This document shows positions 1-38,987 of a stretch of 38,987 bases of DNA, piece after piece (the stretch's first letter is position 1; each line of letters starts with the position of its first letter). The DNA comes from Roseofilum reptotaenium CS-1145 (GTDB taxonomy: Bacteria; Cyanobacteriota; Cyanobacteriia; Cyanobacteriales; Desertifilaceae). The position numbers and the translations under genes were made by a program. The stretch covers positions 1 through 38,987 of the forward strand of contig NZ_JAQMUE010000059.1 in the NCBI RefSeq assembly GCF_028330985.1, in the 5' to 3' direction. Under the pieces are notes generated by a model, which was not told where the DNA came from, did not search any database, and saw only the letters and a program-made list of their open reading frames with translations.

Positions 1-140
1 GATAAGAAGACTGCCAATGATGGAAGTCTTAACCGTACCAATGACAAGGACTGATTTAGCCAGGAGCCGTATGAGGTGAAAGTCTCATGTACGGTTCTGA
101 ATGGGAGGGGTAGAGGGTGACCTCTATCTCGACCCCTAAT
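1..140 (+). mobile_element. 3' end of a group II intron (domains V and VI)
   Basis: Positions 64-98 fold as a classic bacterial group II intron domain V: GAGCCGT pairs with ACGGTTC, with the AGC triad, a GTGAAAGT loop region and a paired ATGAG/CTCAT stem. Positions about 104-137 form a domain VI-like stem (GGGGTAGAGG, GTGA loop, CCTCTAT...CCCC). The probable 3' splice site is the AT at 139-140, because the WD40 reading frame resumes exactly at AAT CTG from 141; an AT at 142-143 is also possible. Bases 1-63 would belong to domain IV or the end of an intron-encoded protein, but no reverse transcriptase sequence is visible. The rest of the intron lies upstream of the window. Confidence 0.85.
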
Positions 141-1691
141 AATCTGAAGACGGGGGAGTTAGAGCAGACCCTTACAGGTCATCAAGACTCGGTTATTGCT
201 GTAGCTGTAACTCCGGATGGGCAGTGAGTAATCTCCGGTTCAGCAGACGAAACCCTAAAAGTGTGGAATCTGAAGACGGGGGAGCTAGAGCAGACTTTCA
301 GCGGCTATAACCACTGGGTTAGTTCCGTAGCTGTAACTCCAGATGGGAAGCAAGCAGTCTCAGGTTCATTTAACAAAACTGTGAAAGTTTGGAATTTGCA
401 CACCGGGGAGCTAGAGCATACCTTCTGCGACCATTGGGAATGGGTTAGAGCTGTAGCTGTAACTGAGGATGGGGAAAGAGCGATCGCTTCTTCAGACTAC
501 GAGACTCTGGAAGTGTGGAATCTGAAGACGGGAGAGTTAGAGTTACAACACACTCTTTGGAGTCTTAGATCTCCAGTTGAAGACATCGCGATCGCCCCAG
601 ATGGGAAGTGGGTTATTTCTGCCTCAAGAGACCATACCCTAAAAGTTTGGCATCTGTACACTGGAGAGTTAGAGCAGGCTTTCCCCAGGTCTAGACGCTC
701 GGTTTATGCGATCGCCATAACCCCGGATGGGAAGTCAGTCATTTCCGCATCAGGACACGACGAAATCCTAAAGGTGTGGCATCTGCAAACTGGGGTGTTA
801 GAGAAGACTTTCACAGGTCATAGCGATCAGGTTGATACCGTAGCCATAAGTCTGGATGGGGCGAGAGCGATTTTTCTTTCAAATGACAAGATTCTGAAAG
901 TATGGAATCTACATACAGGAAAGTTAGAATATACTTTCTGCGCTCATAGCGACCTAGTTAATGCTTTAGCCATTACTCCGGATGGGAAGCGAGCGATTTC
1001 TGCTTCAGATGACAAGACCTTGAAAGTGTGGAATCTATATACAGGGGAGTTAGAGCATACTCTCACCGGTCATAGCGACCGGGTTATGGCTGTAGCCATA
1101 AGTCTGGATGGGGCGCGAGCAATTTCTAGTTCAGGGGACAGAACGGTGAAAGTATGGAATCTGCACGCCGGCGAGTTAGAGAAGACCTTCTATGGTCATC
1201 GCGCTCCAGTTGGAGCGATCGCCGTCACTCCCGATGGAAACCGGGTCATTTCTGGTTCCTTCGACTACACCGTGAAAGTATGGAATCTGCACACTGGGGA
1301 ATTAGAACATACTTTCTCCGGTCATAGAGCTTGGGTGAGTACCGTAGCAGTCAGCCCAAATGGCGAACGGGTCATTTCTGCTTCAGATGACGAGACTTTG
1401 AAAGTGTGGAATCTGCACACTGGGGAATTAGAGCGTACCTTCTCTGGTTATCTCTACTGGATGCATGTTGTCGCACTCAGTCCTAGTGAAGAGCTGGTCA
1501 TTTCTGTTTCACATTCATACGAAACTTCCCTGAAAATCTGGGATTTGCAGACGGGAGATGCGATCGCCAGTTTTTGGGGAGATGGTTCTATTGCTTGCTG
1601 CGCCATATCCCCCGATCTCCAGATGCTTGCTGTTGGAGAACACTCCGGCGAGGTACATTTCCTGCGCCTGGTGGGACTGCCGCAGCCATAG
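141..1691 (+). pseudogene. WD40-repeat protein, 3' exon with in-frame stop
   Basis: From 141 to 1691 one frame encodes about twelve WD40 repeats of 41-44 residues, each with the pattern TGELE.TF.GH...V..VA.TPDG...ISAS.D.TLKVWNL. The frame is broken by TGA at 225-227, where sister repeats have TGG (DGKWVIS at 600-620), so this is probably a nonsense mutation. The only uninterrupted ORF starts at a GTG (261) inside a repeat and is not a natural start. The 5' part, cut by the group II intron, is outside the window. The ending (VHFLRLVGLP) is typical of large cyanobacterial NACHT, NB-ARC, kinase or caspase-like proteins with a WD40 propeller, so a missing N-terminal effector or NTPase domain is likely (inference). 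The intron may be spliced out, but the stop codon would still truncate the product. Confidence 0.75.
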
Positions 1692-1707
1692 GCAAAACTA
1701 TACAGCG

Positions 1708-1904
1708 CTTCTGTCACTTTCCGGTTTTTCCTATTATTAGAAATTTCTGGAGCCAAGGTACAATGGATGATATAGAGTTTTGCGATCGCATTTTGGCCGA
1801 TTTCACACTCTCAATAATTTCTACTCGGAAAAAACGGTGCGATCGCTTGCCTTGTCTACACTCTACGATTCCGAAAAGCTAAAGCTTTTCGGAGAGTGAC
1901 AGAA
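1708..1904. repeat. Inverted repeat around about 165 bp, with internal hairpin
   Basis: CTTCTGTCACTTTCC at 1708-1722 is repeated in inverted orientation (GGAGAGTGACAGAAG, one mismatch) ending near 1904. A 10-bp perfect hairpin with an AA loop (CCGAAAAGCT/AGCTTTTCGG) lies at 1871-1892, next to the right arm. It may be a decayed small mobile element; no coding potential is evident inside. Confidence 0.4.
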
Positions 1905-1972
1905 GAGGGATAAAAATTAAAAATGGTTTAGGGTATTGCCCACCCTACCAATTGACTATATTCATTAATTTT

Positions 1973-2172
1973 GTAGGGGCGGGTTATACCCAAATTTAGG
2001 AAAAAAACGATCGATTTCCTAAACCCGCCCTCACTCAACCCATAACCCACACGATATAATATCAAATCCTGAAATGGTTGCTACAAATGCGTACTGTAGA
2101 GACATGGTGGGTTCGTGCGGGTTTACAAAAATAGTTGTCAGTCTACAAGATTTGGGTATAACCCGCCCCTAC
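1973..2172. mobile_element. 200-bp MITE-like element with 23-bp perfect terminal inverted repeats
   Basis: The sequence starting GTAGGGGCGGGTTATACCC at 1973-1995 recurs as an exact inverted copy at 2150-2172. Inside the left end is a further palindrome (TTTAGGAAA...TTTCCTAAA followed by ACCCGCCC). The 150-bp interior has no ORF. The termini share the GTAGGGGCG core with the palindromes at 5828, 14661 and 38964. No clear target-site duplication is visible (flanks AATTTT and TTTAAT). Confidence 0.6.
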
Positions 2173-2230
2173 TTTAATCATTATGGAATTAGAAGCCGGG
2201 TTTCTTCAATAAACCTGGCTTCTCAGCGAG

Positions 2231-3313
2231 CTAAACGGTAACAATGGAAGAATTCAGAGCATGGGAAGATGGGGACTCTAAACTATGCCAAGATTGACCC
2301 TCTAGCGCCATATGCTCAATCGAACTGGCTAACCGCAAGGCTCTCAAGGCTTGTTCGCCGCCTACCGAAGGTTGATTTCCACCGCGTACACAGGTGACAA
2401 AATGCTCTAATTCAGCATGAAGGGGTTCAATATTACTGGTATACACCTTTTCAATTAAGCCATCCTGACGATAGAGAACTTGACCATACTCCGTGCGATA
2501 GTTGGCGGTCGTTTGGCGATGGATCAGAATTTCATTATTGAGAAAATCCGCTTCTGTGAGTGAATTCTTGCAATGGGCAGCGATGCGGCGAATTTTGCAA
2601 TGGGTAACCTTACTTGCGGTTAGAGTCGCGATAACGCCATTCTCAAAGCCCAAAGTTGCGGTTACATAATCTAAATATCCAGAATCTGAGGCTCTATTCC
2701 CACTTGCGGTGAGCTTTTTGACGGGGGCAGACGCTAATTCTAACAGTAAATCAATATCATGGATCATCAAGTCTAAAACCACCGAGACATCATTGGCGCG
2801 GTTAGAATAGGGACTCATGCGATGAGCTTCTAAGGCGAGAATTTCTTCGGTTTTCAGGACTTTGCTCAGTTCCTGGAAAGCGGGGTTAAAGCGTTCAATA
2901 TGTCCGACTTGGAGAATACAGTTACATTCTGCCGCTAGATTGACTAGATTTTCGGCTTCCTCGATACTGGCAGCGATGGGTTTTTCAATCAGGACATGGA
3001 CTCCTGCTTCTAAACAGGCTGTTCCTACTTCATGGTGAAGACGGGTGGGAACAGCAATACAGACGGCATCGATATGGGGCAGAAGGTCGTGATAGTTCTC
3101 GAAGAATCGTACTCGGTATTTTCCGGCTGTATCTAATCCCCGTTCGATGTCAACGTCAGATATGCCAATCAGGTGTACGTCTTTGAGCAAACTTAAAACA
3201 CGAGTATGATGTTGACCCATATGGCCGACACCAATGACTCCAATGCGGATAGGCTTAAGGGGATTATGGGGTTCTTTGACCTCTGCCCTCACATCCTCGT
3301 TTCCCGATGACAT
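2231..3313 (-). CDS. Gfo/Idh/MocA family NAD(P)-dependent oxidoreductase
   Basis: This 360-residue protein begins with a hydrophilic stretch of about 20 residues, then a Rossmann dinucleotide-binding motif, GVIGVGHMGQHH (residues 25-36). EKPIA follows at about residue 110, containing the lysine typical of Gfo/Idh/MocA enzymes. The later HIERFNPAF and LDLMIHDIDLLL segments belong to the C-terminal alpha/beta dehydrogenase domain. Members oxidise or reduce sugars, inositols or sugar-nucleotide derivatives using NAD(P); the substrate cannot be told here. Start ATG at 3313 has AGGAGTG about 10 bases upstream. No functionally linked neighbour is adjacent, so it is probably monocistronic. Confidence 0.88.
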   Translation of the reverse strand: MSSGNEDVRAEVKEPHNPLKPIRIGVIGVGHMGQHHTRVLSLLKDVHLIGISDVDIERGLDTAGKYRVRFFENYHDLLPHIDAVCIAVPTRLHHEVGTACLEAGVHVLIEKPIAASIEEAENLVNLAAECNCILQVGHIERFNPAFQELSKVLKTEEILALEAHRMSPYSNRANDVSVVLDLMIHDIDLLLELASAPVKKLTASGNRASDSGYLDYVTATLGFENGVIATLTASKVTHCKIRRIAAHCKNSLTEADFLNNEILIHRQTTANYRTEYGQVLYRQDGLIEKVYTSNIEPLHAELEHFVTCVRGGNQPSVGGEQALRALRLASSIEHMALEGQSWHSLESPSSHALNSSIVTV

Positions 3314-3470
3314 GGTCTATTACACTCCTGTCTACTCCACCACTGACGGCGATCGCAGTTTTTGGTTAGCTCGATCGAACCACTCAGATAGTAACATAGC
3401 TCCTGAACTCTGAAGAGGAGTTACAGAAACTTGTCTGTACTCTTCTTCAGAAGGGGATCGGCAGGAGAGT

Positions 3471-3773
3471 TTAGATATAAGCTTCGATATCTTCACCACA
3501 CTCGTCGGCGAGAAAGCACAGACAACGGAAGCGTAGATTCATGAGTTCATCGTATAGGGGATTGAGCTTGCACATGGGGGGAATGTGGACGATGGTGCGT
3601 CCAAACAGTTTGATATCTCGGGCAAAGGGACATTGAGTGGGGATGAGCTTGACAATCAATCTAGCGATTTCTGGACGCTTGATCTCTAAGGAGTTTAACC
3701 GTTGACGAATCGGATAGAACAGATCCCAGTGTATGGGAGAGCTGAACGTGATGTGACTGATTTTGATTAACAT
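3471..3773 (-). CDS. Mo-dependent nitrogenase C-terminal family protein
   Basis: This 100-residue protein matches, by its signature FGRTIVHIPPMCKLNPLYDE and the ending CFLADECGEDIEAYI, the small cyanobacterial family annotated as Mo-dependent nitrogenase C-terminal domain. Despite the name, such proteins occur as free-standing genes in many cyanobacteria, and their biochemical role is not established. It contains three cysteines (in TQCPF, PMCK and RCLCF contexts give four in all), which could bind metal (inference). ATG at 3773 is preceded by a strong AAGGAGTGAGG ribosome-binding site. No nif genes are in the window, so nitrogen fixation by the host cannot be inferred. Confidence 0.8.
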   Translation of the reverse strand: MLIKISHITFSSPIHWDLFYPIRQRLNSLEIKRPEIARLIVKLIPTQCPFARDIKLFGRTIVHIPPMCKLNPLYDELMNLRFRCLCFLADECGEDIEAYI

Positions 3774-4417
3774 AAATCCTCACTCCTTGGGGTGAGATAG
3801 ATCGATTTTTTGGGGTTAGAAGGCGGTAGTTTCCCCCTTTTTTCAGTCATCCAACTAGAAGATTTCAGAGTTGGTTTTAGAGGTTTTGATGGCTTCTAGT
3901 TGTGGATAGTTCCTTCTAGAGCAAAAAAATTAAGGGGGAACTATTGAGGAGTTTAATTGGAGGTTAACGAAATTGGGTTTTGATGAGGACAATCGTTCAC
4001 TTGTCACATGAATCGGGTGCTGGAATAGGTTGCTCATGGGTGAGGCTACTCCGATCAAAAACTACCTTCTCTAAGCTTTAATCTTAAATTGAGGGAGCAG
4101 AACGATAATGTCACAATTATTTAATGATTGCAATATTAGGTCATGTTTGGTAACTTTTCTTTGAGTATAATTCGTCTGTAGAATAAATCGCCAATAACAA
4201 GATAAAATGGATGCTTTCGGTGTGGATTTGTCTCTAAAAAACAGGGGGATCAAGAAAGTGAAGTATAGGGAGGTGTTGAGAGTAAATTCAACTGTTCATC
4301 AGGAACTAATTTAGGAGCGATCGATCGGTGGGTTTAACCCCACGGAAACTAGAACAGCGGAAAGACCCATTAGAGTGATTACAATTAGATGAAGATATTT
4401 GGCGATCGCCTGCACCC
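3774..4417. other. 644-bp spacer without a convincing gene
   Basis: This AT-rich spacer separates two divergently transcribed genes and should carry both promoters. The one open frame (about 4071-4253, minus) has no ribosome-binding site and no recognisable product. I see a small imperfect hairpin (TGGGTTTAACCCCA near 4329) and scattered GATCGATC, but no riboswitch, RNA gene or clear NtcA box. Confidence 0.5.
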
Positions 4418-6697
4418 ATGAATCCGATTTACTGGCTCACTGAGATTCAAGATCAACACCGCTCATCCGTGGGCGATCGCATCTGGGATTTAAGCCAACT
4501 CCTGCGGCAGGGTTATCCCGTATTACCGGGTGTGGCAATCCCGAATGAGATCAGACAACAATTTTTACAGTCCTTGCACCCATCTCATCCTCTGTTGACT
4601 CAACAAATGAGCGTAAAGGTTTCCCGATCTGCCCAGAAAACGCCCACCGATCTCATGAATGAAGACTGGGAGATTCAATTACACCAAATGACTCAAGGGA
4701 TTCGGGAGCAAATCCTCAGTAGTCCTCTGGATTGGCCAGAGTATGGTAAGGTGCTGGAGGCGATCGCCACTTGGGATGGGGATTTTGTTCTCTGTCGTCC
4801 CTCTCTCAGCTTACCCAAACCGCTAACCCCCCATCACCAAAACAGCTTTTCTCGCTTGTGGAGAACTTGGGCAAGTCCCAAAGATTCTGACGCTTTAGCC
4901 CATACGATTAAACAAATTTGGGCCGAAGTATTTCGCAATAAGTACTTGCTCTACTGGCAATATCAAGGCATTGCCTTAAATCAGATTAGGATGGGTATTC
5001 TCATTCAACCCCTACAGAATGAACCCATGAGTGGGGCGATTTCCACTCAAGATCGGGAAGCGATCATTGAAGCGACGTGGGGACTGGGATATCTCGTGAG
5101 TGAACCTCAAGTCAGTGGCGATCGCTATCAAATTCACCTTCAGCCTTACCAACTTAAAGAGCAACAGTTGGGTAACAAACGTATTGCTCACCAACTCTGT
5201 GGTGAATTGTCCACCTTATCCCTGCATACTCCCCTATTAAACACCAAGGACTGCCTCCTCTGTGCCTATACTCTTGATTCCTCCTTGGTGGATCAACCCT
5301 GCTTAGGGGAAGCACAAATCCAATGTTTAGGCGATCGCACCCTCGCCCTAAAACAACAGTGGTACGATCGCTTCAGCCTCAAGTGGATCGGCAATCCTGA
5401 CTTAAATTGGTGGATTACAGACGTTATCCCGCTAAATGACAAAACAAACTCTTCAGGTTCTTACCAGGGCGTAGGGGCCGCACCAGGGGTCGCTATGGCT
5501 CCAGTTGTGGTCTTACCGGAGAAACTCGAACCGATGACCTTAACTCCAGGACAAATTATTGTTAAACGGGCGATCGCCCCCCAAGAAACCTGGATCTTAA
5601 GCGGGGCAGCAGGTTTGATTACAGAAACAGGTGGAATGACTAGCCATGGAGCGATCGTAGCTCGGGAGTTAGGCATTCCTGCCCTCGTGGGAGTTGAACA
5701 AGCCACCGACCACTTCATAACTGGAGATCAGATTGAAATTAATGGTGAAACAGGAGAAATTCGTACCGGGGCGAACCCTGATTCACCTAACCCGATTGAA
5801 CTTCAGGATGAAAGCAAACCAATAACGGTAGGGGCGAAAACTGTTTCGCCCCTACACGCAACCCAGCTTTGGATTAATCTCTCTCAACCCCCTTCTGGGG
5901 ATCTTTCCGGCTTAGACGTGGATGGAGTGGGATTATTGCGATCGGAATTATGGGCAGCTAAACTCTTTCCAGGTCTTCAATGGTGGAAAGATGGCGATCG
6001 CTTCATGTCCGAATGGTTGAACAATCTACAAGAGTTAGCCCGGAGTTTTTACCCTCGTCCTATCTATTATCGTTCCTTTGACTCCTTTGAGCCTTCTCCT
6101 ATACGAGGAACCTTAGCCTGTGATGTAAATGATTCTAGATCCACCCTATTGGATTGGGAGTTAACGGTGCTAGAAAACTTGTATCGCCAAGGTTATCAGA
6201 ATATTCATTTAATGTTGCCCTTTGTGCGGACAGCGGAGGAAGTGGTTGCCATCCGTAGGCGGCTAGATCAACGGCAATTATCCCAGATGGAATTATGGAT
6301 TATGGTGGAGGTTCCTGGAGTATTGTTGCAAATTTCAGAGTATATCAAGCTGGGGATTGATGGCTTAAGTGTGGGAACCAATGATTTGATTCCCTTGTTA
6401 TTGGGTTTGGAGCGCCAGCAGTGGGAACAACATCGACAGAGTTTGAATGCTCTCCATCCAGTTGTGTTAAGCGCTTTGGAGCAGTGTATTACCCAAGCAC
6501 GAACTGGGGGAATTAAAAGTAGCATTTGTGGTCAAGCTGTGGTGAACTATCCCCAGTTGATTAACCCTTTAGTGCGCTGGGGAGTTACATCGATTTCTGT
6601 AGAAATGCCTGCTATAGAGCGAGTGCAATGGGAGATCGCTCGTGTAGAGCAGGAGTTGATTTTGGAAGCAGTGCGGAAAGAGCAGATGAAAGCGTAA
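4418..6697 (+). CDS. PEP synthase-like / PEP-utilizing enzyme family protein
   Basis: The 759-residue product has the three-part layout of phosphoenolpyruvate synthase and pyruvate phosphate dikinase. First is a divergent N-terminal ATP/pyruvate-binding region (EATWGLGYLVSE near residue 220 corresponds to the family EASWGLGE motif). Next is the swivelling phosphohistidine domain, with TGGMTSHGAIVARE and catalytic His at about 410. Last is a C-terminal PEP-binding barrel (DGLSVGTNDLIPLLLGL) ending with the catalytic-type cysteine in SICGQ (about 704). The N-terminus lacks the usual VGGKGASLGEM glycine loop (it reads VGDRIWDLSQLL), so nucleotide handling may differ from PpsA. A palindromic repeat encodes residues 471-480. 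ATG at 4418 follows a HIP1 site and lacks a strong ribosome-binding site. Confidence 0.82.
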   Translation: MNPIYWLTEIQDQHRSSVGDRIWDLSQLLRQGYPVLPGVAIPNEIRQQFLQSLHPSHPLLTQQMSVKVSRSAQKTPTDLMNEDWEIQLHQMTQGIREQILSSPLDWPEYGKVLEAIATWDGDFVLCRPSLSLPKPLTPHHQNSFSRLWRTWASPKDSDALAHTIKQIWAEVFRNKYLLYWQYQGIALNQIRMGILIQPLQNEPMSGAISTQDREAIIEATWGLGYLVSEPQVSGDRYQIHLQPYQLKEQQLGNKRIAHQLCGELSTLSLHTPLLNTKDCLLCAYTLDSSLVDQPCLGEAQIQCLGDRTLALKQQWYDRFSLKWIGNPDLNWWITDVIPLNDKTNSSGSYQGVGAAPGVAMAPVVVLPEKLEPMTLTPGQIIVKRAIAPQETWILSGAAGLITETGGMTSHGAIVARELGIPALVGVEQATDHFITGDQIEINGETGEIRTGANPDSPNPIELQDESKPITVGAKTVSPLHATQLWINLSQPPSGDLSGLDVDGVGLLRSELWAAKLFPGLQWWKDGDRFMSEWLNNLQELARSFYPRPIYYRSFDSFEPSPIRGTLACDVNDSRSTLLDWELTVLENLYRQGYQNIHLMLPFVRTAEEVVAIRRRLDQRQLSQMELWIMVEVPGVLLQISEYIKLGIDGLSVGTNDLIPLLLGLERQQWEQHRQSLNALHPVVLSALEQCITQARTGGIKSSICGQAVVNYPQLINPLVRWGVTSISVEMPAIERVQWEIARVEQELILEAVRKEQMKA
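5828..5855. repeat. 28-bp palindromic repeat inside a coding sequence
   Basis: GTAGGGGCGAAA and TTTCGCCCCTAC form a perfect 12-bp inverted repeat around an ACTG loop. It is translated in frame as VGAKTVSPL(H) between the phosphohistidine domain and the PEP-binding barrel of the PEP-synthase-like protein. The core matches the intergenic palindromes at 14661 and 38964, so it looks like a dispersed repeat that landed in an interdomain linker. Confidence 0.75.
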
Positions 6698-6769
6698 GTA
6701 AAAGTTAAAAATTAAAAATGAGAGGGGGTTTTCCTTTTTAATGGTGGGGAAGAGTGGGGAGTGATGGTT

Positions 6770-7885
6770 ATGAAATTTGTCGATGAATATCGGGATGCTC
6801 AATTGGCGCAACGGATGGCAGCGGCGATCGCCGAAATTACGACCCAACCTTGGACAATTATGGAGATTTGTGGCGGCCAAACCCACTCGATTATTAAGTA
6901 TGGCATCGATCAATTGTTGCCAGAAGAGATTACTCTGATTCATGGGCCGGGATGTCCGGTTTGTGTAACTCCGGTGACGCTTATCGATCGGGCGATCGCG
7001 ATCGCCTCCCATCCCCAAGTCATTCTCTGTTCCTTTGGCGATATGCTCCGAGTTCCCGGAACCGACAAAGACCTACTGAGCGTAAAAGCCGCAGGTGCAG
7101 ATGTACGGATTGTTTATTCTCCCCTCGATTGTCTCAAAATTGCCCAAGCCAATCCAGAATCTGAAGTGGTCTTTTTCGGGGTTGGTTTTGAAACCACTGC
7201 CCCCGCAACTGCCATGGCGGTTTATCAAGCCAAACAACAACAAATTCACAACTTTTCCCTCCTCGCCTCCCATGTCCGCGTTCCTCCAGCCATGGAAGCC
7301 ATTCTCTCATCCCCCCAATCTCAAGTACAGGGATTTCTCGCAGCCGGTCATGTTTGCACAGTAATGGGATATACCGAGTATGAACCCTTAGTGGAAAAAT
7401 ACCAGATTCCCATCGTCGTCACGGGGTTTGAACCCGTAGACATTTTTCAGGGATTGTATCGCTGCATTCAACAGTTGGAAAGGAAAACAGAAGCGGTTGC
7501 CCTTGATAATCAATATAGCCGTTCCGTCCGTCGGGAAGGCAATCTAGGGGCGCAAACCCTGATTGATCGAGTGTTTGAAATTGTCTCTCGCACCTGGCGC
7601 GGGATTGGGGAAATCCCCGATAGTGGCTTAGGACTGCGGGCAGAATATTGTCCTTGGGATGCCGAAAAGCGCTTTACCGACTGGCTCGATCCGAATCCCC
7701 CGGTACTGACAACCGAATGTATCAGTGGTGAAATCATGCAAGGTGTGAAAAAGCCCCATGATTGTCCTGCTTTTGGCACGCGCTGCACCCCAGAACATCC
7801 CCTCGGTGCGCCCATGGTTTCCTCGGAAGGTGCTTGTTCTGCCTACTATCGCTATCGAGGGAATGGAATCCCTCATAGAGAATGA
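6770..7885 (+). CDS. hypD: Hydrogenase maturation factor HypD
   Basis: HypD is the [4Fe-4S] scaffold that, with HypC, assembles the Fe(CN)2CO moiety of NiFe hydrogenases. All family signatures are present: [65 protein letters not shown], and the C-terminal cysteines in [12 protein letters not shown] and [12 protein letters not shown]. The length of 371 residues is normal. I choose ATG 6770 (MKFVDEYRD, the usual family start) with GGGGAG about 10 bases upstream; GTG 6761 and ATG 6764 are in frame but add only three residues. Other hyp and hydrogenase structural genes are not in this window, so the maturation genes are dispersed or lie elsewhere. Confidence 0.95.
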
Positions 7886-7893
7886 AATAAATA

Positions 7894-8006
7894 CAGCGTT
7901 TTACGATGTTATGAGGTACAGTAAGAAAAATCCCCCTAAATCCTCCTTAGAAAGCAGGGGGATTGGAGGGATAAATGATGTACCACATAAAGTGCGAAAA
8001 CTGCTG
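7894..8006. mobile_element. MITE, copy 1 of a TA-flanked family (about 113 bp)
   Basis: The left end CAGCGTTTTACGATGTTATGAGG and the reverse complement of the right end (CAGCAGTTTTCGCACTTTATGTGG) form imperfect terminal inverted repeats of about 27 bp extending to GGTACA. The element is bounded by TA on both sides (7892-7893 and 8007-8008), as expected for an IS630/Tc1-mariner-type passenger. The centre holds an inverted repeat of AATCCCCCTAAATCC type. It lies just after hypD. A second copy at 15359 interrupts a toxin gene. Confidence 0.7.
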
Positions 8007-8057
8007 TAAGTGGGTAGACAATCAATAGTAATGCAGTAATCATATATTCTTAATGGC

Positions 8058-8085
8058 TATTACCTTTTGCCTATTGCCTTTTGCC
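8058..8085. repeat. Heptameric tandem repeat (TWTTGCC-type)
   Basis: Four consecutive 7-base units (TATTACC, TTTTGCC, TATTGCC, TTTTGCC) occupy the leader of def. This resembles the short tandemly repeated repetitive sequences known from filamentous cyanobacteria. The repeat keeps the def frame open upstream, but the ATG at 8112 is the better start. Confidence 0.6.
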
Positions 8086-8111
8086 TGACTTCTGCAAGAA
8101 GTCCAATCCTT

Positions 8112-8660
8112 ATGACAGAGCCTTCAGAAATCTACCAACTAGGTCATCCCCTGCTGCGAACTATAGCTCGACCCATCGCCAACCCAGAAGATACGCGCAT
8201 TCAAACCTTAATTCAAGACTTAATTGAAACAGCAAAATCCAGTCATGGTGTCGGCATTGCAGCCCCTCAAATTGGACAACCTTACCGTTTACTCATTGTC
8301 GCCTCTCGTCCCAATCTGCGCTATCCCAACGCTCCCAAGATGGAACCCACCCCACTGATCAATCCCCAGATTATCAGTCATTCGGATACTCAAATCAAAG
8401 GATGGGAAGGATGTTTAAGTGTTCCCGGAATTCGAGGATTAGTGCCTCGATTTACCGAAATTGAAGTTGAATATATCGATCAAAAAGGCAAACATCAGCG
8501 CCAGATATTCACCGATTTTGTAGCTCGAATTATCCAACACGAATTCGATCATTTGGAAGGCAAACTCTTTATTGATCGAGTGGAAAGCACCCAAGAGTTA
8601 ATGAGTGAATCGGAATATCACCGACAAATTGTTGGCCATCCCATGCCTTCCCATACTTAA
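8112..8660 (+). CDS. def: Peptide deformylase
   Basis: Peptide deformylase removes the formyl group from the N-terminal methionine of nascent proteins. The three metal-site motifs are clear: GVGIAAPQIG, EGCLSVPG (metal-ligand Cys) and QHEFDHLEG (two metal-ligand His and catalytic Glu). The length of 182 residues is normal. An in-frame TTG at 8067 would add 15 residues encoded by a heptameric repeat, so I reject it in favour of ATG 8112, where the family-like sequence begins (MTEPSEIYQLGHPLLR). The next gene starts 17 bases downstream and may be co-transcribed. Confidence 0.95.
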   Translation: MTEPSEIYQLGHPLLRTIARPIANPEDTRIQTLIQDLIETAKSSHGVGIAAPQIGQPYRLLIVASRPNLRYPNAPKMEPTPLINPQIISHSDTQIKGWEGCLSVPGIRGLVPRFTEIEVEYIDQKGKHQRQIFTDFVARIIQHEFDHLEGKLFIDRVESTQELMSESEYHRQIVGHPMPSHT

Positions 8661-8677
8661 CGTTTTATTTCTTCACC

Positions 8678-9214
8678 ATGAATCAAGCAACTGCATGGAT
8701 CGATCGCATTGCCAAAGCTTGTAACACTGAACCATCTGCGTCTTTAGGTGATGGTCATATTTCAGTGAAAACGGAACCTTGGGGATTGGGAGGCGGCAGC
8801 GCGATCGCTCAACTCTATCTTCCCCTGACTCGTCAACAATGCTGGCAAAAAGTCAGCAACTACTCCCAATGGGTCAATTATTTTCCTGACATTACCTACA
8901 GTCAAGTTTTGCCCAAAAGCCAGCACCTCTATCAGAAAGGAATCAAAGACTTTATTCTGCTTCGTGTGGAAGTAGAAATTTATCTCCAAGTCCGGGAAAC
9001 TTGCAACCAAGCTATAGAATTTGAACTCCTTAAAGGGTCTTTCTCGGAATTTCTAGCCTATCTTCATCTTCAAGATTACCAACAAGGAACTCTCTTAAGC
9101 TATGCAGTTCAAGCCACGCCCAATTTCCCTATTCCCGCGCCCTTCATTGAACAAGCTTTGAAGCTCGAATTACCAGCTAATATGCGACACATGCGCCAAG
9201 TCCTTTGTCCTTAG
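8678..9214 (+). CDS. SRPBCC / START-like lipid-binding-fold protein
   Basis: The 178-residue protein has the layout of the SRPBCC (polyketide cyclase/dehydrase-like) fold. Near residue 50 it has the typical LTRQQCWQKVSNYSQWVNYFPDI segment, followed by beta-rich sequence (KDFILLRVEVEIYLQV) and a C-terminal helix (PAPFIEQALKLELPANMRHM). There is no signal peptide or membrane segment. Many cyanobacteria have such proteins of unknown ligand. It starts 17 bases after def, so it may share its transcript. Confidence 0.7.
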   Translation: MNQATAWIDRIAKACNTEPSASLGDGHISVKTEPWGLGGGSAIAQLYLPLTRQQCWQKVSNYSQWVNYFPDITYSQVLPKSQHLYQKGIKDFILLRVEVEIYLQVRETCNQAIEFELLKGSFSEFLAYLHLQDYQQGTLLSYAVQATPNFPIPAPFIEQALKLELPANMRHMRQVLCP

Positions 9215-9273
9215 CCTTTTGCGCTTTGGGGGGGTAATGGGTATTGGTAACAAGTTAAGGCGATAAGCTAGGG

Positions 9274-9294
9274 GAGGCAAGAGGCAAGAGGCAA
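9274..9294. repeat. Three perfect GAGGCAA heptamers
   Basis: GAGGCAA is repeated three times without change in the spacer upstream of rpe. It belongs to the same class of heptameric repeats as those at 8058, 12601, 13958 and 36492. Confidence 0.7.
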
Positions 9295-9399
9295 AAACCA
9301 ATGCAAGAAAACCGGGTTTATTGACCAAATGCTAGGGTAATGCTAAAGATTTTGTTAAAATAATAGAAATTCAGAACACCTTGGAGAATACCAATCGTC

Positions 9400-10101
9400 A
9401 TGCCCCAAAGCCAAAAACCCATTGTTATTGCCCCTTCTATCTTGTCCGCCGATTTTAGCCGTCTGGGAGAAGAGATTAAAGCTGTGGATGAAGCCGGTGC
9501 AGACTGGATTCATGTGGATGTCATGGATGGCCGGTTTGTTCCCAACATTACCATTGGCCCGTTAATCGTGGATGCTATTCGTCCCGTGACTCAAAAACCT
9601 CTGGATGTTCACTTGATGATTGTGGAACCGGAAAAGTATGTTGAGGGCTTTGCGAAAGCAGGTGCGGATATTATTTCGGTTCATGCCGAACATAATGCTT
9701 CCCCCCACTTACACCGGACTCTAGGACAAATCAGAGAGTTGGGCAAGCAAGCAGGAGTTGTACTGAATCCTTCTACACCTTTAGAGTTGATTGAGTATGT
9801 TCTAGAATTATGCGATTTGATTCTCATCATGAGTGTTAACCCTGGGTTTGGGGGACAGAGCTTTATTCCCGCAGTAGTTCCCAAAATTCGCAAGTTACGC
9901 CAAATGTGCGATGAGCGTGGACTCGATCCTTGGATTGAAGTTGATGGTGGCTTGAAGGTTAATAATACTTGGCAAGTCTTGGAAGCGGGAGCCAATGCTA
10001 TTGTTGCTGGTTCTGCGGTATTTAAAGCTCCGGACTATGCTGAGGCAATTTCTGGAATTCGCAATAGTAAGCGTCCAGAACGGGAGCTAGTAACTGCTTA
10101 A
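9400..10101 (+). CDS. rpe: Ribulose-phosphate 3-epimerase
   Basis: Rpe interconverts ribulose-5-phosphate and xylulose-5-phosphate in the Calvin cycle and the pentose phosphate pathway. Family signatures are [31 protein letters not shown] (metal/catalytic Asp), [22 protein letters not shown], and EVDGG, the second catalytic Asp, before the C-terminal phosphate-binding loop. The length of 233 residues is normal. ATG at 9400 opens the characteristic sequence within a few residues. The upstream spacer has an AT-rich TTAAAATAAT near 9355-9364 that could be a -10 region. A strong terminator follows at 10135. Confidence 0.96.
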
Positions 10102-10134
10102 AAGTTATGGGGTGAAAGATTTTTGCTCCTACAT

Positions 10135-10172
10135 AGCAAAACCCAACCCATCTGTTGGGTTTTGCTTTTTTT
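10135..10172 (+). terminator. Rho-independent terminator after rpe
   Basis: AGCAAAACCCAAC and GTTGGGTTTTGCT form a perfect 13-bp stem with a CCATCT loop, followed at once by a run of T. It starts 33 bases after the rpe stop codon. Confidence 0.9.
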
Positions 10173-10211
10173 AACCCAACCTACAGGAAAATTAGGCGAT
10201 CGCATAGCCAG

Positions 10212-10435
10212 TAAGCACTCTTCGTGCTTACTACAAACAAAGCCCTATTTTAGATGAAACAATCCAGTAGTAGACTGTTTCATCTAATTTGATGCATTAG
10301 ATTTCATTCGTAGTGAGGGCTTTAGCCCTCTCCAGCTAGGCTTTTAAGCACTCTTCGTGCTTACTACAAACAAAGCCCTATTTTAGGTGAAACAATCCAG
10401 TAGACTGTTTCATCTAATGTGATTCATTAGATTTC
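10212..10435. repeat. Two direct copies of a modular palindromic repeat of about 90 bp
   Basis: A unit running from TAAGCACTCTTCGTGCTTA to GCATTAGATTTC occurs at 10212-10305 and again at 10345-10435 with few changes, including a 3-base TAG indel. Each contains inner palindromes: TAAGCAC...GTGCTTA and TTAGATGAAACA...TGTTTCATCTAA. Between them is a GAGGGCT/AGCCCTC hairpin. A further related hairpin (TAGGGCTAAAGCCCTA) lies near 10470-10486. The whole gap from 10173 to 10549 contains only such repeats and no gene. Confidence 0.75.
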
Positions 10436-10549
10436 CTCCGTTGTTGCGCTAAAGCGCTCCGAACATTTTAGGGCTAAAGCCCTACAACGAATTGCAGCTA
10501 ATGCACTATTTTAGCTGAAACAGTCCACTCCTTTTTTATGTCATTATTT

Positions 10550-11482
10550 TTAACTCTTCAAGATTTGATCATCTAGGGAAAAATCTACCTCTAGTTTATC
10601 TTTCCCTTGAGCTAGATAATCGGTTTCAAAGGAATCTTTTAGTCCAGACACAAGGTCATATTTCGGTTGCCAATTGAGTTCGTTTTTGGCTTTGTGAATA
10701 TCGGCGAAGAAATGCTGAACACGCATGGGGAAGGCTTTGCGTTTGCCAAAATCAAATTGTTTGGGGTCATAATGGAGAATCTGGATATCTTCCGGGGATT
10801 TTCCGGCGGCGATCGCGCAAGCTTGAGCTAATCCATCAAACGTAACATAGCGTTCCCCAGAAATATTGTAAACTTGACCGATCGCTTGGGAATTGCCCAA
10901 AACTGCCCTCATCGCTTGGACTAAATCCTCACAATGTCCCAATTGGGTAATGGCGTTACCTGTACCCGGTATGGGAAGGGGGCGATCGCGCACAATACGG
11001 TCAAAAAACCATGCTTCTAAAGGATTATAATTGAACGGGCCGTAAATATACGTGGGGCGAATTGAGGTAAACGGCAGTTGCTTTTCACTGAGATATTTTT
11101 CTGTTTCAAACTTTCCTTTATGGCGGCTTTTGGGGTCTACTGGATCGCCTTCAATGTGGGGCATTTGCTCGGATTTCAAGTAAACTCCCGCAGAACTCAT
11201 ATAAACAAAATGTTTCACCTTACCCGCGAATAAATCCGCTAGGGGTTGAGTATCGCTGAGTTCCCGACCATTGTTATCGAAAATAGCATCAAATGCTTCA
11301 CCTGCAAGCTTATCTTGGATTTGGTTGGCATCCGTACGATCGCCATGAATTTCCCTCACCCCTTCCACTGGTGCGGGTTTATTGCCTCGATTAAATAAGA
11401 CCACTTCATGACCTTGTGCCACTAACAATTTGGTTAAATACACGCCAATAAACCGCGTGCCACCCATTACCAAAACTCGCAT
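10550..11482 (-). CDS. NAD(P)-dependent epimerase/dehydratase, CSP41-like
   Basis: The 310-residue extended short-chain dehydrogenase starts with the Rossmann motif VMGGTRFIGVYLTKLL. It has an acidic NADP/NAD region, SSAGVYL (the serine position of the catalytic site) and a variant YxxxK site: the usual tyrosine is not in a clear YxxxK context. These features, with RPTYIYGP and ITQLGHCEDLV, resemble cyanobacterial homologues of the chloroplast stem-loop-binding protein CSP41, which bind or cleave RNA in plastids rather than act on sugars. RNA binding here is an inference from resemblance. Start ATG at 11482 has TAAAAACAAGGAAACG just upstream (AAGGAAA ribosome-binding site). Inverted copies of one repeat family flank it. 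Confidence 0.8.
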   Translation of the reverse strand: MRVLVMGGTRFIGVYLTKLLVAQGHEVVLFNRGNKPAPVEGVREIHGDRTDANQIQDKLAGEAFDAIFDNNGRELSDTQPLADLFAGKVKHFVYMSSAGVYLKSEQMPHIEGDPVDPKSRHKGKFETEKYLSEKQLPFTSIRPTYIYGPFNYNPLEAWFFDRIVRDRPLPIPGTGNAITQLGHCEDLVQAMRAVLGNSQAIGQVYNISGERYVTFDGLAQACAIAAGKSPEDIQILHYDPKQFDFGKRKAFPMRVQHFFADIHKAKNELNWQPKYDLVSGLKDSFETDYLAQGKDKLEVDFSLDDQILKS

Positions 11483-11561
11483 AGCGTTTCCTTGTTTTTA
11501 CAGATAGTTTTTCCAGAGTCTAAGCTCTAGTTTATCATCCCAGTAGTGCCGTGACTGCTCT

Positions 11562-11679
11562 AATTTAGTGCTTTGTTTGTAGTAAGCACTAAAGTGCTTA
11601 AAAGCCTAGCTGGAGAGGGTTAAAACCCTCACTACAAACAAAATCTAATGCACCAAATTAGATGAAACAGTCCAGTAGC
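11562..11679. repeat. Inverted copy of the 10.2-kb repeat family
   Basis: This stretch is the reverse complement, with scattered changes, of about 10270-10390: the GATGAAACAGTCCAGTAG, GAGGGTTAAAACCCTC and AGTAAGCACT...AGTGCTTA modules all recur in opposite order. Together with the copies at 10212-10435 it brackets the CSP41-like gene. Confidence 0.7.
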
Positions 11680-11726
11680 TATTGCCTTCCCCCCTTGAGG
11701 GGACATAGGGGGGGTTTGCGTCTTAC

Positions 11727-12593
11727 CTATACCATCCATTGCAAACACTTCTGAAGTTCAGCTTGCATGACCTCGACAGGAGCGTGATAGCGACGACCAT
11801 GGCCGGGTAAAATCCACTCAAAGCGGTAAGCGGTTAATTTTTTCATGGATTGGAGTAATTCATCCCAGGAATACCAACAATGGCGACGGAAGGCAATCAA
11901 TTGTTGTAAAGAATCTGACCAAGCTAGATGATCGCCGGTAAACAGAAACTGATTTTGGTACAGAAGAACCGTGTGACCTTTGGTGTGACCGGGAACCGGG
12001 ATAATCAGGAGATCGGGAGCGAGTTCGATCGCCTCTGTCCCCGTTAAGCGTTGTTCAATTCCTTGGGTATCATCAGCGATCTCATCCTCGTGCAACAGCC
12101 GATCGCAGCCAAAGTGATCGTGGAATTTCTGATGATCTGCCACATCATCCCGATGGGTTAAATACAGCCAGCGTATTCCTCCCATGGCTTCGATCCGTTT
12201 CACCAGGGGAGGGGTAAACCGGGGAGAGTCCACCAGAATATTCCCTTCTGGATGCTCGATGAAATAACTCGCTGCACCGAATGAGGATGCAGAATGATAG
12301 CCACAATGATACACATTATCGGCGATGAGCAAGGGAAAAGTATCTTGAGCCGTTTTGATATCTTGCGGTTTCTCTACTGTCCCAATAGAAGCCGTGGGAC
12401 AAGCGAGCAGAGCTTGTAAGGCTTGTTGGCGATCGCCAGAATTTTCCGGTTGATGGTAAACTGCCGATTGTCCATTATCGTGGTGGAAAACCTGCGGAGC
12501 CATCCAACGACAGGTATCACAGTCAATGCAAGTGCGATCGACAAAGAAATCTCCAGCTACATTTTCTGATCGTCGTTTGGTTGCGGTTGCCAT
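11727..12593 (-). CDS. Ferredoxin-like domain fused to metallo-beta-lactamase-fold hydrolase
   Basis: The 288-residue protein begins with a ferredoxin-type segment, FVDRTCIDCDTCRWMAPQ (residues about 17-34), with a further Cys in LLACPTASIG (about 64). This matches a [4Fe-4S] ferredoxin-like C-x2-C-x2-C plus CP arrangement. The rest is an MBL-fold hydrolase with THRDDVADHQKFH (dimetal site), IPVPGHTKGH, FLFTGDHLAW and ILPGHGRRYH. Such fusions occur in cyanobacteria and plants; the substrate is not known. An electron-transfer role for the cluster combined with the metal site is an inference. The start ATG (MATATKRR) lies just after a heptameric repeat that occupies the upstream spacer. Confidence 0.85.
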   Translation of the reverse strand: MATATKRRSENVAGDFFVDRTCIDCDTCRWMAPQVFHHDNGQSAVYHQPENSGDRQQALQALLACPTASIGTVEKPQDIKTAQDTFPLLIADNVYHCGYHSASSFGAASYFIEHPEGNILVDSPRFTPPLVKRIEAMGGIRWLYLTHRDDVADHQKFHDHFGCDRLLHEDEIADDTQGIEQRLTGTEAIELAPDLLIIPVPGHTKGHTVLLYQNQFLFTGDHLAWSDSLQQLIAFRRHCWYSWDELLQSMKKLTAYRFEWILPGHGRRYHAPVEVMQAELQKCLQWMV

Positions 12594-12600
12594 AACATTT

Positions 12601-12628
12601 ATAGGGAATAGGGAATAGGGACTAGGGA
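12601..12628. repeat. Heptameric tandem repeat (ATAGGGA x3 plus a variant)
   Basis: Three perfect ATAGGGA units followed by CTAGGGA lie immediately upstream of the ferredoxin-MBL gene. The remaining 12629-12913 spacer has no convincing gene and should hold the thiG promoter. Confidence 0.65.
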
Positions 12629-12913
12629 ATAGAATCGCCCCTGGCTATAACTTTAATCTCGAACAAGCTATCCATGCCGTTTTCCAATACTTGTAAACAC
12701 TATAATACCCAGCGCTATAAGCTTCTCTGTGGTTTTTGCCAGCTATCTCTATTCTGGCGAAAAATCAGGTTTTCGACCGGCTTCCGATCAACTCTACAAA
12801 AAAGGTGGATAATAGTTCTTTGAAGAGTCGATCATCGTCTAGTCGTTCGCTCAACATTCAAACTTATCCCCCTCAATAACGGGAGAACAAACGTTAAGCT
12901 AGACCATTGTCCA

Positions 12914-13774
12914 ATGTCATACCCAACTATGCAAACCCTCGATCGCAGTATTCCTCAACAACAACCTGATGCTGATATCCCAGGTGATTCTCCCTTAGAA
13001 ATCGCCGGTAAAACCTTTAACTCGCGCCTGATGACGGGTACAGGTAAATATCGCTCCTTTACCGAAATGCAACAGAGCATTGTTTCCAGCGGTTGCCAGA
13101 TTGTCACGGTAGCGGTGCGTCGCGTACAAACGAAAGCACCCGGCCATGAAGGATTAGCCGAAGCCATTGATTGGCAAAAGATTTGGATGTTACCCAATAC
13201 TGCCGGATGTCAAACCGCAGAAGATGCCGTGCGGGTGGCTCGACTGGGGCGCGAAATGGCAAAATTACTGGGTCAGGAAGATAATAATTTTATCAAGTTA
13301 GAAGTGATTCCCGATCCCAAATATTTGCTTCCCGATCCCATCGGCACTTTAGAAGCGGCCGAGCAATTGGTCAAAGAAGGATTCGCGGTTTTACCCTATA
13401 TCAATGCCGATCCCTTGCTGGCCAAGCGTCTCGAAGAAGTCGGTTGTGTCACCGTGATGCCTTTGGGGTCTCCGATTGGTTCCGGACAAGGAATTAAAAA
13501 TGGGGCTAATATTGGCATTATTATCGAGAATTCTAAGATACCCGTTGTTGTCGATGCGGGTATTGGTACGCCTTCAGAAGCAGCAACAGCAATGGAAATG
13601 GGAGCAGATGCTTTATTGATTAACACGGCGATCGCCCAATCCCAAAATCCTGCCGCCATGGCCAGTGCTTTCCGCTTGGCTACTGAAGCTGGACGCATCG
13701 CTGCCGTTTCGGGTAGAATTCCCGTCAAAGCCTATGCCAGTGCCAGCTCTCCCCTAACCGGTACAATCAATTAA
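12914..13774 (+). CDS. thiG: Thiazole synthase ThiG
   Basis: ThiG condenses deoxyxylulose-5-phosphate, dehydroglycine and the ThiS thiocarboxylate to form the thiazole phosphate of thiamine. The 286-residue sequence carries family signatures: [20 protein letters not shown], the Schiff-base lysine in [43 protein letters not shown] and [11 protein letters not shown]. The first 25 residues are not conserved. ATG 12929 (MQTLDRS) is an alternative start 15 bases downstream. No thiS or thiO is adjacent and no TPP riboswitch is obvious in the 320-base upstream spacer. Confidence 0.95.
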
Positions 13775-13796
13775 ACCGGAATTGTCCTCACTGCAT

Positions 13797-13817
13797 CCCC
13801 TGGCTTGACTCCAGGGG
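13797..13817 (+). terminator. Hairpin after thiG, possible terminator
   Basis: CCCCTGG and CCAGGGG form a perfect 7-bp stem around CTTGACT, 23 bases after the thiG stop. There is no T-run directly after it, so termination is uncertain. Confidence 0.35.
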
Positions 13818-13956
13818 CTTGAGTTACTCGTTAAAAAGTCTTAAAAATTTAAAAATGGGAACTATGGTGTGAAAAACGGTTGACCCATTTACTCATTACT
13901 CTTCTGCCGCGCGAAGCGATATGTTCTCGCAGAGAAAGGGGGAGTTAGGAGATCTT

Positions 13957-14385
13957 CTATTGGCTATTGCCTATTCCTTTCCTATTCCCCTGACCTTCAA
14001 CCACCCAGCTCCAGAGGGGATGACTTTTTCCCTGTTGATGAATGCGATAGACTTTACGCTCTAGGCCTTTGCGATAAGGGAGCGGAAAGCCTACGAGAAT
14101 ATTGCGACTTTGCCAGACTAAAACAGCAGTCGTTAAACCGATACTGCTGGAAAAGCCGATCGCCGCTAGGGGGTGGAAATAGAAACTATAGTACAATCCA
14201 GACCAGGTAAAATGCTCAAACAGGAGTGATAGGGGCGATCGCATTATCCACAGACTCGGAAGTCCCAAAACCAGCCACCATAACATCACTACCAACCAGC
14301 GTCCCCCAACCAGCAATTGATGATAACGCATCACTTGCGCCTGAAACTGGGGATCGAGATCAATCTGGGAATCAGGGGAAACCAA
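13957..14385 (-). CDS. Small membrane protein of unknown function
   Basis: I do not recognise a characterised family. The 142-residue product has two hydrophobic segments that look membrane-spanning: WLVVMLWWLVLGLPSLWI (about 29-46) and a longer region from YYSFYFHPLAAIGF to TTAVLVW (about 65-90). A basic tail follows. The start is TTG at 14385 because no in-frame ATG lies nearby upstream. The last ten or so residues (GQGNRKGIGNSQ) are encoded by a heptameric TATTGCC-type repeat at 13958-13990, so the C-terminus may have been recently rewritten by the repeat. Confidence 0.55.
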   Translation of the reverse strand: MVSPDSQIDLDPQFQAQVMRYHQLLVGGRWLVVMLWWLVLGLPSLWIMRSPLSLLFEHFTWSGLYYSFYFHPLAAIGFSSSIGLTTAVLVWQSRNILVGFPLPYRKGLERKVYRIHQQGKSHPLWSWVVEGQGNRKGIGNSQ

Positions 14386-14583
14386 GTTAATTCCAAATGA
14401 GAAATTACGTCTGATTTAGATTATACATCGCTTCGCACGATAATGGCTAATGGGTAATCCGTAAGGAGTAATAGTCTCGGCTGTTTTGCTTCCGATCAAG
14501 TTTAAACTTAGGAAAAAAGGAGGAAAACCCTCTCCAATTCTGAGGTTTAGCGATCGCAAAAAATAGAATGAAACAGCTCTGCT

Positions 14584-14622
14584 GCTTAAAAAAGGGGGCA
14601 ATAAAAGTCCCCCTTTTTAAGC
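14584..14622. repeat. Long hairpin (GCTTAAAAA...TTTTTAAGC with G5/C5 arms)
   Basis: GCTTAAAAAAGGGGG and CCCCCTTTTTAAGC pair around a CAATAAAAGT loop, with one base unpaired. The same ATAAAAGTCCCCCTTTTTAAG wording recurs inside the MITE at 15359, so this may be a remnant of that family. It lies between two divergent genes, so a terminator role is not expected. Confidence 0.5.
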
Positions 14623-14660
14623 TAATCTTGTAGGGGTTTCATTGAACTACGATCCGGCAT

Positions 14661-14688
14661 GTAGGGGCGAACGGCCGTTCGCCCCTAC
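14661..14688. repeat. 28-bp perfect palindrome, GTAGGGGCGAACGG family
   Basis: GTAGGGGCGAACGG is followed directly by its exact reverse complement, giving a loopless 28-bp palindrome. A second copy begins at 38964 and is cut by the window end; a related copy lies within coding sequence at 5828. The rest of the 14386-14788 spacer shows no gene. Confidence 0.8.
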
Positions 14689-14788
14689 AGATTTTGTAAA
14701 TAGTAGTAGCAAGAATCCTCAGTAGCATTAACTCACGGCTGTAGGTAGACTAGAAGTAACAAGAGAGGGTTAATATGGGAGGCTTGCT

Positions 14789-15244
14789 TTGAGCATCAAT
14801 CAATCAACCGCGATCGCCACTGCTGAAGAAGCGCGGATAGCAAGAGAGGCCAGCAAAACCTTTGCTGCTCTGATTCCCAATCAAAAGCCACTACAACTCA
14901 CAGTAACCAGTGATGACGACATTGAGAGAGAACTGACCCTTCCTCCAACGGCAGTTCGACTGCTTTTCGATATTCTCGAACAGATGGCCCTTGGTAAAGC
15001 CGTAACCATTATCCCGGTCAATGCTGAGTTAACTATCGAGCAAGCTGCTGACCTACTCAATATCTCCCGTTCATTTCTCGCAGATCTCGTAGACAAAAAT
15101 GAAATTCACCACCGCAAATTGGGTAGGCATAGACGAATTTTATTTGAGGAACTGATGAACTATAAAAAGAAGGTTGAAGAGTCTCAAAAAGCAGCTCTCG
15201 AAGAACTTACTGCTCAAGCAGAAGAGTTAGACTTAGGGTATTGA
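14789..15244 (+). CDS. Excisionase-type HTH antitoxin (partner of a PIN toxin)
   Basis: The 151-residue protein has an N-terminal helical region (residues 1-75) and a MerR/excisionase-type helix-turn-helix at about 81-110 (LTIEQAADLLNISRSFLAD). A conserved HHRKLGRHRRI follows, then a charged C-terminal helix (KKKVEESQKAALEELTAQ) likely to contact the toxin. The start is TTG 14789, chosen because GGGAGG lies eight bases upstream. The stop codon is followed within two bases by the start of a PIN-domain gene, the usual order for this antitoxin-toxin type. That toxin is broken here (15247-15536), so the antitoxin appears orphaned. Confidence 0.82.
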   Translation: MSINQSTAIATAEEARIAREASKTFAALIPNQKPLQLTVTSDDDIERELTLPPTAVRLLFDILEQMALGKAVTIIPVNAELTIEQAADLLNISRSFLADLVDKNEIHHRKLGRHRRILFEELMNYKKKVEESQKAALEELTAQAEELDLGY

Positions 15245-15246
15245 CC

Positions 15247-15536
15247 TTGGCAAATTTTACCGCCCTCTACGATGCTTGTGTCCTCTACCCAGCACCGCTT
15301 AGAGACCTCCTGGTTAGCTTGGCTGGAACGGGTCTGTTTCGCGCTCGCTGGAGTCATATCAACAGCGCGAAGCGCTGTTATGAAGTACAGTAGATAAAAG
15401 TCCCCCTTTTTAAGGGGGATTTAGGGGGATCAACAATGTACCGCATAACAGAGCAAACTGCTGTATGATTCATCAAGAATGGATAGAAAATCTGCTTAAG
15501 AATCGACCAGACTTGAAACCGGCTGCTAATCAGTAA
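15247..15536 (+). pseudogene. PIN-domain (VapC-like) toxin, disrupted by a MITE and truncated
   Basis: From TTG 15247 the frame reads MANFTALYDACVLYPAPLRD and then LLVSLAGTGLFRARWSH. This is the N-terminus of a PIN RNase toxin, with the first acidic residue of the active site in YDACVLYP. At 15357-15358 the MITE interrupts it, and the fused frame ends at TAG 15391-15393. After the element, ATG ATT CAT CAA GAA TGG continues the same protein (IHQEWIENLLKNRPDLKP) from 15465 until TAA 15534-15536. Removing the element and one TA copy restores CAT ATG ATT CAT in frame. Beyond about 60 residues the remaining PIN domain, with its other acidic residues, is missing, so the gene is doubly inactivated. 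Confidence 0.85.
15359..15463. mobile_element. MITE, copy 2 (105 bp), inserted in the PIN toxin gene
   Basis: The element is flanked by TA (15357-15358 and 15464-15465). Its ends are imperfect inverted repeats: inner parts TGTTATGAAGTACA at left and the complement of TGTACCGCATAACA at right, with CAACAG/CTGCTG tips. The centre is a hairpin, AAGTCCCCCTTTTTAAGGGGGATTT. Copy 1 at 7894 shares the tips, the GTACA boundary and the CCCCCT core. It is too short to encode a transposase, so it would depend on one elsewhere. Confidence 0.75.
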
Positions 15537-15618
15537 GGGATAATCGTCAACGATAACTCATTCTTTACATTGGGCTGATCTTTCTACCTTACTTGCCAGA
15601 GTTCTCCTTCGTTTTCTC

Positions 15619-17280
15619 CTAATTCGCTAAAGCCAATTCCTGTTTTAATTGATCTGGAATATTAATTGCTGTTTTCAGTCCCCGCAAGCCTTCCCATTGT
15701 GTTCTTTCATCCCAGCATATATCTCCCCATATTTCATCGTTGAGGATTGTGCGATTGAGGATTGCACCATTGAGGTTAGCACCCCTGAGGTTTGCGCCAC
15801 TCAGATTTGTGCGATTGAGGATTGCACCATTGAGATTAGCACCACTGAGATTTGTACCCTTGAGGTTGGCATCACTCAAATTTGTGCCACTCAGGTTAGC
15901 ACGACTGAGATTTACACAACTGAGATTTGTGCCACTCAGGTTAGCACGACTGAGATTAGCACCACTCAGACATGCTTCTATGAGTTCTACATCTACAAGG
16001 TTAACGCGACTGAAATTAGCACGACTGAGATTAGCACCACTCAGGTTTGTACAATTGAGATTGGCACGACTGAGATTGGCACCACTCAGGTTGGCACCCT
16101 TGAGTTCTGCCCCCCTCAAGTCTGTGTCCTTGAGGTCTGAGTCCTTAAGTCCTGCGTCACTGAGATTGACACAACTGAGGTCTGCCCCTATAAGGTTAGC
16201 GTGCTTGAAGTTAGCGCGCTTGAGGTTAGCACCACTGAGGTTGACACCACTAAGGTTGACACCTGCAAGAAAGGTACCAACTATATTGAGAAAACCTAAT
16301 ACGCCAACACAGGAACTATAACCAATGATTCTTAAAAGTTTAGTACTATCCTCTAATTTCCCGTCATTATTGAGTTGTCCGCAAGGATAAAACTTGATTT
16401 TATCTCTTAGTTCCGCTTTGTCTTGTCCATAACGGTGCAGCTCTAGGAGCAAGATCGTTACATTTAATCCTGTATAAACATCAATCTGCCGTAATCCTAA
16501 AGCTAGTTGACTATCTGCCATTCTCTCTTGCAGAGCCAGCATTTTTTTCAGGGGATAGTTTTTATTGGGAGAAGCATCAATATAGTCCCCTGCACACCAG
16601 GAATAATAAACTTCCTGCAACCGTTGAAACAACGCCAAATAATCAAATGTCTCAATTTCCATCAATAATCTCAGCACATACTCTACAATTTTTGGCGTTA
16701 ATCTTCCTACACCAAAGAGATCGTAGACTTGCCATGCTACATCCTCATTACTGAGCTGATATTCTCCCTGCTTCTGTTGTTGTTTTAATTTCGTCCAATT
16801 CTGTATACTTGTTACTATTCGTTTCGGATCATAATCTTCAATGCTGACAAGATTATCTTCATTTTTTTTATCGACCATTTCTTCCCAGTTTTCCAATCTC
16901 TTGTATTGACTACTGTCCCTAACTAAAAAAATATCTCCATCATGGTTAAATGCAATGATCGTTTTCATGTCTAAAGAGTAGATGGTCATATCTAATCCCA
17001 TACCTTCTTCAGGTAGAATCTCCTCTTTTATAAATCCAGTAACTTCATTTCGACTAGCTTTAAATAATTTATGTTTAAATTCGTGTACGGGATGCTCGTA
17101 AAAGACATAAAATTCATCCTGTAAATCAGATAAATCAGACAATTTTGAACAACAGAATTCAAGGCTGATTTCTGTCCATTTACAGGATAAGTTATCACTT
17201 TTTAGACTTGAAGAACTCTTTATTTTTTTTAAGTTATGTACCAATCTATTTCGTTGTTTGATTTCATAACCTGGAAACAT
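15619..17280 (-). CDS. Pentapeptide-repeat protein with a novel N-terminal region
   Basis: The 553-residue product has an N-terminal region of about 340 residues without a recognised catalytic motif. From about residue 341 to 525 it has more than 30 tandem A(N/D)LSG-type pentapeptide repeats, predicted to form a right-handed quadrilateral beta-helix. The ending (WGDICWDERTQWEGLRGLKTA, then an INIPDQLKQEL tail) is a common cap in cyanobacterial pentapeptide proteins. The middle section, with WCAGDYIDASPNKNYPLKKMLALQ, is also seen in related cyanobacterial proteins. No signal peptide is present. The N-terminal 150 residues read like a globular sensor or binding module, which is inference. The repeats create long spurious frames on the opposite strand. 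Confidence 0.85.
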   Translation of the reverse strand: MFPGYEIKQRNRLVHNLKKIKSSSSLKSDNLSCKWTEISLEFCCSKLSDLSDLQDEFYVFYEHPVHEFKHKLFKASRNEVTGFIKEEILPEEGMGLDMTIYSLDMKTIIAFNHDGDIFLVRDSSQYKRLENWEEMVDKKNEDNLVSIEDYDPKRIVTSIQNWTKLKQQQKQGEYQLSNEDVAWQVYDLFGVGRLTPKIVEYVLRLLMEIETFDYLALFQRLQEVYYSWCAGDYIDASPNKNYPLKKMLALQERMADSQLALGLRQIDVYTGLNVTILLLELHRYGQDKAELRDKIKFYPCGQLNNDGKLEDSTKLLRIIGYSSCVGVLGFLNIVGTFLAGVNLSGVNLSGANLKRANFKHANLIGADLSCVNLSDAGLKDSDLKDTDLRGAELKGANLSGANLSRANLNCTNLSGANLSRANFSRVNLVDVELIEACLSGANLSRANLSGTNLSCVNLSRANLSGTNLSDANLKGTNLSGANLNGAILNRTNLSGANLRGANLNGAILNRTILNDEIWGDICWDERTQWEGLRGLKTAINIPDQLKQELALAN

Positions 17281-17341
17281 TTTTGTTTGTATTCTAGACC
17301 TTTAATTAAATTTCTCAAAAGCGATCGCTGGCAAAGTAACT

Positions 17342-17722
17342 ATGGAAGTGCCCAATGATATAGAATTAGTTTTAGCAATTGTCGATCTATGGTATGAACA
17401 TAGAAATTGGGCAATGCAATTCCTAAAAGAGAACTTAAGTTTAGATCGACCTGAAGATATACTCTCCAAGCCATACAGAGGATATCATTCCATTGGAGGG
17501 ACAGAATGGTTTTATAGAACGCATGGTCTGGGGGTTGATATACATAAACCTCACAATAAGGGAGGAATTGACTTTGATTTTTTCTGCCCCGATCCAAATG
17601 ATTGGCAGTTACGTGATTTTTTAGTAAAACAGTACAATGATGGACAACTAGTTAAGCGTTTTTACAAACCCTTAATCCAAGATAATGATCGTTGGGAAAA
17701 TGCTGTGGCCAAAGTTGTATAG
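17342..17722 (+). CDS. Small protein of unknown function
   Basis: This 126-residue soluble, acidic protein has a possible core, THGLGVDIHKPHNKGGIDFD followed by FFCPDPNDWQLRDFL. The pattern is reminiscent of small bacterial DUF6896-like proteins, but I am not sure of the family. It starts 61 bases from the divergent pentapeptide-repeat gene and ends 14 bases before the convergent end of secF. ATG 17342 is the first in-frame start; no good ribosome-binding site is visible. Its placement beside a large accessory protein would suit a partner or immunity-type protein, but nothing shows this directly. Confidence 0.6.
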   Translation: MEVPNDIELVLAIVDLWYEHRNWAMQFLKENLSLDRPEDILSKPYRGYHSIGGTEWFYRTHGLGVDIHKPHNKGGIDFDFFCPDPNDWQLRDFLVKQYNDGQLVKRFYKPLIQDNDRWENAVAKVV

Positions 17723-17735
17723 CACTTCCCCTATA

Positions 17736-18722
17736 TCAATCGGTAGTTGGGGTAGAGTCTAGTATTTCTCCCTCTCCCTCCGTAACTGTTGCGAGGATAG
17801 CGCGGCCGGTTTTCTCGCGCCACCAGGCTAACAGGGTACTGGCGATAAAGATACTGGAATAGGCTCCAGAAATAAAGCCTACAATCAACGCCAGAGCAAA
17901 GAATTTTAAGGTTTCGCCACCGAGGAAGAAGATGGCAACGAGGGGTAAAATGGTGGTAATGCTAGTATTGAGCGATCGCATCAACGTCTGATTCACCGCC
18001 TCATCAACCACATCATTAATATGCTTTTCGGGATAAAACTGGAGGGTCTCGCGCACCCGGTCATAAATGACCACCGTATCATTGACAGAAAATCCAATAA
18101 TCGTCAGCAGCGAGACAATAAACAGGCTATCAATTTCCACTCCAGCGATCAAACCCAAGATCGAAAAGACTCCCATGGTGACGAAGACATCATGGAAGAG
18201 AGCGACAAAGGCAAAAAAGGCATAATCGAGCTGGAAACGGAAATTTAAGTAGAGGGTAATTCCCGCAAACGCTACTAAAAGTGCCAGTAAACCCGATGTA
18301 AACAACTGTCTCCCCAAGGTCGGGCCAACGGTATCAATTTGTGTTTGGGTCACATCAAATGTACCGATCGCCTCGGCTAAACTATTTTGCAGTTCTGTGC
18401 GCTCTTCCACATCCAAATCTTTGGTGCGGATACTCACTCCAGTGCCATCTTCACCGGTAATCTGGATGTTGGGATTAGCAATACCGAGGCGATCGGTAAC
18501 TTCCCGTACTTTAACAATCTCAATCGGTTGGTCACAATTTCCCACTTCCGTGCAGTCAAGATCCAGTTGCAGACGGGTTCCGCCCACAAAATCCAAACCC
18601 GGACGTAGGGGGGCCCCAATTCCTGGACTCCCCCAAGAAATTGCCATGGCCAAAAATCCCACTAGAATCACACCAGCAGAAATCGACCACCAGAGATTAC
18701 GTTGTTTAATAATGCTAATCAT
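17736..18722 (-). CDS. secF: Protein translocase subunit SecF
   Basis: SecF works with SecD to use the proton-motive force to complete Sec-dependent export through the membranes. The 328-residue protein has a first membrane segment, the periplasmic domain entry motif [13 protein letters not shown], and later the cluster of five membrane segments typical of SecF ([60 protein letters not shown]). I choose ATG 18722 ([12 protein letters not shown], the normal family start), four bases after the secD stop. The longer frame starts at a TTG overlapping secD and is less likely. It is the last gene of pdhB-secD-secF. Confidence 0.95.
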
Positions 18723-18726
18723 GGAT

Positions 18727-20133
18727 TTACCGTTTGGGGAGCGGAGCAAGATTGGGACAAAATAGGTTGGGTTTACGCAGTCCGGGAAACTGAAGCACGT
18801 ATAACATCAGGGTACGACTGCATGTAACGGCAGTAAACATACTAATGACGACCCCAATACCGAGAGTCAGAGCAAACCCTCGGACTAAACCCGTGCCTAA
18901 CCAGAATAGGGCAATACAGGAAATCAGGGTAGTCAGGTTACCATCGAGGATACTGGTAAATGCCCGATAAAAGCCCGATTCTACGGAACGATAGAGGGTT
19001 TTACCCCCACGCAGTTCTTCCCGGGTGCGCTCAAAGATTAACACATTAGCATCGACGGCCATGCCGATACTGAGGATAAAACCAGCAATCCCGGGTAAGG
19101 TGAGGGTGACTTGGAATAGCTTAAATGCTGCAAACGTGAGCAGAGCATAGACGAGGAGGGCAATATTAGCGATCGCCCCGGGCAGGCGATAATAGATCAC
19201 CATATACACCAGCACGAGGAATAATCCACCCAACCCTGCATAGATACTGCGACGAATACTATCTTGTCCCAATGTCGCGCCAACCGTGCGGTTTTCCACA
19301 ATTTCCACAGGCACGGGGAGAGCGCCCCCTCGCAGTTGGATCGACAAGTCATTAGCGGTTTCAGCCGTAAAATTCCCCGTAATTTCCGCACGACCTCCCA
19401 CAATCCCGGTTTCCGCAAATTCTACGCCGACGGTTGGGGTACTGACGAGTTTATTATCCAGGAAAATACCAATAGTGCGACCCGTTCCAGCTAAATTTTT
19501 CGTTAGTTCAGCAAACTTATCTCCCCCTTCACCATTAAACTCTAGTATCACAGCCCAGTTTGCTCCTCCTTGGGGAGGACGGGGTAAAGAGTCTTGCAGT
19601 TGCTCCCCAGTTAAGCCAATTTTGTCAAAGAGGGGAGCAATGTCCTCATTGAGTTTAGCGATCTGCTCCTGATTTTCGGCGAGCGCCTCTGCCGCCACTT
19701 CCGGGTCTTCCTGTCGCAGTAAAGCTTGCTCAAACTGCAATTGTCTCCAAATCTGAAATTGGGCGGCAAATTCATCCTCTGTCCCTTGCCGTTGCTGGCG
19801 GAACTCCAACTGCGCTGTGCCACCCAATACCCGTTCCGCTTGAGCTGGATCGTTAACCCCCGGCAGTTGGATCGAGAGCTGATCCTCTCCCACCGTCTGG
19901 ATCGCTGCCTCTGAAACCCCCAGACCATTGACCCGATTTTCCATCACTCGTTGCACCGCTTCCAATTTACGAGGTGTAATTTCCGGGACTTCTGGTGTGG
20001 TTTTTACTTGAATGGTCAATTGTGCCCCCCCTCGCAGGTCTAAACCTAGGCGGGTTTCGACTTTCGCCAATACCGCGATCGCGGCGATCGCCAGCACAAT
20101 AATTAAAGCTAAAATTGTCCGTTGTTTCCCCAT
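18727..20133 (-). CDS. secD: Protein translocase subunit SecD
   Basis: This 468-residue SecD has an N-terminal membrane segment ([17 protein letters not shown]), the [14 protein letters not shown] motif opening the periplasmic P1 domain, and the P1 base [17 protein letters not shown]. Five C-terminal membrane helices include [27 protein letters not shown], whose Asp and Arg are conserved in proton-coupled SecD. The glutamine- and glutamate-rich insertion at about 110-160 is usual in cyanobacteria. It lies 106 bases downstream of pdhB, a pairing seen in other cyanobacteria, and is coupled closely to secF. Confidence 0.96.
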
Positions 20134-20239
20134 CGTTTAATCTGTGATAGTGAATGATATAGGGAGTAGGCTAGGCAATAGGGAGTAATGGGCGATCCCC
20201 GTGTCTCTCCATCCCCCCATCCCCCTATCCTTGCATCTC

Positions 20240-21223
20240 CTAAACCTGTAGTGCCATCATTTTTTTAACAGCTTCTACAATTTTACCCGGCTGAACAATC
20301 GTCAAGTTTTCCAGAATGCCATTATAGGGAGTCGGAATATCCTGAGATGAAAGGCGTATCACTGGAGCATCGAGTTCATCAAACAATTTGTCGTTAATTG
20401 AAGCCGTTAATTCTGCACCAATACCCCCCGTTTTCATGCATTCTTCCACAATCACCACCCGATGGGTCTTGCGAATTGATGCACTAATGGTGTCAAAATC
20501 CAGGGGTTTGAGGGAAATTAAATCAATAATTTCTGGATCAAATCCTTCTTGCTCTAGGGTTTTGGCCGCTTGCATGGCATGATGACGCATCCGGGAATAG
20601 GTCAAAATGGTCACATCTTTACCTCGACGGACAATTTCTGCCCGGTCTAAGGGCACTAAATATTCAGTTTCGGGTAAGTTTTCCTTTAGGTTATACAGCA
20701 AGACATGCTCGAAAAATAAGACCGGGTTGCCATCGCGAATAGCCGATTTCATCAGTCCCTTAGCATTGTAGGGGGTGGAACAGGCAACAATTTTCAGTCC
20801 CGGAACTGCTTGGAAATAGGCTTCTAGACGTTGGGAGTGTTCTGCACCCAGTTGTTTACCCACTCCGCCTGGCCCCCGAATCACCAGGGGAATCGTAAAG
20901 TTGCCCCCAGAGGTATAGCGCAGCATTCCCGCATTATTGGAGATTTGGTTAAAGGCTAAGAGCAAAAAGCCCATATTCATCCCTTCAATGATCGGTCGCA
21001 GTCCAGTCATCGCAGCACCAACCGCTAATCCGGTGAAGCTGTTTTCCGCAATGGGAGTATCGAGTACCCGCAGTTCTCCATATTTTTCATAGAGTCCTTT
21101 GGTGACTTTGTAGGAACCGCCATATTGGCCAACATCTTCGCCTAGGACGAAGACGGAGGGATCGCGGGCCATTTCTTCGTCGATCGCTTCCCGGAGGGCA
21201 TTGAAGAATAGTGTTTCTGCCAT
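20240..21223 (-). CDS. pdhB: Pyruvate dehydrogenase E1 component, beta subunit
   Basis: The beta subunit pairs with E1-alpha to decarboxylate pyruvate on thiamine diphosphate and load acetyl groups onto lipoyl-E2. The 327-residue sequence starts [18 protein letters not shown] and contains [21 protein letters not shown] (family start with the ThDP-contacting Glu). It also has [36 protein letters not shown] and [20 protein letters not shown] at 21223 is the family start. The alpha subunit is not in the window; separate pdhA and pdhB loci are usual in cyanobacteria. Acs at 34353 gives a second route to acetyl-CoA in the same window. Confidence 0.96.
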
Positions 21224-21293
21224 TTGCTACGATAAATAGAGTGTGGGGTTAGGTCAAAGTAGCAGTTTAACAAAAAATGGGGTCTTCACAGTC

Positions 21294-21389
21294 ATGGCGA
21301 TCGAATCTGCACTCGATTGGTTGGCGGTAGCTGGGTATTTGGCATTTGCGTCGTTTATTATCTGGCAGGTACTGACTCGCTCAAAATAG
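21294..21389 (+). CDS. Possible 31-residue single-span membrane protein
   Basis: From ATG 21294, which overlaps a GCGATCG site, a short frame encodes MAIESALDWLAVAGYLAFAS followed by FIIWQVLTRSK. This is a central hydrophobic segment of about 20 residues with acidic N- and basic C-flanks, as in small photosynthetic or NDH membrane subunits. I do not recognise the family, and the ribosome-binding site is weak. It reads divergently from pdhB. Confidence 0.4.
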   Translation: MAIESALDWLAVAGYLAFASFIIWQVLTRSK

Positions 21390-21422
21390 CTGGTTTTCAT
21401 CACCAAAACTAGAGTAAACTAG

Positions 21423-21662
21423 ATGGCTGTAATTAACTCTTACGGAACCATGTATGAAACTCTTTGCTTAAAGCAAGAGCATAAGGCCACTCAATTAAAG
21501 ATTTTTTTACTTCCTCTTAAAGAGACCCATATTCAACACTTGATTCAACTTGCCCAGGAGAAAGATTTAGTCGATCTCATGGGTTGGGATACTTTTTTTG
21601 AAACGAACGATACACCAGGATTTATTGAAGCTATTTCCGAGTATGCCTTGAAGGAAATATAA
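21423..21662 (+). CDS. Short unknown protein, possibly a truncated GNAT-type acetyltransferase
   Basis: The 79-residue frame contains LPLKETHIQHLIQLAQEKDL and GWDTFFETNDTPGFIEAISEYAL. This resembles the first two helices of some GNAT acetyltransferases, but the acetyl-CoA loop (Q/RxxGxG/A) is absent because the frame stops at 21660-21662. It could be a remnant or a genuine small protein. An internal ATG at 21450 is an alternative start. Confidence 0.45.
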   Translation: MAVINSYGTMYETLCLKQEHKATQLKIFLLPLKETHIQHLIQLAQEKDLVDLMGWDTFFETNDTPGFIEAISEYALKEI

Positions 21663-21708
21663 TTCACCACTTTAGAGCGCTCATGGCACGACGATAATTT
21701 GTTTATGT

Positions 21709-22569
21709 CTATCTGCTGCTTAGGTTTAAGAATTTGTCTAACGCTTCTGTAATAGCTGGAGGCCAACGGCGGATATTTGTCACCCAATCGATATCTTTAT
21801 AGCGACTATCTAAACCCACAGCAGCAACCCAATTACTTTCGGCTTCTCCTTGTTTTCCTTCTACCCATAAAGCAGCACTTAAGGCAGCTCGCATGTCAGC
21901 AAATTGGGGATATTTGCGGTTCAGATTTCGCATCATTTTAATGGCTTTTTCAGTTTCGCCGATTTCATAGGTGGCGAGGGCTTGACTGGCTAGGGCAAAG
22001 GCAAAGTTAGGGGCAAGTTGGTTACAGGTTTGATAATCGGCGATCGCCCCTTGCCAGTCTTTTAAGCCCATTTTGGCATTGCCGCGATTGTTATACGCTT
22101 GGGCATCATCAGGGTTAATGTCCAGGATCTGATTGTAGTCTTCAATGGCTTCTACATAGCGTCCTAACCCTTCTAAGGCGGCTCCCCGATTGAGATAGGG
22201 GTCGGTAACCAAAGGTGCAAGTTCGATCGCTTCATTATAATCGGCGATCGCCTGCTCAAATTTCCCCTGACTCGCACGGGTAATTCCTCGATTGCTCCAA
22301 CCGGCTGCACTTTCCGGATATCTCTCTAAAATTTGCGTCCAATAGGCTTCTGCTGTGGCAAAATCGCCCTGATTTGATGCCGTAAATGCCTGTTGTGCCA
22401 AGTCTTCTAAGGTGCTAGAGTCATCCACCGCACTGATTAACCGAGGGGTTGCACTGCTCCGATCCCAAATCTGATGGGGAAATTCCCGTATCGAAATCGC
22501 CTGGGCAGGTAAAATAATACTGGCTACAAGGATGGCGACGATTAACAGTCCTTTCCAAAATAGATTCAT
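21709..22569 (-). CDS. Secreted tetratricopeptide-repeat protein
   Basis: The 286-residue product has a classical signal peptide (KGLLIVAILVASIILPAQA, cleavage predicted after residue 24). It then has about five TPR units from residue 53 to 220, with typical pairs such as AAGWSNRGITRASQGKFEQA, DPYLNRGAALEGLGRYVEA and QAYNNRGNAKMGLKDWQGA. The C-terminal part (WVTNIRRWPPAITEALDKFL) is conserved in cyanobacterial homologues. It is likely a periplasmic or thylakoid-lumen scaffold for protein-protein contacts; partners are unknown. ATG 22569 lies about 100 bases from the divergent promoter of the next operon. Confidence 0.85.
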   Translation of the reverse strand: MNLFWKGLLIVAILVASIILPAQAISIREFPHQIWDRSSATPRLISAVDDSSTLEDLAQQAFTASNQGDFATAEAYWTQILERYPESAAGWSNRGITRASQGKFEQAIADYNEAIELAPLVTDPYLNRGAALEGLGRYVEAIEDYNQILDINPDDAQAYNNRGNAKMGLKDWQGAIADYQTCNQLAPNFAFALASQALATYEIGETEKAIKMMRNLNRKYPQFADMRAALSAALWVEGKQGEAESNWVAAVGLDSRYKDIDWVTNIRRWPPAITEALDKFLNLSSR

Positions 22570-22672
22570 AAGTGCTCTTGCAATAAGGGATAATTGACTT
22601 CATTTTAAACTGAATGGGAGCATCTCAAAAACGTTTTTCTCAGATTTTATGACTTAAAACCGACGAGTAAAC

Positions 22673-22702
22673 TTGACAAAACCTCGAAGTTTCACCTAAG
22701 AT
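22673..22702 (+). promoter_or_regulatory. Sigma70-type promoter of the 8-gene operon
   Basis: TTGACA at 22673-22678 and TAAGAT at 22697-22702 are separated by 18 bases. The predicted start site lies about 30 bases before the GTG start at 22738, and AGAGGA at 22722-22727 gives a good ribosome-binding site. No operator palindrome is obvious. Confidence 0.65.
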
Positions 22703-22737
22703 GAGTCGAAAATTATATTTTAGAGGAAAAATCAATC

Positions 22738-24054
22738 GTGAATAGAGGTTTGCTTTCTCCTTTAGAAATTAAGGCAGTGCTTGAAGATTATGGAACCCCT
22801 TTATATTTGTATGATTTTAACAAAATAGAACACCAATACAGTAAACTCATATCAGGTCTGCCTGCAAACTTTACCGTTCTCTATACCCTGAAAGCCAATA
22901 GTAATTTAAGCATTTGCCACCAATTTGCCCAGTTAGGAGCAGGGGTAGATATCAGTTCAATCGGAGAGTTAAATGCAGCCCTTAAAGCCGGGTTTTCTCC
23001 GGAACAGATTACGTTTACAGGGCCAGGAAAAACGAACTCAGAACTAAGAGCGGCAGTAGAAGCGAGGATTGACACGATTGTGCTAGAGTCCGTTAACGAA
23101 GCTCGTCGATTAAATGATTTTGCAGAGGAAGAAGGAAGAAAACAAGATGTTTTGATTCGGATTAATCCCTTATATCGAACCAGTCAGAGTTGCGAAATAC
23201 GTGAAAAAGGGACGAGTTGTGGGGAGAATGATAGTAAGAATTTGCCACAAAATTTGAAAATTCAAACCATCGCCACTAGCGCCAGTAAATTTGGGGTGGA
23301 TGAAGCTCAAGCTCCAGAAGCAATGATGGCGATCGCGGATTATCCCCATTTGAACTTAAAAGGGATTCATATTTTTACGGAAAGTAACGTTCTCGACTAT
23401 ACGCAATTACTGGCTTCTTGGAAGAATACGATCGCGATCGCAAACCGCCTCAACGACCAAGGCCATGCCATTTCAGTTATTGATTTTGGCGGAGGCATTG
23501 GCATACCCTACAATTGGGTCGATCCTGAATTTGATATGCCCTCTTTTGGTCAAGAATTACAACAAATTTTTGACAACAATTCCTATCCATACCAATGTGT
23601 GGTAGAAATGGGACGTTACCTAGTTGGAGAAGCAGGGTGTTATATCACTGAAGTCGTTGATCTCAAAGAATCTCAAGGTCAAAAATTCATCATTCTCGAT
23701 GGTGGAGTCCACCAACTGTTAAGACTCTCTATGAAGCCAGCAAGCAAATATATGCAAGTGGTGGGAAAGCATAACAGTAAGACTCTGAAAGCCACCTTGG
23801 GAGGAAAGCTACCGACCCCGTTAGATATTATGGTTGAGGATGTTGAGGTTCCAGAAGATATAGGAATCGGCGATCGCCTGGTCATCTATAACTGTGGAGC
23901 CTATGGCTTTAATCATAGCCTGACCAACTTTGCCCTCCACAACTATCCAGCAGAAGTCGCTTATAGTCACGGAGCAATGCACCTTATTCGCGAAAAAGGA
24001 AAAATAGAAGATTTTTTCTGCAATCAAAAATTGCCCTTATTGAACTCCAATTAA
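22738..24054 (+). CDS. LysA-like (fold-type III) PLP-dependent decarboxylase
   Basis: This first gene of the operon encodes 438 residues of the alanine-racemase/ornithine-diaminopimelate decarboxylase fold. The PLP lysine is K52 in LYTLKANSNLSI. DISSIGELNAAL, FTGPGKTNSELRAAVE, the phosphate-binding DFGGGIGIPY, and EMGRYLVGEAG belong to the same family. The C-terminal active-site region reads IYNCGAYGFNHSLTNFALH rather than the GAYG(F/Y)..S..YN(L/G) of true diaminopimelate decarboxylase, and the CESGD motif is not seen. The substrate is therefore probably another amino acid or conjugate; paralogues act on carboxynorspermidine, arginine, or glutamate held on a carrier. Start GTG 22738 has AGAGGA 10 bases upstream. 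The gene ends two bases before the next. Confidence 0.82.
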   Translation: MNRGLLSPLEIKAVLEDYGTPLYLYDFNKIEHQYSKLISGLPANFTVLYTLKANSNLSICHQFAQLGAGVDISSIGELNAALKAGFSPEQITFTGPGKTNSELRAAVEARIDTIVLESVNEARRLNDFAEEEGRKQDVLIRINPLYRTSQSCEIREKGTSCGENDSKNLPQNLKIQTIATSASKFGVDEAQAPEAMMAIADYPHLNLKGIHIFTESNVLDYTQLLASWKNTIAIANRLNDQGHAISVIDFGGGIGIPYNWVDPEFDMPSFGQELQQIFDNNSYPYQCVVEMGRYLVGEAGCYITEVVDLKESQGQKFIILDGGVHQLLRLSMKPASKYMQVVGKHNSKTLKATLGGKLPTPLDIMVEDVEVPEDIGIGDRLVIYNCGAYGFNHSLTNFALHNYPAEVAYSHGAMHLIREKGKIEDFFCNQKLPLLNSN

Positions 24055-24056
24055 CC

Positions 24057-24626
24057 ATGAAACACGTTAAATTTACCGCGATGGAACATGGCGATGGAGA
24101 AGATTACGATTTATTATGTGAAAGTTTTGAAGAATATACCTCCAACTTACCCCAACGCATTTTAGATAGCTTAAGAGAATTGAATACCGCTTATGAAGGT
24201 TATCAAATTTCCCGGTACGAACATTCTTTGCAAACGGCGACTAGAGCCTATCGCAATAACGAAAACGAAGAAACGATAGTTGCAGCATTAATTCATGATA
24301 TAGGGGGAACTTTAGCCCCTTACAACCATGCTGTACTAGCGGCTGCTATTCTTCAACCTTATGTTTCTGAAAAAACGTGTTGGATAGTAGAACATCACGA
24401 TATATTTGTCAAATATTACTGGGGACATCATCGAGGTTTAGACCGTTATACTAGGGAAAAATATCGCCAACATCCCTACTATCAAGCTACGATCGATTTT
24501 TGTCATAACTACGACCAAAATAGTTTTGATCCCAATTATGATACACTCCCTTTAGAGTTCTTTGAACCCATCGTTTACAAAATTTTCGCCCAACCTCGCC
24601 ATCACAGTCCTTATCTTGAAGAGTAG
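24057..24626 (+). CDS. HD-domain protein, PhnZ/TmpB-like putative diiron oxygenase
   Basis: The 189-residue protein has the signature of the HD-domain mixed-valent diiron oxygenase group: YEGYQISRYEHSLQTA (H56) with Tyr and Glu before the first His, then LIHDIGG (H80, D81), YNHAVLAAAIL (H91), and VEHHDIF (H113/H114). It ends with an acidic cluster, NYDQNSFDPNYD, that could give the last metal ligand. Members such as PhnZ and TmpB cleave the C-P bond of hydroxylated phosphonates, and MIOX cleaves inositol. Ordinary HD phosphohydrolases also share the HD core, so oxygenase function is an inference resting on the extra YxxxxSRYEH motif. It follows the decarboxylase by two bases, and an ATP-grasp gene begins 18 bases later. 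Confidence 0.72.
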   Translation: MKHVKFTAMEHGDGEDYDLLCESFEEYTSNLPQRILDSLRELNTAYEGYQISRYEHSLQTATRAYRNNENEETIVAALIHDIGGTLAPYNHAVLAAAILQPYVSEKTCWIVEHHDIFVKYYWGHHRGLDRYTREKYRQHPYYQATIDFCHNYDQNSFDPNYDTLPLEFFEPIVYKIFAQPRHHSPYLEE

Positions 24627-24644
24627 AAAACCGATAACAATATT

Positions 24645-25916
24645 ATGGAACCTATTCCCATCTTAGTTATCTGTCCTAGACCCATAGATTACTTCAACTG
24701 TCAAACCATACCCGAAGCAGAAAAGTATGAATTTCATTTTCTGGATGCGCCCTTAGAATTAAGCGGTTTTAGTCAAAACTTTGATGCCATACAATACTTA
24801 GAAAAGTGCCGTCAATATATTCAACAGCACAATATTAAAGTCCTATTAGCGACTCGTGATATTCCCAGTTTATTCCAAGCACAACTGAGCCAGGAATTTG
24901 AACACTTGCGCGGCCCGAGTGTCGAATCCTCTTTTTTATGCTTGCACAAATATTACACCCATAAAACAATTAATTCCCCATCTAGTCAATATACAATTTG
25001 TTTATTAGAAAAAGAAAAAAATATCTCTGAATATATTCGAGAAATAGAACTACCATTTCCTTGGATCGTCAAACCTTGCACCGGGGCTTGCTCATCAGCA
25101 ATCCTCAAAGTTTCTAAGATTCAAGAAGCTAAAACTGCCATTGGATTTTACCAGGATTATGTAGTAGAAAGAATCCATGACTTACAAAAGTTTTTAGCCC
25201 TTTATTTAGATTCAGATCAATATCCACTCATTAATAGAAATCCAATCTTACTTGAAGAATATGTTGACTATCCCTATAAATGTTGCGTCGATGGATGCGT
25301 GAGCAATGGAGAACTATTAATTTGGGGAATTTCTGACAGTCATTACTATTCAAGACAACCCGAATGTTTTGCCGATTATACCTTTCCTTCTAGTTTACCT
25401 CTGACGATTCAAGATAATCTATTTCGAGAGTATCGGAACATTGTACAACAATTAATCGAGTATGGCTTTGACAATCAATTTATTGACGTAGAATTTTTCG
25501 TCAGCGATCGAGGAACAATAAAACTCATGGAAATTAATGGACGGATGATACCGATATCTGCCGCTCTATATCGTCAGTGTTTAAATCAAGGTGATCCTTA
25601 TACTGCGCTCATTTCAATTGCCATGGGTTCTAGACCCAAAACGCCGACTCTCAACGGATTAGTGGGAGGGATATTTTATATAACTACGTTTGCTAAAGGC
25701 ATTGCTAAAGATATATTTGATTTTGAATTAGCCCATCAATTTTCTGACCTAGAAGTTAGGTTAAATCCCGAAGAGGAAATAACTGAAACAAGTTCTAGTG
25801 GTTTAACTATAGCCGCCCTCAATTTAGTCGGAAACAGTTATGCAGAAATACATGAACAAGCCGATCGAGTAAGACGACAACTTTTGAAACAACCCGAATT
25901 TTCCCCTTGGAATTAA
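24645..25916 (+). CDS. ATP-grasp superfamily ligase
   Basis: The 423-residue protein has an N-terminal region ending near KVLLATRDIPSLF, a central ATP-grasp domain with the nucleotide-binding PWIVKPCTGACSSA (about 145-158), and EEYVDYPYKCCVDGCV. It also has the metal-binding FIDVEFFVSDRGTIKLMEINGRM (Glu and Asn ligands near 295-305). Such enzymes activate a carboxylate as acyl phosphate and join it to an amine or thiol. The peptide-ligase-type architecture and the neighbours suggest amide-bond formation between amino-acid-derived units (inference). HIP1 octamers are absent from the gene and its base composition is AT-rich. It sits 31 bases before the oxygenase gene. Confidence 0.85.
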   Translation: MEPIPILVICPRPIDYFNCQTIPEAEKYEFHFLDAPLELSGFSQNFDAIQYLEKCRQYIQQHNIKVLLATRDIPSLFQAQLSQEFEHLRGPSVESSFLCLHKYYTHKTINSPSSQYTICLLEKEKNISEYIREIELPFPWIVKPCTGACSSAILKVSKIQEAKTAIGFYQDYVVERIHDLQKFLALYLDSDQYPLINRNPILLEEYVDYPYKCCVDGCVSNGELLIWGISDSHYYSRQPECFADYTFPSSLPLTIQDNLFREYRNIVQQLIEYGFDNQFIDVEFFVSDRGTIKLMEINGRMIPISAALYRQCLNQGDPYTALISIAMGSRPKTPTLNGLVGGIFYITTFAKGIAKDIFDFELAHQFSDLEVRLNPEEEITETSSSGLTIAALNLVGNSYAEIHEQADRVRRQLLKQPEFSPWN

Positions 25917-25947
25917 TCTAGATTAACCTGAGCTGAAGTGAATTTTT

Positions 25948-27036
25948 ATGACTGCCATTCAAACCCAATCTTTTATTACCGTCAAAAATAAACGTTTTCA
26001 CTATATCTGGCTGCGAGAAAATTGCCCCAGTTGTCGCTATGCTGCTCCTTATCAACAACTCTACGACCCTAATATTAGCGATCGCCCAGAAAACCCGCAA
26101 CCTCTATCCGTAGATTTAAACGAGGATACCTTAATCATTGACTGGGATGAAACCCCTGCCCATCGTAGCGTATTTTCTGTGGAGTGGTTGCTCGACCATA
26201 GTTACGATCCTCAACCGGAAGTCGATTCAGATAACACCATTTTATGGGATCGAGCCAAACTAGAATTGCGATCGCCGCAAACCTATGATGCGCTGAAGAT
26301 CAATAATGAGAGTTGGATGGAGCCGTTATTTCGCTTAGGATTCGTCATTCTCGAAAATATTGCCCCTGACGAATTGGAATCCTTTCTGTCATCTATCGGT
26401 CCCATTTACAATGCCGATTATGGCAAAATCATGCCCCTGGAAACCAGAGATAGAGCTAAAAATTCCTTACCTTTGAGCGATGGATGTGCTTTACCCCCTC
26501 ATAACGATCTGAGTTACTGGGGAGGGCATCACTTGGCTCAATTTCTCTATTGTGTAGACCATCAAAATCCAGGTGGTTACTCTATATTAGTAGACGGTTT
26601 TCGGGTTGCTGAAGACTTTCGCCAAGATCATCCCCAATATTTTCAAATTTTGGTGGAAACTCCGGTACAATTTTGGTTACTAGACAAAATGCATCAATAT
26701 CAGTTTTGCAATACTGCAACGATCTTGGAATGCGATAGAGAAGGAAAATTGACTACTGTACGTTTTAGCAAAAGGAACTGTAGACCTCATTTACTCTTTG
26801 AGGAATTAGAACATTTATATCAAGCATATCATACTTTTTTTCGCTATCTAAAAAAACCGGATTATCAATATCAGTTTCAGTTGCAACCCCATAACTGTCT
26901 GCTCTTCCAAAATTTTAGAGTCCTGCATGGAAGAACTGCTTTTGATCCCGCTCTTGGAAATCGCAAGCTCAGTTCAGGTTATCTGGATTGGCACTTCTTT
27001 GTGGGCAGGAAGATGTTTCAGAATTACAAAATTTAA
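25948..27036 (+). CDS. Gamma-butyrobetaine hydroxylase-like Fe(II)/2-oxoglutarate oxygenase
   Basis: The 362-residue protein has the two-domain layout of gamma-butyrobetaine and trimethyllysine hydroxylases. Its N-terminal GBBH-like zinc-binding domain (HYIWLRENCPSC, residues 18-29; HRSVFSVEWLLDHSY, 72-86) precedes a TauD/TfdA-type catalytic domain. The iron triad is H185, D187 (LPPHNDLSYW) and H327 (QNFRVLHGRTAF), with R339 for 2-oxoglutarate binding. TmpA, which hydroxylates 2-trimethylaminoethylphosphonate, belongs to the same family and works with an HD oxygenase such as the one encoded two genes upstream. The substrate here is unknown, and the pairing is suggestive only. It begins 31 bases after the ATP-grasp gene. 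Confidence 0.85.
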   Translation: MTAIQTQSFITVKNKRFHYIWLRENCPSCRYAAPYQQLYDPNISDRPENPQPLSVDLNEDTLIIDWDETPAHRSVFSVEWLLDHSYDPQPEVDSDNTILWDRAKLELRSPQTYDALKINNESWMEPLFRLGFVILENIAPDELESFLSSIGPIYNADYGKIMPLETRDRAKNSLPLSDGCALPPHNDLSYWGGHHLAQFLYCVDHQNPGGYSILVDGFRVAEDFRQDHPQYFQILVETPVQFWLLDKMHQYQFCNTATILECDREGKLTTVRFSKRNCRPHLLFEELEHLYQAYHTFFRYLKKPDYQYQFQLQPHNCLLFQNFRVLHGRTAFDPALGNRKLSSGYLDWHFFVGRKMFQNYKI

Positions 27037-27053
27037 TTATTGGAGAATAACTG

Positions 27054-27995
27054 ATGAAAATCGCCTATATTAAACCCAGATTTTTGAATGAGAAAAGAGT
27101 CGGTTTGTTACCACAACATCTCTATCATTGTAGTCGAGAAGATGAACGCAGATTTGAGAGAGACTACGGGAAAAGTTTAGGCATTTCTGATGAAGCTTAT
27201 GGAGAAGGTGCGGGTTATTCTCGTGAAAGTCTCTTTGCTTGGGCAGATGTCATTTACTGTATTAAAGTTCCCCAACCCCAAGATTATCAATATTTTAGAC
27301 AGAATCAAACTCTGGTCGGTTGGATTCATCCCTTTGGTGCATCAGGAAGACATTTTAGGGAACATTGCGCTGAACCGAAAAATATCCAACTGTTTGATGT
27401 GACAAACCGCATTTCAACTCGGGTAACTCAACGACAAATAGAAACACTAAATATTCCTAGGGATATTACTCATAAGAATAGTGTAATAGCAGGTTACGCT
27501 TCCATGATGCAAGCGACGGTGTTGCGTGGGGGGATTACTCAAAACGATCGAGTTGCTGTATTCGGTGGAGGCAATGTGGCTTATGGTGTTTTGAAATTTT
27601 TAGCCAGTCAAGGAATCGATCCTTTATTGCGTCGCCGAAGTACTATCGATCTAGTACAGCAAGAATTTCAAGATTATGATATTTTTATCAATACAGTGGA
27701 AATTAGTCAGGGAGATGCACCTATTGTCACTTTGGAGATGCTAGATTTGATGAGATCTACGGGTTGGATTATTGATGCGGCAGCCGATACAGGTAGAGCC
27801 ATTCAAGGGACTCGCGCAACTAAAATTGAAGATCCAATCTATCAAGATGAGCAAGGACATACATTTTATGTCGTTGATAATTCTCCATCTCTGCTGTATC
27901 GAGAAAGTAGTGAAGCTGTTAGTGAAGGTTATGCCAAGAATTTTTGGTTTAAGCCCATGAGCTATTGGTATAGTGATTTCTGTATTGCCCCTTAA
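27054..27995 (+). CDS. AlaDH/carboxyethylornithine-synthase-like dehydrogenase
   Basis: The 313-residue protein has the N-terminal alanine dehydrogenase/PNT signature (MKIAYIKPRFLNEKRVGLLP) and a Rossmann motif, VAVFGGGNVAYGVLKFL (about 168-184). It lacks the length of alanine dehydrogenase (about 370) and matches the size and layout of N5-(carboxyethyl)ornithine synthase and related small saccharopine-type dehydrogenases, which reductively join a 2-oxo acid to an amino group. That assignment rests on length and motifs only. In this operon it could reduce an imine formed between a keto acid and a diamine or amino acid. It sits 17 bases after the oxygenase gene. Confidence 0.75.
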   Translation: MKIAYIKPRFLNEKRVGLLPQHLYHCSREDERRFERDYGKSLGISDEAYGEGAGYSRESLFAWADVIYCIKVPQPQDYQYFRQNQTLVGWIHPFGASGRHFREHCAEPKNIQLFDVTNRISTRVTQRQIETLNIPRDITHKNSVIAGYASMMQATVLRGGITQNDRVAVFGGGNVAYGVLKFLASQGIDPLLRRRSTIDLVQQEFQDYDIFINTVEISQGDAPIVTLEMLDLMRSTGWIIDAAADTGRAIQGTRATKIEDPIYQDEQGHTFYVVDNSPSLLYRESSEAVSEGYAKNFWFKPMSYWYSDFCIAP

Positions 27996-28022
27996 ACCAA
28001 TATCATATTAAAAAACAGAAAA

Positions 28023-28754
28023 ATGTCAACTAATTTTCAAGTTCGCTTACCGGATAATATCAAAGATTTACCCATTAATGAGGAATATTTTTTTATTACG
28101 GAAAATGGTCAAGAGCGGCGCTTAAAGCTCCATGATTATGCAGAAGTTTATCGGATTCCTGGGCTTTATAACTATTTGGCGTTAGAGAAACTTGCCTATC
28201 GCTCTCCTGAAGTGATGACTACTTTATTAACGGAAAATGTACAAGAGAGCGGTGAGTCGATTCAGGAATTAAAACTATTAGAACTCGGTGCTGGTAGTGG
28301 ATTATTTGGTCAAGCGGTTACTAAGCTTGGAGTGACATCTATTATTGGGATTGATATTGTGCCTGAAGCGGCTGAAGCTTGTCGAAGAGATTATCCGGGA
28401 GTCTATGAAGAGTACTTTGTGGAAGATATGACTGAATTATCACAGTCAACTCGCAAGCTTCTAGGGGAGAAAAAGTTAAATGGTTTTGTGTGTTGTTCGG
28501 CATTGAGTGATGGACATATTCCGGTCAAAGCTTTTATTACGGGGATGAACTTAATCAAGAATCAAGGCTGGGTATTGTTTAATGTGGCAAAATCGAGTTA
28601 CGAATGCAAGGATGATTGTCCTGAGTTTGTCAAGTTTTACCGTCAGTCAGTGGAAAAAGGTTACTTAAACGTGCAGGCGACTCAAACCTATATTCATCGC
28701 TGTTTTTTTAACGGTAAATCTCTGGAATATGTGGCGATTTTAGCAAAAAAATAA
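28023..28754 (+). CDS. Class I SAM-dependent methyltransferase
   Basis: This 243-residue protein has motif I as LELGAGSGLFGQAV (about 91-104), an acidic end of strand 2 in IIGIDIVPEAAEACRR, and a motif IV-like GFVCCSALSDGHIP. It then has motif VI-type NQGWVLFNVAKSSY. It resembles small class I methyltransferases that modify natural products or peptides; the methyl acceptor is unknown. The gene has no HIP1 site. Gaps of 27 bases upstream and 35 bases downstream keep it in the operon. Confidence 0.85.
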   Translation: MSTNFQVRLPDNIKDLPINEEYFFITENGQERRLKLHDYAEVYRIPGLYNYLALEKLAYRSPEVMTTLLTENVQESGESIQELKLLELGAGSGLFGQAVTKLGVTSIIGIDIVPEAAEACRRDYPGVYEEYFVEDMTELSQSTRKLLGEKKLNGFVCCSALSDGHIPVKAFITGMNLIKNQGWVLFNVAKSSYECKDDCPEFVKFYRQSVEKGYLNVQATQTYIHRCFFNGKSLEYVAILAKK

Positions 28755-28789
28755 CAAAATTATCCCACTGAGTTAAGCTAGAAAGTTAG

Positions 28790-29722
28790 ATGGATGCAGA
28801 GTTTTTAAAATCAATTATCGAGAACCGATTTGCTATCCCCGATCGCCATCAGGTTGCTGAACTAACCCCTAAGCTGATGGCGAATTTGGGGGAAGTAACC
28901 TGGGAATTGCGCGATCGCAGCTATATGACGTTGAGCGCCTGGATATGGGGATGGCACGATTGCACCTACTATAGCGATGCAGAGCTGCTGGAGCTGGCAG
29001 AACAGGCTAAACGTAATATTAAGATCGGTCTGGGTGAAGCCGAAAGCGATCGCGTATTTTTGCGAACTTATTCAATTTTGCTCTTAAATGACTTAACCGA
29101 CTTCGATCGCCAGCATCCTTACTTAGACGAGCCAGAAATCCGCGATCGCATGGCACTCTATTTAGAATATCTGCAACAAGAGCAAGATTTAAGAGGCTAT
29201 GTCTGCGATCAAAAAGGATGGGCCCATGGAATTGCCCATGTAGCTGATTCTTTGGTCGTTCTGGGTCGAAATCCTTATCTTAACGAATCCGATCTCATCC
29301 AGCTTTTAGACGGAATAAGTAGCAAATTGCGACACCTCATGGCATCGGTTTACCTCCATTCCGAAGAAGAGAGGCTCGCTAGAGCTGCCGTCAGTATTTG
29401 CCAACGGAATCAATTGACAATAGCGCAAATTAATGATTGGCTCAGGAGATCCATTGAACCCGATCTTCGTCGTCCATCCGGTCGTTTTGTTTGGGATGAC
29501 TTTGAGAGGTATCCTTGGCGAAAAATCCTCACCGATCCGATCGAAAAACTCTGTGCTTATCGAAATCTGCAAAACTTCCTTCGTGCCTTCTATTTCCAGT
29601 GGCAAAACCAAGAAATGGCGACCGAAAGACAGCAAACGGTGCAACACCAAATCGGCCGTGCTTTGGAATTTATTGATGCTGGTTTTTATAATACCACTCA
29701 AGGATTCTTTGTTAATCCCTAA
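28790..29722 (+). CDS. DUF2785 family protein
   Basis: The 310-residue, largely helical protein has the pattern of DUF2785 proteins: a repeated-helix core with RVFLRTYSILLLNDL, a central YLQQEQDLRGYVCDQKGWAHGIAHVADSL and a C-terminal helical half. The conserved GWAHGIAHVADSL carries two His and an Asp that could bind metal or act catalytically, but the family has no established activity. There is no signal peptide. The HIP1 octamers return here (28911, 29047 and others), unlike the genes before it. It is 35 bases downstream of the methyltransferase and 12 bases upstream of the dehydrogenase. Confidence 0.7.
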   Translation: MDAEFLKSIIENRFAIPDRHQVAELTPKLMANLGEVTWELRDRSYMTLSAWIWGWHDCTYYSDAELLELAEQAKRNIKIGLGEAESDRVFLRTYSILLLNDLTDFDRQHPYLDEPEIRDRMALYLEYLQQEQDLRGYVCDQKGWAHGIAHVADSLVVLGRNPYLNESDLIQLLDGISSKLRHLMASVYLHSEEERLARAAVSICQRNQLTIAQINDWLRRSIEPDLRRPSGRFVWDDFERYPWRKILTDPIEKLCAYRNLQNFLRAFYFQWQNQEMATERQQTVQHQIGRALEFIDAGFYNTTQGFFVNP

Positions 29723-29734
29723 CTATAGTATTTT

Positions 29735-30424
29735 ATGTCTAAAATCATTCTAATTACTGGAGTGAGTCGAGGTCTCGGTCGAGCTATGGCCGAGCAATTT
29801 ATCCAGTTAGGACATACGGTTATGGGTTGCGCTCGCAATCAGAAGATCGTTGAGGAACTTAATCAGAATTTTAGCAAACCCCATAATTTTATGGCGGTGG
29901 ATGTAACGGACGATCTGGGAATTAACACCTGGAGTCAAAGGATTTTATCTGAATACGAGCCACCAGATTTACTCATTAACAGTGCTGCGGTTCCCCACCC
30001 GCGCATTCCGCTCTGGGAGATTTCCACAGAAGAATTCGATCGCACGATCGATGTTAATATAAAAGGTGTTGCTAACATCATTCGCCATTTCGTCCCGGCA
30101 ATGGTCGCTCAAAAACGGGGTGTAATTGTTAACTTTAGCGCTGGTTGGGGTCGCTACACGGCAGCCAATGCTGCTCCCTATTGTGCCAGTAAATGGGCGA
30201 TCGAAGGATTGACTGGAGCATTAGCCCAAGAATTACCTTCAGGAATGGCAGCCGTTTCCCTGTGGCCGGGAACTATCCATACCGATACCTTAGAATATAT
30301 TTATGGAGCAGAAAAAGCGGCTGGTTATATTTCTCCTCAAACATGGGCACAGATTGCTGTACCGTTCTTGCTGCAAATTGGAGCGAGTGATAATGGCAAG
30401 CCCTTATCTATTCCAACGGGATAA
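29735..30424 (+). CDS. Short-chain dehydrogenase/reductase
   Basis: The 229-residue classical SDR has the TGVSRGLG cofactor loop (residues 9-16), DVTDD, INSAAVPHP (a variant of NNAG) and the catalytic triad S135, Y149 and K153 (YCASK). It is probably the last gene of the operon, 12 bases after DUF2785; the next gene has its own conserved leader 42 bases later. An SDR could oxidise or reduce an alcohol or ketone made by the oxygenase, which is inference. Its cofactor cannot be told, as no clear basic residue marks NADP preference beyond Arg in CARNQ. Confidence 0.85.
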   Translation: MSKIILITGVSRGLGRAMAEQFIQLGHTVMGCARNQKIVEELNQNFSKPHNFMAVDVTDDLGINTWSQRILSEYEPPDLLINSAAVPHPRIPLWEISTEEFDRTIDVNIKGVANIIRHFVPAMVAQKRGVIVNFSAGWGRYTAANAAPYCASKWAIEGLTGALAQELPSGMAAVSLWPGTIHTDTLEYIYGAEKAAGYISPQTWAQIAVPFLLQIGASDNGKPLSIPTG

Positions 30425-30449
30425 TAGTATCTTGATTTAAGATCGCTTT

Positions 30450-30466
30450 CTATCATTAAAATAGAA
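30450..30466 (+). promoter_or_regulatory. Conserved leader of xisH copy 1
   Basis: CTATCATTAAAATAGAA directly precedes the ATG and is repeated without change before xisH copy 2 (31219-31235). TATCAT or TAAAAT could be a -10 region. Conservation shows that the duplication included the leader. Confidence 0.55.
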
Positions 30467-30880
30467 ATGGCAAAAGACATCTATCATGAAACAGTCAAAA
30501 CAGCTTTAATCAAAGATGGTTGGACGATTACAGACGATCCCCTCCGATTAAAGTTTGGCGGGCGGATGACCTATGTCGATCTGGGAGCCGAAAAACTGTT
30601 AGCAGCCGAAAAACAAGGACAGCGTATTGCCCTAGAAGTCAAAAGCTTTTTAAATGCTTCTCCCATCAAAGATTTAGAACAGGCATTAGGTCAATATATT
30701 CTTTATTCTCAAGTTTTAGAAAAACTCGAACTGAATCGAAAATTGTATCTCACTGTTCCTCAAACTGTATTTGATGATTTTTTAACTGAAGAGTTACCTA
30801 AATTAATCATAGAACTCAATCATATTCAAATTCTAACTTTTGATTCTGAACTAGAGGAGGTTGTTCAATGGATAAAGTAA
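30467..30880 (+). CDS. XisH family protein, copy 1
   Basis: XisH proteins were named as factors needed for excision of the fdxN element in Anabaena; most cyanobacterial copies have no such element and their function is open. This 137-residue protein starts MAKDIYHETVKTALIKDGW. It has DLGAEKLLAAEKQGQRIALEVKSF (about 38-61), whose Asp and ExK spacing agrees with a PD-(D/E)XK nuclease-type fold. It overlaps xisI by 13 bases, so translational coupling is expected. About two thirds of its residues match copy 2 at 31236 (visual estimate). Confidence 0.9.
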   Translation: MAKDIYHETVKTALIKDGWTITDDPLRLKFGGRMTYVDLGAEKLLAAEKQGQRIALEVKSFLNASPIKDLEQALGQYILYSQVLEKLELNRKLYLTVPQTVFDDFLTEELPKLIIELNHIQILTFDSELEEVVQWIK

Positions 30881-31203
30881 AATTTTATCGCGAAACCATT
30901 GAAAAAATTCTCAGACGACATGTTGATATGCCTTACTCCTATGGAGAAATTGATGAGCATCTGATTATCGATCAAGAGCGCAATCACTTTTTGTTGTTTG
31001 ATGTGGGTTGGCAGCAAAAACGTCGCGTCCATGGTTGTATTACTCATGTTCAGATTGTTGACGGTAAAATTTGGATTCAGCGCGATGGTATTGAAGATGG
31101 GGTAACGGAAGAGTTATTAGAAGCAGGTGTACCGAAATCGGATATTGTTTTAGGCTTCCAGCCTCCAGAAGTTCGCCCGTATACGGGTTATGGGATATCT
31201 TGA
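30868..31203 (+). CDS. XisI family protein, copy 1
   Basis: This 111-residue XisI-family protein is the invariant partner of XisH. The signatures are YSYGEIDEHLIIDQERNHF, HGCITHVQIVDGKIWIQRDG, and the ending GVPKSDIVLGFQPPEVRPYTG. It begins inside the last codons of xisH (ATGGATAAAGTAA junction). Such obligate overlap is typical of two-subunit or toxin-antitoxin-like units, which is inference for this family. Confidence 0.9.
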   Translation: MDKVKFYRETIEKILRRHVDMPYSYGEIDEHLIIDQERNHFLLFDVGWQQKRRVHGCITHVQIVDGKIWIQRDGIEDGVTEELLEAGVPKSDIVLGFQPPEVRPYTGYGIS

Positions 31204-31218
31204 TCAAGAGTTGATACT

Positions 31219-31235
31219 CTATCATTAAAATAGAA
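31219..31235 (+). promoter_or_regulatory. Conserved leader of xisH copy 2
   Basis: It is identical over 17 bases to the leader before copy 1 and lies in the 32-base gap after xisI copy 1, so copy 2 may have its own promoter. Confidence 0.55.
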
Positions 31236-31655
31236 ATGGCGAAAGATATCTATCATGAAACGGTCAAAACGGCTTTAATCAAAGATGGCTGGAAAATTAC
31301 CAACGATCCACTCTCCTTAGCCGTCGGAAGCCGAACGGTTTATGTCGATCTGGGGGCAGAGAAGCTGTTAGCTGCCGAAAAAGATAACCAACGAATTGCT
31401 GTAGAGGTCAAAAGTTTTATTCGTCCATCTCCTGTACAAGATTTAGAAAATGCTTTGGGTCAATATGTGCTTTACAGAAGCTTAATGCAAGAATCACCTC
31501 TTCATCAAGACCGTAAGTTGTATTTAGCAGTTCCTGATTTAGTTTATTTTGATTTTTTTGACGAAAGAATAGCTCAAATTGCCATTCGTACCAATCAAGT
31601 TAAAGTGTTGACGTTTGATCGAACATCACAGGAGATTAGCCAATGGATAGAGTAA
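31236..31655 (+). CDS. XisH family protein, copy 2
   Basis: The 139-residue paralogue of copy 1 keeps the start MAKDIYHETVKTALIKDGW and the nuclease-fold core YVDLGAEKLLAAEK with AVEVKSF. The C-terminal half differs (LVYFDFFDERIAQIAIRT instead of TVFDDFLTEELPKLIIEL). The pair therefore diverged mostly in the part likely to contact XisI or a target. It overlaps xisI copy 2 by 13 bases with the same junction. Confidence 0.9.
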   Translation: MAKDIYHETVKTALIKDGWKITNDPLSLAVGSRTVYVDLGAEKLLAAEKDNQRIAVEVKSFIRPSPVQDLENALGQYVLYRSLMQESPLHQDRKLYLAVPDLVYFDFFDERIAQIAIRTNQVKVLTFDRTSQEISQWIE

Positions 31656-31978
31656 ATGAATATGGTCAACTGCTCCAAAAAATTCTGGATTATTATGCCC
31701 AAATTCCTTATAGCCATGGTGACATTAAGAGCCATGTGATTGCTGATTGGACGAACCATCACTTTATGTTGGTGATTATCGGTTGGGATGGAAAACATCG
31801 CGTTCATGGTATGATTACCCATGCCCAGATTATTGAGGGTAAAATCTGGATTCATCGCGATGGGATTGAAGATAGCATTACGGAGAAATTATTGAAAGCG
31901 GGTGTGCCGAAATCGGATATTGTTTTAGGTTTTCACCCGCCAGACATTCGCCCCCATACTGGATTTGCGATCGCCTAA
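31643..31978 (+). CDS. XisI family protein, copy 2
   Basis: This 111-residue protein keeps KHRVHGMITHAQIIEGKIWI and GVPKSDIVLGFHPPDIRPHTG but differs from copy 1 over its first 50 residues (EYGQLLQKILDYYAQIPYS). It is the last member of the duplicated block. The next gene starts ten bases downstream, so read-through into the kinase is possible. Confidence 0.9.
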   Translation: MDRVNEYGQLLQKILDYYAQIPYSHGDIKSHVIADWTNHHFMLVIIGWDGKHRVHGMITHAQIIEGKIWIHRDGIEDSITEKLLKAGVPKSDIVLGFHPPDIRPHTGFAIA

Positions 31979-31988
31979 AATTCTCAAT

Positions 31989-32885
31989 ATGGAAAAATCT
32001 GCTCTCTTTGTAGGATTAGCGACGTTAGACTTGCTCTATCTAACGCCCCAAATTCCCCAGGTGAATGAGAAACAGGTCGCCCTTGATTATACCGTGGCGG
32101 CGGGTGGCCCGGCGACGAATGCGGCGATCGCCTTCGAGTATTTGCGGCGCTTACACAAAAATAGCGGCTCAACCCAGCTCCTCACCAGTGTGGGGAATCA
32201 TCCCCTCAGTCGTCTCATTCGGACAGATTTAGAGGTTTATGGGGTTCACTGCATCGATCTTGACCCGAAACGGATCGATCCTCCACCCGTTTCTTCGATT
32301 TTAGTGACTCAACCGGGAGGCGATCGCGCCGTCATTTCGATTAATGCAACTCATGCACAAGGAGTCTGGAATCCAGAGTTTAGCGCTCTGTTAGACAATA
32401 TACAGGTTCTGTTAATCGATGGTCATCAAATGGCGATCGGTCAAGAATTGGCTCAGATAGCTAAGGCTCGGAAAATTCCCATTATTATCGATGGAGGCAG
32501 TTGGAAACCTGGATTTGAAGGAGTTTTGGCGTTAGCCGATACGGTTATCACCTCAGCGAATTTCTATCCCCCTGGATGTGACACCCACGAACAAGTGATG
32601 GCTTATTTAGTCGATTTAGGCATTCCTCAAATTGCCATTACCCAGGGAGAAGGAGCGATCGCCTACTATACTCAAGGGAAACAGAGCCATATTGCGGTTC
32701 CTCAAGTTTGGGCAGTCGATACATTAGGCGCTGGTGATATTCTCCATGGTGCATTTTGTTATTATTTTCTAGAATTGGACTTTGCAGAAGCCTTGGCTCA
32801 ATCGGCTCAGATTGCCTCTGCTTCAGTTCAACAGTTCGGAACACGAGCTTGGATGAAAGGTGAGGGTGGGGAGATGGGGGGATAG
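31989..32885 (+). CDS. PfkB-family carbohydrate kinase
   Basis: The 298-residue protein carries both PfkB signatures: the N-terminal glycine-rich AAGGPATNAAIAFEYL (about 33-48) and the C-terminal DTLGAGDILHGAFCYYF, with its anion-hole GAGD and catalytic Asp. Family members phosphorylate sugars or nucleosides (ribose, fructose, adenosine and others); the substrate is not predictable here. I choose ATG 31989 (MEKSALFVGLATLDLLY, the family start) over the 24-base longer frame, which overlaps xisI. The C-terminal tail (GEGGEMGG) is low-complexity. Confidence 0.88.
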   Translation: MEKSALFVGLATLDLLYLTPQIPQVNEKQVALDYTVAAGGPATNAAIAFEYLRRLHKNSGSTQLLTSVGNHPLSRLIRTDLEVYGVHCIDLDPKRIDPPPVSSILVTQPGGDRAVISINATHAQGVWNPEFSALLDNIQVLLIDGHQMAIGQELAQIAKARKIPIIIDGGSWKPGFEGVLALADTVITSANFYPPGCDTHEQVMAYLVDLGIPQIAITQGEGAIAYYTQGKQSHIAVPQVWAVDTLGAGDILHGAFCYYFLELDFAEALAQSAQIASASVQQFGTRAWMKGEGGEMGG

Positions 32886-32970
32886 GGAAAAGGCTTTTAG
32901 CTTTGCTCCTTTGTAATGCTATCACTCGATATTTTGGTGATTAATAGTTGTTTGTAACCGAAGAAAAATA

Positions 32971-34095
32971 ATGACAGAACCTCAACCCATGACCATTACC
33001 TTACCGCCCTTGCGGATTACGGTGAATAATCAACAACAGGTGAACCTAGAATGGATGCCTCAAGCTCAAGAACAGCTCCCTCCCAGTCAACCCCAAATCC
33101 CAGAGAACTGGAAACGGTGGATCGCCTTAAATAAACTGCATAATAAGGCCGAACAGTCCATGATCGAGGCGATGAAACAACAGGGAATCGATCCGGCGAT
33201 CGCCCGCATTGCCATTAATCAAGTCATGGCGGAACCATCCTATCAAGTTGGGAACAATATGGCCCAACTGCTGCGAAAATTAGAGTCAACCCTCGCCATT
33301 CAACAGCAACTCGCGGCACTTTCGTCTCAGGCGAATCGGATTGAGCGGCGATCGGGCGTTTCCAGACAAGAATTTCTCGACTGCTATTATGCCACCAATA
33401 CCCCAGTGATCTTAACCGATTTAATGCAAGATTGGCCGGCGATGAAAACTTGGTCACCGGAATACTTAAAAGAAAAATATGGCCAGGTTGAGGTGCAAAT
33501 CCAAGCTAACCGTAACCGTAACCGTGAATATGAAATTGAATGTGAAAAACATCGCAAAACTATCTTGCTGGGAGACTATACCGATCAAGTCTTGAATGGG
33601 GGCGAAAATAATGATTATTATATGGTCGCCAATAACCAAAACTTAGAGCGCGAAGAATTAAAAGGACTGCTCGACGATATCATCTTTTTCCCCGAACTCC
33701 TTAATCCAGAAGAAACCCATAATCGCGTGTTCTTCTGGTTTGGCCCCAGTGGAACCATTACCCCCCTGCACCACGATCCCGTCAACTTAATGATGGCTCA
33801 AGTCTACGGTCGTAAACGTTGGCGCTTAATTTCTCCCCAACAAACTCCTCTAATTTACAATTATGTCGGAGTATTTAGTAAGGTGGACTGCGAGAATCCC
33901 GATTATCAGAAATATCCCCTCTTTAAGAATGTGCAAATGATTGAAGAAGTCTTACAACCGGGAGAAGTTATTTTTGTTCCTGTAGGCTGGTGGCATCAAG
34001 TGAAAGCACTCGATACCAGTATTTCCTTATCCTTCACAAATTTTGTTTTTCCCAATTGTTACACTTGGCAAGACCCCAATATCAAGGCCTGGTGA
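32971..34095 (+). CDS. JmjC/cupin-like Fe(II)/2OG oxygenase family protein
   Basis: The 374-residue protein has a proline- and glutamine-rich helical N-terminus (1-125) and then a cupin_8/JmjC domain. TPLHHDPVNLMMAQVYGRKRW gives the HxD iron site (H267, D269), and VPVGWWHQVKALD supplies the distal His (H342). NTPVILTDLMQDWPAM and the FFWFGPSG turn are typical of the FIH-like branch, whose members hydroxylate protein or small-molecule substrates. The substrate is unknown here. The N-terminal helix bundle (NKLHNKAEQSMIEAMKQQGI) could be an adaptor for a protein substrate, which is inference. ATG 32971 is preceded by GAAGAAAAATA. Confidence 0.87.
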   Translation: MTEPQPMTITLPPLRITVNNQQQVNLEWMPQAQEQLPPSQPQIPENWKRWIALNKLHNKAEQSMIEAMKQQGIDPAIARIAINQVMAEPSYQVGNNMAQLLRKLESTLAIQQQLAALSSQANRIERRSGVSRQEFLDCYYATNTPVILTDLMQDWPAMKTWSPEYLKEKYGQVEVQIQANRNRNREYEIECEKHRKTILLGDYTDQVLNGGENNDYYMVANNQNLEREELKGLLDDIIFFPELLNPEETHNRVFFWFGPSGTITPLHHDPVNLMMAQVYGRKRWRLISPQQTPLIYNYVGVFSKVDCENPDYQKYPLFKNVQMIEEVLQPGEVIFVPVGWWHQVKALDTSISLSFTNFVFPNCYTWQDPNIKAW

Positions 34096-34352
34096 GAGGG
34101 ATTTCTTCAGAATGCCATGATTTAACGGCATCTTTGTTGTCAAAACAATGTGTCATCTCTAACGTTGCCAGTCAAAACAAGGAGGCAGGACAGATGGGGT
34201 AGCCTCTCTTATGGGGCTAAAACTCACCTGAAATAACCGATGACCTGGGTAGGGTATGGCACAAATCTTAAGCTTAATGAAACTCAACCTCTATTGGGCT
34301 GATTCTGGATTACAAAGAGTGATAGACCTTTAGTTAAGATTGTCTCTATAGC

Positions 34353-36323
34353 ATGTCACAACCAACAATTGAATCGATCCTTAAAGAAAAACGTCAATTC
34401 CACCCCTCAGAAGAATTTGCCCAAAATGCCCAGATCAAAAGTCTGGAAGAATACCAACAACTCTACGAAAAAGCCAAAGCTGACCCCCAAAGCTTCTGGG
34501 CCGAACTAGCAGAACAGGAATTAGATTGGTTTGAAAAGTGGGATCGAGTTCTAGACTGGGAACCCCCCTTTGCCAAGTGGTTTGTGGGTGGAAAGATTAA
34601 TATTTCTTATAACTGCCTCGATCGCCACTTGAAAACCTGGCGTAAAAATAAAGCTGCCCTCATCTGGGAAGGAGAACCGGGAGATTCGCGCACCCTGACC
34701 TACGCCCAACTGCATCGAGAAGTTTGCCAAATGGCTAATGTATTGAAACAGTTAGGGGTGCAAAAAGGCGATCGCGTGGGGATCTACATGCCCATGATTC
34801 CGGAAGCCGCGATCGCCCTTTTAGCCTGTGCCCGCATTGGCGCACCCCATACCGTCATCTTTGGTGGATTCAGTGCCGAAGCCCTCAAAGACCGACTGCT
34901 GGATGCTGAAGCTAAACTGGTCATTACTGCCGATGGTGGTTGGCGTAAAGATAAGATTGTTTCCTTGAAACCACAGGTCGATAAGGCGATCGCCGATAAT
35001 GCCGTTCCTTCCGTCGATAACGTCCTTGTTGTCCAACGTACCAACCAACAAGTGCATATGGAACCCGGGCGCGACCACTGGTGGCACGACCTGCAAGCCG
35101 GAGTCTCCGCTAACTGTCCAGCCGAACCCATGGACAGCGAAGATATGCTTTTCATCCTCTACACCTCCGGAACCACAGGCAAACCCAAAGGTGTTGTCCA
35201 TACCACGGGCGGTTATAACCTCTACACCCACATGACCCTCAAATGGGCCTTCGACCTGCAAGAAACCGATGTTTATTGGTGTACGGCTGATATTGGCTGG
35301 ATTACTGGCCACAGCTATATTGTTTACGGCCCACTTTCCAATGGAGCCACGACACTCATGTACGAAGGGGCCCCCCGTGCATCTAACCCCGGTTGTTTTT
35401 GGGATGTAGTCGAAAAATATGGCGTGACCATCTTCTATACTGCTCCAACTGCCATTCGCGCCTTTATTAAACTGGGAGAACATCACCCCAACGCCCGTGA
35501 CCTTTCTTCCCTACGAATTTTGGGAACGGTGGGCGAACCCATTAACCCAGAGGCTTGGATGTGGTATCACCGCATTATCGGCCATGAAAACTGTCCCATT
35601 GTCGATACCTGGTGGCAAACAGAAACGGGCGGATTTATGCTCACTCCCTTGCCCGGAGCTATTCCAACTAAACCGGGTTCGGCAGCATTCCCCTTCCCTG
35701 GCATTTTGGCCGATATCGTAGACCTAGAAGGTAATCGAGTTGAGGATGATCAGGGAGGCTACTTGGTGATTCGCCATCCCTGGCCGAGTATGATGCGAAC
35801 CGTTTACGGCGATCCGGATCGCTTCCGACGCACCTATTGGGAACATATTCCTCCCAAAGATGGCCAATATCTCTATTTTGCTGGCGATGGAGCGCGTAAG
35901 GATGAGGAAGGCTATTTCTGGGTGATGGGCCGAGTTGATGATGTGGTTAATGTATCTGGACACCGTTTGGGAACCATGGAAATTGAATCGGCTCTGGTTT
36001 CCCATCCTTCGGTCGCTGAGGCGGCAGTAGTCGGTAAACCGGATGACCTTAAAGGGGAAGAAATCGTTGCTTTTGTTACCCTAGAAGGCACGTATAGTGC
36101 TTCAGAAGACCTGGAGAAAGAGTTAAAGCAGCATGTAGTCGGTGAAATTGGGGCCCTGGCTCGTCCTGGAGAAATTCGCTTTACCGATGCTTTGCCGAAA
36201 ACGCGATCGGGTAAAATTATGCGTCGTTTACTGCGATCGCTCGCTGGAGGCCAAGAAATTGCTGGCGATACCTCCACCCTAGAAGACCGCAGTGTACTCG
36301 ATAAACTGCGCGAAGACTCCTAA
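34353..36323 (+). CDS. acs: Acetyl-CoA synthetase
   Basis: Acs makes acetyl-CoA from acetate, ATP and CoA through acetyl-AMP. The 656-residue length is normal, and motifs are complete: [34 protein letters not shown] (adenylate-forming loop), [46 protein letters not shown], and the C-terminal [13 protein letters not shown], whose Lys is the known acetylation site in other bacteria. The ATG at 34353 is the usual family start. The 257-base upstream spacer (34096-34352) has no gene; AGTTAAGAT at 34332 could be part of a promoter. Confidence 0.97.
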
Positions 36324-36338
36324 TAGCAGGGTATGGTA

Positions 36339-36483
36339 GGCAGGATATTGTTGTTGAAATTGAACGATATGACTTCTGCCCACAACCCAGGCTACGATCT
36401 TGATCGTTAAAGTAGCAGGTAGGGTGGGCAGGACATCGTTGTTGAAATTGAACGATATGGCTTCTACGTCCTGCCCACCCTAC
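36339..36483. repeat. Two 39-bp direct repeats, the second inside a 16-bp hairpin
   Basis: A 39-base unit (GGCAGGATATTGTTGTTG... to CTTCT) at 36339-36377 recurs at 36427-36465 with three mismatches. Around the second copy, GTAGGGTGGGCAGGAC (36419-36434) and GTCCTGCCCACCCTAC (36468-36483) form a perfect 16-bp inverted repeat, with an inner ATCGTT/AACGAT stem. A related GGGTATTGCCCACCCTAC end lies at 1931-1948. The hairpin could stop transcription of acs, but no T-run follows. Confidence 0.65.
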
Positions 36484-36491
36484 GATTGCCC

Positions 36492-36512
36492 TATTCTCTA
36501 TTTCCTATTCCC
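36492..36512. repeat. Three heptamers (TATTCTC, TATTTCC, TATTCCC)
   Basis: These heptameric repeats occupy the spacer just before the first RTX gene and belong to the same class as those at 8058, 12601 and 13958. Confidence 0.55.
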
Positions 36513-36518
36513 TAAACC

Positions 36519-37268
36519 ATGGTAACTACCCCTGATTTTTCCTTCTTTCCTCCCCGTCAATTAGCAACAGATTTTGATGATTTTATCGTTTTAAATTCTG
36601 TGCCAGGACAGAACTCCTTAATTGGCTATGCTGGAGGAGCCTGGGCCCTAGCGGGAAATGACACGATCTTTGGGTCTAATCTGAGTGAAGTGATTTTAGG
36701 GAACCTGAACAACGATCAATTGCGAGGAGGTTCAGGGGGCGATCGCCTCTTAGGAGGACAAAATGAAGATCTCCTCTTTGGTGAAAACGGAGATGACTTG
36801 CTTCGAGGAGACCTCGGTAACGACCAACTCTTCGGAGAAGCAGGTAATGACACCCTCAGAGGAGGCCAAGGTAACGATCTCCTCGACGGGGGAATTGGAC
36901 AAGATTTTATTATCGGAGATTTAGGTGTAGATAGCCTCGTTGGAGGCAATGGCTTTGATACCCTAGTTTTGCGTACCGATGAAGCGAACATTAACCCCAA
37001 TTTCGTCGATCTGATCCTGGACTGGAATCCCACCCAAGACTTAATTGGCCTCACCAATGGATTATGCACTTGCGATCTAGGCTTTGATACCAGTCGCAAC
37101 CTGGCTGGAGGAGGAGCCAACGATACCTTAATTATCATTGGTTCAACGGGCCAAAGTTTAGGTATTGTTGTAGACTACACCCTAGGTTTAGGGTCAGCTA
37201 ACTTTACGACCCTTACTCAAAACGACTTACAAGTGGGTTCTAATGTCTTTTTTCCTCTGATCCCGTAA
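36519..37268 (+). CDS. RTX-type calcium-binding protein, short paralogue
   Basis: The 249-residue protein contains about eight hemolysin-type glycine/aspartate nonapeptides between residues 55 and 145 (GGSGGDRLLGGQNEDLLFG, then GENGDDLLRGDLGNDQLFG). These form calcium-filled beta-rolls in proteins usually exported by type I secretion. An N-terminal domain (FDDFIVLNSVPGQNSLIGY) precedes the repeats, and a conserved C-terminus (VLRTDEANINPNFVDLILDW) follows them. No N-terminal signal peptide is present, as expected. The start is ATG 36519; weak upstream AT-rich context gives no clear ribosome-binding site. It is paralogous to the C-terminal half of the next gene. Confidence 0.85.
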   Translation: MVTTPDFSFFPPRQLATDFDDFIVLNSVPGQNSLIGYAGGAWALAGNDTIFGSNLSEVILGNLNNDQLRGGSGGDRLLGGQNEDLLFGENGDDLLRGDLGNDQLFGEAGNDTLRGGQGNDLLDGGIGQDFIIGDLGVDSLVGGNGFDTLVLRTDEANINPNFVDLILDWNPTQDLIGLTNGLCTCDLGFDTSRNLAGGGANDTLIIIGSTGQSLGIVVDYTLGLGSANFTTLTQNDLQVGSNVFFPLIP

Positions 37269-37355
37269 ATTCGAGACCAGCAGGAAATTGAACCCCTGCT
37301 ATTGTAGTCTGGAATAACTTAAATCATAGCCATCCATTTTAGTGAGGATCAAACT

Positions 37356-38873
37356 TTGGCAACCACCCTTTTTAACGGAACTTTAGGTACTCGGCCAGCC
37401 CAACAAGGCCAACTGAGTCTGCAACAAATTCTTCCCCCTCCTGCTGCTCCTGCGGTGACAGAAACAGTCGCGAATAACCGAGTCACTCTTAATACTGATT
37501 TTAATGGAGATGGCGTGACCGGGTTTGCCGGTTACACCAATTACCAGGCAACTAGCCTGCAACCGTTTCAACTGGCTCCAGTTAATGCCAATTTTCCTAA
37601 TCTCGATCCCACGGCTGGCTATACCTTATCCTTTAATGTAGGGATTAATTCAGAAAATAGTCCCGATCCTAACCGATTTGGCTTTAGTGTCCTAGCGGTC
37701 AGTAATGGGGGGCAAAGTGAGATTGAAATCGATTTTGAAAGCAACAAGATTTCCGCTTCAGCACCTGATTTTAATTCGGCGACTGAATCTGTTAATTTTG
37801 ACACTACAAATGCCACTGACTATACGCTGGCAGTCGAAGGTAATAGCTATACCCTTTCAGCCGATGGAACGGAAATTTTAACCGGCGCTCTTCGCAACTA
37901 TAACTTTAATCAAATCACTACCCCCTTACCGTTTAATCCTTATGACACTTCCAATTTCATATTTTTTGGCGATCTAACGAGTCGCGCTAGTTCTACATTT
38001 TCTCTAGGTTCTGCTTCTATAGAAGTTGGGACAGCAACCCCAACCCCAACTCCAACTCCCACACCAACCGATCCTGTAGTCCCTCCAAGTCCAACTCCAA
38101 CACCCACTCCAACACCAACCGATCCTACGTTAACTCCTGACTCAGGGTTCGCCATTCCTCGTCTGATGGGGACTGATATTGATAATTTGATTGTTCTGAG
38201 TTCTACAGTGGGAACCAACTCCCTGATTAACTATCCAGGCGGAGTGTGGGCTTTGAATGGGAATGACCAGGTTTCTGGGTCATCCTTAAGTGAGGTGATT
38301 TTAGGGAATGAAGGTAATGATACTCTACGGGGCGCGGCAGGAGGCGATCGCATTTTAGGCGGCCAAAATGACGATTTTCTCTCTGGTGAAGAGGGCGATG
38401 ACTTCCTGCGCGGAGATCTCGGTAATGATCAAATTTCTGGGGATGCAGGCAATGATACCCTTCGCGGTGGACAAGGTAACGATCTGCTCAATGGTGGAGC
38501 AGGACAAGACCTGCTCATTGGCGATCTAGGAACTGATTTACTCACGGGTGGTGCAGATGCAGATACCTTTGTTTTCCGCACGGATGAAGCCACTAATAAT
38601 CCCGGTTTAATCGATCAAATTCTCGATTGGAATAATACGCAAGATCTGATTGGTCTGACGGATGGTTTAACTTTCTCTGCCCTAGAGTTTGACATCAGTG
38701 GTAATTTAGCCGGTAGCTCGGCTAACGATACCTTAATCCGCATTGCAGCAACCGGACAAAGTTTAGGCGTTTTGGTGGATTATACTGGAGCCTTAAACAG
38801 TAGTAGTTTTGTCTCCATGTCAGCGGCTCAAATGCAAGTGGGAGCTGAAGTTTTTTCTCCTCCCATTCCTTAG
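37356..38873 (+). CDS. RTX-type calcium-binding protein with N-terminal beta domain
   Basis: The 505-residue protein has an N-terminal beta-rich domain (1-225), which may be jelly-roll-like, with DFNGDGVTGFAGYTNY near 50. A TP-rich linker (TPTPTPTPTDPVVPPSPT, about 228-262) follows. The last 240 residues parallel the shorter neighbour: FAIPRLMGTDIDNLIVLSS, about eight RTX repeats, and VFRTDEATNNPGLIDQILDW. I choose the TTG start at 37356 because TGAGGA lies about ten bases upstream. The gene lies 87 bases after the paralogue, suggesting local duplication followed by domain gain or loss. Export through a type I system elsewhere is inferred. Confidence 0.86.
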   Translation: MATTLFNGTLGTRPAQQGQLSLQQILPPPAAPAVTETVANNRVTLNTDFNGDGVTGFAGYTNYQATSLQPFQLAPVNANFPNLDPTAGYTLSFNVGINSENSPDPNRFGFSVLAVSNGGQSEIEIDFESNKISASAPDFNSATESVNFDTTNATDYTLAVEGNSYTLSADGTEILTGALRNYNFNQITTPLPFNPYDTSNFIFFGDLTSRASSTFSLGSASIEVGTATPTPTPTPTPTDPVVPPSPTPTPTPTPTDPTLTPDSGFAIPRLMGTDIDNLIVLSSTVGTNSLINYPGGVWALNGNDQVSGSSLSEVILGNEGNDTLRGAAGGDRILGGQNDDFLSGEEGDDFLRGDLGNDQISGDAGNDTLRGGQGNDLLNGGAGQDLLIGDLGTDLLTGGADADTFVFRTDEATNNPGLIDQILDWNNTQDLIGLTDGLTFSALEFDISGNLAGSSANDTLIRIAATGQSLGVLVDYTGALNSSSFVSMSAAQMQVGAEVFSPPIP

Positions 38874-38963
38874 TAGTAAGGGTTACAGCACTTTTTGTGC
38901 TGAAGCGGTATATCTCGATCCCCCTAAATCTCCAGTCATTTCTAATAACCATGAGACCGGGTT

Positions 38964-38987
38964 GTAGGGGCGAACGGCCGTTCGCCC
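38964..38987. repeat. GTAGGGGCGAACGG palindrome, cut by the window end
   Basis: The 24 visible bases equal the first 24 of the palindrome at 14661-14688. Just upstream, 38885-38912 has TACAGCACTTTTTGTGCTGAAGCGGTA, which resembles one end of the TA-flanked MITE family. Confidence 0.7.

Follow-up and report, generated by a model that had tools for sequence, protein, structure and literature searches.

Layout of the locus

The window (the whole stretch of 38,987 nucleotides from Roseofilum reptotaenium CS-1145 that was analysed) carries eight co-directional plus-strand genes, designated A to H, which span positions 22738–30424 (Table 1). They are separated, in order from A to H, by 2, 18, 31, 17, 27, 35 and 12 bases. 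The compact arrangement with gaps of 2–35 bases given in the preliminary description was borne out by the positions of the ORFs, and domain and family matches agreed with its assignments of all eight products. Comparison with congener G414 indicated purifying selection on every gene (dN/dS 0.06–0.20).

Table 1. Features of the locus, with dN/dS values for the window against congener G414
Feature	Position	Strand	Remarks
Left copy of 8-base repeat GGGATAAT, bounding the block absent from G426	22587..22594	.	single copy in G426
Candidate promoter TTGACA-N18-TAAGAT	22673..22702	+	30 such matches found, 29.9 expected from shuffles
Gene A (core), BtrK/LysA-like PLP decarboxylase, Orn/DAP-type	22738..24054	+	dN/dS 0.15; in 7/388 genomes
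Gene B (module), HD-domain protein, PhnZ/TmpB-like putative diiron oxygenase	24057..24626	+	dN/dS 0.06
Gene C (module), ATP-grasp ligase, ATP-grasp_4	24645..25916	+	dN/dS 0.16
Gene D (module), GBBH/TmpA-like Fe(II)/2OG oxygenase, TauD/GBBH-like	25948..27036	+	dN/dS 0.13
Gene E (core), alanine-dehydrogenase-like NAD(P)-dependent enzyme, AlaDh_PNT	27054..27995	+	dN/dS 0.09
Gene F (core), class I SAM methyltransferase	28023..28754	+	dN/dS 0.20
Gene G, DUF2785 protein	28790..29722	+	dN/dS 0.17; at the loci compared, only with B-C-D
Gene H (core), short-chain dehydrogenase/reductase (SDR)	29735..30424	+	dN/dS 0.11
Right copy of GGGATAAT, including the stop codon of gene H	30418..30425	.	single copy in G426

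The -35 box of the candidate promoter is retained in congeners G414 and G437 (the G437 copy lying at a different chromosomal site) and the -10 box in G414 alone, G437 reading TAAAGT; neither box was found in Okeania or Trichodesmium. What had been described as a clear promoter is therefore a weaker candidate, with matches about as numerous in shuffled sequence and patchy conservation in relatives. A terminator scan was not convincing either (14 found, 10.6 expected). Among genes A–H there is no transporter or regulator gene, and the flanking genes scanned encode XisH, XisI, cupin, TPR, RTX, AMP-binding and PfkB proteins. As previously stated, none of the eight genes encodes an acyl carrier protein; the sole ACP-like motif of the whole window, at 36918, is surrounded by what by eye are glycine-rich repeats.

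Enzyme families of genes A and C–G

The best solved relative of A is BtrK, to which it is closer than to DAP decarboxylases, and A did not reach the LysA cut-off (TIGR01048, 281.8 against 297.9 bits). BtrJ of the butirosin side-chain pathway (BtrJ/BtrK/BtrI) is an ATP-grasp ligase, and the BtrK-like A is likewise accompanied by such a ligase, C. The two systems differ in that no carrier protein was found in or near the operon, which possesses an extra dehydrogenase, methyltransferase and oxygenases.

PDB sequence searches returned three weak matches for C (best 0.008) and none for F or G. A homologue of C at locus L133 is again accompanied by an amino-acid dehydrogenase and a methyltransferase, and adjoins a glycine-betaine-type binding protein. 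The conserved R, K, H, D and N residues, which have roles in alanine dehydrogenase, are all present in E of the window (aligned with 2eez); its score was far under the alanine dehydrogenase cut-off (TIGR00518, 44.1 against 391.85 bits). The model of G was all-helical and of low confidence (mean pLDDT 60), and gave no Foldseek match at 0.001 or below; the best E-value was 7e-3, and the matches were mostly to designed and helical-repeat proteins.

The closest solved relative of D is TmpA (4e-32), although D lies below the curated cut-offs for TmpA (196.4 of 400 bits), GBBH (177.5 of 414.75) and TMLD (168 of 268.3). It shares the Fe(II)/2OG family with DfmD and gamma-butyrobetaine hydroxylase (25 and 23% identity, respectively), from which it is set apart by these scores and by its trimethylammonium cage. 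The iron ligands H, D and H and the 2OG-binding Arg are present in 14 of 14 aligned rows, references included. Of the cage residues (Tyr177, Trp181 and Tyr194), the first is retained, while positions 181 and 194, the latter in a gapped stretch of the alignment, are non-aromatic in 9/9 members of the clade comprising the window and PKS-linked D homologues. This partial loss weakens the case for a quaternary-amine substrate of D. On the other side, a passage of PMC9296572 remarks that DfmD relatives probably act on N-methylated substrates, which speaks for an amine substrate and against the explanation preferred below.

Recurrence, exchange and movement of the operon

The distribution of the genes was analysed in 388 genomes sampled from the order, window included. 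Genes A, E, H and F were grouped together in all seven A-positive genomes. Five of these, again counting the window, held the whole eight-gene set, and two (G116 and G589; loci L097 and L098) had quite different partner genes in place of B, C, D and G: other oxygenases sit between A and E in both, joined in G116 by an AsnB-like amidotransferase. Recurrence in 5 of 388 genomes, together with the low dN/dS values, supports the earlier view of a real, conserved and co-inherited operon of biosynthetic type. The expected co-occurrence of the LysA-like, HD and ATP-grasp genes held in the five genomes and failed in the other two, and the expected conservation of gene order held as recurrence of the set but not in detail, the order of F, G and H being permuted in Okeania and Trichodesmium.

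The B-C-D and A-E-F trees were mutually rejected (AU 6.5e-5 and 0.008). The B-C-D tree was not rejected by A, E, F, G and H combined (AU 0.37), and G and H weakly favoured it. Between the window and G414, dS was 0.87–1.06 for B, C and D, compared with 0.36–0.52 for A, E and F and 0.34–0.48 for the flanking genes. Judged by these comparisons, the B-C-D module has a history of its own, distinct from that of the core. The eight genes had been presented as one fixed pathway, but only A, E, H and F are constant, with B-C-D following a separate tree and the partners being swapped.

The near relative G426 lacks precisely this block: position 22594 is joined directly to 30418, leaving a clean site with one copy of GGGATAAT. 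In congener G437 the cassette occupies another chromosomal site, and its distribution in the genus is patchy (3/6 genomes). In G437, E is fused to D; this was dropped as a sign of joint action and is not counted as support, because the fusion is a deletion that removed about 29 N-terminal residues of E, the conserved Arg among them.

We consider it rather probable that the locus is an operon of specialised-metabolism type, compact and movable, which would travel horizontally as one block and combine a constant four-enzyme core with an exchangeable oxidation/ligation module. Such a design explains why the gene list fits no single pathway. Points against this view are the lack of a transporter or regulator gene, the shortened E of G437, the combined A, E, F, G and H data that do not reject the B-C-D tree and, for the oxygenase pair taken up below, the HD genes without a TauD homologue nearby and the phosphonate-type neighbour at L033.

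The operon might instead make or trim a methylated amino acid serving as a compatible solute, not a signal or defence compound. The joint presence of a methyltransferase, a GBBH-like oxygenase and an amino-acid dehydrogenase would suit osmolyte or betaine metabolism, as would the binding protein at L133 and the lack of an export gene in the operon. We regard this as unlikely, since the patchy distribution in the genus and the exchangeable tailoring genes of the sister clusters fit specialised metabolism better, and the cage of D is partly lost. It is also very unlikely that two separate functions share one promoter, with A-E-H-F making one compound and B-C-D(-G) acting on something else. The conflicting trees and the core without B-C-D-G in G116 and G589 would agree with such a division, but the genes in the A–E gap of those genomes are placed as tailoring genes would be, and orthologues of A and of B (at least 84% identity) fall in the identical five genomes.

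The HD/2OG pair and a possible pathway

Gene B matched its closest solved relatives, TmpB and PhnZ, at 1e-4 over 43–50 residues only, and lay far under the curated NCBIfam cut-offs (TIGR03276, 38.2 against 214.6 bits; TmpB model, 34.8 against 300 bits). An AlphaFold2 model of B from three sequences was too poor (mean pLDDT 48) and was set aside. The H..HD..H..H..D metal-ligand set is complete in B (H56, H80, D81, H91, H114 and D153) and retained in 16/16 full-length homologues. At the YxxE substrate loop of PhnZ/TmpB-type oxygenases, described in a passage of PMC8177086, the window reads YEGY, and the amine-binding Glu is missing in all 16. Of 17 loci with an HD gene, 11 have a TauD-type gene nearby, and four of these 11 adjoin a thioesterase-ending PKS; the six loci without a TauD homologue comprise five full-length HD genes and one fragment on a 7.3 kb contig.

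The locus therefore resembles TmpA/TmpB and PhnY/PhnZ in that an Fe(II)/2OG hydroxylase adjoins an HD-domain diiron-type oxygenase with its metal ligands retained. It differs in the absent YxxE glutamate of B, in the two lost cage positions of D, and in its setting, as the pair sits in a ligase/decarboxylase/methyltransferase operon and its relatives adjoin PKSs. The short, low-scoring match of B and the unusable model would be compatible with an ordinary HD phosphohydrolase, D then being a hydroxylase of an unrelated step and no hydroxylate-then-cleave pair existing; we find this quite improbable given the invariant ligand set and the recurrent TauD/GBBH-type neighbour.

Phosphonate scavenging, in which D and B would act like TmpA and TmpB, hydroxylating an aminophosphonate, cleaving its C-P bond and releasing phosphate, is suggested by the closest solved relatives of both proteins and by locus L033, where the neighbour of a related HD gene encodes a binding protein that gave a phosphonate-binding-type match (38 bits), but is highly doubtful in view of the lost Glu and cage residues, the absence of any phosphonate transporter or C-P pathway gene among the eight genes, and the pairs beside PKSs at four loci. 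The EDKx5NS motif of PEP mutase (PepM) was absent from both PF13714 matches in the strain's own genome. One of them exceeded the cut-off (35.7 bits, in a 75-residue open frame); the other fell short of it, and its frame resembles PanB on inspection by eye. This counts against the phosphonate reading, although scavenging would not need PepM.

Returning to the core-plus-module operon, amino acids are probably its building material. In the chemistry that we infer, the order of whose steps is tentative, the substrate that E would join or reduce is a 2-oxo acid or an amino acid. A would decarboxylate an amino acid already substituted at its other end (cf. BtrK, FigC, SbnH and MccE), C would form an amide using ATP, and F would methylate N or O. 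D would hydroxylate an unactivated carbon, and B would then cleave the bond beside the resulting carbinol by a four-electron diiron oxidation; a C-C bond is the likeliest target, and a shortened carboxylate would remain. H would adjust an alcohol or ketone. Such a route would employ no carrier protein and would yield a small compound derived from amino acids. Malyngamide, mycosporine-like amino acids and siderophores were rejected as products, as the eight genes include none of the families expected for them. BesD/BesC/BesA-type pathways employ iron oxygenases and an ATP-grasp ligase on free amino acids, also without a carrier; by description, such amino-acid editing is alike in kind, but its gene set is different. 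Literature searches gave no described pathway with the present combination among the matches listed, in agreement with the preliminary description.

A broader interpretation, which we offer tentatively, is that mix-and-match movable operons of filamentous cyanobacteria make amino-acid metabolites of a novel, carrier-free class based on one four-enzyme core, and that the HD/2OG pair has been re-purposed as a general biosynthetic module which shortens carbon chains by hydroxylation followed by C-C cleavage, both here and after PKSs. The operon may open a path to a novel metabolite and to a novel way of cutting carbon bonds. Common cluster finders lean on NRPS, PKS and RiPP genes, and the A-E-H-F adjacency offers a search handle that needs none of these. 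An excerpt of a 2020 review (PMC8177086) counts three HD-domain oxygenases, with inositol or phosphonates as substrates. If the interpretation is true, HD/2OG chemistry, known mainly from phosphonate breakdown, extends into natural-product assembly, and the occurrence of the pair in a biosynthetic operon and beside PKSs makes C-C cleavage by it directly testable.

Separately, short fragments of A were observed adjoining paralogues of F at loci L101, L103 and L104.

Genes and upstream region of the operon

Eight plus-strand ORFs were confirmed in the window at the positions given in the preliminary description, as were its eight-gene operon and the intergenic gaps (2, 18, 31, 17, 27, 35 and 12 bases from A to H). 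The dN/dS values obtained against the congener G414 (0.06-0.20) indicate constraint on all eight proteins. The G+C content of the operon is 40.8%, compared to 45.7% for the remaining window. The "clear promoter" of the preliminary description is weaker than stated there: a scan of the window found 30 sites versus 29.9 in shuffles, and therefore the candidate TTGACA-N18-TAAGAT alone carries little weight. The sequence GTAAACTTGACAAA is identical in the copy of a second congener, G437, while G414 shares its last 12 bases; the candidate -10 box is retained in G414 and reads TAAAGT in G437. Neither candidate box (-35 region or -10) was seen upstream of the Okeania and Trichodesmium operons.

Features of the operon, its surroundings and related loci
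Feature	Position	Assignment or content	Strand	Basis	dN/dS vs G414
A		Orn/DAP-type PLP decarboxylase	+	Pfam, NCBIfam	0.15
B		HD domain	+	Pfam, NCBIfam	0.06
C		ATP-grasp_4	+	Pfam, NCBIfam	0.16
D		TauD/GBBH-like	+	Pfam, NCBIfam	0.13
E		AlaDh_PNT	+	Pfam, NCBIfam	0.09
F		class I methyltransferase	+	Pfam, NCBIfam	0.20
G		DUF2785	+	Pfam, NCBIfam	0.17
H		SDR	+	Pfam, NCBIfam	0.11
Candidate promoter	22673-22702	TTGACA-N18-TAAGAT			
Block ends	22587-22594, 30418-30425	GGGATAAT			
XisH/XisI pairs	30467-31978				
Hydroxylase-like protein	32971-34095	Cupin_8/JmjC-type			
G589 locus	L097	A, PhyH oxygenase, E, H, F			
G116 locus	L098	A, weakly HalD-like oxygenase, AsnB-like amidotransferase, MurL-like, PhyH, isochorismatase-like hydrolase, E, H, F			
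PhyH of G116	L098:5159-6019	HQG			
PhyH of G589	L097:7213-8106	HQL			
PhyH of Okeania	L008:13570-14667	HQN			
D + E of G437	L030:10774-12705	one 643-residue ORF			

Core and module across genomes

The distribution of the genes was analyzed in a sample of 388 genomes from the order, with E-value cut-offs of 1e-75 (A), 1e-12 (E), 1e-15 (F) and 1e-6 (B). Gene A was found in 7 genomes, E in 12, B in 16 and F in 28 (8 of them, counting the window, at an identity of at least 79%). A shares one contig with E, H and F in all seven A-positive genomes, and five of the seven carry B, C, D and G as well: the window, its congeners G414 and G437, Okeania hirsuta (L008/L028) and a Trichodesmium MAG (L010/L029). 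The remaining two, G589 and G116, are without this set. Within the loci compared, G occurs only alongside B-C-D. An architecture of a core (A, E, H, F) plus a module (B-C-D) is well supported; the earlier reading of the eight genes as a pathway was right in kind, and must be recast as core plus module. We infer every enzymatic step in the operon.

The operons also vary in detail. Okeania has an additional PhyH gene and G437 an additional WbmS-like deacetylase, and the order of F, G and H in Okeania and Trichodesmium differs from that in the window. A second Okeania MAG (L009/L091) retains a disrupted C, a fragment of D, E and F. In G116, the A match begins at residue 65 and contains one stop, close to the contig end, and the MurL-like protein scores 89.9 bits against a cut-off of 700. 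In G437, D and E are fused by a deletion that took ~29 residues off the start of E. Short A-like pieces adjoin F paralogues at three further loci (L101, L103, L104), as if remnants of a decayed A-F pair.

The PhyH proteins of G116, G589 and Okeania carry HQG, HQL and HQN in place of the hydroxylase HxD motif, as in iron halogenases. The Okeania protein scores 137.9 bits versus 226.3 for the chlorinating-enzyme model. Locus L031 has HSD at the HxD position.

Site of the block and histories of its parts

The genome comprises 5.67 Mb in 113 contigs, of which C59 is the window, and gene C has orthologues in 3 of the 6 genomes of the genus. In the near relative G426 (flanks ~96% identical), position 22594 is joined to 30418 and the entire operon is missing, the joint being one copy of the sequence found at both block ends in the window; the G426 contig stops ~80 bases past it. 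In G437 the operon is at another site, with the PDH-beta neighbour on a different contig, and DNA similarity to the window spans 22666-30424, interrupted where D meets E and in the spacer between E and F. The operon of G414 has the same left neighbours as that of the window, lying among duplicated XisH/XisI and TPR sequences. XisH/XisI pairs, frequently doubled, occur in the window and at L027, L039, L124 and L125; they border the cassette site, and at L039 they are near the HD/TauD pair. The hydroxylase-like gene lies ~2.5 kb downstream of the operon.

Trees were built from the five full operons, and three topologies were compared, all with Okeania and Trichodesmium together. The B+C+D tree places G414 with these two, whereas the A+E+F tree places the window with G414. 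In AU tests each set rejected the other's tree (p = 6.5e-5 for B+C+D data, 0.008 for A+E+F data). The set A+E+F+G+H did not discriminate between the trees (AU 0.63 and 0.37), and G+H weakly favoured the B-C-D tree. Between the window and G414, dS was 0.87, 1.06 and 1.02 for B, C and D, 0.52, 0.43 and 0.36 for A, E and F, and 0.67 and 0.71 for G and H; four genes of the neighbourhood gave 0.34-0.48.

The putative oxygenase pair and the other enzymes

The best solved relatives of B are TmpB and PhnZ (matches of 43-50 residues, with E values of roughly 1e-4 to 3e-4), and those of D are TmpA, DfmD and GBBH (E 4e-32 to 2e-24). The HD metal set is intact in all 16 full-length B homologues aligned (a 17th match, the G540 fragment, was left out), and the Fe and 2OG ligands of D are retained in 14/14 aligned rows. 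According to PMC8177086, the Glu of the YxxE loop of TmpB/PhnZ comes close enough to the amino group of the substrate for a hydrogen bond; this Glu is absent in 16/16 full-length B homologues, the window having YEGY. The GBBH cage is formed by Tyr177, Trp181 and Tyr194 (PMC13257696). Positions 181 and 194 are non-aromatic in all nine members of the window and PKS-linked group, 194 less surely as it lies in a gapped stretch. G429_C2 and G486 cluster with TmpA and retain aromatic residues at these positions. We infer that the pair would hydroxylate and then cleave a substrate which, in this group, would be other than an aminophosphonate or a simple trimethylamine.

Of 17 HD loci, 11 have a TauD/GBBH-like gene nearby (tblastn with D, 1e-4); the same search found none at the other six, namely five with a full-length HD gene and the 7.3-kb contig that holds the G540 fragment. 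In 4 of these 11 cases, a polyketide synthase with a terminal thioesterase is adjacent. Beside these synthases the pair would act on carbon chains, which would favour C-C cleavage. By eye, methyltransferases also neighbour the pair at L031, L038, L040 and L041; Pfam confirms the one at L038. DfmD relatives were argued from nearby methyltransferases to act on N-methylated substrates (PMC9296572); the argument applies here as well and counts against the substrate proposed above for the pair. A phosphonate or sulfonate role is favoured in the branch of L033, where the HD ORF overlaps a binding-protein ORF with NMT1 and phosphonate-binding Pfam matches. The HD genes of L033 and L036, both ~58% identical to B, adjoin a periplasmic binding protein.

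Residues R, K, H, D and N of E align with alanine dehydrogenase, in which they have functional roles. At 79-80% identity, E occurs in another cluster type in four genomes (L093-L096), accompanied by multiple methyltransferases, by GNAT genes and by an aminotransferase of class III (called by eye; aminotransferase confirmed for L095). Protein A scores 281.8 bits with the LysA model, below the cut-off of 297.9; its best solved relative is BtrK (7e-60), followed by a DAP decarboxylase (2e-50). The BtrK clade includes FigC, SbnH, AcsE and MccE, plus DAP decarboxylases and D-ODC, and several of its enzymes use amino acids already bearing another group (PMC7857480); by analogy, A would be expected to act on a derivatised amino acid.

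The operon as described was not found among the literature matches listed for the HD/2OG pair, BtrK-like enzymes or Okeania/Trichodesmium, a provisional absence given mostly open-access coverage. The operon would be of the carrier-free amino-acid kind, with a TmpA/TmpB-like pair in a biosynthetic setting.

Gene C was found in 4 of 386 genomes of the phylum sample, all besides the window at 23-30% identity. In the genus Okeania, 1/5 has an orthologue and 1/5 a 41% identical homologue (L133), whose neighbours are a binding protein of the glycine-betaine type, an amino-acid dehydrogenase of the ELFV type and a carboxyl methyltransferase; this locus repeats the dehydrogenase, methyltransferase and ATP-grasp combination. 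A second ATP-grasp gene in the window's own genome (L044, C100:1-15000), ~28% identical to C, is fused to a long C-terminal part resembling a beta-propeller by eye, and adjoins genes for a DHPS-like pterin-binding protein, a methyltransferase, an SDR and a RidA-like protein; the group may be a pterin-type small-molecule cluster. At L040 and L041, a PKS is followed by TauD, HD, methyltransferase, EgtB-like FGE/DinB, DUF427 and EgtC-like amidotransferase genes (L040 partly by eye), an orphan cluster with ergothioneine-type genes.
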